Of a DNA stretch of 64,000 nt, positions 1 through 64,000 are shown piece after piece. Each line of letters begins with the position of its first letter. Within the stretch, counting starts at the first letter, position 1. The translations under genes and the position numbers were made by a program. The stretch covers positions 124,001-188,000 of the forward strand of contig NZ_JABFHF010000007.1 in the NCBI RefSeq assembly GCF_015476655.1, in the 5' to 3' direction. Source of the DNA: Aquiflexum lacus. GTDB lineage: Bacteria; Bacteroidota; Bacteroidia; Cytophagales; Cyclobacteriaceae. A model generated the notes under the pieces. It saw only the letters and a program-made list of their open reading frames with translations. It did no database searches and was not told the origin of the DNA.

Positions 1-172
1 CTGGTATATCGTCATCTCTTAAGAAAAGGAACTCAATGGGGAAATTGGTGGAGGTAGATTTGAGTTTGCCTGTACCATTATAAAATTTGATACCACATTC
101 TTTGATGAGGCTGAGTGAGTCGTCGCTGAGTCTGCCGCTTTTCTGGACAGCAATACGGATTATTGAATTCAT
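1..172 (-). CDS. hisG: ATP phosphoribosyltransferase, N-terminal part (cut by window edge)
   Basis: The reverse strand from 172 encodes about 57 residues and runs off the left edge. It contains IRIAVQKSGRLS, an ECGIKF..GTGKL segment and NFPIEFLFLRDDDIP, the typical start of HisG. HisG is cytosolic and catalyses the first step of histidine synthesis, joining ATP and PRPP to give phosphoribosyl-ATP. The initiator is the ATG at 172-170, and no in-frame alternative looks better. The gene is divergent from the ECF sigma gene, and a promoter and a possible leader peptide lie between them. The identification rests on the conserved N-terminus only, because the rest is outside the window. Confidence 0.9.
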   Translation of the reverse strand, partial: MNSIIRIAVQKSGRLSDDSLSLIKECGIKFYNGTGKLKSTSTNFPIEFLFLRDDDIP

Positions 173-272
173 GGGTGCAATATACGTTTAGTATCAAAAT
201 GCCAATAAGAATTTTGGATGATTAGGCGGTATGATTATATCAACAGCCATCCGGGGCGATATGTTAAAAATT

Positions 273-288
273 TTCCTCTTACGAGGAA
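273..288 (-). promoter_or_regulatory. Hairpin spanning the leader stop codon
   Basis: The minus-strand sequence TTCCTC-GTAA-GAGGAA forms a 6-bp stem with a GNRA-type tetraloop containing the leader TAA. A short T-run follows. It could be a weak terminator or attenuator, or the remnant of a hairpin-type repeat. Confidence 0.35.
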
Positions 289-362
289 TGATGGATATGA
301 AAAACATTGCCAAATGTGGTTTTGGCACAAAAAACTGAGCTATGTAGGATTGAGCTTTTCAT
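279..362 (-). CDS. Candidate His-containing leader peptide upstream of hisG
   Basis: A 27-codon reading frame (ATG at 362-360, TAA at 281-279) encodes a peptide with four histidines, three of them clustered as FHIHH near the end. The stop codon lies in the loop of a hairpin with a perfect 6-bp stem (273-288), followed on this strand by AAATTTTT. A His-rich short ORF before hisG suggests transcription attenuation or ribosome-stalling control, as in enteric his operons. Against it: the predicted transcription start is only about 5-8 bases before the ATG, and the hairpin sits closer to the His codons than in classical attenuators. It may be coincidence. Confidence 0.35.
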   Translation of the reverse strand: MKSSILHSSVFCAKTTFGNVFHIHHSS

Positions 363-370
363 AAGATGTA

Positions 371-400
371 CAAAGTTAACAACAGCTTTTGAACATCCAA
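371..400 (-). promoter_or_regulatory. Bacteroidota-type promoter for hisG
   Basis: On the minus strand TTG (400-398) is followed by exactly 19 bases and then TAACTTTG (378-371). This matches the -33/-7 consensus TTG-N19-TAnnTTTG known for Bacteroidota housekeeping promoters. Transcription should begin around 370-366 and read toward hisG. Confidence 0.65.
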
Positions 401-468
401 GTTTGATTAACTTTTTTAACTTTTTGATAACAATATTTTAATTGGAATTAAGTTTACATTTCCCAAAA

Positions 469-1110
469 ATGGCTTTAACTTTAAGAAAAGATTATAAACC
501 CAAAATGCTATCTCGCCAAAATAATACTTTTACAACTGAAAATTCTTTGGAAAACAGCAGTTTAACTGTGCCAAAAGAGGATGTTGTTTTATGGGATTCC
601 TTTAGGGATGGAAATGAATCGGCATTTATCCGTATTTATGAGACTTATTTTGAAATGCTTTTTGCGTATGGTTGGAGGATTTGTAAAAAAGAAGAGCTGG
701 TCAAAGATGCCATTCAGGATATGTTCATAGAACTTAGAAAACACCGTAGCAATCTTAGTCCGACAGATTCAATTAAATTTTACCTTTTCAAATGTCTCAA
801 AAGAACAATCATCAAGGAAGAAGGAAAGTGGTATAGTAATTTAGAAGACATTGATAACAGTTATTTTTTTGATTTTACATTTTCACATGAAAAGCTTTTA
901 ATCGACAGGCAAATCAACGAGGAGATAAAAGAAAAACTCAACAAAGCCATTGCTTTACTGAGTCCCAGAAAAAGAGAAGTCATTTATTATTTTTTTTATG
1001 AAGGTCTCAATTATCAGCAAATCCAGGAAATCATGAAACTGGATAATATCAAATCCGCCAGAAACTTGATTTATAAAGCCCTTGGGTTTTTGCGTCAGGT
1101 GATGAAGTAA
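469..1110 (+). CDS. ECF-type RNA polymerase sigma factor (FecI-like)
   Basis: A protein of about 213 residues with sigma-70 region 2 (AFIRIYETYFEMLFAYGWRI, then DAIQDMFIELRK) and region 4 (LSPRKREVIYYFFYEGLNYQ, then QIQEIMKLDN). It lacks regions 1 and 3, as expected for an ECF factor. The longest frame opens with TTG at 442. The ATG at 469 is the more likely start, and the ATG at 505 would give a more usual length of 201. The next gene is a FecR-type anti-sigma factor, followed by a SusC with an STN domain. The three should form a trans-envelope switch in which substrate binding at SusC releases this factor to transcribe the glucan locus. The 354-base gap to the anti-sigma gene is unusually long. 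Confidence 0.88.
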   Translation: MALTLRKDYKPKMLSRQNNTFTTENSLENSSLTVPKEDVVLWDSFRDGNESAFIRIYETYFEMLFAYGWRICKKEELVKDAIQDMFIELRKHRSNLSPTDSIKFYLFKCLKRTIIKEEGKWYSNLEDIDNSYFFDFTFSHEKLLIDRQINEEIKEKLNKAIALLSPRKREVIYYFFYEGLNYQQIQEIMKLDNIKSARNLIYKALGFLRQVMK

Positions 1111-1464
1111 GCAGATTTGGATTTAAAAGCCTTCAATAATAAGTCTGTATTTCAAAATAGCAGTAGTTAATAAACAGGCTTTAACATTAAGAGTGTAGGA
1201 GATTTTACAGTAAAATTACTGTCTCCCCACCCCCAAAGGGATAAATAACCTGACAGTATTCAATCCTTTTCGGGATAATTAATGTCACTTTTCGGCATCA
1301 GTTCGGTAAGGCTTCCAGGATTCACATACCCAGTTACGGTAAACTTTCTCAAAATTTATTTTCCTTAAAATCAATATCTTATGATAGATAAATAATTTTT
1401 TTTCAAAAATAAAGGTGTCATTTTGACTTTTTTTTTCTTTTGATAATATAGTAATAAGCCTCAA
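1111..1464. other. Intergenic region between sigma and anti-sigma genes
   Basis: This 354-base spacer holds a 7-bp perfect inverted repeat with a 2-base centre (ACAGTAA-AA-TTACTGT, 1207-1222), a degenerate copy of the dispersed two-hairpin element (1238-1277) and T-rich tracts before the next ATG. I see no coding potential. Confidence 0.6.
1238..1277 (+). repeat. Partial copy of dispersed two-hairpin element
   Basis: Forty bases align without gaps to the right part of the element at 59005-59065, with 28 identities by eye. The shared core is TAAATAACCT, followed by GTATT and a small hairpin ATCC...GGAT. The left hairpin is degraded. Confidence 0.55.
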
Positions 1465-2508
1465 ATGAATAAAGTTGAATTCTTATTGACCAACCCTGAA
1501 TTTGTGCGTTGGGTCAGATATCCTGATAAGGATTTGGATACCTATTGGAAAAACTGGATGGAAGCCAATCCTGAAAGGGTTGAAGATATTAAGTCGGCAA
1601 GAGAAATAGTGAAAGGAATTCAATTTGAAGAAATACTTCCAAATGTTGAAATCAAAGATGAAGTCTTGGCCAAAATTTTAAAGGAAACAAATACAAAGGA
1701 AAAAGAGAGTTCCAAAGATTCTCAAAAGAAAAAATCTTTGATCGATTGGTTTAATCAAATCGGTCAGATTTATAAAGTAGCTGCCATCCTGATTATTGCT
1801 ATGGCAATGTATCTGCCAAATTACCTTCATAAAAACACATCTTCTGAAGGGCTGGAATCAGACAAGGTCCTTTGGGTTGAGAAATCAACCTCAGCAGGAG
1901 AAAAGTTGACTATCACGCTTCCGGATGGATCTAGGGTTTGGCTGAATTCAGGAAGTAAATTAGAATTTCCCGAGAAGTTTAATGAAACGGAAAGGTATAT
2001 GTCGCTAAAAGGTGAAGCGTATTTTGAAGTAAAAAAGGATTCTCTTCGGCCTTTCAGGGTCGAGTCAGATGGAATTGTTACCACAGCATTGGGGACTTCC
2101 TTTAACATCAATACAAAAAGTAACTCATTGTTGAAGGTTTCTTTGGTGACGGGTAAGGTCCGAGTTGACAGAAATCTTGAAGCGGAACAAGTGGAACTGA
2201 TTCCAGGCCAAGAACTTCAATTGAATAAAATAGTGAACGATCTAGTGGTGAAAAATTTCGATCTGGAAAAAGTGCTGGCATGGAAAGAAGGAAAAATAAT
2301 TTTTGAAAATGCCAACCTTTCTCAGGTAGTGGAGACATTGGAAGATTGGTATGGTGTGAAATTTAACCTGATCAATGCGGAAAATGTAAAATGGAATTTT
2401 TCGGGAGAATATCAAAACCAAATACTTGATAACCTGCTGAACAGTATGAGTTATATTGAAAATTTTGAATACGAAATAATTGGGAAAAATGTAGAACTCA
2501 AATTTTAA
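1465..2508 (+). CDS. FecR-family anti-sigma factor
   Basis: A 347-residue protein with a cytoplasmic N-terminal domain that should bind the sigma factor, one transmembrane helix at about 103-119, a periplasmic FecR domain at about 140-240 (LTITLPDGSRVWLNSGSKLE; GEAYFEV; TALGTSFNI) and a C-terminal DUF4974-like STN-contacting domain from about 265 (AWKEGKIIFENANLSQVVE). This is the standard Bacteroidota regulator that holds an ECF sigma factor until the N-terminal domain of a TonB-dependent transporter signals. It sits between the sigma gene and an STN-bearing SusC, so the partners are clear from context. The start is the ATG at 1465. Confidence 0.93.
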   Translation: MNKVEFLLTNPEFVRWVRYPDKDLDTYWKNWMEANPERVEDIKSAREIVKGIQFEEILPNVEIKDEVLAKILKETNTKEKESSKDSQKKKSLIDWFNQIGQIYKVAAILIIAMAMYLPNYLHKNTSSEGLESDKVLWVEKSTSAGEKLTITLPDGSRVWLNSGSKLEFPEKFNETERYMSLKGEAYFEVKKDSLRPFRVESDGIVTTALGTSFNINTKSNSLLKVSLVTGKVRVDRNLEAEQVELIPGQELQLNKIVNDLVVKNFDLEKVLAWKEGKIIFENANLSQVVETLEDWYGVKFNLINAENVKWNFSGEYQNQILDNLLNSMSYIENFEYEIIGKNVELKF

Positions 2509-2540
2509 AGCTATGTGGGAGCAAAATACATCGTAAAGAA

Positions 2541-2568
2541 AGCCGACAGATTAGATAATCCGTCGGCT
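2541..2568 (+). promoter_or_regulatory. Stable hairpin between fecR and susC
   Basis: AGCCGACAGATT-AGAT-AATCCGTCGGCT pairs along 12 positions with a single A-C mismatch and a 4-base loop. No T-run follows, so it is not a simple intrinsic terminator. It may stabilise or separate the regulator and susC parts of the transcript. Confidence 0.5.
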
Positions 2569-2660
2569 AGGACCGGTCTGATGATGGTCTACATTGGGGA
2601 ATGGGAGTCATCAAAAAACCGCATTTAATGAATAGTTAAATTCAATAAACCTTTAAAAAT

Positions 2661-5600
2661 ATGAAAAATAAACTACTTAGTGTAATCTATATGTTTTCCA
2701 GGTACTTCCTATATGGATTTATAGTCCAATTGATGGTATTTAACCTTGTATTCGCAACCGAAGTCAATGGTCAGTACAAAAGCATAGAAGAAGTGAATAT
2801 CAGTTTTCAAAAAGAAAACTACAGTCTTGGCCAGTTTTTCAGCCAGGTAGAAAAGCAAACAACTTTCAAATTCTCATTTGATAAAAAAGACATTGAAACA
2901 TCTAAGCCCATTTCACTGTCCCAATCTTCAGGAACTGTTGAAGAGTTTTTGAAGGAAGTAGCAAGACAAACCCTTTTGAGTTTTCGTCAGATCAATAATA
3001 ATATTGACGTAAAAAAAGGGATAGTGGCAGAGACTGCAACTGTTATTGTGCAAGATCTAATCACAATAACAGGGACAGTACTTGACCCTATAGGAGAGCC
3101 TTTACCAGGAGTCACTATCATCATTGATGGAACCAATACAGGAACTGTCACAAATATTGATGGCCAATATTCTCTCGACGCCAATGAAGGAGATGTGTTG
3201 ATTTTCTCCTTTGTCGGATTTGAAAAAGTGAGAAGGATAGTTGGTACTTCCAATGTGATTGATGTAACCATGGTAGAGGACTTGAGTACTTTGGGTGAAG
3301 TGGTTGTAATAGGATATGGTACACAAAGAGAGCAGGATAGGATTTCTGCGATTTCCACAGTGAAGGCCGAAGATATTGTCAAGACTCCGGCCACCAACGC
3401 AATGCAATCTCTTCAGGGACGAGTTGCTGGTGTGCAGATAGTAAGTAGTGGTGCGCCTGGTGCGTCTCCTACAGTTCGGGTAAGGGGTATTGGATCATTT
3501 GAGGGAGGAGGAGCTCCTCTATATGTTGTTGACGGAATGTTCTTTGACAACATTGATTTTTTGAACCCAAATGATATCGAAACAATGTCCATTTTAAAAG
3601 ATGCTTCTGCATCTGCTATCTATGGAGTAAGGGCTGCAAATGGAGTTGTTCTGATAGAGACGAAATCTGGATCTTACAATCAAAAACCTGAAATAGTATA
3701 CGATGGGTATTATGGCACCCAGGTCCCCCAGAATGTCCTCAAAATGGCGAATACACAACAGTTTGCGCAATATGTAAATGAGACAGGTAGCCCCGCAGAT
3801 ATTGCATTTTTAAACAATGCTATCCAAAGATTTGGGAGAAGTAGGGTAGACCCCAATTTACCGAATGTGAATACAGACTGGTATTCGGAAATAATGAGCC
3901 CTGCTTCTATACAAAATCATTCCCTGACATTTAACGGAGGGGGAGATCGTACAAGATATTCCATTGGGGGTAGCTATTTTGAACAAAACGGACTGATGAA
4001 GGAAAGGAGAAACGAATTTAAAAGACTTAATTTTAGAGTTAAATTGGATACCGACATCAATAGTTGGATGACAGTAGGAGGTAATCTTAACATCAGTACA
4101 GCAAGAAGATATAATGCAGATGATGGCGCATGGTTCAGGGCTTACAATACGGTTCCTATTTTACCAAAATTTGATGAGCTCAATACGGGAGCTACAGGAA
4201 CTGAAATTCCCTTATCTAATGCCCAATTGATCGGTTATAGGGGTAATCAAAACCCTTTCTATAGCATCCTTTTCTCGGACAATAGAAATAATATTGCAAA
4301 GGTAATGGGTAACTTCTATGCAGATATGGAATTAATTCCAAACAAGATTTCATTCAAAACAGCGTACAATTACAACATAGACCAAATCAATACCAGAAAT
4401 GTATCATTTGCCTATAATGATGGAGTTACAGAAAGGCAATCTTCACTAAGCAGGAGCAATTTTACCAGGTATAATCAGATTTGGGATAATTTCCTTACCT
4501 ACACCGATAATTTCGGAAAGCATAATTTAACGGCAGTATTGGGACAGTCCTTCAGGAGTGAAACCTTTGAAAGTTTAAATGTAAGAGGTGAAGGCCTTAA
4601 CCCGGAACCGGCTTTTGGTCAAGAACAATTCTGGTACCTCTCCAACTCAACCAATTTTGACTTGAATGCCATTGGTGACGGGGGAGGAAAGTTGTTTTTC
4701 CAGTCATTTTTTGCGAGAGTGGCTTACAATTATGACGACAGATATTTGGTATATGGAACTGTCAGAAGAGACGGAAATAATAAATTTCAGCAAAAGTGGG
4801 GTAATTTTGCTACCATAGGAGCTGGTTGGGTTGTCTCTTCAGAGAATTTCTTTAATGTACCAGCAATCAATTTCCTAAAAATCAGAGGTTCTTGGGGGCA
4901 ACTTGGAGATGATGGAATAAGCCCTTCAGTAGGTGTACCTACCTTGCAGGAAAATAATTTGGCCATCGATGATGTGCGGATTATCGGTAGAAGGTTGAAT
5001 CCTACGTTTGATCTGATTGATAGGTGGCAAACGACAGTAGAAAGAAACTTTGGCCTAAATGCTACGATGTTTAGAGAGCGACTTTCCATTGAAGCGGATT
5101 ATTTTATAAGAGATACTAGAAACCTAGCAGTAAGCATCATTCCACCTGTGTTCAGAGCGACAGAGAGAAGAAGTGTCGGTAGAATTCGGAATCAAGGTCT
5201 GGAAATCTCGATGAATTGGGATGACAGAATCAATGATGATTTCTCCTACTATATAGGAGGAAATATTACCACGTTGAAAAATACGGTTTTGGGTCTTGGT
5301 GGACCAAATCACTTGGATGCGGGTTCTGCTGAATTCCGTCAACGCTCTATTGTTGGACAGCCTTTTATGGCATTTTATGGATATGAGGTAGAAGGAGTTT
5401 TCCAGAATCAGGAGCAGATTAATAACAGTGGCTACTCGCAGGAATTTATCAATGATAACAGCCTTGTACCTGGCGACTTTATATTCAGAGATCAAAATGG
5501 TGATGGAATCATAAATGATGAAGACCGTGTGGTACTGGGTTCTTTCTTACCTACTTTAAACTATGGATTAAATGCGGGTTTTAGATACCGTAATTTTGAT

Positions 5601-6026
5601 TTTTCTGCCTTGTTTCAAAGTCAAAGAGGTCATAGCATTCTCAATAGAAAAAGAGGAGAACTTATTTTCACCAATGATACTAACCTCGATGCGGAGCTTA
5701 TTGACAATCTATGGCGAGGAGAGGGTACATCCAATGTTTATCCTTCAGCATCTGGTCTCCGAAGGGGATGGAATCAGAATATGAGCAGTTATTTTGTGGA
5801 AGAAGGATCTTTCTTCAGGATCCAAAATGTGCAGATGACTTATTCATTGATCGATCGGGAGCTATTTGGCGTCTCAATGCCATCTACCAGAATTACATTG
5901 ACTGCTGAGCGTCCACTTACCCTGTTTAATTATAATGGATTCAATCCCGAGGTTGCCAATGGTATTGATAGACAGGTATATCCTATACCGGCTATTTATA
6001 CCGTGGGATTAAATGTAACATTCTAA
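2661..6026 (+). CDS. SusC/RagA-type TonB-dependent transporter with STN signalling domain
   Basis: A 1121-residue outer-membrane protein. Segments in order: signal peptide (about 1-33), STN domain (about 45-115, VNISFQKENYSLGQFFSQVE), a carboxypeptidase-regulatory-like beta-sandwich (about 133-210, ITGTVLDPIGEPLPGV), TonB box region (VVVIGYGTQ), plug with the SusC signature (LQGRVAGVQI; VRVRGIGS; ILKDASASAIYGVRAANGVV) and a long beta-barrel. It imports oligosaccharides across the outer membrane with the SusD downstream, using TonB energy. The STN domain links transport to the FecR/ECF pair upstream. It is 18 bases from susD. Confidence 0.95.
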   Translation: MKNKLLSVIYMFSRYFLYGFIVQLMVFNLVFATEVNGQYKSIEEVNISFQKENYSLGQFFSQVEKQTTFKFSFDKKDIETSKPISLSQSSGTVEEFLKEVARQTLLSFRQINNNIDVKKGIVAETATVIVQDLITITGTVLDPIGEPLPGVTIIIDGTNTGTVTNIDGQYSLDANEGDVLIFSFVGFEKVRRIVGTSNVIDVTMVEDLSTLGEVVVIGYGTQREQDRISAISTVKAEDIVKTPATNAMQSLQGRVAGVQIVSSGAPGASPTVRVRGIGSFEGGGAPLYVVDGMFFDNIDFLNPNDIETMSILKDASASAIYGVRAANGVVLIETKSGSYNQKPEIVYDGYYGTQVPQNVLKMANTQQFAQYVNETGSPADIAFLNNAIQRFGRSRVDPNLPNVNTDWYSEIMSPASIQNHSLTFNGGGDRTRYSIGGSYFEQNGLMKERRNEFKRLNFRVKLDTDINSWMTVGGNLNISTARRYNADDGAWFRAYNTVPILPKFDELNTGATGTEIPLSNAQLIGYRGNQNPFYSILFSDNRNNIAKVMGNFYADMELIPNKISFKTAYNYNIDQINTRNVSFAYNDGVTERQSSLSRSNFTRYNQIWDNFLTYTDNFGKHNLTAVLGQSFRSETFESLNVRGEGLNPEPAFGQEQFWYLSNSTNFDLNAIGDGGGKLFFQSFFARVAYNYDDRYLVYGTVRRDGNNKFQQKWGNFATIGAGWVVSSENFFNVPAINFLKIRGSWGQLGDDGISPSVGVPTLQENNLAIDDVRIIGRRLNPTFDLIDRWQTTVERNFGLNATMFRERLSIEADYFIRDTRNLAVSIIPPVFRATERRSVGRIRNQGLEISMNWDDRINDDFSYYIGGNITTLKNTVLGLGGPNHLDAGSAEFRQRSIVGQPFMAFYGYEVEGVFQNQEQINNSGYSQEFINDNSLVPGDFIFRDQNGDGIINDEDRVVLGSFLPTLNYGLNAGFRYRNFDFSALFQSQRGHSILNRKRGELIFTNDTNLDAELIDNLWRGEGTSNVYPSASGLRRGWNQNMSSYFVEEGSFFRIQNVQMTYSLIDRELFGVSMPSTRITLTAERPLTLFNYNGFNPEVANGIDRQVYPIPAIYTVGLNVTF

Positions 6027-6044
6027 CCTAATCGAAATACAGTC

Positions 6045-7577
6045 ATGAAAAATATAAAATTTATAAAAAACACGCTGGCTTTGATGATGGCCTTTTTGGT
6101 GACAACATCCTGTTTGGATTTATTGGATGAACCGCTCGAAAATCAGATAATAGCCGGCGAAACTGACTATTCGCAGTCCAGTAATATGATCTTGATGCTA
6201 TATGGTGCTTATGGTGAACTATACCGTTCTCAATGGGAGACTTATACGCTTCTATCTGTAAGAGGTGATGATGTAACCGCAGCAGGTGACCAGTTTCCCT
6301 TGATTGAAACTGATGAATTCAGGTATGACAGGAATTTCTGGATGTACAATTCAGTTTGGCTCAACCTTTATACTGATTTGATATACTGGCATGGAGCGAT
6401 TGAGGAAATCAGAAAGTACCAACAAGCAGGCGCAAATGCTGCCAATGCAGAACAGTATATAGCGGAGATAAAGGTCATGCAAGGTTTCGAGCTTTTACAA
6501 TTAGCACGTACTTGGGGAGCTATACTGATACCAAATAGCTCCCAACCAGGCGAGCTGTTTAATATAGAGCTTTCATCCTTTGAAGAAGTTATGTCGCATA
6601 TATCTTCATTGATGGATGAGGCTATTCCGCTATTGCCCACGGTGCATCCCAAAGACCGCTCCGATGTGAGAGGAGGAGTTACCAGAGGTACAGCTTTGGC
6701 GGTTAAAGCTATGGCAAACCTGGAATTGAAAAACTATCCTGCCGTGGCTGAAGCTACAGGTCAGATAATTGGTAGTAACAATTATGTATTGGAACCAGAT
6801 TATTACCAGTTATTTAAAATACCCGGTAAATTAAACAGTGAAAACATCCTGGAATTCCAATATTCAGATTTTGGAACGCCTACAGGTACAAGAACTACTT
6901 ATCCCTTTGTCACCTACGGCCCTGCATCATGGACTCCGGCTGTACCGGGAGCTTCGACAGGTTGGGGTTTTTTCGCACCTAGTCCAAAATATGTAAAGTT
7001 TATGCTGGATCGTGGAGAACAAGAGAGACTTCAGACTACTGTCCTGTTTACTCCCGATGGTATGGATGAAATAATGTCAGATCCACAATATGCGACTTTG
7101 CCTGCCTGGGTTTCAAATGTGACACCTGACGGAGATAGGTTTAATAATCACCCAAGATATAATTTCCTAAGTGGCAAGCATTATCTCCCATCTACCCAGC
7201 TTATTCCGGGAAGGTTCGGTTATGGATCAAATAAAAACTTCACTGCCATACGATACTCTGAAGTATTGTTGATGCACGCAGAAGCATTGGTAAATGGAGC
7301 AAGCAGTTCGGTGCTTTCTGCTGATCAAGCGGTAAACCTGGTAAGGGAAAGAGTAGGTCTTGGTCCGCTTAGTGGCGTAACGCTAGATGATGTGTTGAAT
7401 GAAAAGTATGCAGAATTCGGCATGGAAAGCGGTATAAGATTTTATGATTTAATGAGATATGGAAGAGCTTCTGAACTGAATTTTGGAGGAAGAAATTTCA
7501 ATATAGATATCCATAGGTATCTTCCTTATCCTTTGGAACAAGAAAATATACTTCCTCAGCTGACAAAACCAGAATAA
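6045..7577 (+). CDS. SusD/RagB-family outer-membrane glycan-binding lipoprotein
   Basis: A 510-residue lipoprotein with a signal peptide ending in LVTTSC and an acidic tail after the cysteine, which suggests surface export. The TPR-like SusD N-terminal part contains an EIKVMQGFELLQLARTWG helix, and the C-terminal RagB part contains IRYSEVLLMHAEALVNG and YAEFGMESGIRFYDLMRYGR, hallmarks of the family. It forms the lid of the SusC transporter encoded immediately upstream and delivers substrate into it. Both susC and susD appear to belong to the glucan locus. Confidence in the family is high; the substrate is inferred from the enzymes downstream. Confidence 0.95.
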   Translation: MKNIKFIKNTLALMMAFLVTTSCLDLLDEPLENQIIAGETDYSQSSNMILMLYGAYGELYRSQWETYTLLSVRGDDVTAAGDQFPLIETDEFRYDRNFWMYNSVWLNLYTDLIYWHGAIEEIRKYQQAGANAANAEQYIAEIKVMQGFELLQLARTWGAILIPNSSQPGELFNIELSSFEEVMSHISSLMDEAIPLLPTVHPKDRSDVRGGVTRGTALAVKAMANLELKNYPAVAEATGQIIGSNNYVLEPDYYQLFKIPGKLNSENILEFQYSDFGTPTGTRTTYPFVTYGPASWTPAVPGASTGWGFFAPSPKYVKFMLDRGEQERLQTTVLFTPDGMDEIMSDPQYATLPAWVSNVTPDGDRFNNHPRYNFLSGKHYLPSTQLIPGRFGYGSNKNFTAIRYSEVLLMHAEALVNGASSSVLSADQAVNLVRERVGLGPLSGVTLDDVLNEKYAEFGMESGIRFYDLMRYGRASELNFGGRNFNIDIHRYLPYPLEQENILPQLTKPE

Positions 7578-7605
7578 TAAAATTGAATAATTAAAACATG
7601 AGATC

Positions 7606-8688
7606 ATGAAAAGATATAATTTAATAATCATAGGATTGGTATTTTTCATCTTTGGATGTACAGATAGTTACATTGATGAAATTGTAGCAGTAGATCCGGG
7701 TCCGGATATGGAGGCTCCCGAAGTTATCATTAACTTCCCCTTGGAAGGTACCCTGATAAGAGTTCCTGAAGAAGTCACCCCTATTAACATCAATTTTGAG
7801 GTGATGGATGATATTGAAATTGAATCAATAAAAATCCTTTTGGACGGAAATGAAATAGGAAACTACAATGAGTTTTTGGATTTCAGAAGAGTTGTAAAAA
7901 TCCATACTTATGAAACTCTGGGGAATGGTCCACATACCCTGACCATAGAAGCTAAAGATCTATCGGGCAAAAGTTCATCAAAATCGGTTTCGTTTGAAAA
8001 AGTTGAGCCTTACACTCCAATTTACGATGATGAGATCTTTTATATGCCTTTTGACGGCGACTTCATGGAGTTGGTTTCTACAGAAATTGCAAGTGTTCAG
8101 GGAAGTCCAACATTTGCCAATGGTGTCATAGGTACTGCATATAATGGGACAAATAATGCTTACCTGACTTTCCCAACTACGGGGCTTTTACATGATGAAT
8201 TCAGTGCAGCTTTTTGGTACAATGTCAATGGTGACCCCAATAGGGCTGGAATCTTGGTAATTGGTCCTCCTGACACTGTTAATCCTAATAATATGAATAA
8301 CCGAAGAAATGGATTCAGGTTGTTTAGGGAAGCAGCAGGGTCCATGCAAAGGGTAAAATTAAACATAGGAAACGGGACAGCAGACAATTGGTTTGACGGC
8401 GGAGCCGCCGCGGATATAGATCCTGCTTCCGGAGAATGGGTACATATTGCAATTACGATCTCACAGAGCAATGCTGCAGTTTACATCAATGGAAATGTGG
8501 TCAGAGAAGGATCTTTTCCTGGAGTTGATTGGACAGAAACTGATATACTTTCCATAGGTTCGGGTGCTCCGAGATTTACGGGGTGGGGCCATTTGTCCGA
8601 TGGTAGTTTGATAGATGAATTGCGGATTTTCAGCCGAGCATTAAATCAGTCTGAAATTCAGACAATCATTGATGCTGAAAAACCATAA
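7606..8688 (+). CDS. Surface lipoprotein with Ig-like and LamG/concanavalin domains (probable glycan-binding protein)
   Basis: A 360-residue lipoprotein (lipobox FIFGC). Residues of about 35-130 form an Ig-like/cadherin-like beta-sandwich (PEVIINFPLEG ... GPHTLTIEAKDLSGKSSSK). About 140-355 is a LamG-type concanavalin fold (FSAAFWYNV; GEWVHIAITISQSNAAVYIN; GSLIDELRIFSRAL). It follows susD by 28 bases, the usual place for a SusE/F-like surface glycan-binding protein, and I infer that role. No catalytic motif is evident. A strong terminator-like hairpin follows, so the susC-susD-binding protein part may be one transcription segment. Confidence 0.85.
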   Translation: MKRYNLIIIGLVFFIFGCTDSYIDEIVAVDPGPDMEAPEVIINFPLEGTLIRVPEEVTPININFEVMDDIEIESIKILLDGNEIGNYNEFLDFRRVVKIHTYETLGNGPHTLTIEAKDLSGKSSSKSVSFEKVEPYTPIYDDEIFYMPFDGDFMELVSTEIASVQGSPTFANGVIGTAYNGTNNAYLTFPTTGLLHDEFSAAFWYNVNGDPNRAGILVIGPPDTVNPNNMNNRRNGFRLFREAAGSMQRVKLNIGNGTADNWFDGGAAADIDPASGEWVHIAITISQSNAAVYINGNVVREGSFPGVDWTETDILSIGSGAPRFTGWGHLSDGSLIDELRIFSRALNQSEIQTIIDAEKP

Positions 8689-8707
8689 TCAGTGAACAAA
8701 ATAACCC

Positions 8708-8743
8708 AAAAGGGAATTCAGATACCCATCTGAATTCCCTTTT
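8708..8743 (+). terminator. Strong intrinsic terminator inside the glucan locus
   Basis: A perfect 16-bp stem (8708-8723 with 8728-8743) closes an ACCC loop, and its 3' arm ends in TTTT followed by ATTTT. It separates the transport genes from the hydrolase genes. Partial read-through would lower expression of the enzymes relative to the transporter. Confidence 0.8.
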
Positions 8744-8762
8744 ATTTTCTAAATACCTATCC

Positions 8763-10721
8763 ATGAGTAAAGTGATATCATTGTTGTTGGTTTTGGTTGT
8801 TTTTATTAGCTGTGATAAAACTGAATCTGAATTATCCCATTTAAACCTGATTCAGGTAGATATTGGAGGACAGGAAATCAGTTTATCAGAGCCATACTCA
8901 GAAAATATTCCCATTGACCGACCCATTACCTTACTTTTTTCCGGACCCCTTGACCCTGCAACAGTTGCAAACAACATTACGCTTTATGAGGGAATCGAAA
9001 CTGTTGATTTTTCAACAAGCCTTATTTCAGACAATAAAAGTCTCATTATTTACCCTGAGGGAGTTCTGAAAACCAATACCTGGTATAAACTTGTGATTTC
9101 AGAGTCTTTAGCAGGTCACAACACTGGTATATTCTCTGGTAAAGACTTTAGCTTCAGGACAATAATGGGATCACTTCAGGTTACTCTGGAAATAACGGAG
9201 GCTCAAATAACTAAATCTGGTCGAATAGTAGATGTTCCGTTAGACTTAAAAGCCACACTTCAGTTTTCAGATCCTGTAAATAAAAATACACTGGAATCTG
9301 CCATCAAGTTGACTGGGGCAAACAGTTCTGGTTTACAATTTTCATATTCAGAAGATGACAGGAATGTAGAGATAATTACTTCTGCTCCCTTGCAATACCT
9401 GACCAAATACAGCCTTGTTATTGCTAATACACTAGAAGGTGCTGAAGGGGAAGCATTTGCAGGATTGACCAATACTTTTTTCACTGAAATTGACCCAAAT
9501 CCTAAATTCCCTCAAATCTCTGAGGAGGCCCTATTGAACCTTGTGCAAGAACAGACCTTCAAATATTTCTGGGATTTTGCCCATCCAAACTCCGGTTTGG
9601 CCAGAGAAAGAAATACCTCAGGAAATCTGGTTACTATCGGGGGCTCAGGTTTTGGTGTCATGGCTCTTTTGGTGGGCATGGAGAGAGGTTTTATCAGCCG
9701 AGAAGAGGGGGTGGAAAGACTGGAAAAAATAGTAAACTTTCTAAATACCGCTGATAGATTTCATGGTGTATGGCCACATTGGCTCAATGGCAACTCAGGC
9801 CAGGTAATCCCATTCAGTCAAAGAGACAATGGTGGAGACCTGGTGGAAACGGCATTCATGATCCAAGGCCTACTGACTGCAAGTACTTACCTAAACGAAT
9901 CCAACACGCAGGAAAAATCCATTATTGACAAAATAACCCAACTTTGGCATGAAGTGGAATGGGATTGGTATACAAGGGGTGGTCAAAATGTGCTTTATTG
10001 GCATTGGTCTCCGGAGTATAATTGGGAGATGAATCTGCGTATTCTAGGTTGGAATGAATCCCTGATCATATACATTTTGGCTGCAAGTTCTCCGACCCAT
10101 GCCATAGATAAACAGGTTTATGACAATGGTTGGGCCCGAAATGGTGCAATGCGAAACGGAAATACATATTATGGCATTGACCTGCCTTTAGGATATCAAT
10201 TTGGTGGACCACTATTCTTTGCCCATTATTCATTTTTGGGTCTTGATCCCCGTAATCTCAGCGACCAATACGCCGATTACTGGGAACAAAACAGAAAACA
10301 CTCACTGATCAACCAAGCGCATGCAGTGCAAAATCCCTTGGGATTTGTAGGTTATTCGGAAAATTCCTGGGGTTTTACCGCAAGTGATAATCACTTGGGA
10401 TATAATGCTCATTCACCCACAAATGATTTAGGAGTCATTACTCCTACAGCAGCCCTTTCATCATTTCCTTATACTCCTGAAGCTTCGATGAAGGCGTTGG
10501 AATTCTTCTATTATCAAATGGGAGATAGGCTTTGGGGAGAGTACGGATTCTATGATGCCTTCAATGTTACTGAAGGATGGTATGCCAATTCTTATTTGGC
10601 CATTGATCAGGGGCCGATCATTTTGATGATCGAAAACCACAGGTCTGGATTACTATGGGACTTGTTTATGCAGAATCCGGATGTTAAATCCGGCTTAGAT
10701 AAATTGAATTTTAATTATTAA
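8763..10721 (+). CDS. GH144-type endo-beta-1,2-glucanase with two N-terminal Ig-like domains
   Basis: A 652-residue lipoprotein (lipobox FISC, then DKTESE). Residues of about 30-130 and 135-245 are two Big_5-like Ig domains (each with a LxFSxPLDP/LQFSDPV start). The catalytic (alpha/alpha)6 domain of the glucoamylase-like/GH144 family starts near 255: YFWDFAHPNSGLARERN, HGVWPHWLNG, GGDLVETAFM, LYWHWSPEYNWEMN, GGPLFFAHYSFLGLDPR, YGFYDAFN and YLAIDQGPI. Characterised GH144 enzymes cleave beta-1,2-glucans to sophorooligosaccharides. The Ig domains probably extend it from the cell surface. The next gene encodes a second GH144 without them. Substrate is inferred from family, and not every family member has been tested. 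Confidence 0.88.
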   Translation: MSKVISLLLVLVVFISCDKTESELSHLNLIQVDIGGQEISLSEPYSENIPIDRPITLLFSGPLDPATVANNITLYEGIETVDFSTSLISDNKSLIIYPEGVLKTNTWYKLVISESLAGHNTGIFSGKDFSFRTIMGSLQVTLEITEAQITKSGRIVDVPLDLKATLQFSDPVNKNTLESAIKLTGANSSGLQFSYSEDDRNVEIITSAPLQYLTKYSLVIANTLEGAEGEAFAGLTNTFFTEIDPNPKFPQISEEALLNLVQEQTFKYFWDFAHPNSGLARERNTSGNLVTIGGSGFGVMALLVGMERGFISREEGVERLEKIVNFLNTADRFHGVWPHWLNGNSGQVIPFSQRDNGGDLVETAFMIQGLLTASTYLNESNTQEKSIIDKITQLWHEVEWDWYTRGGQNVLYWHWSPEYNWEMNLRILGWNESLIIYILAASSPTHAIDKQVYDNGWARNGAMRNGNTYYGIDLPLGYQFGGPLFFAHYSFLGLDPRNLSDQYADYWEQNRKHSLINQAHAVQNPLGFVGYSENSWGFTASDNHLGYNAHSPTNDLGVITPTAALSSFPYTPEASMKALEFFYYQMGDRLWGEYGFYDAFNVTEGWYANSYLAIDQGPIILMIENHRSGLLWDLFMQNPDVKSGLDKLNFNY

Positions 10722-10729
10722 CCCAACAG

Positions 10730-12094
10730 ATGATGAAAAGAAATTTAATATATGTTTTGATGATCCTATCGACTATTTTTTCTTGCTCAGAAAGGAAAGT
10801 TAGTACAGCTGAAATTCAAGAAAGCGAAGAAATTTCGGACGATTCCCTGATGAATCTTGTGCAATACAGGACATTCCAATATTTCTGGGATGGAGCAGAA
10901 CCCACATCGGGTTTGGCAAGAGAACGATTCCATGTGGATGGAGAATATCCCCAAAATGATAAAAATGTGGTCACTTCCGGAGGCGGCGGCTTTGGTGTAA
11001 TGGCCATTTTAGTGGGAATTGAGCGGGGATTTATTACACGTGAACAAGGACTTGAGAGGTTGGAGAAAATCGTAAATTTTCTGGAGAATGCTGACAGCTT
11101 TCATGGTGTTTGGCCACATTGGTGGAATGGAGAAACGGGTGAGGTAAAACCTTTCAGTAAAAAAGATGATGGAGGGGATCTTGTTGAGACCTCATTTATG
11201 GTAACAGGATTATTGACTGTGCGACAATACTTCCGTGATGGAAATGAAAGTGAGCAAGCTTTGGCAGAACGGATCGATAAGCTTTGGAGGGCAGTTGAAT
11301 TTGATTGGCACACCAAAGGAGGTGAGGACATACTTTATTGGCATTGGAGCCCAAACCACGGTTGGGATATGAATTTTGGGGTCAACGGATATAATGAATG
11401 TCAAATCATGTACATTTTGGCGGCATCTTCGCCAACCCACAGCGTACCCGCTTCTGTATACCATAAAGGATGGAACAGAGACGGAGATATCAAAAATGAC
11501 CCAAATCACGAAGCATACGGATATCATTTGGCACTTAAACATAATGGAGCTGAAAAATACGGTGGACCATTGTTCTGGGCTCATTATTCCTATGTCGGTT
11601 TGGATCCAAGAGGCCTGAAAGACCAATATGCTGACTACTGGGAACACAATACCAACCACACCTTGATCAACCGGGCATGGTGTGTAGAAAATCCTTTAGG
11701 TTATAAAGGTTATGGTCCTGAAAGTTGGGGATTGACTGCAAGTTATTCAGTAAAAGGATATGCTGGACATGCCCCGGGAGAAAATCGTGACAGGGGAGTG
11801 ATAACCCCAACGGCAGCCCTTTCTTCTTTTCCATATACTCCTGAATACTCCATAGAGGCCATGCGTCATTGGTATGAAAATCTTGGAGATAAATTGTTCG
11901 GTGAATACGGCTTCTATGATGCCTTCAGTGAAACAGAGGATTGGTTTCCTCAAAGATATTTGGCCATTGACCAAGGACCGATTGTGGTGATGATGGAGAA
12001 TTATCGCAGCGGATTGCTTTGGGACTTGTTCATGAGCAGTCCTGAGGTTAAAGAGGGTTTAAAAAAATTGGAAATGGAAAGTCCTCATTTGTAA
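10730..12094 (+). CDS. GH144-type beta-1,2-glucanase, second copy
   Basis: A 454-residue lipoprotein (lipobox TIFSC) carrying only the catalytic domain. It shares every motif with the preceding gene: YFWDGAEPTSGLARERF, HGVWPHWWNG, GGDLVETSFM, LYWHWSPNHGWDMN, GGPLFWAHYSYVGLDPRG, YGFYDAFSE and YLAIDQGPI. It starts 8 bases after the upstream stop, so the two are co-transcribed. The initiator is the first or second of two adjacent ATGs (10730 or 10733). GH144 includes both endo-acting and exo-acting (sophorose-releasing) members, so the pair may divide these tasks or act on opposite faces of the outer membrane. That division is an inference. Confidence 0.88.
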   Translation: MMKRNLIYVLMILSTIFSCSERKVSTAEIQESEEISDDSLMNLVQYRTFQYFWDGAEPTSGLARERFHVDGEYPQNDKNVVTSGGGGFGVMAILVGIERGFITREQGLERLEKIVNFLENADSFHGVWPHWWNGETGEVKPFSKKDDGGDLVETSFMVTGLLTVRQYFRDGNESEQALAERIDKLWRAVEFDWHTKGGEDILYWHWSPNHGWDMNFGVNGYNECQIMYILAASSPTHSVPASVYHKGWNRDGDIKNDPNHEAYGYHLALKHNGAEKYGGPLFWAHYSYVGLDPRGLKDQYADYWEHNTNHTLINRAWCVENPLGYKGYGPESWGLTASYSVKGYAGHAPGENRDRGVITPTAALSSFPYTPEYSIEAMRHWYENLGDKLFGEYGFYDAFSETEDWFPQRYLAIDQGPIVVMMENYRSGLLWDLFMSSPEVKEGLKKLEMESPHL

Positions 12095-12135
12095 TGATAT
12101 AGAACTTTCTTAAGGAAGTCAAAATAAAGGTAGTA

Positions 12136-13107
12136 GTGAAAAAAACAATTATATATACCATCTTCTTTTTATTGATATCTTCAAGTGTTCAGGGACAAAA
12201 TAGGCCTTTCAGACTCGTGGTATTACCAGATACCCAATCCTATTTGGAATCCTGTCCTGAGATTATGAAATCCCAATTTGAATGGATTTCCGCTAATGCA
12301 TCAAGTATTGATTATGTACTCCATGTTGGGGATATTACCCAAAGTAATACTCCTGTAGAATGGGCGTTGGCTTCCGAATATTTTGATTTGATTCATGGTA
12401 AGATTCCTTATGCTTTCTCCTTGGGCAACCATGATTTTGGAAGTGCTCCTGACAAGTATGCCGACAACAGGGATTCCCGCTGGGTCAATAAATATTTCCC
12501 GATATCCAAGATGAAAGAGATCGCAGGTTTCTCAGGTGCTTTTGAGGAAGGAAAAATCGATAACACTTATCACAAACTTGAATATGAGGGACAAAAATGG
12601 CTGATCCTCGCTTTGGAGTTCGGTCCCAGAAACAAAGTTTTGGATTGGGCCAATGAAATTGTTGAGATGCACCCCGAACACAAAGTGATTTTACTTACCC
12701 ATGTTTATATGTATGTCGGAGATACACGACAATCTGAAGGAGACAATTGGCGACCGCATGCTTATGGAATTGGAAAGGATACAGGTGACGATGCAGTAAA
12801 TGATGGTGAAGAGATATGGGGAAAGTTGGTCAAAAAACACTCAAATATTATAATGGTTTTTTCAGGTCATGTCCTACTAGAAGGATATGGGCAACTGGTA
12901 AGTGAAGGAGATGAAGGAAATAAGGTTTATCAGTTTTTGGCAAACTTTCAAAGAGGAGTTAAAACTCATGGAAATGGGTGTAATGGCTTCCTGAGGATAG
13001 TGGATATTGATCTAGAGGGCAAAACTCTTGAAATAAAAACCTATTCACCGTGGTTGGACGAATGGTTAGGGGATGACAACCATGAATTCAATTTCAGTTT
13101 AAAATAA
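12136..13107 (+). CDS. Exported calcineurin-like metallophosphoesterase
   Basis: A 323-residue protein with a signal peptide ending VQGQ. It has the dinuclear-metal motifs of the calcineurin-like fold: DTQ at about 32-34 (in place of DxH), GDITQ at 65-69, GNHD at 97-100, a THVYMY motif and FSGH near 244. The start is GTG at 12136, preceded by AAGG, and no in-frame ATG gives a signal peptide. It lies between the GH144 and GH3 genes on the same strand. It could remove phospho-substituents such as phosphoglycerol from the glucan, which is an attractive but unproven role. Such phosphoesterases are common in Bacteroidota glycan loci. Confidence 0.82.
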   Translation: MKKTIIYTIFFLLISSSVQGQNRPFRLVVLPDTQSYLESCPEIMKSQFEWISANASSIDYVLHVGDITQSNTPVEWALASEYFDLIHGKIPYAFSLGNHDFGSAPDKYADNRDSRWVNKYFPISKMKEIAGFSGAFEEGKIDNTYHKLEYEGQKWLILALEFGPRNKVLDWANEIVEMHPEHKVILLTHVYMYVGDTRQSEGDNWRPHAYGIGKDTGDDAVNDGEEIWGKLVKKHSNIIMVFSGHVLLEGYGQLVSEGDEGNKVYQFLANFQRGVKTHGNGCNGFLRIVDIDLEGKTLEIKTYSPWLDEWLGDDNHEFNFSLK

Positions 13108-13268
13108 GCCCAATGACTGTTGATATTGAAAGCTGGCAAGTAAGAAATCATTATGGATATTGAAGGTTGTTTCTATAAGATTTCGGAGATTCTGTTGATT
13201 AAGGAAATACCCAAAATACTATAGAAATTGAAAAAATTTTATTCAGATAAAATAAAAAAATTGACATT

Positions 13269-15563
13269 ATGAAAAATACAGGAATAATTCTTTTCAGTAT
13301 TGCTATAGCAATTTCACTATGTATCCCATCCTTTGCTCAAACTTCCACTGAAGCACGATTTATTCAAAAGGCCGATTCCATAATATCTCTGATGACCTTA
13401 GAAGAAAAAATCGGGCAGCTGAATCTTCCTGCGGTGGGTGATTTTACCACAGGTCAGGCCTCAAGTTCCAATATTGCAGAAAAAATAAAAGCCGGAAAAG
13501 TCGGGGCACTTTTTAATATCAAAACAGCTGCTAAAATCCGGGATGTCCAAAAGGTTGCTGTGGAGGAAAGCCGATTGGGAATTCCATTGCTATTTGGGAT
13601 GGATGTGATCCATGGATATGAAACTATTTTTCCAATACCCTTGGGCATAGCCAGCAGTTGGGATATGGAACTGATTGAAATGTCTGCCAGAATTGCAGCA
13701 AATGAAGCCAGTGCTGATGGGATCAATTGGACTTTTTCGCCCATGACGGACGTGTCCCGAGACCCAAGGTGGGGCAGGGTTTCCGAAGGAAATGGAGAAG
13801 ATCCTTATCTCGGCGCCCAGATTGCCAAAGCCATGATTAAAGGCTATCAAGGCGATGACCTAACACTCAACAATACCATTATGGCCTGTGTCAAGCACTT
13901 TGCCTTATATGGGGCGCCGGAGGCAGGAAGGGATTATCATACCGTGGATATGAGCAGACAGAAAATGTTCAATGAATATTTCCTTCCCTACAAAGCTGCT
14001 GTAGAAGCAGGAGTAGGAACGGTCATGACATCCTTCAACGACATTGATGGAATCCCTGCAAGTGGAAATAAATGGTTGATGACAGACGTACTTAGAGAGC
14101 AGTGGGGGTTTGATGGATTCGTGGTGACCGATTACACGGCCATCAATGAGATGACTGATCATGGATTGGGAGATTTGCAACGGGTATCTGCTATGGCACT
14201 CAATGCCGGAGTGGAAATGGACATGGTGGGAGAAGGGTTTTTGACCACTTTACAAAAGTCCTTGGAAGAGGGCTTGGTGACAGAAAAACAGATTGAAAAT
14301 GCAGTTAGATTGATTTTGGTGGCAAAATATAAGCTTGGCCTTTTTGATGATCCCTACAAGTATTGTGATCTTGACCGTGCCGAAAAAGAGATTTTTACAC
14401 CTGCAAACAGGAAAATAGCCAGAGACATCGCAGCCCAGTCTTTGGTCTTGCTGAAAAATCAAGATGGGATTTTGCCTTTAGCAAAGAAAGGAACCATTGC
14501 TCTGATAGGTCCTTTGGCTGACAATAGGGAAAATATGACCGGGACTTGGAGTGTAGCTGCCAAATTCGAAAAATCAGTTTCAATACACGATGGTTTGAAA
14601 AACGCTGTTGGTGACAAAGCAAAGATAGTGTATGCCAAGGGAGCAAATGTGGTCGTGGATTCCTTGTTTGAATCAAAGTTCAGTATCTACGGAAAACCGA
14701 CTTACAGAGATAACAGACCAGCAGATGTGATGATTCAGGAGGCCTTGGATGCTGCCAAAAATGCTGATGTGATTGTAGCCGTTATGGGAGAAGCTGCAGA
14801 GATGAGCGGCGAGTCTTCCAGTTTAACCAATATTGATCTGCCAGAAAACCAAAGAGATTTATTGAAAGCATTACTAAAAACCGGTAAGCCTGTGGTGATG
14901 GTATTGTTGGCCGGAAGACCGATGACGATCAAGTGGGAGGATGAAAATGTGCCCGCTATTCTGAATGCTTGGTTTGCCGGTTCGGAGGCAGGAGACGCCA
15001 TCGCTGATGTGCTTTTTGGAGATGTCAATCCATCCGGTAAGTTGCCCGCAACTTTTCCTCAAAATATTGGGCAGGTACCGATTTATTACAACCAAAAAAG
15101 TACAGGTCGTCCGCTTCCTGAAGGTCAGTGGTTCCAAAAATTCCGATCCAATTACCTGGATGTATCCAATGACCCACTATATCCATTTGGTTATGGTTTG
15201 AATTATACTACTTTTGAATATGGTGATCTGAAATTCAGTAGTACGGATTTGAAAGGAGATAATAAGCTTCAGGTAAGTATTGATTTAAAAAACACGGGAA
15301 AATATGATGGGGCAGAGGTAGTTCAATTGTATATCAGGGATTTGGTGGCAAGTATGACAAGGCCTGTCAAGGAACTGAAAGGGTTTCAGAAAGTTTTCCT
15401 GAAAGCAGGAGAATCAAAAACCATAACATTTGACATTTCCACGGAAGATTTGAAGTTCTACAATTATAACATTGAGTTTGATTGGGAGCCGGGAGAATTT
15501 GAAATCATGGTAGGTGGCAATTCTAGGGATTTGGTCAAGGGGAAGATGAATTGGGAAAAATAA
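13269..15563 (+). CDS. GH3 beta-glucosidase (probable beta-1,2-glucosidase of the locus)
   Basis: A 764-residue periplasmic enzyme with a signal peptide ending PSFAQ, a GH3 N-terminal TIM barrel (about 45-365), a GH3 C-terminal alpha/beta sandwich (about 405-640) and a fibronectin-III-like end (about 680-750, GAEVVQLYIRD). The nucleophile Asp is D288 in FVVTDYTAI, and family motifs include FSPMTDVSRDPRWGR and HFALYGAPEAGRDYH. It should cleave sophorose or sophorooligosaccharides from the two GH144 enzymes to glucose; GH3 enzymes with this specificity are known in Bacteroides. The 161-base spacer upstream holds no clear promoter motif. Confidence 0.92.
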   Translation: MKNTGIILFSIAIAISLCIPSFAQTSTEARFIQKADSIISLMTLEEKIGQLNLPAVGDFTTGQASSSNIAEKIKAGKVGALFNIKTAAKIRDVQKVAVEESRLGIPLLFGMDVIHGYETIFPIPLGIASSWDMELIEMSARIAANEASADGINWTFSPMTDVSRDPRWGRVSEGNGEDPYLGAQIAKAMIKGYQGDDLTLNNTIMACVKHFALYGAPEAGRDYHTVDMSRQKMFNEYFLPYKAAVEAGVGTVMTSFNDIDGIPASGNKWLMTDVLREQWGFDGFVVTDYTAINEMTDHGLGDLQRVSAMALNAGVEMDMVGEGFLTTLQKSLEEGLVTEKQIENAVRLILVAKYKLGLFDDPYKYCDLDRAEKEIFTPANRKIARDIAAQSLVLLKNQDGILPLAKKGTIALIGPLADNRENMTGTWSVAAKFEKSVSIHDGLKNAVGDKAKIVYAKGANVVVDSLFESKFSIYGKPTYRDNRPADVMIQEALDAAKNADVIVAVMGEAAEMSGESSSLTNIDLPENQRDLLKALLKTGKPVVMVLLAGRPMTIKWEDENVPAILNAWFAGSEAGDAIADVLFGDVNPSGKLPATFPQNIGQVPIYYNQKSTGRPLPEGQWFQKFRSNYLDVSNDPLYPFGYGLNYTTFEYGDLKFSSTDLKGDNKLQVSIDLKNTGKYDGAEVVQLYIRDLVASMTRPVKELKGFQKVFLKAGESKTITFDISTEDLKFYNYNIEFDWEPGEFEIMVGGNSRDLVKGKMNWEK

Positions 15564-15730
15564 TTTATTGAGAAGTGCCAGTTATTATTATTCCACAATA
15601 GTAGCATTGGATATTGATGGATATTTAGTGGAAATTGGGATATTGTGGGGTTTCTGATCGGATTAGGTGATATTTGAACCCATCTGGATTAAAGGTTAGT
15701 AATTTTCTCACGGATAAAAAAACAATTCTT

Positions 15731-16594
15731 ATGCGCCACCCCTTCTGTCTTTCATTATTTCTCCTGTTTTCTTCGATTTCCTTTGCCCAAAATCAAGATT
15801 TAAAAAAGCTCCTTGATAAAGAAGCTTCCAACTTTCAGGGAGATGTTGGGATATATGTTCTTCATCTTCAAACCAAAGAGGAAATCGCCATCAACGCGGA
15901 TTCGATTTTTCCGACTGCCAGTATTGTGAAAGTCCCGATTTTGGTTGGCGTAATGGACAAAATTGAAAATGGTGAATTGGAGTACCATCAAAAGTTGGTT
16001 TACAGGGATTCCATCCAATACGGTGGTTCCGGTTTGATGCAGTTTTTCAAAGACAGTGTGGAAACGGAACTGAGTGTATTGATGTCCTTGATGATCAGCT
16101 ACAGTGACAACACCACCTCTCTTTGGTGTCAGGCTTTGGCCGGTGGCGGAGAGCGGATCAACGAAATCATGGAGGATTTGGGATTGGAACATACCAGGGT
16201 CAATTCCAGAACTCCAGGCAGGGAAGAAATCTGGAAAGTCTACGGTTGGGGTCAGACCACTCCAAGGGAAATGGTGCAATTGCTGGTAAAAATCAGAAAG
16301 GGAGAAGTTATCAGTCCTAAAGCTTCTGAACGAATGTACCGCTTGATGTCAAACATTTTTTATGATGAGTATTCTCTATCCGCAATTCCACCTTATATAC
16401 AAACGGCTTCAAAACAGGGAATGGTCAATGCCTCAAGATCTGAATTGGTGATGGTCAATGCCCCAAAGGGAGATTATGTATTTTATATAGCGACCAAAAA
16501 CAATGAAGACCAACGCTGGGAAGAGGACAACGCTGCTTATGAATTGCAACGAAAGGTGAGTAAGATTTTGTGGGAGTGGTTTGAGGGGGAATAA
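15731..16594 (+). CDS. Class A beta-lactamase-fold serine hydrolase
   Basis: A 287-residue exported protein (signal peptide to SISFAQ). It has the SxxK tetrad (S64-IV-K67), an SDN motif (125-127) and KQG at 228-230 where active class A enzymes have KTG. The ExxLN motif of the omega loop is not recognisable. The longer frame from TTG at 15674 is rejected because the ATG at 15731 starts directly on a signal peptide. It could be a divergent beta-lactamase or a related peptidoglycan or ester hydrolase, so resistance should not be assumed. It is 167 bases after the GH3 gene and is probably not part of that locus. Confidence 0.8.
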   Translation: MRHPFCLSLFLLFSSISFAQNQDLKKLLDKEASNFQGDVGIYVLHLQTKEEIAINADSIFPTASIVKVPILVGVMDKIENGELEYHQKLVYRDSIQYGGSGLMQFFKDSVETELSVLMSLMISYSDNTTSLWCQALAGGGERINEIMEDLGLEHTRVNSRTPGREEIWKVYGWGQTTPREMVQLLVKIRKGEVISPKASERMYRLMSNIFYDEYSLSAIPPYIQTASKQGMVNASRSELVMVNAPKGDYVFYIATKNNEDQRWEEDNAAYELQRKVSKILWEWFEGE

Positions 16595-16621
16595 ATGATT
16601 TTAAATAATTTTCTACTAATA

Positions 16622-18403
16622 TCAATCCAAAAAATACATCTTCATGATACCCCTGTTTTTCATTTCTATTTCGCCTCGAAAAGTGCATGGGAAGTCACCT
16701 TTTATTTTCTCATAGGTGGTTTCAGAAATGTTGATTTTTCCGGGAAGTGAGGCAGATTCCATGCGGGAAGCTATGTTTACAGTATCTCCCCAGATATCAT
16801 ATTGCCACTTTTTGATCCCTACTATACCGGCAACCACAGGTCCTGTATGTAACCCGATTCGGACATCAAAATGTGGCATTCCATCTTCATTTTGCTTTTC
16901 CTGCTCAACAAAGGCCAATATTTCTTTGGCTGCTTTGATAATCTTAACCACATGGTTTTCATCTGGAAGAGGTAGACCACCTGCACACATATAAGAGTCA
17001 CCGATGGTTTTTATTTTTTCAAGTCCATATTTAGAAATGATTTCATCGAATGCCTTGAAGTAAAAATCAATACTGTTTACCAGTTTTTTGGATTCTATAT
17101 TTTTTGCCAACACAGAGAACTCAACAAAATCTGTAAATAAAACTGTGACCATATCGATTTTTACAGCCTCAACTTTCCCATTCAGCTTCAGTTCTTGGGC
17201 AGTTTCAAAGGGTAAAATATTGAGAAGGAGTTTTTCTGATCGTTTTTTCTCAATCTGAATGTTTTTATAATACCAGTATAATGTGCCCAAAATAATAGCT
17301 CCCAGAAAAACTATGATAATCAGCCCAATCATCACAATCCGCGTGTTTTTTTTGGCTTGATTGAGCATATCCACTTCCGCCTGTTTTTGTGCCACTTCAA
17401 AATCTGTCCTTAGGTCAGCCATTTTCTGGATGGACATTAAATTATTGACACTGTCCCTGAAGGCGATATGGTTTTTATAGTATTTTAAGGATTCTCCAGT
17501 ATTTCCGCTCTTTTCGTAAAGTTCAGAAAGTTTAAGGTTGGCATTTGAGATTTGCTCTTTGAGTCCATGGACTTCTGCCAATTGTAAACTTCTGATTGCG
17601 TATTCCATAGCAGTACTTTCATCACCTTTTACCGAATAGATATCGGACATGTACAGCAGATATACACAAATCGGATAAAAATCTTCCAATTCTTCAAGAA
17701 TCATAATGGCCTCATTGATATTTTTTTCTGCAAGGTCCCGCTGTCCAATATTGGCATAAACCATACCAATATTGCCCAAACTATATGCCTTTCCTGTCAG
17801 GTAATCCAACTTTTCGAATATGAGGCTTGATTCCTTAAAGTAAACATAGGCAGAATCAAACATGTCCCTATTCAAAAATTCATCTCCTGCATTCAAAATA
17901 TTTGACGCCAAGGCAATGGAATCATCAGATTGCCGCAAAGTCGAAATAGCTTTGCGGTAATAAAGCATGGCATTGTTATGATTATTGGAAATAGAATAAA
18001 TATCTGCGATTGCACCGTAAGTAATGCCTTCTCTTGTCAATGAATTTGCATTGCCAGCAGCTTCTGCACTTTTGATGTAAGCTTCCAGTGCTTCATCCAA
18101 TTCCCCCATTTTTCTTTTATGAGTTCCTTTCAAAAAATAGCCGCTTTGTTCAGATAGAGGACTGGTAAGTTGTTTTGAAAGCAAAATCAGTTCTTCAGCA
18201 TATTTGATAGCTTGCTGAAGATCTTTCATTTCATTGAAAGACAAATCCTCAAGCAAATCTAATTTTTCAGAATCAGTCAGTAAACCTTGTTGGTATATTT
18301 TGGCAAGACTGTCAGCAATTTTTTGATCCTGACCAAATGCAGTACCTGAAAAAAACCAAATAAAACCAATAAATGAAAAATAGTATTTCATTTTGGAATA
18401 CAT
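16622..18403 (-). CDS. TPR sensor with C-terminal class III adenylate cyclase
   Basis: A 593-residue protein with a signal peptide (about 1-24), a periplasmic array of TPR helices (about 60-320), a short coiled segment, a transmembrane helix (about 354-379) and a cytoplasmic cyclase domain (about 395-590). Metal-binding Asp residues are D425 (LFTDFVEF) and D469 (KTIGDSY). The base-selecting positions are K465 and D536 (QYDIWGD), the adenine-type pair. Transition-state residues N543 and R547 are present, so the enzyme should be active and make cAMP. Two small paralogous genes lie just upstream on the same strand, the nearer ending 9 bases before this start. The start may be either ATG at 18403 or 18391. 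Confidence 0.9.
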   Translation of the reverse strand: MYSKMKYYFSFIGFIWFFSGTAFGQDQKIADSLAKIYQQGLLTDSEKLDLLEDLSFNEMKDLQQAIKYAEELILLSKQLTSPLSEQSGYFLKGTHKRKMGELDEALEAYIKSAEAAGNANSLTREGITYGAIADIYSISNNHNNAMLYYRKAISTLRQSDDSIALASNILNAGDEFLNRDMFDSAYVYFKESSLIFEKLDYLTGKAYSLGNIGMVYANIGQRDLAEKNINEAIMILEELEDFYPICVYLLYMSDIYSVKGDESTAMEYAIRSLQLAEVHGLKEQISNANLKLSELYEKSGNTGESLKYYKNHIAFRDSVNNLMSIQKMADLRTDFEVAQKQAEVDMLNQAKKNTRIVMIGLIIIVFLGAIILGTLYWYYKNIQIEKKRSEKLLLNILPFETAQELKLNGKVEAVKIDMVTVLFTDFVEFSVLAKNIESKKLVNSIDFYFKAFDEIISKYGLEKIKTIGDSYMCAGGLPLPDENHVVKIIKAAKEILAFVEQEKQNEDGMPHFDVRIGLHTGPVVAGIVGIKKWQYDIWGDTVNIASRMESASLPGKINISETTYEKIKGDFPCTFRGEIEMKNRGIMKMYFLD

Positions 18404-18412
18404 CTGAATATG

Positions 18413-18739
18413 CTATGGTTTAACTGAAATTTTAGGATCGTGTGAACCGCTACCACTTTCGGATTTGTATTTGATCGTATAAGTTTCTTCTGATTTACTT
18501 TTGAATTTAGATTTCACTATCCCGAACCACACTTTCGAATTTTTGATCTTTGAGGGACCTTTGGTAAAGATATTTTTTCCTTTGGTTTTAGAAATTCCAG
18601 AAATGCCAGTTACTTTGGATTTTGGTGCTATTGTCCAAAATACCAAATCTCCTGGGTTTACTTTCGTATCACCATGATCTGATAGTTTCAGTTTTCCGCC
18701 TTCTTTAATAGCCAATATTGTGATGTAGTGAGTTTTCAT
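18413..18739 (-). CDS. Small beta-rich protein of unknown function, basic paralogue
   Basis: About 108 residues with no recognised domain. It is clearly homologous to the next upstream gene: shared features are LSDxGxT, a PGDxVxW core, NIF..GPS..NSK.W, a SEExYxI stretch and the C-terminal DPKISVKP. The pattern suggests a small Ig- or cupredoxin-like sandwich. It is very lysine-rich (22 Lys against 8 acidic residues). The chosen start is the third codon of the longest frame because it aligns with the paralogue. It has no signal peptide. It sits 9 bases before the adenylate cyclase and probably shares its transcript. Confidence 0.7.
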   Translation of the reverse strand: MKTHYITILAIKEGGKLKLSDHGDTKVNPGDLVFWTIAPKSKVTGISGISKTKGKNIFTKGPSKIKNSKVWFGIVKSKFKSKSEETYTIKYKSESGSGSHDPKISVKP

Positions 18740-18868
18740 AATCATTAAAAATTAATTTGAAAGAAATTGTTTAAAATCGAAGTAAAGCAATGTAACGATT
18801 TTCGTACAATTTTTCAATGAATATGTATTTAAAGCCAATAAAAAAGTATCTAATGATTTCTATTCACT

Positions 18869-19201
18869 CTAAAGTTTAACCGAAATTTTTGGATCAAACA
18901 TCCTGTTGGTTGTGGATCCGTTTTTGGTATAGGCAATGTCATACTCTTCTTCAGAACCTCTTCCAATGTTTGGATTCACTGTTCCTCTCCAGTTTTTCGA
19001 ATTTCCGACTCTTGAAGGCCCTTCACTGAAGATATTTATTTCTGAATTATTGATGATACCCGTGATTTCATTTACTCCAGAGCGAGGATGGATTATCCAG
19101 GTCACAGTGTCTCCCGGGTCTACTTCAGTGTTACCTCTGTCGGAAAGGATAAGCCCACCATTGGAGTCAATCCCTTCAATTGTAATTGGATGATTTGGCA
19201 T
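18869..19201 (-). CDS. Small beta-rich protein of unknown function, acidic paralogue
   Basis: About 110 residues, the first gene of a three-gene minus-strand set that ends with the TPR adenylate cyclase. It shares the PGDTVTW, NIFSEGPS, NSKNW and FDPKISVKL elements with its neighbour, but is mildly acidic (about 10 basic and 14 acidic residues) rather than strongly basic. A longer frame begins at 19243; the ATG at 19201 is preferred because it matches the paralogue's start and the extra residues look like translated spacer. No signal peptide or catalytic motif is visible. The function is unknown. Confidence 0.7.
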   Translation of the reverse strand: MPNHPITIEGIDSNGGLILSDRGNTEVDPGDTVTWIIHPRSGVNEITGIINNSEINIFSEGPSRVGNSKNWRGTVNPNIGRGSEEEYDIAYTKNGSTTNRMFDPKISVKL

Positions 19202-19348
19202 ATTAAAATCATTTTTGACGTAAAAACACAAATAAATTACCAAAGCAATATATGCAATAATATGTATTTATATTAATTCAAACCGATTTAAAATATTTAT
19301 GAAAAACATAAATCTGTGGGTATATTAAGTGAGGGGGAATGAGAATAC

Positions 19349-20239
19349 TTAATAATTTAAATTCAATTCTCGCCTCAAAAACTCATCTTCAGATTTATTC
19401 TTGGTCCAATAATCCACGATTTTCAAACCTTTTCTTTTCGCTTTACTGATTTCTTTGGTACCATCTTGTTTGGTTTGACTCTCTTCCCAACCCATAATTT
19501 GATAAGGAAACTCTTTTTCAAAATCAATCTTCAATACCCTGATGCCAGAACTGTAAGTTACTTCCAATTGACTGAGGTTGTTACTGATGTCAGTTATTCT
19601 GATAAAAGCCTCTTCGGTTTTAAATTCATCATGTGTAAACCGCTGATAAAATAGTGAAGGCATCATTTCTACACTTCCTATTGGGATTTGGTTGGGATTG
19701 ATTCTGATCAGATTCCAAAGCTCATCCTCTGGCAATCCAGAAAATGAAAAACTGTCATCGCCCTCTTTTTCGAAGTAGGAAAAAACCTCTCCCTGATAGC
19801 TGTCTTTGCTCTTCAAATTGAGTTGTGTGAAGGTATGACCGCACCATTCCTGCGAACTGGCATTAATCTTTTGACTTTGACTTTTTTCTTTTGTTGGCGT
19901 AAAAACAGATAGCATCATATGGTAGGGGTAAATTCCTGTCACAAAATCCCTTGTTTGGTTCATTTTAATTACCGAAATCTTATCAGAACCCGCATTTTCT
20001 GCTTGATCCAATTTAACATGGTTTTTTCTTGAAAATTCTTCAGTTACAAATATCAAAACTGCCTCACCCGTTCTTGGTTCCCCGTATCGGTACTGTTCCA
20101 GATCAAAACTCGATATTTCGGCCGTGCCCTGAAACCAATATTTTCCCCAAGCATCAAAATCTATTTCCTCACGCTGAGGTCTAGAACAGGAGGCCAAGAG
20201 TAAAATTGAAAAGGAAAGGAATACTATGATAATTCGCAT
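19349..20239 (-). CDS. Uncharacterised lipoprotein
   Basis: A 296-residue protein with a lipoprotein signal (LLLASC at about 14-19) and a mature part rich in beta-strand pattern (YWFQGTAEISSFDLEQYRYG; DFVTGIYPYHMMLSVFTP; PIGSVEMMPSLFYQRFTH). I do not recognise a characterised domain or catalytic motif. It is 38 bases downstream of the collagen-like lipoprotein gene on the same strand and is probably co-transcribed, so a shared envelope role is possible. The window gives no further clue to its function. Confidence 0.75.
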   Translation of the reverse strand: MRIIIVFLSFSILLLASCSRPQREEIDFDAWGKYWFQGTAEISSFDLEQYRYGEPRTGEAVLIFVTEEFSRKNHVKLDQAENAGSDKISVIKMNQTRDFVTGIYPYHMMLSVFTPTKEKSQSQKINASSQEWCGHTFTQLNLKSKDSYQGEVFSYFEKEGDDSFSFSGLPEDELWNLIRINPNQIPIGSVEMMPSLFYQRFTHDEFKTEEAFIRITDISNNLSQLEVTYSSGIRVLKIDFEKEFPYQIMGWEESQTKQDGTKEISKAKRKGLKIVDYWTKNKSEDEFLRRELNLNY

Positions 20240-20277
20240 ATTAACTGGTTTTTATTTCAGAACAGGAAATCTTTAGA

Positions 20278-21273
20278 TCAATCCGGGATTTTGTAGTATG
20301 CTTTCACAGCCTTATAGTCTTTCAAATTTACAGGAGCAATCCTTCCTGAGGTTGGAGTCCCCCCAGGAATTATTACATACCTGAAACTAACATCAGTGCC
20401 TATAGGTATGATTCCCATCGCATTATCTTCATTCGAAAGTGTCATTAAGATTTTATTCAATTGCAAATAATGGGTCAATCTTTGGCTTTTCAATTGAGTA
20501 ATGGTCTGTGTGATTGGAAGAGGTTGGACTATATCAGGGAATAAATCAAACCTGATAAATACTGCTACAGTTCCCCTATCTACAATCCCGGAAGTTACTT
20601 GAGGCTCATCTACGGTATAAACTATGCTGTTTCGGCCAAAAAACATCGTATTTGCACTCCATCTGGACTCATCAAATGGTATCCAATCTGAGTAAATGAC
20701 ATTTGCCGTACCGGCTTCTCCTTGAGGTCCTGTTTCTCCTTGTGGACCCTGAGGTCCTATTGGACCAGTCGGTCCTCTATCGCCTTGAGGTCCTGTTGGT
20801 CCAGTCGGTCCTTGAGGTCCAGTTTCTCCTTGAGGCCCTCTTGGCCCAGTGGGTCCGGCAGGGCCTTGTGGTCCTGTTTCACCCCTAGGACCCGCGGGCC
20901 CCTGAGATCCGGTTTCTCCTTGAGGTCCGGCGGGTCCTGTCGGTCCGGCGGGACCTTGAGGGCCTGTTGGTCCTTGAGAGCCAGTTGGTCCCTGAGGTCC
21001 ACTTGGTCCCGCAGGTCCCTGTGGCCCAACAGGCCCTCTTTCACCAGCTTCTCCTTGAGCTCCCTGTTCTCCATCTCTTCCTGCTTCTCCTTGTTCACCC
21101 TGCGGACCCTGTTCACCCTGAGGTCCTTGTTCGCCAGGCTCACCCTGAGGTCCTCTTTCACCCCTTGGACCTTGGATTCCGGGAGGGCCCATAATGGGTT
21201 CATCATCACTGACACAGGAAACAACCGCGAAAGCAACCATTACAAATAAGCAAAGCCTTATCAATGTTTTCAT
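20278..21273 (-). CDS. Collagen-like (Gly-X-Y) repeat lipoprotein
   Basis: A 331-residue lipoprotein (lipobox VVSC, Cys 20) with 53 uninterrupted Gly-X-Y triplets at about 29-187, many GPQ, GPT, GPA and GET, then a globular C-terminal domain of about 140 residues. Such repeats form collagen-type triple helices, so the protein is probably a trimeric surface stalk with a C-terminal head. The ATG at 21273 is chosen over an upstream ATG at 21318 because it begins the signal peptide. The gene precedes a second lipoprotein gene by 38 bases. The head domain is not recognised. Confidence 0.88.
20713..21189 (-). repeat. Coding Gly-X-Y triplet repeat tract
   Basis: A 9-base-periodic, GC-rich tract encoding 53 collagen triplets. 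It creates long open frames in every phase on both strands, which are not genes. The GC content is visibly higher than in neighbouring DNA. Confidence 0.9.
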
Positions 21274-21653
21274 ATAATTGGTGGTTTTAAAAATTTTGTA
21301 AAGAATTAAATAATTCAAATTCTTGTAAAGTGAAAATTTGGTATATCTCTTTTCATTTTGAAATTAAATCGTGTTCAAGGATGAATTTGGAGATTTTCAC
21401 TTATGATTTCGGTCTCAAAAGAATATATTGATTAATTATGATGGTGTTAACAATATGTCTTTTTAGCCAATCGAAATGAGTCCTTAAAAGTTTTAAATTC
21501 TAAACAGCCATAATTTAAACATCAAATACAGATAAAAAAATAAAATCAACATAAATCTGTATGGTAAAGGGATACATCTAATGTTTTTCTTAATTGCAGT
21601 TATTTTTATTTGGCTAAACTCAAAAACTGAAAATCTGCCTCATATTAGAATTA
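21274..21653. other. AT-rich intergenic region
   Basis: About 380 bases between the collagen-like gene and the sulfurtransferase gene. No coding signal, strong hairpin or TAnnTTTG promoter was found by eye. Confidence 0.5.
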
Positions 21654-22499
21654 TTAGGATTCTTGAGCAATGGGTTTGTTATTTCTTGACCATTCACTCC
21701 AAGATCCTACATATAGCTTTGGGATTTCAATTCCTGCATGGGCAAAAGCCAGTAAAGTATGGCATGCTGTCACTCCCGAACCACAGTGTACAATGATGTT
21801 TGAAATAGGCTTGTTCTTTAAAATGTCACTGTAAAGTACCTTCAATTCCTCAGGGGATTTAAAAAAACCATTTGGATTTAAGTTTAGGGAAAAGGGTATA
21901 TTGACTGCTCCAGGAATATGTCCCGCCACAAGATCTATGGGCTCTTTCACACCATTGTACCGTTCAGATTCTCTGACATCAATGACGAGATAGTCTTTGT
22001 CCAAAGATACTTTTTCGACTTCTGACAGATCAGCTTCTGGCAGTATCCATTCATTTTGTTTGGGATAACTAGACGGTATTGGTTCAGTATTTTCACCTCT
22101 TGCTATGGTTATTCCAGCTTTTATAGCGGCATCCAAACCTCCATCAAGTACCTGGATTTTTGGATGGCCAATGGATTTCATCATCCACCAAAACCGGGAA
22201 GCTGCATTTGATCCGTTTTTGTCATCATAGACTACCACATGGCTTTCAGGGCTTATTCCAAGTCTTGAAAGGAGGCTACAAAACTGACCTTCACTAGGTA
22301 AGGGATGCCTGCCCCCGTTAGCAAAATCTTCTTTTATATCAGATAATTCGGTGTTCAGGTCGACGTGCAAGGCTCCTTTGAGGTGTTTGTTCAAGTAGTT
22401 GCTTTTTCCAAAACTGGCATCTATGAGAATAAACATTTTATTTTTTTTTAAATCAAGCAGCGCTTCGGGAGAAATGATGGGGGATGAATATTGAGTCAT
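21654..22499 (-). CDS. Tandem-rhodanese sulfurtransferase (3-mercaptopyruvate type)
   Basis: A 281-residue cytosolic protein with two rhodanese domains (about 10-130 and 155-275). The active cysteine is C239 in the loop CGSGVTA, the form typical of 3-mercaptopyruvate sulfurtransferase (SseA-like) rather than the CRxG(K/R)xT loop of thiosulfate-specific rhodaneses. The inactive N-terminal domain retains HLKGALHVDL and GRHPLPS. It transfers sulfur from mercaptopyruvate to acceptors such as thiols or cyanide. The gene stands alone next to a decayed desaturase gene. Confidence 0.9.
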   Translation of the reverse strand: MTQYSSPIISPEALLDLKKNKMFILIDASFGKSNYLNKHLKGALHVDLNTELSDIKEDFANGGRHPLPSEGQFCSLLSRLGISPESHVVVYDDKNGSNAASRFWWMMKSIGHPKIQVLDGGLDAAIKAGITIARGENTEPIPSSYPKQNEWILPEADLSEVEKVSLDKDYLVIDVRESERYNGVKEPIDLVAGHIPGAVNIPFSLNLNPNGFFKSPEELKVLYSDILKNKPISNIIVHCGSGVTACHTLLAFAHAGIEIPKLYVGSWSEWSRNNKPIAQES

Positions 22500-22560
22500 T
22501 GTATTTTCTTTTGATATAAATATCCCAAATAAATGATGAAAAACCAGATAAGATTTTATG

Positions 22561-23109
22561 TCAATTTAAAAGCAGGCCTTGACCAGGTGACTTGTCGGAC
22601 CCCATCCTTTTAAGTAATTTATAGTGTGATACAATCGCTCCCCACATGCTTTCTTCATGGTATTGAATATTAAACTCTTCTGCAGTTTGTTTGATGATTT
22701 CAGAAAGAGCGATGTAATGAACATGACAGATATTGGGAAAATATGATGGATAATATGAGTATTGAGTCCTCCAAACAAGAAATTTGCGAGTTTACTTTGT
22801 CTTGCGAAATCTATGGTATTTTTGAAAATATGAAAAGTCCAAGTGTCCAATAATTGATCTTTTTGGTCCACAGTTCCAAATTCTGACTCATTTACCAATT
22901 GCTCAGCAATAGCCCATATAATATACAGAAAAGTGTCAAAAGGAAAATGGTTTTCAATGAAGCTTCCCAACCTCCATTTTTGGATTTTCCTGTTTCTTTA
23001 AAGTAGTTTTCAACTCTCAAAACAATGGTTTTGGAAAAGTCATCGAACTTCGATTTTTAAAGATTGGCTTAGCAGTCACAGGCTTTTTTTGGTTTAAAGA
23101 AGTAGACAT
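22561..23109 (-). pseudogene. Decayed fatty-acid desaturase gene
   Basis: Pieces of one desaturase can be read in different frames. N-terminal: KPIFKNRSS, then after a frameshift near 23044 DDFSKTIVLRVENYFKETGK. Central: FGTVDQKDQLLDTWTFHIFK, DFARQSKL, FGGLNTHIIHH. After a one-base loss in a T-run near 22730: FPNICHVHYIALSEIIKQTA through YKLLKRMG to a TGA at 22561. The frame also changes near 22910-22930, where the region with the first two histidine boxes and membrane helices is missing. About 180 codons remain of some 360 expected. Only the third His box survives, so no active enzyme can be made. The 134-codon open frame inside it is not a gene. Confidence 0.85.
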
Positions 23110-23551
23110 AGCATTATGATTTTTTTGAAACTATTTTTTATGTTCTGAAAAACTCAAAAGTCACTTGGCGTTTTTATTTTATTGAAATAATATTTGTCAA
23201 TTAATTTTTGGTTTATCCAAATTTTACAAAACATAAATTTGAAGGGAAGATATTTTTTGGAACAAATTATTATTTTACGTCTATTTTAAGAAATGAAATT
23301 CTTAAACTGTACAAAATCAGATTGAGAATGGAATAATCAATCAATTAATCAGTAAAAATTGCAGATGTAATTTTGACCTTTTAAATTTTTTAAAAAATTT
23401 AGCTGGAAATTGATCTGTTTGAATTCGAAGTAGAATATCAAATCAATCTAATATTCTTAATTTTTAATACTTGACTATGTTATTTCACTGAATCAATCAA
23501 ACTGTTAGCAATTCATTAAAAACATTTTTATTTTGGAAAAAATATAATCAT
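23110..23551. other. AT-rich intergenic region
   Basis: About 440 bases between the desaturase remnant and the S9 peptidase gene. It contains a TAATTTTG (23368-23375), which fits the -7 consensus but lacks a -33 partner, and an 18-base A/T palindrome just downstream. No coding signal is visible. Confidence 0.45.
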
Positions 23552-25783
23552 ATGCAATTGAGATATCCGAGCCCTCTTATCCATCTATTTCTGTTTTTAT
23601 CCTTTGTTTCTTTTCATTCTGAGGCCCAAAAAACCAATTTTACCGTGGCTGATGCTATTCAGGTCAAAGTAATGGGAAGCCAAAATCTTTCTGATGATGG
23701 AAAGTATTTGGCAGGAGTTATCAGCGATGGTTCCGCACGCTTCCAAACAGATCATTTTAGATTTCAGGATCCATCCTATATGAATGTACTGCCGGGAGAA
23801 TTTGTAATCATCCAAACAGAAACAGGAGAGCAGTTGAAGCCAAATGCTGGTATTTCAAGAGTAACCTCTTTGTCTTGGTCACCCACCAATAAGGAAATCG
23901 CATTTTTGGAACAAAGAGAGGATAAACTCCATTTGATGGTTTATGATATAGGAAGAAAAAGAAAAAGGGAAATAAAGATTTCAGGCAATCCCATTTTGGC
24001 CAACGAAAGTCTGCTTTGGGCACCTGACGGAAAGTTCCTTTATATAAAAAGTAGAGAAGCTGACTGGTTGGAAAAAGCCATGCCGCTTTACGAAGAAGCC
24101 ACAAAAGGACCTATTGTAGTCTATGATGGCTCAGAGCCTTTCCTCAAATGGGATAAAATCCGAAATACAAATGCACTGACGAATATTCTGAAAGTAAATC
24201 CTAAAAACGGGGATAGTGAGAAGATTTTACCCGAATCCATTTATTCCCAGCTGAATATAACGGAAGACGGATCAAAATTGATTTTCACAGAAAATTTTCC
24301 TCTAAAAACTTCTTATGTACGCGATAAGGGAACGGCCTATCAAGTTGCCTACATTGACCTTGCCACTGCCGATTCTGCAAAAGTAATTTATAAACGCAAT
24401 GAAAAAAGAAGAAATTTTAACTGGTCTGATTCCAAAACAAACTATGCTTGGGTGGATTCGGGCTATGTGTTTGTGAGGAAATTGGGAAGCAATGATTCCA
24501 TCAATCTGACAAAGGGAAAAGCCTTTGAAGAGGAGGAAAAAAAGAAAGAAGTGAAATTCAATGTCCTTTCCTGGAGTCCTGATGAAAAAGGCTTGTTATT
24601 GAGTACAGATAAAGGGTTTTGGTGGGCAGATGTGCAGGGCGAAAGCCTTGAGATGATATATGATTTCAAAGAGGAAAAGGAGAATAGACCGGAGCTGGAC
24701 CTGATCAAGTGGACTGAAGATGGGCGTCATATCTATTTCAGTTATTCAGCCAAAAAAGAATGGAAAAGAGGGTTTGTGAAGTTGGATATAAATGAAAAAC
24801 AAATGTCTGAAATCCTGTTGGACACAAAACTGTATACCAGCGTCCAATTTGCCAAAAATGGGGAAAAAGGAATTCTGAATCTTTCTGATGGTGACCTGCC
24901 TTCGGATGCCGTGGCGGTTGATTTATCATTTTCCAGTATGCAGCCTTTGACAGATATGAATCATTGGATAAAAGATAAGAAGCTGACAAGATCGGAATTG
25001 ATCACCTATAGAAATGTGGATGGAAAGGAAATGAAAGGGATTCTTTATTATCCTGTGGACTATGAAGAAGGTAAAAAATACCCACTTGTCTGTGAAATTT
25101 ACGAGATTTTCTTCACCAATGGATTCAACAGAAACATGAATCTTTTTGCTAATCAGGGTTATTTTGGTTTGCGACCTTCAGTTGATTTGGAAATGGGTTA
25201 TCCTGGGGAAGCATGGGTGAAAGGGATCACTTCTGCCATCAATAAGCTGGTTGATGAAGGAAAGGTGGATAATGATAAAGTGGGAGTTCAGGGCGGAAGT
25301 TATGGCGGATATGCCACCTCGCTTTTGATTACACAGACAGATCGCTTTGCCGCGGCGATCAATATTTCAGGTAAGGTCAATATCATCAGTTTTCTTGGGG
25401 ATAGCCCTAAAATCGGAACAAGGAACTATACCGCTGCAGAATATGGTCAGGATAGAATAGGAGGTTCCCTTTGGGATGAACCGCTCAAATACTTTGCAAC
25501 TACTGCGGTTCTTTATGCAGACCGGATCAAAACCCCGCACCTGATTTTGACCGGTGAAGGTGATTGGAATGTGCCTGGTGGGAATTCAAGAGAGCTTTAT
25601 TATGCCATGAGAAGGTTGGGCAAAGACGTCACTTGGGTCAATTATCTTAACGGAGGTCACGGCGCCGGAGTCGCAAGTAATGAAAGTGATTTTCATGACC
25701 ATTGGAAGCGTGTTTTTGATTTCTATGAAAAACACTTCAACAAGAAAAAAGAAAGTGAAAAAGACAAGGTTGATGAGAATTGA
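23552..25783 (+). CDS. S9 family serine peptidase (prolyl oligopeptidase fold), exported
   Basis: A 743-residue protein with a signal peptide ending SEAQ, an N-terminal beta-propeller (about 40-480, with SWSP and SPDEKG blade motifs) and a C-terminal alpha/beta hydrolase domain. The catalytic triad is S583 (QGGSYGGYA), D671 (TGEGDWNVP) and H703 (NGGHGAG). It should cleave oligopeptides in the periplasm. It is followed 53 bases later by the Ppx/GppA gene on the same strand. Exact P1 preference cannot be read from the sequence. Confidence 0.9.
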   Translation: MQLRYPSPLIHLFLFLSFVSFHSEAQKTNFTVADAIQVKVMGSQNLSDDGKYLAGVISDGSARFQTDHFRFQDPSYMNVLPGEFVIIQTETGEQLKPNAGISRVTSLSWSPTNKEIAFLEQREDKLHLMVYDIGRKRKREIKISGNPILANESLLWAPDGKFLYIKSREADWLEKAMPLYEEATKGPIVVYDGSEPFLKWDKIRNTNALTNILKVNPKNGDSEKILPESIYSQLNITEDGSKLIFTENFPLKTSYVRDKGTAYQVAYIDLATADSAKVIYKRNEKRRNFNWSDSKTNYAWVDSGYVFVRKLGSNDSINLTKGKAFEEEEKKKEVKFNVLSWSPDEKGLLLSTDKGFWWADVQGESLEMIYDFKEEKENRPELDLIKWTEDGRHIYFSYSAKKEWKRGFVKLDINEKQMSEILLDTKLYTSVQFAKNGEKGILNLSDGDLPSDAVAVDLSFSSMQPLTDMNHWIKDKKLTRSELITYRNVDGKEMKGILYYPVDYEEGKKYPLVCEIYEIFFTNGFNRNMNLFANQGYFGLRPSVDLEMGYPGEAWVKGITSAINKLVDEGKVDNDKVGVQGGSYGGYATSLLITQTDRFAAAINISGKVNIISFLGDSPKIGTRNYTAAEYGQDRIGGSLWDEPLKYFATTAVLYADRIKTPHLILTGEGDWNVPGGNSRELYYAMRRLGKDVTWVNYLNGGHGAGVASNESDFHDHWKRVFDFYEKHFNKKKESEKDKVDEN

Positions 25784-25836
25784 TTGGTTTTGTTTTTTTC
25801 TATTATGAATCAAAATACTTATAGATATAAGATCCC

Positions 25837-27363
25837 ATGAATCTAGCAGCCATCGATATTGGTACCAATTCCATTCACATGATCATCGTCAAGGTGACTT
25901 CCAAACAGACTTTTGAGGTATTGGTACAGGAAAAGGAAATGGTCAAGTTGGGTGTCGGTGTTTTTGCAAATAAAATGTTGAGCGAAAGGGCATTCAACGC
26001 CGGCATTCAGACCATTTCCAGGTATGTCCAATTGGCAGATGAATATGGGGTCGAGCATATCATCACAGCGGCCACATCTGCAACAAGGGAAGCAAAAAAC
26101 GGAAGGGAGTTTTTGGATCGCCTTATTCAGGATATTGGCCTTTCACCTCAGATGATTTCTGGAAAGGAAGAATCGAGGTTGATTTTTTTGGCGGTAAGAA
26201 AAGCCATAGACCTTCAAAAAAGAAAGGTATTGGTCATTGATATTGGCGGAGGAAGTACAGAGGTGGTAATCGGAAATAAAGAATCTGTACTCTACAAATG
26301 CAGTATGAAGCTTGGTGTATTGCGGCTATTGGATAAGTTCGGAGACCAAGAGCAGCATTCTAAACAAACCCGGGAAGAGCTGAAGTCACATATCAGGGGG
26401 ATTGCCGAAAAGGTGTTTGTAGATGCAAAGGGAGTTGGATTTACAAAGGTGGTCGGTACTTCAGGAACCATCAGGGCAATAGGTGAGGCCATTCTACTGA
26501 TGAATGGCAAGGATATACTCAATTCCGTCAATGCTGAGACAGTCAAGGTCAAAGACATTGAAAAGATTGTAGAAAAGCTATGGGAACTGCCTGCTGAAAA
26601 AAGAGCCACAATCCCAGGAATCAATGAAAACAGGGCGGATGCAATTCACTTGGGTGGAATGCTTTTGCTCGAATTGCTCAATTTGGCCGATGTGAAGGAA
26701 ATGACACTTTCAGATGCTTCTCTTAGAGATGGACTGATTGTGGATTATGTGGAAAAAAATGGCCAAAAACTTGAAGATTTGGTTCAGGGAAAAAATATCC
26801 GTGAAAGAAGCTGCTTATTGAATGCCATGAAATATGAGTCGGATATTTCAGAAAACAAGCATGTGGCCAAGTTGGCTTTGCAGCTGTTTGACCAATTGAA
26901 AGACCATCATGGCATGAACGATAGTGCCAGAGACCTGCTTTACCATGCCTGCCTTATTTATGACATTGGTACTTTCGTCAATTTTCAGGATTACCACAAG
27001 CATTCAAAATATTTGATTTTACAGGGTAGGTTGAGGGGGTTCACCAACAGTGAATTGTTGATATTGGCCAACCTTGCCAGGTACCATCGGAAGTCAGGAC
27101 CCAAAAAGAAAAAGATCAAAGACCTGGTCAAGAAAGACCGGAAGTTGGTTTTGGGACTTTCGGGAATTCTTCGGATAGCGGTAGGGCTTGACAAAACAAA
27201 AAACCAATGGGTGGAGAATGTTTACTGTGTGTTTGAGGATGATAAACTGACCATAAAGATTTTTGGGGATGCAGGCATGGACCTGGAAATCTGGGAGGCC
27301 CAGCGGTTTTCAGATACACTTACCAAGTTTTTGGGAAAAAAGATAGAGGTGGTAAAGGGGTAA
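25837..27363 (+). CDS. ppx: Ppx/GppA phosphatase (exopolyphosphatase / pppGpp phosphohydrolase)
   Basis: A 508-residue cytosolic protein of the ASKHA fold. The first phosphate loop is AAIDIGTNSIHMIIV (about 3-18), the second VIDIGGGSTEVVIG (about 134-147), and domain I also contains GTSGTIRAIGEA. The C-terminal third (from about 315) is an HD-like helical domain with HACLIYDIGTF and HKHSKY. It degrades polyphosphate and/or converts pppGpp to ppGpp. Which activity dominates is not decidable here, so the symbol is provisional. Confidence 0.9.
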   Translation: MNLAAIDIGTNSIHMIIVKVTSKQTFEVLVQEKEMVKLGVGVFANKMLSERAFNAGIQTISRYVQLADEYGVEHIITAATSATREAKNGREFLDRLIQDIGLSPQMISGKEESRLIFLAVRKAIDLQKRKVLVIDIGGGSTEVVIGNKESVLYKCSMKLGVLRLLDKFGDQEQHSKQTREELKSHIRGIAEKVFVDAKGVGFTKVVGTSGTIRAIGEAILLMNGKDILNSVNAETVKVKDIEKIVEKLWELPAEKRATIPGINENRADAIHLGGMLLLELLNLADVKEMTLSDASLRDGLIVDYVEKNGQKLEDLVQGKNIRERSCLLNAMKYESDISENKHVAKLALQLFDQLKDHHGMNDSARDLLYHACLIYDIGTFVNFQDYHKHSKYLILQGRLRGFTNSELLILANLARYHRKSGPKKKKIKDLVKKDRKLVLGLSGILRIAVGLDKTKNQWVENVYCVFEDDKLTIKIFGDAGMDLEIWEAQRFSDTLTKFLGKKIEVVKG

Positions 27364-27593
27364 GTTTGTTCAACAATTTCCGTCTTTTTCTTTTGGTTAA
27401 AGCCCATTTTGCGATATGCATTCATTTGAGAATGGGGTAAAGCCACATTCCTATTGATATAGAGACCAAATCTGGTGGAACTCATATCAATTGCCTCCTG
27501 CTATAGTTGGAGGAATATATTGGTAAAACACCATTTTAGCTTTAGCCAAACATTTCTCCTTGAATTTCCAAAATCCAACCACTATTTTGCTAT

Positions 27594-28172
27594 ATGTATC
27601 AATTGATCCATCAGACAGTCAGTCAGGTTGCTAGTCTTAGTCCAAGAGAGAAAAGGATTTTTGAGGAAGCCTTTACATTTAGACAGGTGCCGAAAAAGTT
27701 TAGGTTGATCGAAGAAGGGAAAGTAGCCAAGGAGTTCTATTTTGTTAACAAAGGATTATTGAGGCTGTTTTATACTAAAGAAGGGGAGGAGATTACGGCT
27801 TTTATTTTTCAAGAGGGGCTATTTGGAGGTGCTTATGACTCCTTTCTTAGGCAATGCCCTAGTATACAATCTTTGGAGACATTGGAAGACTGTGAACTGC
27901 TTGTGATCACAAAAGAGCAGATGGATGACTTGTATATGAAATTACCCATCTTGAATACCATCACCCGTAAAATAGCCGAACAACGTTTTATCAATGCACA
28001 GAAAATTTTGTCTTCATTTATCTTAGATAGTCCCGAAGAAAGATACAGGAAGTTTGAGGAAGAGCACAGAGACCTGATTCAGCGGGTTCCACAGCATTAT
28101 ATTGCCTCATTTTTGGGGATAACTCCGGTGAGTTTAAGCAGGATCAGGAAACGGTTGATGGAGAAAGGATGA
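27594..28172 (+). CDS. Crp/Fnr-family transcriptional regulator
   Basis: A 192-residue protein. The N-terminal cyclic-nucleotide-binding-like barrel (about 25-120) contains RLIEEGKVAKEFYFVNKGLL and EEITAFIFQEG. A dimerisation helix follows, and the C-terminal helix-turn-helix (about 155-192) contains VPQHYIASFLGITPVSLSRI. The binding pocket lacks the full RxS phosphate cassette of true cAMP receptors, so its effector is unknown. It is a single gene followed by a heptamer repeat tract. Confidence 0.88.
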   Translation: MYQLIHQTVSQVASLSPREKRIFEEAFTFRQVPKKFRLIEEGKVAKEFYFVNKGLLRLFYTKEGEEITAFIFQEGLFGGAYDSFLRQCPSIQSLETLEDCELLVITKEQMDDLYMKLPILNTITRKIAEQRFINAQKILSSFILDSPEERYRKFEEEHRDLIQRVPQHYIASFLGITPVSLSRIRKRLMEKG

Positions 28173-28497
28173 AGGTAGTTGAAGAGGCAAAAGGACGGAA
28201 GACAGGAGACCGAAGACGGAAGAGAAAAAAAAGGTCTTTATGTTTTAACAAGCTTAAAGTGGAATTTGGGACTTCAGGGATATGAGTGAAGGTACTTACA
28301 TTGGCCCCTATAGCATTGAGTCCGAAGCTGGAAGTAGAAAGAATATTCAAATTGTAAATTCATTTATTGATTCATCGGATCAATCCAATGAGAAAATTTA
28401 AATTTTTTTTCAAACAAAAAGAGACTTCTTAACAAAAGATAACGAACCTAAGGGTACCGATTATCTACTTTTGACAGGAACATCAAACGATACGCTC
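28173..28497. other. Intergenic region with heptamer tract
   Basis: About 325 bases after the Crp-like gene. The first 55 bases include the purine heptamers at 28193-28227. The remainder is AT-rich without a convincing gene. Confidence 0.5.
28193..28227 (+). repeat. Degenerate heptamer repeat (AGANNNN), 5 units
   Basis: Units GGACGGA, AGACAGG, AGACCGA, AGACGGA and AGAGAAA follow in one register, beginning 20 bases after the stop codon of the Crp-like gene, with the purine-rich strand as the coding strand. Confidence 0.65.
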
Positions 28498-28923
28498 ATG
28501 AAGATCAGAACTGAAATCATCATCAATGCATCCAAGGAAAAAGTATGGAATATCCTGACGGATTTTGGAAATTATAGCAGTTGGAATCCATTTATCATCC
28601 AAAGTAAAGGGCAGGCTGTTGTTGGAAAAAAATTGACCAATACCATGAAAAACGGTGATAAAGACATAACCTTTAAGCCCACGATACTAAAAGTTGAAAG
28701 CTATCGGTATTTCGATTGGCTGGGGAAATTATGGATCAAAGGTTTGTTTGATGGCCATCATTATTTTGAAATCGAAGAAATCAACCCAAACCAGGTCAAA
28801 TTAAACCACGGTGAGCATTTCTCAGGGATTCTGAGCAGTATGATTTTGAAGAAAATCGGGAAGCAGACCAGGGAAAACTTTGTCAAAATGAATATGGCAT
28901 TGAAGGAGAAAGCGGAGGGTTGA
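28498..28923 (+). CDS. SRPBCC-family (START-like) ligand-binding protein
   Basis: A 141-residue cytosolic protein of the polyketide cyclase/START-like fold. It opens with IRTEIIINASKEKVWNILTD, followed by WNPFI and a long C-terminal helix (KKIGKQTRENFVKMNMALKE). The chosen start is the ATG at 28498; an upstream TTG would add nine residues. These proteins bind hydrophobic ligands; no enzymatic role can be assigned. It stands alone between a Crp-like gene and a convergent acyl-CoA oxidase-like gene. Confidence 0.85.
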   Translation: MKIRTEIIINASKEKVWNILTDFGNYSSWNPFIIQSKGQAVVGKKLTNTMKNGDKDITFKPTILKVESYRYFDWLGKLWIKGLFDGHHYFEIEEINPNQVKLNHGEHFSGILSSMILKKIGKQTRENFVKMNMALKEKAEG

Positions 28924-29084
28924 ATTTTGGCGTTACAATACTCAGGGTCACGAAGCCAAAGGCTTAGGACAACTTGCCTACTACAATTCATCTTCAACCT
29001 TTTAAAGTTCCGCAGGGGATTCTTCACTTCGCTTAAGAGTTTTCTGGAAAATAATAAGTTTTATAAAGCTCGTTCAGAATGACG

Positions 29085-29119
29085 TCAACTTCATACTTCG
29101 GACTTCCAACTTCCAATCT
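29085..29119 (-). repeat. Degenerate heptamer repeat overlapping a gene end, 5 units
   Basis: On the minus strand the units are AGATTGG, AAGTTGG, AAGTCCG, AAGTATG and AAGTTGA. The first four plus one base encode the C-terminal residues IGSWKSEV and the stop codon of the acyl-CoA oxidase-like gene. Confidence 0.65.
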
Positions 29120-31415
29120 CATTCCTTATCGCAATCGGTGCCCCAATGCAGCTTTCGGGAATGTCAAAAGCATCCGTAAGAGCAAGGGCATTTTTCCTAA
29201 CTTCCCAGCAGAGTTGATTGACTTCCTTACGGATGGCTTTGGTTTTGTTTCCTTCCATGTAACCCTGTTCCAAATACCAACCTCTGTTTTGTTCAATGGT
29301 ATGCAAAGCGTATAGCTGACAAAGTTGGGTCAGGGCTGATTTGCAGTTTTCATCGGTGATTTCGTGAACTTGTTTTTGGAACTCTTCCAAGACTACCCTC
29401 TCAATATAAGCTTGTCCAACATTGAGCAAATGGTGCTGGGCCACATTGAATGCATCGAAGGAGTCCATACCTTCATCAATATGCCTTTTGAGCCTTTGTG
29501 CTGCGCTGCTCAAGATGGCTTTTTCTCTATACATAAATGCACTGAGATGAAAGTTGAAATCTAAGAGATGGTCTTGGTCAGTACTGCGGATGATGATGGG
29601 GTTTTTCTCAATAAAGGAAGTCTTTGCTTGGTTTGCTATATAATTGAAAACGGTGAAAATGTTCATATCCCCAAACTCCTGTCTGAATTCAGTCAGCCTA
29701 TTTTTGGCCACCAATTGCATCAGAACTACATTATCCCCTTCAAAAGTCGTGTACACGTCCGTATCATTCTTGAGCGCATCAATCCGGTTTTCGGAAAGAT
29801 ATCCCTTTCCACCACAGGCTTCCCTGCATTCCTGCAAAGTGGAGGTTGTAAACCAGGTTGTATAGGCCTTAAGTCCTGCTGCCAAGGCTTCGATTTCCTG
29901 GGCATCCTCTTCTTTTCTCTCCAAAAATCTTTGGGTAAGGTATTTTAGGGCAAAATGAAGTGCATAGGATTTTGCTAAAGGAGGCATCAATCTCCTCTGA
30001 TGCATGCGGTAATTCAGGATAGGCACCTCTTCTCCACCTTCTGGACCAAACTGCTTTCTTGTTTCCCCATACCTGATGGCGATGGTCAGACCTGTCTTGC
30101 TGGCTGAAAGTGCTGAACGGGGAATACCGATTCTGCCGCCTACCAAAGTTCCCAACATGGTGAAAAACCTTCGGTTATCTGAACTGATTGGACTTTCAAA
30201 TTCTCCTTGCTCATTGACAGCGGCAAATTTATCCAGCATGTTTTCTTTTGGAATAACTACTTGGTCAAAATAGATAACACCATTGTCCACCCCATTGAGG
30301 CCCATTTTTCTGCCACAGTCTTCTATCCTCACACCTTTGATGCTTTTTCCTTCGGAAGTTCTCAAAGGAACAACAAAAGCATTAACCCCATAATCTTCCC
30401 CATCAATGATCAGTTTCGCAAATACAGTTGCAGCTTGACCATGAAGTGCTGCATTTCCAATATATTCTTTTCTGGCTTCGGGATTTGGGGTATGGATGAC
30501 AAAGGTTTGGTCTTGGTGATTGTAAGAGGCGGTCGTTTCCAATCCCCTCACATTGGAACCATGGCCGGTTTCGGTCATGGCAAAGCACCCGGGCAGTTTC
30601 AGGCTTCCGATATCTTGGAGGTATTTTTTATGGTGCTTTTCTGTTCCCAAAAAGAAAACACTCATACCCCAAAGTCCAAACTGTACCCCAAATTTGATCA
30701 CCATGCTCAGATCATGATAGCTCAAAGTTTCCATGATGGTGAAATACCCCTCCATATCATCTTTGCCTCCGGCATATTCAGGGAATGCCCAGGAACCATA
30801 ACCTTGTTTTGCCAATTCCTGACACCATTGCAAGACTTGCTCTCTTTGGTCGAAAAGGCTGTCGTATTCTCTGTAGGCAAATGTGGGATCAGCGATAATT
30901 CTTTTTACATTTTTGATTAAAGTGTGTTGGCTTCCATCCAATAAGGAAGTCATTTGACCTATATCAAAGTTGCTTTCTTTATGATACTCTGTGGTAATGG
31001 TCTTATGGTCTGATTTGAAAGTGTAACCTGCTTCCTTGCTCAATAAACCCAGGGCCAACTCTGTTTCCTGAAAATCGGTTTGAAGGCTTGATTTGAAGTT
31101 CAGCTTTTTCTGTCCCGAATGATGAGTGGCCAAAGCTTTCCCGATTTCATATAGATTTGGCAAATTGTTCAGATCCAGTTTTTTGACAGAAGATTTCCAG
31201 GATTTGAAGTCTTTAGGTTTTGGAGGTTTGCTTGGGTCCAACAGTGAAATCAGCCAATTTTTCTCCTCTGCATTGATCCAGGATTGTTTATCGATCAATG
31301 AATTGATTTCTCTAAGTTCTGATGGGGTCAGTACCCCGTCCGCCCAAAGCGTATAGTAAAGTGGTAAAAAAATATAGAGTTTTGGGTTTTCTGTGATAAA
31401 TTTGGATTTGAGCAT
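29091..31415 (-). CDS. Acyl-CoA oxidase/dehydrogenase-like flavoprotein with TerB-like N-terminal domain
   Basis: A 774-residue protein. About 1-70 resembles a TerB-like helical domain (LPLYYTLWADGVLTPSELRE). From about 180 it is an acyl-CoA oxidase-type flavoprotein: CFAMTETGHGSNVRGLETTA binds FAD and substrate, VRIEDCGRKMGLNGVDNGVI follows, then the C-terminal helical domains with ECREACGGKGYLSENRI. The catalytic base is E559 in TTFEGDNVVLM. It should oxidise acyl-CoA at C2-C3 in fatty-acid breakdown, donating to O2 or an electron-transfer protein. The last eight codons are formed by a heptamer repeat, so the extreme C-terminus may be recent. It lies downstream of ppc on the same strand. 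Confidence 0.88.
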   Translation of the reverse strand: MLKSKFITENPKLYIFLPLYYTLWADGVLTPSELREINSLIDKQSWINAEEKNWLISLLDPSKPPKPKDFKSWKSSVKKLDLNNLPNLYEIGKALATHHSGQKKLNFKSSLQTDFQETELALGLLSKEAGYTFKSDHKTITTEYHKESNFDIGQMTSLLDGSQHTLIKNVKRIIADPTFAYREYDSLFDQREQVLQWCQELAKQGYGSWAFPEYAGGKDDMEGYFTIMETLSYHDLSMVIKFGVQFGLWGMSVFFLGTEKHHKKYLQDIGSLKLPGCFAMTETGHGSNVRGLETTASYNHQDQTFVIHTPNPEARKEYIGNAALHGQAATVFAKLIIDGEDYGVNAFVVPLRTSEGKSIKGVRIEDCGRKMGLNGVDNGVIYFDQVVIPKENMLDKFAAVNEQGEFESPISSDNRRFFTMLGTLVGGRIGIPRSALSASKTGLTIAIRYGETRKQFGPEGGEEVPILNYRMHQRRLMPPLAKSYALHFALKYLTQRFLERKEEDAQEIEALAAGLKAYTTWFTTSTLQECREACGGKGYLSENRIDALKNDTDVYTTFEGDNVVLMQLVAKNRLTEFRQEFGDMNIFTVFNYIANQAKTSFIEKNPIIIRSTDQDHLLDFNFHLSAFMYREKAILSSAAQRLKRHIDEGMDSFDAFNVAQHHLLNVGQAYIERVVLEEFQKQVHEITDENCKSALTQLCQLYALHTIEQNRGWYLEQGYMEGNKTKAIRKEVNQLCWEVRKNALALTDAFDIPESCIGAPIAIRNEIGSWKSEV

Positions 31416-31538
31416 GTCTTTGGTAATTTGGGATTAAAGTATGATGAACTTAGAAAGCCAGTAAAATTTTTAGTTCTGAATGGAACTGTAGACGTACTCT
31501 TTATAACGGTGCCAGCTGAGAATGGATTGTTTATTTGA

Positions 31539-34235
31539 TCAGCCGGTGTTTTTAAGACCACTAGCCAAAGCGGTGGTGATTTCCAGCAGTTTTTTTATCA
31601 TAGGCTCTGCCACATCCGGATTATCTGTTTTGAGTTTTCTCCACTCCCCCAATTTTTGTATTTGAAATTTATGCAATGTGTTCAAAGCAAATTCCCTTCT
31701 TTTCATGTTGTTGATTTGGCTGGTTCTTCTTGTTTCACGATCACTATCAAACATATCTCCGATTTCATCCAGACTTCGTCGGTGCTCTTCCAAAATGATT
31801 TCCATAATTTCATTTTTGACATTTTTATTGTTGACCAAATCTGAATACCGCTCCATCAAATTGGTGTCAGAATTCATGAGATTGGTTTCCAGTTGGATAA
31901 GTATATACATGAGTAGTGGCCACTCTCCTGTAAGGCTCCGCAATTTTTGATAATCTTTTGGCTTTTCCTTTCTCAATCTAGACAGTGCATGGCCTATACC
32001 AAACCAGCCTGTAATATTGAATCTGGATTGACTCCAGCTGAATACCCATGGAATGGCCCTGAGGTCTGAAAGTGACCTTGTTCCGGTACGTCTTGCAGGC
32101 CTGGATCCGATTTTGGTAAGTTCCAGGACATCAATAGGAGTTGCCTCACCATAAAACTCAATAAAGGATTTGTGTTTGATCAACTGTTTGTAATATTCCA
32201 AAGAAAAATCTGAAAGCAATTTCATGATTTCATTTGGGTATTCCGGTATTCCGTTTGGATGCTTGAAATAAGCCGTTTGCAAAGCAACTCCCGACAGCAG
32301 CATTTCCATATTGTAGGTTCCATTGAGCAGATTGGCAAATTGTTGGGCAATGGTCTCACCCTGTATGGTAAGTTTGATTTCACCGCTTAGACTTCCTGCG
32401 GGCATACTTTCAAGAAACCTGTGGTATTTGCCACCTCCTCTACTAATGGTACCGCCGATTCCATGAAAGTACTTGAAGCGAATACTATGGTCTTTGGCAA
32501 TCTTGGACAATCTGAGTTCAGTTTGGTAAATATTCCATCTGCTGGAAAGTATCCCTCCGTCTTTATTGCTGTCACTATAACCCAACATAATTTCCTGTAT
32601 ATCACTTTTTGGAATAAAAGGATGGGATAGGTAGGCATCCATGATTTGGTCCGAATGGTCGAGGTCATCTATGGTTTCAAATAGCGGTACTACATGAAAC
32701 TGATTTTTATCCAAACCAACTTCTCTCATGAAAACAAAAACCACCAATAAATCTGCAACGCCTCTCGTCATGCTAACAATGAATGAACCAATTCCCTCAT
32801 TACCAAATTTGTCCGAATGTTCTTTGATCACTCTGAAACAGTCCAGTACTTTATCCGCCTCCTCGCCAAATGATTTTCCTGAAGCTGCAAATGGTCTTCC
32901 GCTTTTCAGTTCCTTGCTCAAAAAGTTGATCTTCTCTTCTTCTTCCCATGTACTGAAGGAGGAGTTTTCAAACCCGGTTTTTTCTAAAATTTGTTGTATG
33001 GCCCGATCATGAAATTCACTGTTTTGACGGATGTCCAATTTGGCAAGGTGAAATCCAAAGCATTGGACAAACCGCTGCAAGGGGAAAATCGATTTTTCGA
33101 TAATCCTGAATGCTTTTATTTCTAAAAGGCTCTTTCTAAGAATTTCAAGATCTTTTGCCAATTCGTTTGAACTCGAATAATGCTTGTTTTCTTCAAAATT
33201 CCCGCCTATTGTGTTTTCAAGTTTCAACAACATCAGGTTGATATATTGTCTCCAAGGTTCATAAGTATTCCTTTCCACAGCTTTTTTTCCCTGTTCGCCA
33301 AAAACTACCGACAAGTTGTTGATAGCTTTTACAAGATCAGGAGGAACTGGGTTTCGGATCTCAGAAAAACTCATTTCTGCTGCAAGGGCAACCAATTGTT
33401 TTTTGAGAAGCCAAAGCGCTGCTTCTCTATGGGCTATCAAGGTATCCTTTGTAAGTGCTGCGGTGACATAGGGGTGTCCATCGCGGTCACCACCCACCCA
33501 ACTACCAAAAGTCATTTGCGGGAATTCCTCTGCCATGCGTAAAGATTGTGGATCAAAACCTGCTTCAATCCAGCTCATCCTTAATTTCTCGTCACTTTTT
33601 TCAAGGATTTTTGGAAAAACCTTGGTAAGGTAATGCATGACATTATTGCGTTCAGCTTTCACAGTAGGCTTTTCCAGATAAACTTCACCTGTCCTCCACC
33701 ACCTTTCTAAAAGTGTGGTGATTTCTTCTTCAATGGCTTTTCTTTCGATATTAGAGTAAATGCTATTGTCCAGCTTGAGTAAAGTGAGGTACAACTCTCT
33801 ATGAAGTTCGAGAATGGATATTCTTTTGGCTTCTGTTGGGTGGGCAGTAAGCACAGGGGATACATTGACCATCTGGATGATTTCCAAGATCTGTGATTCT
33901 TTCAGTCCCCGTTGTTTCCACCTATTGAAAGTCTCTGACCAAGAACCTCTGATGCCGGGCATTCCGGCCTCATCTACTTTTTTACGCCTAAACTGAACAG
34001 CCGCATTTTCTTCAACCAGATTCATCAGTTGTAAGTAAATGCTGAGTATTTGGATCTGCTTTTCTTCCAAATTAGGTCCCAGATCAGCTATTTTGTTTAG
34101 ATCGATTTCTTTTTCAAGGAGTCCTGATAGCTCAGTCTCACCCAAGCTGTTCAACACTTTTTTAAAACAAGTAGTCAAAAATGACATGTCTGAGTCTATT
34201 TTATCAAATAAAAGCAGCGGTGATAGTTTATTCAT
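31539..34235 (-). CDS. ppc: Phosphoenolpyruvate carboxylase
   Basis: An 898-residue cytosolic enzyme converting PEP and bicarbonate to oxaloacetate. It shows the catalytic His motif VLTAHPTEAKR, FGSWVGGDRDGHPYVTA, LGYSDSNKDGG, the second His motif FHGIGGTISRGGG, GSRPARR and WVFSWSQSRFNITGWFG. The C-terminus ends in KNTG, close to the usual QNTG that reaches the active site, so the protein is full length. It replenishes the TCA cycle. The acyl-CoA oxidase-like gene follows after 123 bases. Confidence 0.97.
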   Translation of the reverse strand: MNKLSPLLLFDKIDSDMSFLTTCFKKVLNSLGETELSGLLEKEIDLNKIADLGPNLEEKQIQILSIYLQLMNLVEENAAVQFRRKKVDEAGMPGIRGSWSETFNRWKQRGLKESQILEIIQMVNVSPVLTAHPTEAKRISILELHRELYLTLLKLDNSIYSNIERKAIEEEITTLLERWWRTGEVYLEKPTVKAERNNVMHYLTKVFPKILEKSDEKLRMSWIEAGFDPQSLRMAEEFPQMTFGSWVGGDRDGHPYVTAALTKDTLIAHREAALWLLKKQLVALAAEMSFSEIRNPVPPDLVKAINNLSVVFGEQGKKAVERNTYEPWRQYINLMLLKLENTIGGNFEENKHYSSSNELAKDLEILRKSLLEIKAFRIIEKSIFPLQRFVQCFGFHLAKLDIRQNSEFHDRAIQQILEKTGFENSSFSTWEEEEKINFLSKELKSGRPFAASGKSFGEEADKVLDCFRVIKEHSDKFGNEGIGSFIVSMTRGVADLLVVFVFMREVGLDKNQFHVVPLFETIDDLDHSDQIMDAYLSHPFIPKSDIQEIMLGYSDSNKDGGILSSRWNIYQTELRLSKIAKDHSIRFKYFHGIGGTISRGGGKYHRFLESMPAGSLSGEIKLTIQGETIAQQFANLLNGTYNMEMLLSGVALQTAYFKHPNGIPEYPNEIMKLLSDFSLEYYKQLIKHKSFIEFYGEATPIDVLELTKIGSRPARRTGTRSLSDLRAIPWVFSWSQSRFNITGWFGIGHALSRLRKEKPKDYQKLRSLTGEWPLLMYILIQLETNLMNSDTNLMERYSDLVNNKNVKNEIMEIILEEHRRSLDEIGDMFDSDRETRRTSQINNMKRREFALNTLHKFQIQKLGEWRKLKTDNPDVAEPMIKKLLEITTALASGLKNTG

Positions 34236-34507
34236 TAGTTTAAATTTTTAAAATTGAAAAATCAATCAATTTATAGGTTTGAAGTTTGGTTAAATGTATT
34301 CATCAATGCAATAAATGAAAGTGTCCTATATATCAGTCATCCGACTTCGGTCTTTAATAGCATAATGGGTCATTGGCAAAGAAGCGTATAACCATGAATA
34401 AGAAATTCAGATAACTTAAATTTAAGTATATATTTAATAAAGACTAAATTTATTCTTTTTAAAAAGGCGAGAGGCTTCGTATTTGGAAAAATTTTAATTT
34501 TAGGGTA

Positions 34508-35509
34508 ATGAAAAAAATAATAGATAGTAATATTCATTGGGGAGTATTGGGTGTAGGCAATGTCTGTGAAATAAAATCAGCACCTGCCATGAATCTCATA
34601 CCCAATAGTCGCTTGGTGGCAGTAATGAGGAGAAATGAGGAAAAAGTCAAGGATTATGCAAAAAGACATCATGTTCCTAAATGGTATACCTCAGCAGAGG
34701 AATTGGTCAATGACCCGGAGGTTAATGCCATTTACATTGCCACCCCACCTCATATGCATTTACCATATACCAAATTGGCTGCTGCTGTCGGCAAAGCCGT
34801 TTATGTGGAAAAGCCTATGGGAAGGACACATGATGAATGCAAAGAAATGATAGCCGTTTGTGAAAAAGCAGGTGTACCACTTTATGTGGCTTACTATCGG
34901 AGGGCTTTACCGCATTTTCTGAAAATCAAAAAATTCATTGAGGAAGGTGCATTAGGGGATGTCAGAACTGTACATATCAATTTAAAGCAGGTTTTGATCC
35001 CTGAATTGGTGGCTAAGATGGGTGACAATTGGAGAATACACCCGGAAATAGCAGGAGGAGGGTACTTTTTTGATCTAGCTTCGCATCAATTGGATTTATT
35101 AGATTTCTTTTTTGGACCTATTGTCCAAGCCAACGGTTTTTCTGCCAATCAGGCCAAGTCCTATCAGGCTGAAGATATTGTCGGTGGGAGTTTTGTTTCT
35201 GAAAATGGGGTACTCGGGACAGGAAATTGGTGCTTCACTACTTCCAAAACTTCGGAAATAGATGAGATCATTATATACGGTAGTAAAGGGAAAATCAGCT
35301 TTGAGACTTTTGGAAAGGGAGAGTTTGTCCTAGAAAAAGATGGTCAAGAAACGATGCACTTCCAAGTGGACCTGCCACATCATATTCAGGAGCCTTTGAT
35401 CAAAACTGTTGTTGAGGATCTTTTAGGTTCAGGAGAGTGTATGAGTACCGGGACTTCAGCTGCAAGGACCAATTGGGTGATGGATAGGTTGGTGTATAGG
35501 AGAGGGTAG
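34508..35509 (+). CDS. Gfo/Idh/MocA-family oxidoreductase
   Basis: A 333-residue NAD(P)-dependent enzyme. The N-terminal Rossmann fold has WGVLGVGNVCEIKSAPA. The catalytic Lys lies in VYVEKPMGRT (about 100), and the C-terminal alpha/beta domain contains GGGYFFDLASHQLDLLDFFF with the usual His. It oxidises or reduces a sugar or sugar-derived hydroxyl; the substrate cannot be predicted. The last codons and stop lie within a heptamer repeat. It is not next to carbohydrate genes. Confidence 0.9.
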   Translation: MKKIIDSNIHWGVLGVGNVCEIKSAPAMNLIPNSRLVAVMRRNEEKVKDYAKRHHVPKWYTSAEELVNDPEVNAIYIATPPHMHLPYTKLAAAVGKAVYVEKPMGRTHDECKEMIAVCEKAGVPLYVAYYRRALPHFLKIKKFIEEGALGDVRTVHINLKQVLIPELVAKMGDNWRIHPEIAGGGYFFDLASHQLDLLDFFFGPIVQANGFSANQAKSYQAEDIVGGSFVSENGVLGTGNWCFTTSKTSEIDEIIIYGSKGKISFETFGKGEFVLEKDGQETMHFQVDLPHHIQEPLIKTVVEDLLGSGECMSTGTSAARTNWVMDRLVYRRG

Positions 35510-35535
35510 ATTTTAGAAGGTAGATTTTAGATTTG
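35501..35535 (+). repeat. Degenerate heptamer repeat overlapping a gene end, 5 units
   Basis: Five units AGAGGGT, AGATTTT, AGAAGGT, AGATTTT and AGATTTG, all beginning AGA, run in register across the stop codon (35507-35509) of the oxidoreductase gene on its coding strand. Confidence 0.75.
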
Positions 35536-35942
35536 AAAAAAGTACAATCCGCCATGGCGGACAAGTCGTACGACGTACCAAGTACCAAAAAGGGGCATGA
35601 TCAAAAGCAGACAAGTAGTGCAAAGTTAAAAGTAGGATGATTTGAGAATTCATTCATTACCATATAATCCATTTTATAAATCTAAAATAAAAAATCACAA
35701 ATCTTAAATTTTATCCGTGGACTAAGCGTGGATTTGATCTACACCTTTATTTCATTGCAATTTGTAATTCCAGTATATATGGCTTAATGTAATGGCAAAT
35801 TGGCACACCTTTAATTAGAAATTCAACCTCAAGAGGGTAAACATCTTAGTTCCTATGGGACCGGCCGACAGGTCTAAAATCTCACGTTTCAAGTCTCAAC
35901 TATCGAATATGGATCATAAGGGCAATCCACCTGGAGTGAGAT
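35510..35942. other. Intergenic region with palindromes
   Basis: About 430 bases between convergent genes. After the heptamer tract comes the 14-base palindrome TCCGCCATGGCGGA (35548-35561) and a GACC...GGTC inverted repeat near 35859-35875. No coding signal and no clear bidirectional terminator is visible. Confidence 0.5.
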
Positions 35943-37205
35943 TTAAAACATCTTTAAAATATTGGCTACCAAAAAGCCCAGATAATTCCCAATGGCATAT
36001 CCAATGATTCCTATGGTAATACCAGATACCATAATTTGTCTGTTTCGTAATGCACCGGCAATGACTGGCACAAAAGGGGGGCTACAGATAAAAGCTACCG
36101 AAGTGATCATGGTGGTGTCGGCATCAATTTTGAAAATTTTACTCAGTAAAACGTGGACTGTCAGCGATCCAAAAACAGCCAAGGATATATAACCCAATAG
36201 GGCAGGGGTGAGTCCTTCAAAGTTTCTGATATCAGCCATAGATGCCACCACAAGACTGAATATCAGGATCAGATACATACCGGCATCAAATGATTTTTCT
36301 ACTCGGTTGATTGCAGGGATGAGCGAAGCCAATATACCCAAGGTGGTAATGCTGAGGATTACTACTACCATCAGCAAGTTCTCCGGGACCATGAGCGATA
36401 ATCCTCCGCCAATGCTCAAAATGCCAATTGCCACCAGCAAGGCCTTTCCCAATTGAAATAGTGTTTTTTTATTTAAAAAACCCCAAAAGTTTTCTTTTTC
36501 TTCATTTTCCTGAAGTTCGAATTGTCCTGTAGGCAAAGGGAATTTGGTAAGGTATTTATTAAAAAATCTATGTCCTACGGAAAGTAAAAACGAAAGGTAA
36601 AAAACACCAACTATCAGGTCATAGGTATGCGTCAATATATAGGTGTTGGCATCCACATCCAGCATCATTTTCAAAGAAGCCAAATTTGGAGTTCCTCCTG
36701 TATAAACCCCGATCAATAAACCTGAAACTTTCCATAAGTCTTTAATACCACTTTCCCGAAAAATGAAAAAGCCAATTACAATCACAAAGACTACTGAAAA
36801 CAGACCGATCAATAAGGAGGAAAACGTTTTTCCAGCCATTTCCTTCCATTGTTTGATATTGGAAGAGAATAGCATTAAAGGAATGGCCAAAAGAATACTA
36901 ACACTCATTAAGACGTCTCTTAATTTATAAATCTGAAAAGCAAGTAAATTTTCTTCAACGATTTGACCATTATCCAAGAGTTCTTTTATTTCCTCAGGAC
37001 TTGCTTTGGGATTGGTGACCAGAAATTCATTCAGGAAGGTCCCCATACTTGGCAGGAGTCCTGTGTTACCCAATAATATTCCAATGATATAAGCGATGAT
37101 GACAGGGCCAAGTTTATTGAGTGTGGGGTACTTGAAACAAAAGTATAATATAATTGCTGGCATCAAGATATAGAAAATTGCCAAAAGAATGATACCTATT
37201 GTCAT
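35943..37205 (-). CDS. DUF819-family multi-spanning membrane protein
   Basis: A 420-residue inner-membrane protein with about 10-12 hydrophobic helices. It carries the DUF819 features GPVIIAYIIGILLGNTGL, LLIGVYTGGTPNLASLKM and SVAFICSPPFVPVIAGALRN near the end. The family is related to transporters of the keto-acid or anion type, but its substrate is unknown. A TTG at 37250 would add 15 residues; the ATG at 37205 starts directly on the first helix and is preferred. The gene is divergent from the membrane pyrophosphatase gene. Confidence 0.85.
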   Translation of the reverse strand: MTIGIILLAIFYILMPAIILYFCFKYPTLNKLGPVIIAYIIGILLGNTGLLPSMGTFLNEFLVTNPKASPEEIKELLDNGQIVEENLLAFQIYKLRDVLMSVSILLAIPLMLFSSNIKQWKEMAGKTFSSLLIGLFSVVFVIVIGFFIFRESGIKDLWKVSGLLIGVYTGGTPNLASLKMMLDVDANTYILTHTYDLIVGVFYLSFLLSVGHRFFNKYLTKFPLPTGQFELQENEEKENFWGFLNKKTLFQLGKALLVAIGILSIGGGLSLMVPENLLMVVVILSITTLGILASLIPAINRVEKSFDAGMYLILIFSLVVASMADIRNFEGLTPALLGYISLAVFGSLTVHVLLSKIFKIDADTTMITSVAFICSPPFVPVIAGALRNRQIMVSGITIGIIGYAIGNYLGFLVANILKMF

Positions 37206-37383
37206 GGGTGCTTGTTTTGAAATTGAAAATAGTAAAAAATACTGTTCCAATTCATATAGTTATTTTTTTTGATCCTGTAACCACGACGTCAGTTAAGGAT
37301 TTGTTAGACATTATTTGACTGAATAGTGGAAATTTGGTACAAATATTCTTTGGTTATAAAAACATGACTTTTATCTGAATTGG

Positions 37384-37413
37384 TTGGTAGATATATGAAT
37401 AATAATATCTTTG
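37384..37413 (+). promoter_or_regulatory. Bacteroidota-type promoter for hppA
   Basis: TTG (37384-37386), 19 bases, then TATCTTTG (37406-37413) matches the TTG-N19-TAnnTTTG consensus. Transcription should start near 37418, about 35 bases before the ATG. Confidence 0.7.
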
Positions 37414-37452
37414 TCGGATTAAAATTTTGACAGTAAACTCTTAAAAAGCATT

Positions 37453-39678
37453 ATGGAACAAATGTTTATTTATTTGGTCCCTGTATTGGGGATTATAGGC
37501 CTGATAGTGATGGCATTTAAATCTGCTTGGGTAAACAAGCAGGAAACCGGGGATGAAAATATGGTGGAATTGGCAGGCCACATTTCCAAAGGTGCCATGG
37601 CCTTTTTAAAAGCCGAATGGAAAATCCTTGGTTATTTTGTAGTTATCGCCGCAATTATTTTAGGTTGGTCAGGAACATTGGTGGAAACCTCAAGTCCGGT
37701 TATTGCAATTTCATTTATCATTGGGGCCTTTCTGTCGGCCTTTGCGGGTTACATGGGTATGAATATCGCTACCAAGGCCAATGTAAGAACAACACAAGCA
37801 GCCAAAACAAGTTTGAAAGGCGCATTGAATGTGTCCTTTACCGGAGGTTCGGTGATGGGCCTTGGAGTTGCTGGATTGGCAGTACTTGGTATGGGTTCTC
37901 TCTTTATTGTATTTTATAATATGTTTGTCCTTTCCACGGGGGGAGATGTAAATGGAGCTGCCATGGAAACTGCCCTCGAAGTATTGGCAGGGTTTTCATT
38001 GGGTGCTGAATCCATTGCATTGTTTGCGCGTGTGGGTGGTGGTATTTATACCAAAGCCGCTGATGTAGGTGCTGACTTGGTCGGTAAGGTTGAAGCCGGA
38101 ATCCCTGAAGATGATGTAAGAAACCCTGCTACCATTGCCGATAACGTTGGGGATAACGTAGGAGATGTTGCGGGGATGGGAGCTGATCTTTTTGGTTCTT
38201 ATGTAGCTACTATTCTTGCTTCCATGGTATTGGGCCGAGAAATTGTTTCTGCTGATAACTTCGGTGGAATTGCTCCTGTCTTATTACCATTGGTGATCGC
38301 AGGTTTGGGATTGATGTTTTCCATCGTAGGAACTTTCTTTGTCAAGATCACTAAAGAAACTGATAGCGTACAGGCTGCATTGAACAAAGGAAACTGGATT
38401 TCTATTTTGTTAACTGTTGCGGCGTCTTACCCATTGATTATGTATATGTTGCCTGATGGTGATTTGATTTTATCAAGAGGAGGTTCAATTGTCTTTACAA
38501 AAATGGGTGTTTTCGGTGCCGTAGTTATCGGTTTGATTGTAGGTGCTTTGATGAGTATGATTACCGAGTACTATACTTCTATGGGCAAGCGTCCGGTGAA
38601 TTCGATTATCAAACAATCTTCTACAGGTCATGCCACTAACATCATTGGAGGACTTTCTGTGGGAATGGAATCGACTGTTGCACCGATTCTGGTTTTGGCT
38701 GCCGGTATTTACACTTCCTTTTTGGCTGCCGGATTATATGGAGTAGCCATAGCGGCTGCAGGTATGATGGCAACGACAGCCATGCAGTTGGCGATTGATG
38801 CTTTTGGTCCTATTGCAGATAATGCAGGTGGTATTGCTGAAATGTCAGGTTTACCAAAAGAAGTAAGAGAGAGAACTGATATCCTCGATGCTGTTGGAAA
38901 CACTACTGCTGCGTCAGGAAAGGGATTTGCGATTGCATCTGCTGCTTTGACGGCCTTGGCATTGTTTGCCGCCTATGTTGGAATTGCGGGAATTGATTCC
39001 ATAGATATTTATAAAGCAGACGTACTGGCAGGTCTTTTTGTCGGAGCGATGATACCTTTTATTTTCTCTTCCTTGGCAATTGCAGCTGTAGGCCGTGCTG
39101 CCATGGACATGGTCAATGAGGTCAGAAGACAATTCAGAGAGATTCCCGGAATCATGGAGTATAAAGCCAAGCCGGAATATGAAAAATGTGTTGAAATATC
39201 CACTCAGGCGTCATTGAGGGAAATGGTTGCACCAGGTGCAATTGCTTTGTTGACCCCAATAATCGTTGGCTTTGCGTTTGGCCCGGAAGTGTTGGGGGGA
39301 ACCTTGGCAGGCATTACAGTATCAGGGGTACTGATGGGTATTTTCCAAAACAATGCCGGTGGTGCCTGGGACAATGCTAAAAAATCTTTCGAAAAAGGAG
39401 TGATGATTGATGGTGTGATGCAATATAAAGGTTCTGATGCCCACAAGGCTTCTGTTACAGGAGATACAGTAGGCGATCCATTTAAAGATACCTCAGGTCC
39501 ATCTATGAACATATTGATTAAATTGACCTCAATAGTAGCCCTGGTAATCGCACCGCATATTTCTGAAGGTGATAGACATACAAGAACTCATAATGAGGTA
39601 GAAAAAATAGAAATTCAAGAGGTAGTTCCTGATGTTTCGAAGGAAATCGTTTCAATAGAAAATATCGAGATACAGTAG
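37453..39678 (+). CDS. hppA: Membrane-bound ion-translocating pyrophosphatase
   Basis: A 741-residue integral membrane enzyme of about 16 helices that couples PPi hydrolysis to cation export. It shows [40 protein letters not shown] and [14 protein letters not shown]. Ala in [11 protein letters not shown], where potassium-independent enzymes have Lys, indicates potassium dependence. The Glu of [12 protein letters not shown] matches the position found in sodium-pumping members, so sodium or sodium/proton transport is possible, though proton pumping is not excluded. The C-terminus carries an extra hydrophilic tail of about 40 residues rich in Glu, Val and Ile. A promoter precedes it and a terminator follows. 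Confidence 0.95.
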
Positions 39679-39696
39679 AAGTACCAAAACCGATTT

Positions 39697-39727
39697 AAAA
39701 AAAGCCGTCTTGAAGATGGCTTTTTTT
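39697..39727 (+). terminator. Intrinsic terminator after hppA
   Basis: A 14-bp stem (39697-39710 with 39714-39727, one G-T pair) closes a TGA loop and runs into a nine-T tract, just 18 bases after the stop codon. Confidence 0.88.
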
Positions 39728-40350
39728 TTGACTATGACATATTAGAGTATTTTAAGTCTCTTGTCAATAAATCTATAGAAAGAAGTGTAAGAACACTGTA
39801 ATGAAGAATTTTCTGCATATTCTTTTAATATTCAAAAACATATTTTTTAAATGTATTTACACAATGATGCCAGTTAAATGGTAATTCAATAAACTTCTAG
39901 TCAGGTAATCGAAATGTACGATACTTCCAACTTCGGACGTCCGAACTGTTAATTGAAAAATATTGAATTACTGGCAATGAGGCGAATAACTTTTTTTATC
40001 TAAAATCTAATTTGTAAATTTTTGCAGTAATTAGAAATTATATGTCGCAAAATAACTTAATTAAAAATGAAATTTTATTTTTCGACTTAAAGTAAAATTA
40101 TAATTTTTTGTTAAATTAAATCAAGCCTATTTGTTGTAAAATTTTATAAAATGTAATAATATAGGTTTTTATAAATCTTAAAAACAGTTTGGTTTGCTTC
40201 TAAAAATCTGTATAAAAACCAGAAGATATGCTGGTTTTTGCTGTTTTGATTCAAAGAATTAGATTGATCAACCTGTTTTAATGCCTTTGGTCTGTTATTT
40301 TAATGACGGTGAATATTGAAAACTAATCTTTAACCTTAATTCAAACAACT
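39728..40350. other. Long intergenic region upstream of second susC
   Basis: About 620 AT-rich bases without a gene. It holds the 14-base palindrome TTCGGACGTCCGAA (39932-39945), next to short heptamer-like units on the minus strand, and a 9-bp hairpin AAAAACCAG/CTGGTTTTT with an 8-base loop (40214-40239) about 110 bases before the susC start. No exact TAnnTTTG promoter was found. Confidence 0.5.
40214..40239 (+). promoter_or_regulatory. Leader hairpin upstream of second susC
   Basis: AAAAACCAG-AAGATATG-CTGGTTTTT forms a perfect 9-bp stem ending in five Ts, so it could act as a weak terminator or leader attenuator for the susC/susD genes. Confidence 0.45.
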
Positions 40351-43300
40351 ATGAAGAGAAAATTTACTGGTCTCATTCTTTTCTTATGGGTGATTTCTTT
40401 TGGCATACCGGATGTGTTTGCCCAAGACGCCACCATTAGAGGAAAAGTAACTTCCCGCGATGATGGACAGCCACTTCCGGGAGTATCTGTTTTGGTTCAG
40501 AATACTACCATCGGTACTGTAACAGACATTGATGGAAATTATTCTATTAGTGTACCTACAGGAAACAGTGTATTGAATTACTCATTTATTGGTTTTGAAA
40601 GCCAATCTGTTCAAATTAACAATCGGTCTACAATTGATGTGGTGATGGTCACTGATACCAAGCAACTTTCAGAAGTGGTAGTGACTGCATTTGGTATCGA
40701 GCAGGATAAAAAGACTCTTGGGTATGCTGTTCAAAGAGTAGACAGTGATGATATCATCAGGACCAAACAACCTAATTTGGTCAATTCATTACAAGGTCAG
40801 GCAGCGGGCGTTCAAGTGACCAATGCAGGTGGTGCACCTGGTCAAAGTGCCAGAATCGTCATAAGAGGGATCAATTCATTGAGTCCAGGAGCGGACAATC
40901 AGCCCCTGTTCATCGTGGATGGTATTCAGATTGACAACTCTACCGTCGAATCTCCAGGAACACCTAGAGGACTATCCAATAGGGTGGCGGATCTTAATCC
41001 TGATGATGTGGAATCGATGAGTATTCTTAAAGGAGCCGCTGCAACTGCTCTTTATGGAGTTCGCGCGGCAAATGGTGCAGTCATCATCACCACCAAAAGA
41101 GGAAAAGCAGGTCAAACTGAGGTAAACTTCAGTTCTTCTGTGGGTTTTGAAACCCCAAACCGAATCCCAAGACTTCAGGAAAATTTCGGTCAAGGATTTA
41201 GTGGTGTTTTTGATCCAACGAGCTTTTGGCCTTCCTGGGGCGCTCCTATCTCAGAGGTAGCCCAGACTGTACCTGGACACAAATACCAGAATAACTGGGA
41301 AAGGGTTTTTAATACAGGTGTTCAGGTGTCCAATAATTTAAACATTTCGGGAGGAAGTGAAAATGCCACATTCTTTGGCTCTTTTGGAAGGTTTGACCAC
41401 GACGGTATCATGCCATTTAGTGGATGGTCAAGAACCTCGGCAAAATTAAATGGACAGATAAAAGTCTCAGAGAAATTTAATTTTTCAAGTTCCCTTAATT
41501 ATATCAATTCAGGTGGAAACAGAGTCCCTCATGATAGGTTCATGGAAAGAATGGTTTATTGGGCCGAGACACAAGATGTAAGGGATTACATCAATCCTGA
41601 CGGAACCATGAAAACATATGGTTCTAACACAAACCCGATCTATGATGCAAGGTTCAGTACCTTTGAAGATAATGTGGACAGGTTGATAGGAAACGTTACT
41701 TTAAACTACAAGCCTGCGGATTGGATAGATTTTACTTATCGGGTTGGAGCAGATGTTTTTTCCGATAGCAGGACTGAAATCACCCCTGGCCCTAAAGGGA
41801 TCGATGGCGAAAGGCCTTTGAGTGCCACAGGTTTTATCAGAGAAATAAGGATCAATAGTAGAGATCTGACTTCCACTTTTATTGTTTCCATGCAAAAAAG
41901 GTGGAGTGACAAATGGCATACCTCCCTGAGATTTGGGAATGATATATTTGAGAGAAAATTTGACAGATTATCTTCATTAGGACAAGATTTTGTTATTCCT
42001 GAGTTTTTTAACTTATCCAATACAAGGCAGGTATTCAGTGATCAGGGAAAAAGTATCAGCAGATTGGTAGGTTTTTACGGGGATGTTACTGTGGATTATC
42101 AGGGGACAGTTTTCTTGAACATTACAGGTAGAAATGATATATCTTCCACCTTGCCCCAACAAAACAATTCATTTTTCTACCCATCCTTCAACTTAAGTTA
42201 CCTGTTTTCTGAAACATTTGATTTACCATCTTGGATGTCTTTTGGAAAAATCAGAGCTTCCTATGCAGAGGTAGGTAAAGATACCAACCCTCATTTGCTT
42301 GGGGCGACCTATGTGACACCGTCGATTTATCCATTGGATGGGCAAGTTGGTTTCACAAGATTTGGTGGATTTGGAGATCCTAATTTAAGGCCAGAGAGAA
42401 CATCATCCATAGAATTAGGTACTCAACTTGGTTTTTTGAATAATAGAATAGAGGTTGATATTGCCTATTATAAAAATAACACCAAGGATCAGATTATACC
42501 AGTACCGGTATCGCCAGCCACAGGATTTACTTCCTACATTACCAATGCGGGTGAGATTCAAAATGAAGGAGTGGAATTCATGATCAAAGCTTTGGCCATG
42601 CAAAGAAGTGATTTTAGGTGGAATATCAATTTCAATTTATCCTACAATGATAATCAGGTCAAATCTATCAGAGAGGGTATTGATGAAATAATCATTGGCA
42701 GCCAATTTGGATATGTCGGTAGTACGGTTACCATGAAACTGATTGAAGGAAGGCCTTATGGGGATATTTATGGAAGTAGCTACACTAGATTTTATTCAGG
42801 AGGAAGACCTGAAGGGGTAGAAACCCTGGATAGAAACCTTCCCCTTGTGATAGGTGCTAATGGATTTCCTGTTCGAGACGGAACCCAGTTGATTTTGGGT
42901 AATGCCATTCCCAAATGGTTTGGTGGAATCCGAAATGATTTCAATTATAAGAATTGGGATTTCTCCTTCTTGGTAGATTGGAGATGGGGTGTAGATCAAT
43001 ATAATCAATTTGATAACTTCTTGTCCGCATTTGGACTCAATGAATACACAAATGACCGAAATGATACTAAGGTATTTGAAGGTGTATTATCCGATGGATC
43101 CCAGAATACCCAAGAGGTATGGTTAGGTCAAGGAGTAGGTCCTGATGGGAGAAATTATGGAGCGGGTTTTTATAGAAATACCTATAGGTCAGTCAGTGAA
43201 AATTTTGTGCAAGACGCGAGCTTTGTGAAACTGAGGAACATCACACTTGGCTATAATTTCAACCCAAGGTTATTGGAAAAGACCTTTATCAGATCTCTGA

Positions 43301-43461
43301 GGGCATCGGTTGCTGCTAACAATATCATCCTTTACACACCTTGGGATGGATTTGACCCTGAATCGTTCAGTGCGGGTGCAGGCGGTAATGCTGTCGGCTT
43401 TTCAGGTCTTGGATTCCCGGCGGTTCAAAGCTTCTTTTTTACTTTAAATCTTGGATTCTAA
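40351..43461 (+). CDS. SusC/RagA-type TonB-dependent transporter, second copy
   Basis: A 1036-residue outer-membrane transporter. It has a signal peptide to VFAQ, a carboxypeptidase-regulatory-like domain (about 28-105, IRGKVTSRDDGQPLPGVSVL), TonB box region (SEVVVTAFGIEQ), plug (LQGQAAGVQVTNAGGAPGQS; ILKGAAATALYGVRAANGAV) and beta-barrel. Unlike the first SusC it has no STN domain and no sigma/anti-sigma genes beside it, so its control must differ. The susD gene follows after 12 bases. Next come a peptidase and a carboxypeptidase, which hints at peptide rather than glycan uptake. Confidence 0.95.
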   Translation: MKRKFTGLILFLWVISFGIPDVFAQDATIRGKVTSRDDGQPLPGVSVLVQNTTIGTVTDIDGNYSISVPTGNSVLNYSFIGFESQSVQINNRSTIDVVMVTDTKQLSEVVVTAFGIEQDKKTLGYAVQRVDSDDIIRTKQPNLVNSLQGQAAGVQVTNAGGAPGQSARIVIRGINSLSPGADNQPLFIVDGIQIDNSTVESPGTPRGLSNRVADLNPDDVESMSILKGAAATALYGVRAANGAVIITTKRGKAGQTEVNFSSSVGFETPNRIPRLQENFGQGFSGVFDPTSFWPSWGAPISEVAQTVPGHKYQNNWERVFNTGVQVSNNLNISGGSENATFFGSFGRFDHDGIMPFSGWSRTSAKLNGQIKVSEKFNFSSSLNYINSGGNRVPHDRFMERMVYWAETQDVRDYINPDGTMKTYGSNTNPIYDARFSTFEDNVDRLIGNVTLNYKPADWIDFTYRVGADVFSDSRTEITPGPKGIDGERPLSATGFIREIRINSRDLTSTFIVSMQKRWSDKWHTSLRFGNDIFERKFDRLSSLGQDFVIPEFFNLSNTRQVFSDQGKSISRLVGFYGDVTVDYQGTVFLNITGRNDISSTLPQQNNSFFYPSFNLSYLFSETFDLPSWMSFGKIRASYAEVGKDTNPHLLGATYVTPSIYPLDGQVGFTRFGGFGDPNLRPERTSSIELGTQLGFLNNRIEVDIAYYKNNTKDQIIPVPVSPATGFTSYITNAGEIQNEGVEFMIKALAMQRSDFRWNINFNLSYNDNQVKSIREGIDEIIIGSQFGYVGSTVTMKLIEGRPYGDIYGSSYTRFYSGGRPEGVETLDRNLPLVIGANGFPVRDGTQLILGNAIPKWFGGIRNDFNYKNWDFSFLVDWRWGVDQYNQFDNFLSAFGLNEYTNDRNDTKVFEGVLSDGSQNTQEVWLGQGVGPDGRNYGAGFYRNTYRSVSENFVQDASFVKLRNITLGYNFNPRLLEKTFIRSLRASVAANNIILYTPWDGFDPESFSAGAGGNAVGFSGLGFPAVQSFFFTLNLGF

Positions 43462-43473
43462 AAACCAGCAATC

Positions 43474-44886
43474 ATGAAAAACTTATCAAAAATTAAATTA
43501 ATCTTGATAGCATCGATGATGGTGTTTTTGGCATCTTGTGATGAATGGCTCGATGTCAATGAAAACCCAAATAATCCAACTGATGCCCCTATCCAAGGAT
43601 TATTGACAAATGTAATACTGGAATCTACAATGAATGTATATAGAGCAGGTTCTATTTCCAGTAATTATGTGCAGCACCTCGCTTCTCCAAATCCATCCAG
43701 CTCATCTGATATCATGGATCCGTTGGATTTCAGTGGTACTTGGGGTTCCTTTTATTCGGTAATGTCTGATAACACTGATTTGATCAGGAAGGCGGAAGAT
43801 TTGGGAGCCTCACACTATGTGGGTGTTGGCCAGACCATGATGGCTTTGAATCTTGGAATGGTCGTGGATATGTGGGGTAATGTCCCTTTTTCTGAAGGTT
43901 TTACCTTTGAAACTGTAACGCCGGTATTTGATAGTGATCAGCAATTGTATGCTGAGGTCATTTCTTTACTGGATCAGGCAATCACCAATTTTAACAGTAC
44001 ATCCACTGTCACGCTAAGGGGAGATGATTTTATATATCAGGGAAATATCCCTCAATGGATCAAATTTGCGAATTCACTTAAAGCAAGGTTTTTAATCCAT
44101 ACCAAAGGTAAAGCCGGATACAATGCTGCAGATGTTTTATCCGCAGTTTCAGCTGGATTTGCTGCAAACGCTGATGATGCCAAGATGAATTTCTTTGAGC
44201 AGAGGAGAAATCCTTGGGAAATCATTGCACTCAACAATCAAAACCTTCTTTTAGGGGGTTGGATTTCTTCCCAATTTATTGAAGCTTTGGATGGTACTTC
44301 TTATCCAGTATCAGACCCGAGGTTACCATTGATGGTAGGAGCAACGGACGCTGGTGAATATATCGGAGTACCAAATGGCGCAGGAAGGGGCGATGCTCCT
44401 GAAAGGGGAGCCAGATCAGTGTTGATTCCAGGACAATATTATACTTCCAGAATAGGACCGGTTTTGATCATGACTTATTCTGAACTCAAGTTCGTTGAAG
44501 CGGAAGCAGTGTTTGAAACGGATAAACCACGTGCCTACGCAGCTTACCTTGAAGGCATAAGAGCCCACATGAACATGTTATCTGTGGACAATGCATCCTT
44601 GGAGCAATATATTGCCCATCCATCAGTGAGTATGGGAGTAGCTGTATTCACTGTCAACGATATCTTTAAAGAGAAATGGATCGCTACTTTCCTAAACCCT
44701 GAAACTTGGAACGACGCCAGAAGATTCAATTACGCTTATCAGGATATGACACTTCCTGAAAATCTTAATCCTAATCTCAATGGTCAGTTTATCCGAAGGT
44801 TGGCTTATCCTGACTCAGAGGTGAGTAGAAATGGGCAGAATGTACCATCGGTGACACTTCTGGATAGAATTTGGTGGAACCAATAA
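43474..44886 (+). CDS. SusD-like lipoprotein (SusD_2 type)
   Basis: A 470-residue lipoprotein with lipobox FLASC, then the DVNENPNNPTD segment typical of the SusD_2/SusD-like group. Further family features are GVGQTMMALNLGMVVDMWGN, YSELKFVEAEAVFETDK and FKEKWIATFLNPETWNDARR. It partners with the SusC encoded 12 bases upstream and would capture substrate at the cell surface. A strong terminator follows, so the pair forms its own transcription unit. Confidence 0.93.
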   Translation: MKNLSKIKLILIASMMVFLASCDEWLDVNENPNNPTDAPIQGLLTNVILESTMNVYRAGSISSNYVQHLASPNPSSSSDIMDPLDFSGTWGSFYSVMSDNTDLIRKAEDLGASHYVGVGQTMMALNLGMVVDMWGNVPFSEGFTFETVTPVFDSDQQLYAEVISLLDQAITNFNSTSTVTLRGDDFIYQGNIPQWIKFANSLKARFLIHTKGKAGYNAADVLSAVSAGFAANADDAKMNFFEQRRNPWEIIALNNQNLLLGGWISSQFIEALDGTSYPVSDPRLPLMVGATDAGEYIGVPNGAGRGDAPERGARSVLIPGQYYTSRIGPVLIMTYSELKFVEAEAVFETDKPRAYAAYLEGIRAHMNMLSVDNASLEQYIAHPSVSMGVAVFTVNDIFKEKWIATFLNPETWNDARRFNYAYQDMTLPENLNPNLNGQFIRRLAYPDSEVSRNGQNVPSVTLLDRIWWNQ

Positions 44887-44896
44887 AACAGAAAGT

Positions 44897-44928
44897 AAAA
44901 AAGTCCTCACACCGTTGAGGACTTTTTT
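44897..44928 (+). terminator. Intrinsic terminator after second susD
   Basis: A 13-bp stem (AAAAAAGTCCTCA with TGAGGACTTTTTT) with a 6-base loop and T-rich tail, 10 bases after the stop codon. Confidence 0.88.
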
Positions 44929-44984
44929 GTTTTTATTTCAACTTAAATTTGTAAATTATTTTTTACACATATAACCTAAGGTAA

Positions 44985-47081
44985 ATGAAGAAGTATCTAC
45001 TCAACACATTCATAAGTTTCTGTTTGGTAATTGGTCAATCTTATGCCCAATCATTTACAATAGAGGAAATTTCATCTTTTTCCTTTCCTTCCGAGCTTGT
45101 CAGTGCTCCATCTGAAAATAGATTTGCTTGGTCAATGAATGAAAAAGGATTGAGAAACATATATGTTGCTCAATACCCTGTATTCGAGGCTAAAAAAGTA
45201 ACTTCTTTTGATAAAGATGATGGGCAGGAAATCACCAGTCTACAGTTTTCCAAGGATTCTGAATGGTTGGTTTTTGTCAGGGGTGGAGAACATGGAAGCA
45301 ATTGGGAGTATAATGTAGGGATCAATCCCTCCCAAGAACCATTAATACCCAAAGTCGAAATATGGAAAGTGCCCTATAAAGGAGGTAGTGAACAGGTCTT
45401 GGCGATTGGAGACAATCCTAAAATATCCCCTTTTGATAATACCATTGCATTTATCAAAAACAGGCAGGTTTGGACTATCCCGCTAAGCGGTGATAAAGAA
45501 TCCCAACTATTTGAAATAAAGGGAGGGATTTCTGGTTTTGAATGGTCTCCTGATGGCAAAAAGATTTTATTTTCAGTAAACCGAAATACACATAACTTGA
45601 TCGGCATCTATGATGTTGAGTCAAAAGCAATCCAATACCTAGCGCCTTCTTTTAGTAGAGATGGTATGCCTAAATGGTCTCCGAACGGTGAACAGGTTGC
45701 TTTTATCAGGAGGCAGGGAGGTACAGGAGGAGTTTACCCGATTTTGGAACAAAGACATATTCCTTGGGAAATTTGGGTGGCAGACGTAAATACCGGTATG
45801 GGGGAATTAAGATGGAAAGCACCTGAAACTTTAAGAGGATCGGTGCCCACAACTCATGGAGGACCCAATCTACATTGGGCCAATGACACTACGCTGGTTT
45901 TCCTTTCCTATGGTGACGGTTGGCCACATATGTATGCCCTCAATGCCAAGACCGGGCTTCCCCGTCAACTGACCAAAGGTGAATATATGGTAGAGCATAT
46001 CAGTTTGAGCCAAGATGGGTCCTACTTGGTCTTTTCAGCCAACACAGGGCCTAATGAGGAGGATATAGACCGAAGGCATATTGGCATGGTGCCGGTTTCC
46101 GGTGGCGAAATGGAGCTTTTGACCCAAGGAAAAGGAATAGAGGCTATTCCTGTTGTTTTGTCTGACAATGATCACATAGCTTACCTTTCTTCTACAGCCC
46201 AAAGACCCCTCCTTCCTGCTGTTTCCCGCAAATCATCTGGCGAAAGCACGTTAATTGGTCAAAATCTGATTCCTTTTGAATTCCCGGAAAGTAAATTAGT
46301 GGAACCAAAACAAATTAAATTCAAGACTTCCGATGGGTTCACTGTGCATGGTCAGATCTTTGAAAAGGAAGGTGGTCCAGAGAAGAAACCTGCTGTTTTG
46401 TTTGTACACGGAGGTCCCCAAAGACAAATGCTGCTAGGCTGGCATTATGGAGATTATTATTCCAACACTTATGCCGTTAATCAGTATTTGGCTGAATTGG
46501 GATTTGTTGTTGTTTCAGTCAATTTCCGTTTAGGGATAGGCTATGGATATGAATTTCATAAACCTGCTAGGACCTATTGGCAAGGCGCTGAGGAATATAT
46601 TGATGTCAAAGCTGCGGGGGAATATTTGGCAGGATTATCCCAAGTAGATCCAAATAGAATCGGGATTTATGGGGGGTCTTATGGAGGCTATTTAACAGCC
46701 CTTGCCTTGGGAAAGGATTCAGATCTTTTTGCAGCCGGAGTAGATATCCATGGTGTTCACGAACTTTCAAGTAGATTACAAATGCCGGAAGGCTATGAAA
46801 AAGTCCCGGATTTTGATAAAGCGATGACAACAGCTTGGTTTTCTTCACCACTTGCTTATTTGGATACCTGGACATCACCCGTACTGTTTATTCATGGTGA
46901 TGATGACCGTAATGTTCAGGTCAGCCATACCACGGATTTGATCAGGAGATTTGAGGAAAGAAAAATGCCTTATGAATATTTGATCATACCGGATGATTCA
47001 CACCATTGGATGAAGCATTCAAACCTCGTCAAAGTCAATAGAGCTACTGTTGAATTTTTAAAAAAACAACTTAATCCATAA
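44985..47081 (+). CDS. S9 family peptidase (DPP/acylaminoacyl-peptidase-like), exported
   Basis: A 698-residue protein with a signal peptide ending SYAQ, an N-terminal propeller of WD40-like/TolB-like blades (SPDGKKILFSVN; WSPNGEQVAFIRRQ) and a C-terminal alpha/beta hydrolase. The triad is S565 (YGGSYGGYL), D641 (HGDDDRNVQ) and a His in DDSHHWM. It should release di- or oligopeptides in the periplasm. Its stop codon overlaps the start of the next gene by one base (TAATG), implying translational coupling with the D-Ala-D-Ala carboxypeptidase. A TAAATTTG element lies at 44944-44951 upstream. Confidence 0.9.
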   Translation: MKKYLLNTFISFCLVIGQSYAQSFTIEEISSFSFPSELVSAPSENRFAWSMNEKGLRNIYVAQYPVFEAKKVTSFDKDDGQEITSLQFSKDSEWLVFVRGGEHGSNWEYNVGINPSQEPLIPKVEIWKVPYKGGSEQVLAIGDNPKISPFDNTIAFIKNRQVWTIPLSGDKESQLFEIKGGISGFEWSPDGKKILFSVNRNTHNLIGIYDVESKAIQYLAPSFSRDGMPKWSPNGEQVAFIRRQGGTGGVYPILEQRHIPWEIWVADVNTGMGELRWKAPETLRGSVPTTHGGPNLHWANDTTLVFLSYGDGWPHMYALNAKTGLPRQLTKGEYMVEHISLSQDGSYLVFSANTGPNEEDIDRRHIGMVPVSGGEMELLTQGKGIEAIPVVLSDNDHIAYLSSTAQRPLLPAVSRKSSGESTLIGQNLIPFEFPESKLVEPKQIKFKTSDGFTVHGQIFEKEGGPEKKPAVLFVHGGPQRQMLLGWHYGDYYSNTYAVNQYLAELGFVVVSVNFRLGIGYGYEFHKPARTYWQGAEEYIDVKAAGEYLAGLSQVDPNRIGIYGGSYGGYLTALALGKDSDLFAAGVDIHGVHELSSRLQMPEGYEKVPDFDKAMTTAWFSSPLAYLDTWTSPVLFIHGDDDRNVQVSHTTDLIRRFEERKMPYEYLIIPDDSHHWMKHSNLVKVNRATVEFLKKQLNP

Positions 47082-48364
47082 TGAATAGGTCTTTTGTAAT
47101 TCTCATAATTTTTCTTGTTGCATTTACCAACCAATCAGAAGCTCAAAAGTTGAGAGAAAGAAAAGTGCGGAAAATGTTGACAAATTCTGAAATTATGAAT
47201 GAACATTTTGTCGGATTTATGCTTCAGGAAGAAAGTGGTAAAGTAGTTTATGCACAACATGAGGACATCCATTTTGTACCTGCTTCCAATACCAAATTGT
47301 TGACATTATACACGGCCATGAATGTCCTGGGAGATTCTATCCCGGCTTTCAAATATCAGATACTTGGGGATTCCTTGATTATTTGGGGGACAGGCGATCC
47401 TTCGTTTCTTCACCCAAAGTTGGATAACAGAAAAACTTATGATTTTTTGGTAAATTCTACTTATAAGATTTTTTTGGCAAATGAACCTGATCTGGATTTT
47501 GAACCTAGCTATTGGAGATCAGACCTAAGTTATTTCCCGATGTATGGAAATATGGCAACGATCAAAGCCGATCCTTCATTAGGTTTATTTGTTTTCCCAA
47601 AACCAATTTCCAGATATGTGGTACTGGATTCAACAATTACCTCGACAAGGTTTAATATCAATCGGTCAAAAACAGGAAAACAATTGGTATACCCCAATAA
47701 GACAATTCCTGAGGATTTCCAAAGGACCATACCATTCCCCATGGACATGCAGGTAACACGGATATTGTTACAGGATACGCTGAAAAAAGAGATCAATTTG
47801 ATCCAAAAGAAAAGACCTTCTGAAATAAACACTTTTTTTAGTATACCTTCTGACAGTCTGTTTAAGCACATGATGTTGCCAAGTGATAATTTTCTGGCAG
47901 AGCAGATACTATTATTATGTTCGGGAGTAATTTCAGACTCCCTGGATGTCAAAACAACCATTGCTTTCGGATTGGAAAACCATTACAAGGATTTTAAAAA
48001 TCCACCAGTTTGGGAAGATGGATCCGGGTTGTCGAGGTTCAATCTTTTCACACCAAATACAGTCTTGGAGGTTTTGAACCTTTTGGAAACTAAGATTGGC
48101 GATAAAGAGCGGCTTAAATCATTATTGCCAGCTGGGGGTGTGAGTGGGACACTCAGAGCAGCCTATAAAACGGACAATGGTAAACCCTTTGTTTGGGCTA
48201 AAACAGGCTCTTTAAGATATATGCATCTTCAAAGTGGTTGGCTTGAGACAAGGAAAGGAAAAGTTTATAAATATGTCTTTATGAACAATAATTTTGTTCG
48301 ACCTACCTCAGAAGTAAGAAATGAAATGGTAAGGATAATGACCGAAATACATGAAAAATATTAA
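47081..48364 (+). CDS. dacB: D-alanyl-D-alanine carboxypeptidase, S13 family (PBP4-like)
   Basis: A 427-residue periplasmic penicillin-binding protein with a signal peptide to SEAQ. The three active-site motifs are SNTK (S69-K72, PASNTKLL), SDN at 268-270 (PSDNFLAEQ) and KTG at 374-376 (WAKTGSLRYMH), in the order expected for family S13. The large insertion between the first and second motif is present. It trims the terminal D-Ala of peptidoglycan peptides or cuts cross-links. Overlap of its start with the S9 peptidase stop suggests joint expression. The symbol follows the family. Confidence 0.9.
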   Translation: MNRSFVILIIFLVAFTNQSEAQKLRERKVRKMLTNSEIMNEHFVGFMLQEESGKVVYAQHEDIHFVPASNTKLLTLYTAMNVLGDSIPAFKYQILGDSLIIWGTGDPSFLHPKLDNRKTYDFLVNSTYKIFLANEPDLDFEPSYWRSDLSYFPMYGNMATIKADPSLGLFVFPKPISRYVVLDSTITSTRFNINRSKTGKQLVYPNKTIPEDFQRTIPFPMDMQVTRILLQDTLKKEINLIQKKRPSEINTFFSIPSDSLFKHMMLPSDNFLAEQILLLCSGVISDSLDVKTTIAFGLENHYKDFKNPPVWEDGSGLSRFNLFTPNTVLEVLNLLETKIGDKERLKSLLPAGGVSGTLRAAYKTDNGKPFVWAKTGSLRYMHLQSGWLETRKGKVYKYVFMNNNFVRPTSEVRNEMVRIMTEIHEKY

Positions 48365-48560
48365 GGCTTCCAAAAATATTCTTGTTACCATTTCTACCTG
48401 TTTTTTAACATAATGTTGCTATAGTCATCCCTTGATAAACATAAATAAAATAATCTATTTTAATCAATAGGCTTAAATAATTGTTCTGATTTATATTAAA
48501 ATGCTAATATAATAGATTGAATTTTACATATTTTTTGTCAAAAATACCCTGTTTACGGGA

Positions 48561-48591
48561 TTGTTTAAAGAGTTTCTAGTTGTTAAATTTG
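48561..48591 (+). promoter_or_regulatory. Probable Bacteroidota-type promoter
   Basis: TTG (48561-48563), 20 bases, then TAAATTTG (48584-48591). Spacing is one base longer than ideal. It would drive the zinc-ribbon gene at 48634. Confidence 0.5.
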
Positions 48592-48633
48592 GTAAGTCCT
48601 AAATAATTCGCAGATTTTTAAATTTTCGCTTTT

Positions 48634-49023
48634 ATGTACATCGAAAGAAAACATTGTGAATACTGTGGCAAGATGGTTCATGGTAGATCTGATAAGAAAT
48701 TTTGTGATGATTACTGTAGGAGTAGTTTTAATAATGAAAGAAGGGTAGTCGATTCCAAAGAGATGAGAAATATCATCAACACCTTAAAATTGAACCGAAA
48801 TATCCTCGAGAGCATTGTTGCCGGTGGAATTGAAAAAGTCAGGGTTCCTAAGGAAAAGCTAGCTCGATTGGGCTATAATTTTAAATACCACACGCAAACC
48901 AATACCAATTGGAAAGGAAACTCTTATACTTATTGTTTTGATTATGGTTTCCTGCGATTGGAAAATGATTGGTTATTAGTATTTAGGGTAATCAAAGACC
49001 TAAATTTTGATGATGAAGATTAA
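48634..49023 (+). CDS. Small zinc-ribbon-like protein of unknown function
   Basis: A 129-residue cytosolic protein. Cysteines at 8, 11, 24 and 28 (CEYC ... FCDDYC) form a probable zinc ribbon near the N-terminus, followed by an alpha/beta part with an aromatic, hydrophilic C-terminal half (FDYGFLRLENDWLLVFRVIK). I do not recognise a functional family. It is followed 96 bases later by an EcsC-family gene on the same strand, and a probable promoter lies 43 bases before the ATG. Confidence 0.75.
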   Translation: MYIERKHCEYCGKMVHGRSDKKFCDDYCRSSFNNERRVVDSKEMRNIINTLKLNRNILESIVAGGIEKVRVPKEKLARLGYNFKYHTQTNTNWKGNSYTYCFDYGFLRLENDWLLVFRVIKDLNFDDED

Positions 49024-49119
49024 TGAATGGAGTTTTTTATGTCAAAATTTTGTTCAGTAATTAATGTAGCGTACAGCGAATAGTATAATGTAATTTACAT
49101 TGATTTCTGATACAGATAT

Positions 49120-49869
49120 ATGCCTTCTCCAAGATTACAAGTTACTGATTTATATGAAGAAATTGCATTTGCGGAACTCACCGCATGGTTGTTTAAAACC
49201 AAGCAAAGACCTTCCATATTTAATAAACTTACGAAAAGTACCCAAAATGGTATCAATAATCTGATTCCTGAAAAAATCCATAAAGTAATTACCTACGCCA
49301 TAAAAAAAATGGTAAAAGGAGTTTTATTTGGAACCAAATTTATAACCCCTCAGCCATTAATTGAAAATAGATTGGAATTGCGGGAGTTTAAAGTCAAAAA
49401 AATCATTAAGATTTATAAAAACTCAGCATCTGCTGAAGGTGCAATTACCGGCGCAGGTGGGATTTTGATGGGGTTCGCGGATTTCCCGGCTTTTTTGACC
49501 ATAAAAATGAAAATGCTTTTTGAAATAGCAGCAGCTTATGGATATGATGTCAAAAAATTAGATGAAAGGCTGTTTTTATTGCACATCTTCAAATTGACTT
49601 TTTCAAGTCAGGAAACCAGAAAAAAGACCCTAGCAATCATTGAAAATTGGGATGAGTATATCAAGACTATTCCTGCTGATATAGAACAGTTTGATTGGAG
49701 GGAATTTCAATTAGAATATCGGGATTATATGGATTTGGCGAAACTAGCCCAATTGATCCCAATCATTGGCGCGGGAGTTGGGGCAATTGCAAATTATAAT
49801 CTTGCAAATAAACTTGGGAATATAGCAATGCAATGTTATAGGTTAAGATATTTTGATTGGGATATATGA
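49120..49869 (+). CDS. EcsC-family protein
   Basis: A 249-residue protein carrying the EcsC signature: a glycine-rich amphipathic segment AEGAITGAGGILMGFADFPA, then LTIKMKMLFEIAAAYGYDVK, and near the end IPIIGAGVGAIANYNLANKL. EcsC proteins are membrane-associated and linked to secretion or ABC-transporter function in Firmicutes, but their biochemical role is not established. The upstream region encodes a small zinc-ribbon protein on the same strand. Confidence 0.85.
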   Translation: MPSPRLQVTDLYEEIAFAELTAWLFKTKQRPSIFNKLTKSTQNGINNLIPEKIHKVITYAIKKMVKGVLFGTKFITPQPLIENRLELREFKVKKIIKIYKNSASAEGAITGAGGILMGFADFPAFLTIKMKMLFEIAAAYGYDVKKLDERLFLLHIFKLTFSSQETRKKTLAIIENWDEYIKTIPADIEQFDWREFQLEYRDYMDLAKLAQLIPIIGAGVGAIANYNLANKLGNIAMQCYRLRYFDWDI

Positions 49870-50342
49870 TATCAGCTTATATACAATTAGCTATCGGTTT
49901 TCGAAAAATGGTTGGAATCCCGACCGGTTCCTTGGGACGAAGTCTGAAATACCCTGTAATTCAAGATGCTTCCTGACAATGTTTATATTTTGTTATATAC
50001 TTAAATAATTGGGATATACATATTGGGATATTCGGAATTTGATTATTATTGGATACGCATTCAGAGCTATCACCCATTTTCTATCATAATTTTTATTAAG
50101 CATTAAGAATTCCTAAGTAATAAAACATTCTTAAAGTTTTTGTAAAATTGTGGGTTGCATTAGTATAGAATGAAAATTATCGGCCAAGATTTTGCTTTTA
50201 AGTTTATTTGATCCAAAAGCTAAAGACCGTAATAAAATAATGGGGATTTTAATTTTTTCAAAAAAAGAAAATTAAAATCTTTATTATCATTAAATAAATA
50301 TTTACTTTTGCATAATAAAAAATGTACTTTATTTAAATAAAA
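49870..50342. other. AT-rich intergenic region with hairpin and -7 element
   Basis: About 470 bases. A perfect 12-bp stem (GATTTTAATTTT at 50245-50256 with its complement at 50268-50279) lies before a TACTTTTG at 50303-50310, an exact TAnnTTTG -7 box 32 bases before the next ATG. The -33 box is weak. No gene is visible. Confidence 0.5.
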
Positions 50343-50972
50343 ATGTATATAATAGTTAAAAATTCAAGATTATCTCTTCTCGCATTTATTGTATTGATTG
50401 TTTTTTCTGTTGTATCTTACTCTTGTATCAAGGAAGAAGATCCAAAAGCTGTGGTAATTGGAGAGCCTTTTGAAGGTGGAGTTGTAGGTCATATTTTCGA
50501 ACCGGGGGATCCTGGATTTGTTGATGGAGAGACCCATGGTATCATCATTGCACCAGTTGAACAGGTTTTCGAAGCTCAATGGGGATGTCAAGGAACAGAA
50601 GTAACAGGTACTTCTACTGAAGTAGGTTTCGGAAGAATTAATACTGAAAAAGTACTGGCCTTCCATGATGCTTTGCCCAATTTTTACACTAATCCTACCC
50701 AGTGTCACCCAGACAATGATGGAACAGTAGCAGCTAGACTTACCATTGGGTTTGAAAATGGAGGTTTTAATGATTGGTTCATGCCAAGTTTGAAAGAAAT
50801 GGATTTCCTTTATCAAAACAGGGATAAAATAGGAGGGTTTTCAACTGTAGAATATTGGAGTTCATGTGAGTCCAATGCCGTGAATGCTTGTGTGATGTCC
50901 TTTATCACCGGAGAGCAGCTTTCAAGACCAAAAAGTGAACTTAGAAGAGTTAGGGTAATCAGATTCTTTTAA
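50343..50972 (+). CDS. DUF1566-like lipoprotein
   Basis: A 209-residue lipoprotein (lipobox VSYSC). The mature part resembles DUF1566/Lcl C-terminal domains: GEPFEGGVVGHIF near the start, DWFMPSLKEMDFLYQNRDKI, then YWSSCES and a closing RRVRVIRFF. Such domains occur in secreted and surface proteins of Bacteroidota and are thought to be C-type-lectin-related folds. No enzymatic residues are evident. A -7 promoter box lies at 50303-50310 and a bidirectional terminator follows. Confidence 0.82.
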   Translation: MYIIVKNSRLSLLAFIVLIVFSVVSYSCIKEEDPKAVVIGEPFEGGVVGHIFEPGDPGFVDGETHGIIIAPVEQVFEAQWGCQGTEVTGTSTEVGFGRINTEKVLAFHDALPNFYTNPTQCHPDNDGTVAARLTIGFENGGFNDWFMPSLKEMDFLYQNRDKIGGFSTVEYWSSCESNAVNACVMSFITGEQLSRPKSELRRVRVIRFF

Positions 50973-50986
50973 AGTTTTATTATAAA

Positions 50987-51030
50987 AACAAAAGCGGGTC
51001 ATGAATAGATTTTCATGGCCCGCTTTTGTT
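50987..51030. terminator. Bidirectional terminator between convergent genes
   Basis: AACAAAAGCGGGTCATGAA pairs with 51012-51030 over 19 positions (one G-T) with a 6-base loop, A-rich on one side and T-rich on the other. It serves both the DUF1566-like gene and the convergent DUF1080 gene. Confidence 0.88.
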
Positions 51031-51033
51031 TTG

Positions 51034-51801
51034 CTAAAAATCTGTCCCCTTATTGCCCAATTCCAAATCTTGAATCCAGACATTACGATACAGGACATTA
51101 TATCCCTCAGCCTGTAATTTAATTCCTCCCGGACGGTCGGTAATACCTTTTCCGCCATCATTTCCACCATCCTGACCTGAATTTGGACCACCCCAAACTT
51201 GTTGGATTGACTTGTCTTCATGGATTTTGGTTCCATTAAAATAAATTGTCACGCGCGCTTTTTCGGTCAATTTTCCACCTTCAAATCTGGCAGCCTTAAA
51301 TAGGATGTCATAAGCATTCCATTTCCCAACGCCATTATATGCTTCCTCTGATGGTAGGTGTTCATTGATAATAGCAGCCATTCCATGAAGTCCATAATCT
51401 CCATCAAGGATCTGAATTTCATATCTGTTTTGTAAATAGACACCTGAGTTTCCCCCTTCTTCCTGAACCAAAAATTCAACATGTAACCTGAAATCTCTAA
51501 ATTCTTCTTTGGTTACAATATCTGCAGCTCCATAGAGACCACCTGCAGCGGCGGGATCGTTGCTGTTCATAGCCGTACCTTTGTCTACAGGATCTTTTAC
51601 TATTTGCCATTTGATAGGTAGTTGGGCTTTAAGTCTTGGGCCTTCCCAATAAGTCCAATTATTTTCCAGCATTTTTTTACTACCATCGAAAAGCATTTTG
51701 GCATTTTTGGGTTTTTTGGTCCCCACACCAACTTGGGAAAAAGATAAGTAAGGAATTGCCAATAGAATAAGGGTCAATAACGATTTCAATGAATTGTTCA
51801 T
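51034..51801 (-). CDS. DUF1080 (3-keto-disaccharide hydrolase-like) secreted protein
   Basis: A 255-residue protein with a signal peptide to LSFSQ and a single DUF1080 concanavalin-type sandwich: MLFDGSKKM near the start, FRDFRLHVEFLVQEEGGNSG, VYLQNRYEIQILD, GKWNAYDILFKAARFEGGK, PGGIKLQAEGYNVLYRNVWI. Some members hydrolyse 3-keto-glycosides, and many are uncharacterised. The gene is alone, so no substrate can be assigned. It lies between a bidirectional terminator and a divergent DUF1684 gene. Confidence 0.88.
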   Translation of the reverse strand: MNNSLKSLLTLILLAIPYLSFSQVGVGTKKPKNAKMLFDGSKKMLENNWTYWEGPRLKAQLPIKWQIVKDPVDKGTAMNSNDPAAAGGLYGAADIVTKEEFRDFRLHVEFLVQEEGGNSGVYLQNRYEIQILDGDYGLHGMAAIINEHLPSEEAYNGVGKWNAYDILFKAARFEGGKLTEKARVTIYFNGTKIHEDKSIQQVWGGPNSGQDGGNDGGKGITDRPGGIKLQAEGYNVLYRNVWIQDLELGNKGTDF

Positions 51802-51927
51802 GGTTTTTGATTTTGGGTTTGATTCATCAATTTAGTCAGGATTTTTCAGATATGTTGATAGTTTCAATCCTAAAAATTATAAACAAAAGATCTTTATCTT
51901 GCTTTTTAATTCCAACCCTGTCTGTTT

Positions 51928-52842
51928 ATGAAAAAAATTGAGTCAGTCGCTTTCGTTTTACCATTCCTAATTGCCTTATGTTTCTGCCAAAACCCAGAAA
52001 AATCCATCGAATTTACTTTTGAGGAACATCAGTATGACGTTGAGGATTGGTATGCAAAAAGGGTAGCCTCTTTAAAAGCAGAAGAAGGATGGCTAAATTT
52101 AACTGGTCTATATTGGTTGGAAGAAGGAGAGAATACATTCGGTTCAGATCCTAAATCTGATTTACAACTTGAATCAGAGCTGTTCCCCACTTCTTTGGGG
52201 ATTTTTGAATTGGAAGATGGTAAGGTCTTTTTTACTCCCAAAACAGGTGGTATAAAAACCCAAGATATAGAATTGGAAGAAAGAACCTTGATTTTTGATT
52301 CTAAAAATAATAAGGAGCCTTACAAAATTGCCTATCAAAGCCTGAAATGGAATGTCATCAAAAGATTGGATGCTTATGGTGTGCGACTTAGGGATTTGGA
52401 AGCCACCGAAGTTACCGAGTTTGAAGGGATTGAAAGATATCCGGTTTCTTTGGAATGGCGATTTGAGGCAAAATATATTCCATATGAACCTGTTAAGGAG
52501 ATAGCCATTACCAATGTTTTGGGTCAAACAAGTCAAAATCCCTGTCCGGGTTATGTGGAGTTTCAAAAAGGTGGTAAGAGTTATAGGATAGATGCATTGG
52601 ACGAAGGGGATGAGTTGTATTTGATTTTTGCAGATGAGACGAGTGGGGGAGAGACTTATGGCGGCGGAAGGTACATCTATGTCAAAAAACCAGAACCTAA
52701 TGGAACCACTATTTTGGATTTTAACAAAGCCTATAATCCCCCTTGTGTGTTTACCCCACATGCAACCTGCCCATTACCGCCAAGACAGAATATACTTGAT
52801 TTGGCGATTAATGCAGGGGAGAAGAATTATGGGGAGCACTGA
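51928..52842 (+). CDS. DUF1684 family lipoprotein
   Basis: A 304-residue protein, probably a lipoprotein (ALCFC). The DUF1684 fold covers about 40-300: WYAKRVASLKAEEGWLNLTG, LYWLEEGENTFGSD, YGVRLRD, GGGRYIYVKKP, and a C-terminal YNPPCVFTPHATCPLPPRQN. The function of the family is unknown. The gene is followed by a long AGANNNN heptamer tract on its coding strand, beginning 67 bases after the stop codon. Confidence 0.87.
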   Translation: MKKIESVAFVLPFLIALCFCQNPEKSIEFTFEEHQYDVEDWYAKRVASLKAEEGWLNLTGLYWLEEGENTFGSDPKSDLQLESELFPTSLGIFELEDGKVFFTPKTGGIKTQDIELEERTLIFDSKNNKEPYKIAYQSLKWNVIKRLDAYGVRLRDLEATEVTEFEGIERYPVSLEWRFEAKYIPYEPVKEIAITNVLGQTSQNPCPGYVEFQKGGKSYRIDALDEGDELYLIFADETSGGETYGGGRYIYVKKPEPNGTTILDFNKAYNPPCVFTPHATCPLPPRQNILDLAINAGEKNYGEH

Positions 52843-52909
52843 AATTAAAGGATGAAGGATGAATTATAAAGGATGAGCTTGGTTTGACTAAATCAAGGTG
52901 TTGAAATAA

Positions 52910-53014
52910 AGTACCATGAACAATGTACCAAGAACCAAAAAGCGAGAACCAAGATTCAAGAGCCAAGAATAAAGATGCGAGAACCGAGAAGCGAGATACG
53001 AGAGTCAAGAGGAA
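52910..53014 (+). repeat. Degenerate heptamer repeat (AGANNNN), 15 units
   Basis: Fifteen consecutive 7-base units in one register. From 52931 onward 11 of 12 begin exactly AGA (for example AGAACCA, AGATTCA, AGAGCCA, AGATGCG, AGAACCG, AGATACG, AGAGTCA), while the other four bases vary, usually with C and a purine at the end. Confidence 0.85.
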
Positions 53015-53080
53015 CCAAGATTTAGAAACATTAAAGTAACATTTTATTCTGGCTTCTAATCAAAAAAAAATAGTCAAAAA

Positions 53081-53212
53081 ATGAAAAAACAGCATCTCCC
53101 GACCAAACTTTGTCCTGTATGTAACCGCCCTTTTGCTTGGAGGAAAAAGTGGGAAAAGAACTGGGAAAATGTCAAATACTGCTCTAAGAAATGTTCAGGA
53201 AAAAATCCCTGA
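53081..53212 (+). CDS. DUF2256 family small zinc-binding protein
   Basis: A 43-residue protein. The two CxxC-type pairs C11/C14 (CPVC) and C34/C38 (CSKKC) flank a conserved basic aromatic stretch [19 protein letters not shown], the signature of DUF2256. It is predicted to be a tiny zinc ribbon of unknown role. The ATG at 53081 follows an A-rich leader. Its last three codons and the stop form part of a long terminator hairpin. Confidence 0.85.
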
Positions 53213-53257
53213 GTAGCCTGCTTGGAGATTCTCCAAGCAGGCTACTCAGGGATTTTT
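53201..53257. terminator. Long perfect bidirectional terminator
   Basis: A perfect 27-bp stem (53201-53227 with 53231-53257) with a 3-base loop ATT, A5 at one end and T5 at the other. It overlaps the 3' end of the DUF2256 gene and stops two bases short of the stop codon of the convergent protease gene, so it probably terminates both. Confidence 0.92.
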
Positions 53258-53259
53258 AA

Positions 53260-55725
53260 TCAATATTCAAAATCGCAAATTAAATCGGTAGTGCCGATGG
53301 GCGCGCCATCGGGGATAGCCAACTCTGCAGGGATGCTGAATTCTTCTTTTTGGTTGAGGAAGGTATTGATTTTATCGGCCAAGTATCTATTGAAATCTTC
53401 GTTGGTTGCTTTTGCTTGAAGGGATTTGGAAGCTTCGGTTTTATTTTTTGAATCTTTGTTCCAATACAAATAGGCAATTTCCCTGAGTTTATTTCTGCTG
53501 ATGGCCTTGACAGAGGCAGTCGCCCTAGGATCTTTGGACAGGTTGATCAAATAGTCCGTCATCTTGTTCTGTATCATCAGATTGATTTCTCCCTGATAGG
53601 TCCCGTCAAAATCACTTCCAAATACCTGCTTGGTTGTCTTGTCCAAAACCTCTGTAAAAGATGGCAATGCATTGTCAAATAACTTTTGTTGGTGCAACCT
53701 GTTTGCCCTTCCTGCTTCAAACATGAACCCGAAAGTCATGTCAACAATATTTTCTCCGGGAGCCAAAGGATCAAAATTCAATCCGTTCCTTGATGGGAAT
53801 GTCTCCCTGTTTCGGGAATAACCCATGGGACGGGGTGGAAGTCTGTCGATGATTTGATTGGGGACTGCCAATTGGTTGGGATGAATCGTGAATAGCAGGG
53901 CATCCAAAGCGCCATTTTGCTTTGAAGCTTCCAATCTGGATTGGAATCTTTGGTTGTCACCTTTTATCTTATAAGTGTAATCCAAGCCTCCCAAAAGCTT
54001 GCTTGTCGCTTCTATCTGATACCTGTGCATCAAGAACAAAGGTACAAGCACTTCTTCCATCAAGGCCTCCGGTTGGTTGTCATCAATGGCGTTCAACCCA
54101 AAAGTATCAAGCTTTTTGCCGCGCATTTCCAACATCCTCATCAATTCAGCAGAAGCAGACTCGCCATTGTCCCAAAGATGGGAGGTAGGATGGCTACCAC
54201 TTGGATGTCTGGAATCTGTATCTGAAATAAATGTGTGGCCTGCTGCATAGGTGTCTTCAAGCAGGTTATTTAAGTGGCTTTCCTCAGTTTCACCTTCAGG
54301 AACAGGCTCATAACCATACCGGATAGCCCATTTATCCCAATCACCGATTTTATCATCATAGGCATCGCTGAGGTCGATATTTCCAGCGGCATCCATTTTG
54401 ATTAAGGGGTATGGATAATCCATAACGGAAGCCCTATTGGTAGGAGACGAGGCATAAGCATGTGCCAAGCCAATGGTATGACCAATCTCATGGGCAGAAA
54501 GCTGTCGCAGTCTGGCCAAAGCCAATTCAAGCATTTCAGGGTTTTTGGGTTTGCCATCTTCAAAGGGTTGCAATAAACCCTGCGCTATCAGATAATCCTG
54601 ACGGACTCGTAAGGAACCAAGAGAAACATGTCCTTTCATAATTTCCCCTGTTCGGGGATCCCTTACAGATGAACCATAAGACCAACCCCTTGTTGAGCGG
54701 TGTACCCATTGGATGACGTTGTACCTCACATCCATGGGGTCCATGTCTTCAGGAGCCAATTCTACCCTATACGCATTTTTGAATCCTGCAGCTTCAAAGG
54801 CTTCCGCCCACCAATTTCCTCCCTCCAACAATGCGGAACGTACCGGTTCGGGAGTTCCCCTGTCAAGGTAATACACGATGGGTTTGATCGGTTCTGAAAC
54901 TGCCGCTTTGGGGTCTTTCTTTTCCAGTCTATGTCTTGAGATGAATTTCTTTTCCATTGGCCCACCTATTGGAGAAGTGAAGTCCATGTAGCTGATATTG
55001 AAATATCCGGCCCTTGGGTCAAATTCCCTTGGTTGGTAATCATCATCAGGAAGCTCTATAAAAGAATGTCTTTGTCTCACTGTAACTGATTCCGGAGAAG
55101 GAGTAACCGACCGGATATAACCTCCTGTTGGCGTACCGGTCACAGTCACAATTGCCTCTACTTCGGTATTTTTCGGAAAATTTTTGGTCATAGGGTAATG
55201 CAATGCACTTCTACTAGGTTCGGGTTTGTAGGTTCCCTGCTTGGCTCTTCCAAGGGTTTCGACGACCATGTGGGCATCCTGCATGTAGAATGTGGTGGCA
55301 TCAATCAGGTGTTTTCCTCCTTCTGTACTGCTGATTTCAAATCCCCAAAGCACAGATTCCGCAAAGGCATCCTGAACTGATTTGACCTCAGCTGGATTGT
55401 CACTATAAGCCCTAAAGTCATAATTCTTATGCACCAACAATAATTTATTGCCTGCTTTTCGGAACTCAACGATTCTGGTTCTGCCAAGTTGACCACGATC
55501 AAGGCCAATGTCATTGGATCCTATACCTGCCGGCATGGAATTGACATAGAGGAATTCATGGTTGAGTTTATCTATTTCCAGGTAAATCTTCCCCTTTTCT
55601 TCATCGGTGTAGAAAGTAATGAACCCTTCTTTCTTGGACAGCTTACTTTTATCAATACTTTGGGAAAAAGCCGGGATGATGGAATAAAATCCAAGACAAA
55701 AGAGCAATAGTAATGTTTTTTTCAT
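53260..55725 (-). CDS. Zinc-dependent metalloprotease (DUF5117/DUF4953 type)
   Basis: An 821-residue exported protein (signal peptide to PAFSQ). A DUF5118/DUF5117-like N-terminal region (about 30-230) is followed by a metzincin-like catalytic domain with HEIGHTIGLAH starting at H412 (zinc ligands H412, H416 and H422, base E413) and a Met-turn-like SVMDYP. A DUF4953-like C-terminal region completes it. It should hydrolyse proteins in the periplasm or outside the cell; substrates are unknown. It is 62 bases downstream of the HhH outer-membrane protein gene on the same strand. Confidence 0.9.
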   Translation of the reverse strand: MKKTLLLLFCLGFYSIIPAFSQSIDKSKLSKKEGFITFYTDEEKGKIYLEIDKLNHEFLYVNSMPAGIGSNDIGLDRGQLGRTRIVEFRKAGNKLLLVHKNYDFRAYSDNPAEVKSVQDAFAESVLWGFEISSTEGGKHLIDATTFYMQDAHMVVETLGRAKQGTYKPEPSRSALHYPMTKNFPKNTEVEAIVTVTGTPTGGYIRSVTPSPESVTVRQRHSFIELPDDDYQPREFDPRAGYFNISYMDFTSPIGGPMEKKFISRHRLEKKDPKAAVSEPIKPIVYYLDRGTPEPVRSALLEGGNWWAEAFEAAGFKNAYRVELAPEDMDPMDVRYNVIQWVHRSTRGWSYGSSVRDPRTGEIMKGHVSLGSLRVRQDYLIAQGLLQPFEDGKPKNPEMLELALARLRQLSAHEIGHTIGLAHAYASSPTNRASVMDYPYPLIKMDAAGNIDLSDAYDDKIGDWDKWAIRYGYEPVPEGETEESHLNNLLEDTYAAGHTFISDTDSRHPSGSHPTSHLWDNGESASAELMRMLEMRGKKLDTFGLNAIDDNQPEALMEEVLVPLFLMHRYQIEATSKLLGGLDYTYKIKGDNQRFQSRLEASKQNGALDALLFTIHPNQLAVPNQIIDRLPPRPMGYSRNRETFPSRNGLNFDPLAPGENIVDMTFGFMFEAGRANRLHQQKLFDNALPSFTEVLDKTTKQVFGSDFDGTYQGEINLMIQNKMTDYLINLSKDPRATASVKAISRNKLREIAYLYWNKDSKNKTEASKSLQAKATNEDFNRYLADKINTFLNQKEEFSIPAELAIPDGAPIGTTDLICDFEY

Positions 55726-55787
55726 GATAGGTGGTTTTGTTTCGAAGTTAAAAAAAAGGTTCGACTTGGCTTTACCGATAATGGAAA

Positions 55788-57887
55788 TTATCTGTTGAAT
55801 TGGTACCTCAACTGGAAAACGGTTTCAGTTTGTCGAGAACCGTTGATTTGTTGTAGCCCCGTTCCGATGACTTCCCGATCTGTGTAGATGGTTCTTGAAA
55901 ATCTGGCCCAAACACTCAGTTTTGGACTCAGCCTGTATTGACCCAAAACATAATACCGCATCCCCTGACCGCTCAAAGCAGGAATGGAAAATTGCCAAAG
56001 CACATTCCTTTCATAGATAAATTGCCTGTTGTCCCAATCTTCGGTATCAAACAAGGCAACTCTCGAAGAGATTCTCCATCTCTGAAAATCCACATTCACA
56101 TCCTGACTGATGGCAAATCCGGTGGTTTTATTCCCATTGAAATTAAATGAACTGGCCATCACCCGGGATTTGATACTCCAATGCTTGTCAATACCATAAT
56201 CCAAGTTGAATACATAATTCCATCTATTCCCCTGACTGAGCAGATAGGAGGATTGAAAAGAGGGGTATTCACTGATGTTTCTGGCTTTGGATTCCTCTCT
56301 GATCTGGACAAATAGCAACAACTTTCTGGAAGGGGAGTAGGCAAACCGGGTCAACCATTCATGCCCCGAGGAAGGTGCATACATCCTGTACCGCAGCCAG
56401 GGAAACTTAAAATAATCATAGTAAAATGACCAGGTGTATTTTTGATTGGGCTTGAAGTTAAGACCAAAATATAGCCCATGCTCGTTAATGGGCCTGGTGC
56501 CTTCCGAGAATGCATTTCCATAGAAGCTATGAAAGTTTCTGTCAAACCTTCTCCAAAGCACCGAAAAACCCAGTTTGGGATGTAGGGAACTCATCATGCC
56601 CAGAATATTTCCTTTACCTCCACTTTTGGAAAAGGCAGATTCCCCAAAGAAAAAGTAATTTTGATAGTTGTAGGCAAAATAGAGGCTATGGACATGGTTC
56701 TCCTGTCCATAAAATTCAAATTGGTTATAGATTTGCGGGTTCCTGATAAAAGGTTGTCCGAATCTGGTGAAGAGTGAATTGACACCGAGTTGAAGGCTTC
56801 GGTTGGGACTGTTATAGTGGATATTCCCGCCCAAGTTGCTTTCCCGGATCCTGCTTTTGTTTGCAATTTCGGTTGGTGTCCGGTGAAGACCATTGCTTTG
56901 AAGTGAGGTGATGATGGCTTCTTCCCTTTCCAAGGTGTCGATTAGAATACTCAGATTCCCATCCCTTGGGGCATTTGATGCCATCAAGGTAATCTTTACC
57001 GGTCCAGCTTGATAAGTAGTGGAGACACCCCTGAAAAACCCAAATTCAAGCGCTGCCGTGTAGGGTCTGATACCTATGGAACTTCTTCGGACCGTGGTGA
57101 TGGTTTCTCCCCCTTTGCCCACAGCGAATCCGGCACCGTAAACCAAGCCCTGCCCAAATTGCATTTGGAAATCACCTATTGAAATGGCTTTCCATTTCCC
57201 TTGATTGTAAAGTGTGACATGGTAAGAGAAAAAGTTGAACCCATACCGTTTGGTAGCGGTATCCCAAATAAACTGTTCCCCCGGATCTTTGTCAATGGTA
57301 AATCCAAAGCTGAAATCTTTGCTGTGCTGTACCCGAAACCTTCCATATAGGTTGTTGGCGCCACCAAGGTACCTGCTGCTAAGCCTGCCGCCACTCAAGG
57401 TGTCAGGTGGTGTGAAGCCTCTTCTTGTCTCCCAAACTCTGCTGTGTCTAAAGATTAAATAGGCATCCCTTGATTCCATGATCCTTTGGGAAAGTGGTCC
57501 ATGGATTTTTTTACTGTCATCCAAAACCACAAAGGGCAACAATTGGAAAATCGTTTCCAGATCAAATTCGGGGATTGCCTGTAGTTCATATAAGGATAAT
57601 AGTTTGCCGAAATTATTCCTGTATTCCATAAAACTGTTGATCTGGATCGGGCTTAAAATGTAAATGGATTTCAGCTCCTCAGCATTGGTCTTATTGAGGT
57701 TGATGGGATTCAGAAAAACCTGGAGCAAACTCTCATACAGGTCTTCATAATTGTCGTCTGTTCGCTGGATTCCAAACAATTCCTCAACAAAGTTCTCCAA
57801 ATTGATTTCCCCTTTTCTATAGGTCTGGGCTTTTCCCGGAAAACAGAAAAAGATGACCAAAAAACTGATTGACAAAAGTATTTTCAT
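55788..57887 (-). CDS. Helix-hairpin-helix outer-membrane barrel protein
   Basis: A 699-residue protein with a signal peptide to GKAQ and helix-hairpin-helix (ComEA-like) motifs at about 55-115 (NPINLNKTNAEELKSIYIL; LLSLYELQAIPEFDLETI). It then has many alternating strands ending in QTETVFQLRYQFNR, typical of an outer-membrane barrel. The HhH part may bind DNA or protein; a DNA role is not shown. Its start overlaps the stop of the upstream PorV-like gene by four bases (ATGA), so the two are translationally coupled and probably work together. Confidence 0.82.
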   Translation of the reverse strand: MKILLSISFLVIFFCFPGKAQTYRKGEINLENFVEELFGIQRTDDNYEDLYESLLQVFLNPINLNKTNAEELKSIYILSPIQINSFMEYRNNFGKLLSLYELQAIPEFDLETIFQLLPFVVLDDSKKIHGPLSQRIMESRDAYLIFRHSRVWETRRGFTPPDTLSGGRLSSRYLGGANNLYGRFRVQHSKDFSFGFTIDKDPGEQFIWDTATKRYGFNFFSYHVTLYNQGKWKAISIGDFQMQFGQGLVYGAGFAVGKGGETITTVRRSSIGIRPYTAALEFGFFRGVSTTYQAGPVKITLMASNAPRDGNLSILIDTLEREEAIITSLQSNGLHRTPTEIANKSRIRESNLGGNIHYNSPNRSLQLGVNSLFTRFGQPFIRNPQIYNQFEFYGQENHVHSLYFAYNYQNYFFFGESAFSKSGGKGNILGMMSSLHPKLGFSVLWRRFDRNFHSFYGNAFSEGTRPINEHGLYFGLNFKPNQKYTWSFYYDYFKFPWLRYRMYAPSSGHEWLTRFAYSPSRKLLLFVQIREESKARNISEYPSFQSSYLLSQGNRWNYVFNLDYGIDKHWSIKSRVMASSFNFNGNKTTGFAISQDVNVDFQRWRISSRVALFDTEDWDNRQFIYERNVLWQFSIPALSGQGMRYYVLGQYRLSPKLSVWARFSRTIYTDREVIGTGLQQINGSRQTETVFQLRYQFNR

Positions 57888-58711
57888 TTTTCAGCAAATA
57901 CATAATTGAAAGAAAAATGATGAAAACTCCCCAAGGTCGGATGTTGGGTCATGGCATAATCCAGGTGGAAATTGCGAGGTTTGAATCCAATACCGAAAAA
58001 CAACTTGCCCGGATTGGTATTCATACCTGCCCTTGCCCAGAACCTGTCCAAGAGGTTGTATTCGACCCCGGTTTTGATCAGAGGGTCGAGTAGGATGTCT
58101 TTTTCGGCCTCAATGTTGACCATGACTTTTTCGGATGGGCGATAGGAAATTCCAGTCTTTACCACTGTAGGCAACCTTTCCAAGGAGTTTTTTCCATATT
58201 TTGACATGGTAATGTTGTACACATGCGCTCCAAAAAACAGTTCGGGTGTGAGTTCGGCCACCCCACCAAACTCCAGCAATGGGCTTGCACCTCTACCAAA
58301 TCCCTCGATGCTGGTCTGGAAATAGCTGACTTTGATACCTAGACTTGTGATTCCCAATTGGTTTGAAAATCCGATCCCGATCTGGCTTTGGGAAAACAGT
58401 TCCGATCCAAAACTAGAAACTCCCAACCCAAACGCCGAATTCTCCCCCTTTATCACCGCACCTGCTGAAAGCGTGGTCAGCTCATTTATATTCATTCGAT
58501 GGTCATAGGCAAAAGTGACCTGTGAGGAAGAAATATGGCTCATTGCACCGATATTGTTAAAAATACTCCAAGCATCACCCAAAGTGGAATGGGCATTTCC
58601 GATACCCACACTTCTTGCGCCTCTGGGCAAGGCTTCGAGTCCAGATTGTGCCAAAACCTCTTCCTTTACCAGGACAGCACCTAAAAGAAATATAAAAACA
58701 AGTCTTCCCAT
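57884..58711 (-). CDS. PorV/UPF0164-like outer-membrane protein
   Basis: A 275-residue protein with a signal peptide to VLAQ and a FadL/PorV-like beginning (LPRGARSVGIGNAHSTLGDA; SIFNNIGAMS), then beta-barrel strands and an aromatic C-terminus (FSFNYVFAEK). PorV and PorQ are outer-membrane barrels linked to type IX secretion, but this shorter paralogue's role is unclear. The ATG at 58711 is preferred over a TTG at 58744 because it begins the signal peptide. It overlaps the next gene by ATGA. Confidence 0.78.
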   Translation of the reverse strand: MGRLVFIFLLGAVLVKEEVLAQSGLEALPRGARSVGIGNAHSTLGDAWSIFNNIGAMSHISSSQVTFAYDHRMNINELTTLSAGAVIKGENSAFGLGVSSFGSELFSQSQIGIGFSNQLGITSLGIKVSYFQTSIEGFGRGASPLLEFGGVAELTPELFFGAHVYNITMSKYGKNSLERLPTVVKTGISYRPSEKVMVNIEAEKDILLDPLIKTGVEYNLLDRFWARAGMNTNPGKLFFGIGFKPRNFHLDYAMTQHPTLGSFHHFSFNYVFAEK

Positions 58712-59004
58712 GGGTATAAAAAATAAGATCCAACAAAAAGCCAACAGAATAAATTTAAAAAAGCCGGATATCAGATAAAAGTAAGGGGATGATATTATCC
58801 GTTTAATTTCGAGGTAGGCTTCAAAAGTTTAATCATGTCTCTCTTTCCGCCGATGTTTGTGTCTCCACAAAAATCCCTCTAAAGAAGAAGCGAAGTTTCC
58901 CCAAAACCATCAAGGATTCAAACCTTCCCTTTTTTTGGCGGAAAGCCAAATTCACTTTTTACATTGTTTCGGCCAAAAACCGGAAATTACCTTCATTTTA
59001 ACCC

Positions 59005-59065
59005 CCGGATTTTATCCGGGGTAAATAACCTATTGGTATTTAACCCCTGCCGGGGTTTGGACTAG
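59005..59065 (+). repeat. Two-hairpin dispersed element, copy 1
   Basis: A 61-base unit: first hairpin CCGGAT-TTT-ATCCGG, linker GGTAAATAACCT..., second hairpin AACCCC-TGCC-GGGGTT. It aligns without gaps, at 46 of 61 positions, with copy 2 on the opposite strand. Confidence 0.75.
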
Positions 59066-59103
59066 TGGCTTCATCCTAAACAAATCAATTTGGCAATAGA
59101 ATT

Positions 59104-59164
59104 CTAAAAAAAATCCCGATAGGGATTAAACACCGCAAGGTTATTTGCCCCGGATGCAATCCGG
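59104..59164 (-). repeat. Two-hairpin dispersed element, copy 2 (inverted)
   Basis: A 61-base unit in inverse orientation to copy 1. The second hairpin is AATCCC-TATC-GGGATT: relative to copy 1 a C-G pair is replaced by T-A, a compensatory change that keeps the stem. The two copies flank a 38-base spacer and could form a long cruciform. Confidence 0.75.
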
Positions 59165-59195
59165 TGGAAGAAAAGATCATTCAATCAAAATCTAC

Positions 59196-59246
59196 CAACC
59201 CCGACAGGGGTTGAATTTGTCCTCATGGATTAATCAATTTGGCTAA
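59196..59246 (+). repeat. Two-hairpin dispersed element, partial copy 3
   Basis: The hairpin CAACCCC-GACA-GGGGTTG is followed by a tail ending AATCAATTTGGC. The same tail follows the second hairpin of copy 1 (about 59083-59094), so hairpin plus tail is repeated directly. Confidence 0.6.
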
Positions 59247-59425
59247 AGCCGTGAGAAAACAAGGTTCTTCCATTATCTTCCAGCTAAAGCAGGAAGCAAT
59301 TGATGGAAGGCAAATTGTTAGGGTATTATTCTGAAATTGGATTTCGTAAATTACCATTAATAGGTACAAATCCTCTAAATTAACTACTGACCAAGTCTTG
59401 TTTCCCCAATTCTCGGGACAGGCTT

Positions 59426-59474
59426 TGTTTCTTGGCTCTTGGCTCTTGTCTCTCGCCTCTAACCTCTCGCCTCT
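59426..59474 (-). repeat. Degenerate heptamer repeat (AGANNNN), 7 units
   Basis: On the minus strand seven units in perfect register all begin AGA: AGAGGCG, AGAGGTT, AGAGGCG, AGAGACA, AGAGCCA, AGAGCCA, AGAAACA. They begin nine bases after the stop codon of the Omp85-like gene on its coding strand. Confidence 0.85.
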
Positions 59475-59482
59475 AAAAAATC

Positions 59483-60925
59483 TCAAAAAGGTGCCCTGAA
59501 ATTAAAGAAAAATGCACCTTCATTTTGGTTGTTGAGGGAGTATTCAAATCTGAAAACTATGTCGTAGAGCGTGACAAGGTCCAATCCAAGGCCGTATCCG
59601 AAAAGATATTGGTTGGTCAGTCTCAGGTTTTCGGGAAGCTTATTTTTGTCATTGACAAAGCCGTGGTCAAAATTGCCACTGAGGTAGAGCTTTATGGGAA
59701 AGTATGCAAATTCATCAAAGGGAACATATTTGCCGATATCATAGCCTACATTGATCAGATTGAAGCGGAGACTGTTTTTGTGGACAACGGTCTGCTGTCC
59801 CTCGACCACATTCAGTTCATAGCCCCGGATAAAAAACGGATTATATCCAATACCCCTTACCAAGGTAAATGGTTGCCTATCTCCCAAAAAAGCATTTAGG
59901 GAAAGTCCTGATACAAAATGGAATTTTTCATTGAACTTCAGGTACTTGTTTGCATTGATGGTAAATTCCGTGTCATGAACATTATCACTTCCAAAGATAC
60001 CATACCTCGTTACACCGATATTGAGCAATTGCCCTTCAGTGGCATAAAGCACATTATCCCTATTGTCATGTCTGAAATTGTAGCCCATGACGAAATAATT
60101 CAGCTTGTTGCTGCCATGGAGAAAATAATTGGGGTTTTGGGTAAAAACATCCTCATTGATCAAGGTATTGTTGAATCCTAAAGTCACCAAGTGAAAGTTG
60201 TAATAACTGCCCCTGTAAGTGTATCTTAGAAATGCAGATCGGTTTCTCCGCAGGACATCTTCGTTTTCATTGGTGTAGAAAACCTGCCGATTGTTTGCAG
60301 ACTTGACCTGAATGGTTTTTTGGGTAAAATAGGTCAACTGTGCTGCGATACCGTGTTTTTGTTTCTTGTCAATGTATGGGATACTGTATAGCATCTCAAA
60401 CGACTTTGTAAATCCCAATTGACCTCCTATACGCAATTTTTCGTTTCTTCCCCCTACATTATTATGCATGAGCCTTGCCCCATAATTCACTCGGGAAAAA
60501 TCCCTGTTTTGGTTGATCCACCATTCTGCCAAATTCCTGTCCGCCAAATTGAAAATGATATTGGGCAAAATATACCAACGCTCAGTCACAGCTACAAGCA
60601 GTTCAATGTCTTCGGTTCCGGTAAAAAGTGGTGTGATTTCTACATTGTTGAAAAGTTGTAGATTATATATTTTCTTTTGATCTGCCTCGATCATCAACAA
60701 TAATTCCGCCCAATCATACGTGATTCCTGTCTGAAGGTCTATTTCACGGAGAATGATGTTCTTCTTTGTTTTTTCATTTCCAATAATAAAAATATTATTG
60801 ATCACAACTTTATCCGGAATCTGAAGACTATCCAACAGACCATCTTGAGCATAGACCATTTGGACTTGGGTTATACCAAAGCATATCAAGTAGAAAAGGA
60901 GGATATGTAATCTGATGTTTTTCAA
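59483..60925 (-). CDS. POTRA/Omp85-family outer-membrane barrel protein
   Basis: A 480-residue protein with a signal peptide to VYAQ, one POTRA-like domain (about 33-115, INNIFIIGNEKTKKNIILRE) and a 16-strand-type surface-antigen barrel with the L6-loop motif FFIRGYE and a terminal FNFRAPF. It resembles short TamA/BamA relatives of Bacteroidota and could insert or secrete outer-membrane proteins or lipids. Its substrate is unknown. The start codon is TTG at 60925, because no in-frame ATG precedes the signal peptide. The gene is divergent from yidD. Confidence 0.88.
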   Translation of the reverse strand: MKNIRLHILLFYLICFGITQVQMVYAQDGLLDSLQIPDKVVINNIFIIGNEKTKKNIILREIDLQTGITYDWAELLLMIEADQKKIYNLQLFNNVEITPLFTGTEDIELLVAVTERWYILPNIIFNLADRNLAEWWINQNRDFSRVNYGARLMHNNVGGRNEKLRIGGQLGFTKSFEMLYSIPYIDKKQKHGIAAQLTYFTQKTIQVKSANNRQVFYTNENEDVLRRNRSAFLRYTYRGSYYNFHLVTLGFNNTLINEDVFTQNPNYFLHGSNKLNYFVMGYNFRHDNRDNVLYATEGQLLNIGVTRYGIFGSDNVHDTEFTINANKYLKFNEKFHFVSGLSLNAFLGDRQPFTLVRGIGYNPFFIRGYELNVVEGQQTVVHKNSLRFNLINVGYDIGKYVPFDEFAYFPIKLYLSGNFDHGFVNDKNKLPENLRLTNQYLFGYGLGLDLVTLYDIVFRFEYSLNNQNEGAFFFNFRAPF

Positions 60926-60995
60926 TGGTTCTGTAAAACTGTTTATGGATTGGAACTATTGAAGGGTTAAATGTTTTATTTCAGAAATATCAGAT

Positions 60996-61217
60996 TTGAA
61001 AACCATTATTCGCAAAATTGCCATTTTCCCTGTTTTGGTATATCAATACCTCATTTCTCCATTGTTCCCTTCAAGTTGTAGGTATTCACCTACCTGCAGT
61101 CAATATACGAAGGAAGCCATCTTAAAGCACGGGATATTTAGGGGAGGTTGGTTGGGAATAAAGAGGATTGCAAGTTGCAACCCTTGGGGCGGTCATGGAC
61201 ATGACCCCGTTCCTTAG
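60996..61217 (+). CDS. yidD: Membrane protein insertion efficiency factor YidD
   Basis: A 73-residue protein with the complete YidD signature: [20 protein letters not shown], then [22 protein letters not shown] and [13 protein letters not shown]. It is an amphipathic inner-membrane-associated protein that assists YidC-dependent insertion. The start is a TTG at 60996, since the upstream in-frame sequence reaches a stop without an ATG. Its stop codon overlaps that of the convergent lgt gene. Confidence 0.93.
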
Positions 61218-62323
61218 GGTTTTTCAGGTTTAAAGCCCTTTTTTAAAGCCAAACCCATCAACACCAATCCGCCGATCACCAAAGGGATACTTAATGCCTG
61301 ACCCATATTAAAGGTCAATCCTTCCTCAAAATCCACTTGATTTTCTTTGAGAAACTCCCAAATAAACCGCATTCCAAATACGGAGACCAGGAAAAATCCG
61401 AGAAACAATCCATCAGGAAGCCTGGATTTATACCTGTTCCAAGTGAGATAGAGTATCAGAAAGATGATGAAATAGGAGATTGCCTCATATATCTGTGTGG
61501 GATGTCTTACTACTCCCTGTGTATAGACAGTCGCTAGATAATGATCACCCCGGTCGCTCAAGTCCATTTTCAATGGGGTAGCAGGATCTTCTGAAAGGTA
61601 TTTCTGGGAACTCTTGAACCGCGTCAACACATATTTGACATCTGTCTCCAAGGCAGTCCTGAGGTCACTTTCGCTGTAGCCACCTTTTTCAATTTTAATT
61701 TCAAAATTGACAGGAACAATCCCGTTACCAGTAAGTTCCTCTTGTCTGTTGTCCGGTTTATAGGCACTGATAGATTCAACCGGTATTCGGAGTGTTTCCA
61801 TAATTTCTTCTGCATCTCTGGCAAATACAAAGCCACTGTCTGTACCGGTTGGCTTGCCGCCAATCTCTGAATTCATCAGGTTGCCTACACGGATCATGGC
61901 TCCTACCATGGCCACTACGATGACAATCCTGTCCACTACCCATAAATAGGTTTGAGTAGGGATTTTCCTAGCATAAAGGTACAATGCAAACAAAATAGCA
62001 ATGGCGGCACCATGAGAGGCCAAACCGCCTTCCCAGACTTTTAGAATATCTATTGGATTGCTCAGGTATTTTTCGGGTTCATAGAACAGTACATGGCCAA
62101 GTCTTGCGCCTATGATCGTAGCAATGACCATATAAATGGTCAGCCTGTCTACCAGTCTTTCATCTTGATCCTCTTTTCGGTAAATATAGATCATGATCTG
62201 CTGGGAAATGATAAATCCCAAAGCAAAAAGCAGACTGTACCACCTTAGCCTTTCAAATCCTGAAAAAACCGAAGGATCGGGACTCCATACAACATAACTC
62301 AATATACTTTCAATAGTCATCAT
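61214..62323 (-). CDS. lgt: Prolipoprotein diacylglyceryl transferase
   Basis: A 369-residue inner-membrane enzyme with about seven helices. It shows [20 protein letters not shown], the Lgt signature [20 protein letters not shown], and [14 protein letters not shown] toward the end. It attaches diacylglycerol to the lipobox cysteine of prolipoproteins, and so would modify the many lipoproteins encoded in this window. It is about 100 residues longer than the E. coli enzyme because of an insertion at about 165-275, seen in Bacteroidota forms. Its stop overlaps that of yidD, and nadE lies 40 bases upstream on the same strand. Confidence 0.94.
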
Positions 62324-62363
62324 ACTGTGTTTTTATAAACAAGATGGTGAAATTACCCTTTGT

Positions 62364-64000
62364 TTAGTAAGTATCCAATTCCTTTAATTCTTCCTGAAAT
62401 CCTCCTGACAAAATCGGAAACCTGCACCAGGTCTTTGGATCAATATTGAATTCATCCAAATGGAAGGATGGTGCTAGTCTTTCTCTTTTCCACTGATTTT
62501 GTGCCCAAAGTCTGAAGAATTTTTTGATATAAGATTTCAATAAATCACTATCTGCGTCCAATTCTTCCTTTAGGATCAAAAATACATCCAAAGGCGATCG
62601 TCGGTCCCTGATGGCCAACCTTTCTATTTCCACTATGATAGCATAGGGCATCAGGTCATTTTCATCAGTCTGTTGGTTTTCGGCAGGTCTCAGTTCCGCG
62701 GTGGGCTGTAGGCTGTTTACTTTTTGCAGCCCCTGATAATTCAGTTCTTTCTCTGCCCAACTAAGCCATTGCAAGACAAAGTATTTGTCCACAGCGGCGA
62801 TGGGGGAGATGCTTCCACTTGTATCTCCATCCATGGTGGTATATCCTACGTCTCCTTCACTTCGGTTGGAAGTACTTAACAGCAGGGCATTTTTTACATT
62901 GGCAAGCATCCAAATAATCGGAGAACGGGCCCTTGCCTGAATATTTTGCAGGGCGATGTCATCGGTTTTCCAATTCATTCTCCTTCCGAGGGCTTTTTCA
63001 ATCTTTTCTGTGTAAGATTTGACTTCGTCCCCGATTTCCCAATTCAAAAAAGCTGCCCCGATACTTTCTGACAGTAATTTTGCGCTCTGAAAAGTAGCAA
63101 AAGACGAATTTTCTGAAGACTGATAAGCCGTAGTGAGAATTTGGCCTACAATTTCTTTGACGGGGTTATTGGTTTTGGGATTATATTCCAATCCCAATTT
63201 TTTCAAAAATACAGTGACTCCCAATTCTTCTATTCCCCTTCTGACCATTTCCGAAACCAATATGGCAATGGTGGAGGAATCCGCCCCACCACTCAGTGAA
63301 AGTACAAAGCCCTTGCTTTTGCTTTTTCTCAAATAGTCGAATAATCCTAAAGCCGAGGCTTTAGCAAACTCTTCATTTTTATCATGGAAGCTTTCAACTT
63401 CCTGATTAGATACATCTCCTTTTCGGTAGTCAAAAATTCTAAGCTGGAAATCTTCAAAGGACAGCAATTCATTTTTAAGTATCAGTTTGCCCTCATGCGC
63501 GACCATGATTTCTCCATCGAAGATCATTCTTCCGGCCTCATTTCCCAACAAATTGAGGTAGAAATAGGTGGCATTGAGTTCTAAAGAACTTTCTTTTACC
63601 AGTTCCTCTCTCAGGATACTTTTGCCCATGGCAAAATGACTCGCACTGGGATTGAATATCAAGTCTATATTTCGGTCTTTCAATCTATAGCCAGGTCTAT
63701 GCGGACCGCGCCATGCGTCTTCACAGATTTCAAATCCATAGGAAACACTGTTTTTTTCAAAAACCAAGTCACCCAATTGAACACTTTGACCAAAAAAATC
63801 CATTTCAATCACTTTGCCATGTTCCCAAGGTGTAAACCATCTGAACTCATAATGTACCCCGTCAATAGCCATAAACTGTTTGGCTACAATCCCCTTTAGT
63901 GATGCGTTCTCAATGATGGCCATACAGTTGTACACTTGAGAATCAATTCTCACCGGTACACCCACTGCAACTGTAATATCAGTGCAAAAAGGAATCAGTT
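62364..64000 (-). CDS. nadE: Glutamine-dependent NAD+ synthetase (5' end cut by window edge)
   Basis: The frame stays open to the right edge: residues FCTDITVA precede the first GTG at 63965, so that codon is internal. The visible part (545 codons) holds the end of the N-terminal nitrilase-type glutaminase domain (catalytic Cys in YGFEICEDAW) and the full ATP-pyrophosphatase NAD synthetase domain (P-loop FVLSLSGGADSS; LLSTSNRSEGDVGYTTMDGD). It amidates deamido-NAD using glutamine. Lgt follows after 40 bases. Confidence 0.94.
   Translation of the reverse strand, partial: LIPFCTDITVAVGVPVRIDSQVYNCMAIIENASLKGIVAKQFMAIDGVHYEFRWFTPWEHGKVIEMDFFGQSVQLGDLVFEKNSVSYGFEICEDAWRGPHRPGYRLKDRNIDLIFNPSASHFAMGKSILREELVKESSLELNATYFYLNLLGNEAGRMIFDGEIMVAHEGKLILKNELLSFEDFQLRIFDYRKGDVSNQEVESFHDKNEEFAKASALGLFDYLRKSKSKGFVLSLSGGADSSTIAILVSEMVRRGIEELGVTVFLKKLGLEYNPKTNNPVKEIVGQILTTAYQSSENSSFATFQSAKLLSESIGAAFLNWEIGDEVKSYTEKIEKALGRRMNWKTDDIALQNIQARARSPIIWMLANVKNALLLSTSNRSEGDVGYTTMDGDTSGSISPIAAVDKYFVLQWLSWAEKELNYQGLQKVNSLQPTAELRPAENQQTDENDLMPYAIIVEIERLAIRDRRSPLDVFLILKEELDADSDLLKSYIKKFFRLWAQNQWKRERLAPSFHLDEFNIDPKTWCRFPILSGGFQEELKELDTY

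Follow-up and report, generated by a model that had tools for sequence, protein, structure and literature searches.

The heptamers at positions 52910-53014 of the window (a stretch of 64,000 nucleotides of the Aquiflexum lacus genome) form one tract among hundreds of fast-changing 7-base repeat tracts in Aquiflexum lacus and its relatives, and the evidence favors a DNA process that makes repeats at gene ends over a preserved site for protein binding. We give a slippage-type process, with no selected site, a probability of about 0.5. The tracts begin preferentially on the sense strand directly past stop codons, their units come and go between sister species, and unrelated heptamers follow the same placement rule.

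A mosaic of heptamer families in one spacer

The spacer between the DUF1684 and DUF2256 genes is a mosaic of heptamer families (Table 1). As the first-pass annotation had described, 15 heptamers run in a single register through 52910-53014, and from 52931 onward 11 of the 12 units start with AGA. When AGA was counted over 12 successive heptamers, the best value in the whole window was the 11 of this tract, compared with a maximum of 5 in 40 dinucleotide shuffles; Tandem Repeats Finder scored the AGANNCR tract weakly because its units are degenerate. The same annotation had taken the last four bases of each unit to vary freely, which is incorrect, as 10 of the 12 units have C at position 6 and all 12 have A or G at position 7. 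Among 357 AGANNCR units from the Aquiflexum lacus genome, the unit grammar is AGA-N-N-C-R, with A, G and A at positions 1-3 in 96-98% each, C at position 6 in 75% and A or G at position 7 in 93%, and free variation is confined to positions 4-5.

The three units that precede the AGANNCR tract (AGTACCA TGAACAA TGTACCA) are members of another family, AGTACNA, which is also found in other spacers and at the orthologous place in G001, a complete genome of the same genus. The AAGGATG family is likewise conserved in G001. The stop codon of the DUF1684 gene (52840-52842) is the 5' anchor of the whole heptamer region; the AGANNCR tract itself starts 88 nt past it, and AAGGATG and AGTACNA heptamers occupy part of this gap. 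The gene order DUF1684 - tract - DUF2256 is retained in G001 and in both Cognataquiflexum species. The RNA of the AGANNCR tract has no stable fold (z=+1.1), and the tract consists of direct repeats, with neither a palindromic unit of the REP/BIME kind nor inverted pairing within it; its unit is AGANNCR, not TAACTGA.

Two other elements of the window were recorded. A long near-perfect stem followed by a T-rich stretch lies directly past the DUF2256 stop codon (53207-53255) and is likely a terminator, and GGTCC-type repeats with period 9/18/45 at 20771-21132 probably belong to a minus-strand collagen-like Gly-Pro-X protein.

Table 1. Genes and heptamer elements of the window (positions counted from its first nucleotide).
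Feature	Positions	Strand	Basis or remark
DUF1684 gene, upstream, co-oriented	51928..52842	+	ORF; Pfam PF07920, E=1.6e-43
AAGGATG heptamer family, ~4 copies	52848..52876	+	Tandem Repeats Finder, period 7; first copy 5 nt past stop codon
AGTACNA-family units, n=3	52910..52930	+	Same register; abut 5' edge of AGANNCR tract
AGANNCR heptamer tract	52931..53014	+	12 units, 11 with AGA start; sequence and register, shuffles
DUF2256 gene, downstream, 43 aa	53081..53212	+	Pfam PF10013, E=6.1e-21
Second AGANNCR tract, 7 units	59426..59474	-	Starts 8 nt past stop codon of minus-strand gene
480-aa ORF, stop codon anchors second AGANNCR tract	59483..60925	-	ORF list

Distribution, placement and turnover of the tracts

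Genome-wide matches were counted with the exact 24-mer pattern (AGANNCR)3AGA, using the reversed pattern as control. In the 5.94-Mb Aquiflexum lacus genome the pattern matched 355 times and the reversed pattern 22 times. The intergenic DNA of Aquiflexum lacus and of its congener G001 has an excess of identity at lags of 7, 14 and 21 and at very short lags of 1-2 bases, and at no other lag up to 42. The first-pass annotation had offered its reading for refutation on two grounds, a count of tracts no higher than in controls or a lack of period-7 signal in other spacers; it was not refuted, because the tracts exceed the control and other spacers do carry the signal. For loosely scored arrays the reversed-pattern scoring was dropped in favor of the exact pattern and shuffles, since a reversed tract too has AGA at period 7, which makes that scoring useless for them.

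The 24-mer pattern matched 299 times in G001. In a sample of 59 genomes of the family, four other genomes had 31 to 180 matches and a few had 2 to 8, and the pattern was absent from most genera. Across the phylum, matches were found in 45 of 396 sampled genomes, and several genomes from other families among them have tracts that are clearly degenerate. An unbiased lag scan of 464 kb of the Aquiflexum lacus genome gave 89 period-7 segments, compared with 8-27 at lags 5, 6, 8, 10 and 11; the same scan gave 35 period-7 segments in 200 kb of G317, from another family of the phylum, and a single one in 200 kb of G012, a tract-free member of the family. Several unrelated heptamer families coexist, namely AGANNCR, AGAYNTR, AGATNKT, GGATGAA, AGTACNA and AGACSGR.

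Placement was analyzed for AGANNCR tracts of four lineages (the Aquiflexum lacus genome, G001, G317 and Cognataquiflexum), with expected counts that assume a uniform position within the same gap. Genes were called simply as the longest ORFs with a minimum of 100 aa, and only stop codons were trusted for that reason. Of 77 tracts whose 5' neighbor is co-oriented, 55 begin no more than 30 nt from that gene's stop codon, compared with 15.0 expected. Among 58 tracts antisense to the downstream gene, only 2 end equally close to the stop codon of that gene. The median distance is 5 nt to sense stop codons and 168 nt to antisense ones. The rule holds in 47 of 68 cases when the flanking ORFs are required to span at least 200 aa, and at a minimum of 300 aa the counts are 38 of 55 on the sense side and 1 of 31 on the antisense side. 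Other families of the two congeners follow it as well (AGAYNTR 9/11, AGATNKT 13/14, GGATGA 8/13 and AGTACNA 9/10), with a combined antisense count of 3/35 for these four, and AGACSGR obeys it weakly in the two congeners (4/9). About 30% to a third of tracts have an antisense gene as their 5' neighbor. Among the seven such tracts of G317, five have their 5' edge 8-20 nt from a start codon.

In G001, 14 AGANNCR tracts (G001:C1:1521198-1591786; L039-L042) lie in frame within tandem sensor histidine-kinase genes, directly past the H-box (HEI.NPLNFVNNFSEV) and amid a row of many paralogous large sensor genes. These near-identical tracts at 1.52-1.59 Mb were considered as a cassette array, which was rejected in view of the tandem genes and the in-frame position, and they were excluded from the placement counts. 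Since they are located inside coding sequence, an AGANNCR tract can exist where it is translated.

Comparison of relatives revealed rapid turnover of the tracts, whose flanks stay nearly identical between sister species. Among named organisms, the closest relatives that were found are Cognataquiflexum rubidum and C. nitidum, whose DUF1684 protein is 64% identical. In both species a tract lies at the same place, 1 nt past the DUF1684 stop codon. Between these two species the 75 nt 3' of the tract are identical, and within the tract entire heptamers are present in only one of them and positions 4-6 carry substitutions. Elsewhere in the same pair, among the few orthologous tracts aligned for unit number, one differs by exactly four units (28 nt), and another has been expanded by many AGARRCG units in one of the two species only. 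Such exact unit-multiple indels speak against the exclusion of replication slippage in the first-pass annotation. Between Aquiflexum lacus and G001, a tract at the same place may have mostly different units, share some of them or be missing altogether; at the DUF1684-DUF2256 locus of G001 the AGTACNA part is kept and the remainder lost.

Strings of four successive units are almost never common to tracts at different loci (0-1 shared strings), so that the tracts are not pasted copies, and copy-and-paste from a master tract was rejected. Unit order was assessed against shuffles within each array, which replaced a Markov simulation of unit strings that was biased by rare units. Position 7 is strongly blocky within tracts, with a lag-1 identity of 0.70 versus 0.49 in shuffles, and positions 4-5 of adjacent units show a slight excess of identity (0.135 versus 0.104 by chance). 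Because positions 4-5 are hardly blocky, plain duplication of neighboring units cannot explain everything.

Several further arrangements were noted. Four AGANNCR tracts lie on successive tandem copies of ~190 bp in Aquiflexum lacus (G000:C14:50171-50851; L060:10171-10851), two of which are identical over 77 bp. In G317 (L148-L156), there are inward-facing pairs of AGANNCR tracts, each pair with its two tracts at opposite edges of an intergenic region, 50-500 bp apart, and these form imperfect inverted repeats. In the Cognataquiflexum genomes (L241-L260) period 9 is in excess in addition to period 7, with 26 and 18 period-9 segments, and spacers that contain ACAACCTGACAACGCGAAGCAG and GAGACCCTTCGTGCCTCAGGGTGACGG are repeated. 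AGANNCR units often enclose a hairpin, AAAGCCTGYCCCGA..TCGGGG (for example at L097:632-700 on the minus strand, L045:8603-8660 and L075:19258); it lies within 40 bp of a tract in 5 of 6 cases in the Aquiflexum lacus sample and in 9 of 14 in G001, and none was seen in the G317 sample. The GCCTGYCCCG hairpin was rejected as the cause of the tracts, as it adjoins only a minority of them and does so only in this genus; the G317 sample lacks it.

Strand orientation and the origin of the tracts

The GC skew of G001 switches near 1.1 Mb and again at ~4.1 to 4.65 Mb, and ori and ter were estimated from the skew of samples. Of 73 AGANNCR tracts in G001, 57 are oriented with the leading strand (p=1.5e-6), and this orientation is kept by 16 of the 22 tracts for which both flanking genes run against replication (16:6). 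The regions behind the 73-tract count were partly picked for holding tracts, the first ones coming from a forward-match listing; a whole-chromosome list, which partly overlaps that set, is therefore the fairer test. In this list 45 of 57 distinct tracts run along the replichore (p=1e-5), with p from 7e-7 to 1.5e-4 across the ori/ter positions tried, and 34 of 44 do so after neighbors are merged (p=4e-4). The other heptamer families of G001 (AGAYNTR, AGACSGR and others) show no significant leading-strand bias.

We propose that a local DNA process generates degenerate, hypervariable heptamer repeats in intergenic DNA and prefers the sense strand directly past stop codons. Tracts would grow through slippage of the purine-rich strand in steps of 7 nt. 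Past the stop codon, where DNA is transcribed and the transcript is no longer translated, the purine-rich non-template strand may become single-stranded in an R-loop-like state, to which exposure of the lagging strand during replication would perhaps add. According to this proposal, AGA..CR stays fixed and the two intervening bases drift because AGA..CR must re-pair for slippage, and the tract itself would have no conserved regulatory task. The slippage process needs an extra source of change at positions 4-5, and it gives no reason for a step of seven. We consider the R-loop step in particular rather doubtful; it does not explain the antisense tracts, including those of G317 that lie 8-20 nt from a start codon. 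RNase HI was found in all 20 genomes, whether tract-rich or tract-free, and loss of this enzyme was accordingly rejected as the cause.

The first-pass annotation had left a choice between selection on AGA, which it favored in the form of a periodic protein or RNA contact, and a mutational process. Of these the mutational process fits better, since the order and content of units turn over between sister species and whole units come and go, related genera have no tracts, some tracts are coding, and unrelated heptamers are placed in the same way. A periodic contact with the 3' UTR or the DNA would suit the constancy of AGA at 96-98% per position next to the varying NN, the sense placement past stop codons, which would put the motif in mRNA 3' UTRs, and the similar grammar in several families of the phylum. 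However, the upstream gene is antisense for about 30% of tracts, the orientation of AGANNCR tracks replication even against gene direction, tracts are lost or replaced between congeners and missing from most genera of the family, and an Rfam scan of 52500-60000 returned no family at the gathering threshold; we therefore consider this explanation unlikely. The orientation could instead mean that the tracts are polarity marks of the leading strand, KOPS-like, that are read by a translocase or a replication protein, which the whole-chromosome count of G001 would support. That reading seems highly unlikely to us, as the bias is restricted to AGANNCR, no density gradient toward the terminus is evident by eye in the whole-chromosome list, tract-free genomes are complete and numerous, and the stop-codon rule is left unaccounted for.

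A leading-strand bias would also suit an enzyme that acts on single-stranded replication intermediates, such as a TnpA-REP-like Y1 (HUH) enzyme that would nick or re-join the tracts and in this way create or reshuffle them. In a sample of genomes of the class, order and family, a Y1 enzyme of this kind was present in all 17 genomes with degenerate AGANNCR tracts and in 33 of 81 without (p=3e-6, uncorrected for phylogeny), and the association persisted in genomes of at least 4 Mb (p=4e-4, likewise uncorrected). The rve transposase, taken as a control, showed no association (13/17 versus 52/81, p=0.41), and generic richness in mobile elements was rejected as the basis of the Y1 association. However, this evidence is a correlation, many genomes carry the enzyme and have no tracts, and the one Y1 copy that was read (L274:8477-8926) has palindromes of its own, GCCCTGAAAGGGC, and not heptamers, on its flanks. 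The co-occurrence is a lead only, and we regard the enzymatic explanation as improbable. The copy in question is a 150-aa Y1 transposase of the TnpA-REP type with GCCCTGAAAGGGC palindromes and related CAGCCCTGTG elements on both sides, and relatives of it occur in 176 of the 396 Bacteroidota genomes sampled. The tracts have the period and the placement relative to ORFs of G-quadruplex elements such as the GGGNATC repeats of Xanthomonas (PMC4692102), but four runs of at least three G occur in none of 129 AGANNCR tracts, by which a G-quadruplex identity is refuted for AGANNCR. A slippage-type process without a selected site is the reading that we prefer.

Relation to known heptameric repeats

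The STRR heptanucleotide repeats of heterocystous cyanobacteria and the AGANNCR tracts are both dispersed intergenic heptamers; their motifs differ, and the two are set apart here by description. REP elements are dispersed intergenic repeats as well, and their enzyme class, TnpA-REP (RAYT), co-occurs with the tracts; REPs are palindromes, whereas AGANNCR tracts are direct repeats without palindromes.

The first-pass annotation had mentioned heptameric repeats of cyanobacteria and no described function for this form in Bacteroidota, yet comparable heptameric intergenic repeats, placed in the same way, are on record for Xanthomonas, Nostoc and Beggiatoaceae (PMC4692102; PMC4679880). GGGNATC and GGGGA(C/T)T heptamers dispersed in the intergenic DNA of Xanthomonas and Nostoc were described by Rehm et al. 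(2015; PMC4692102). These heptamers are either sense-oriented and no more than 50 bp from a stop codon, or antisense and a short way upstream of a start codon; they are scarce between divergent genes, sometimes form inverted pairs, and vary in length and sequence between relatives. They lie near the 5' neighboring ORF whatever its orientation (in Xanthomonas 28 nt, versus 160 nt to the 3' ORF). No preference for the leading or lagging strand was found, G-quadruplexes were proposed, and the idea was cited that the contact length of the polymerase favors heptamers (PMC4692102). The AGANNCR tracts resemble these repeats in their period of 7, dispersed intergenic location, 5' edge near the 5' ORF, position relative to sense stop and antisense start codons, rarity between divergent genes, inverted pairs and change of length and sequence between relatives. 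Unlike them, they are not G-rich, have degenerate units, occur alongside several unrelated families per genome, and follow the leading strand (57:16 in G001). MacGregor (2015; PMC4679880) reported TAACTGA direct repeats in Beggiatoaceae, Cyanobacteria and some Bacteroidetes, with 7-nt indels between related strains and other heptamers mixed in; these repeats have near-identical units, lie mainly upstream of start codons and were proposed as translational regulatory sites, whereas AGANNCR tracts have degenerate units and lie mainly past stop codons.

With the class defined by these two studies the AGANNCR tracts have in common exact 7-nt units at many intergenic loci, sense placement past stop codons and, at the few loci compared, unit variation in 7-nt steps. 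Because period and placement are common to both, and G-runs, degeneracy and leading-strand bias differ, we file AGANNCR as a new, non-G-rich form of the known heptameric intergenic repeats. A single sequence-independent heptamer-making process may act at gene ends in several phyla (Bacteroidota, Cyanobacteria and Gammaproteobacteria), with a start on the sense strand at stop codons, a fixed 7-nt step, two positions per unit refreshed and, in Bacteroidota, a requirement for a TnpA-REP-like single-strand DNA enzyme; this wider proposal is a long shot.

Earlier explanations of heptameric intergenic repeats have invoked G-quadruplexes in one group and translational control in another. The AGANNCR tracts can form no quadruplex, are not mainly located at start codons and share their placement with other families, which argues that a common generating process, and not the function of a motif, sets the placement. 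This placement common to unrelated motifs is in our opinion the most interesting point, and the stop-codon anchor together with the leading-strand bias renders the question of why the step is seven bases directly testable.
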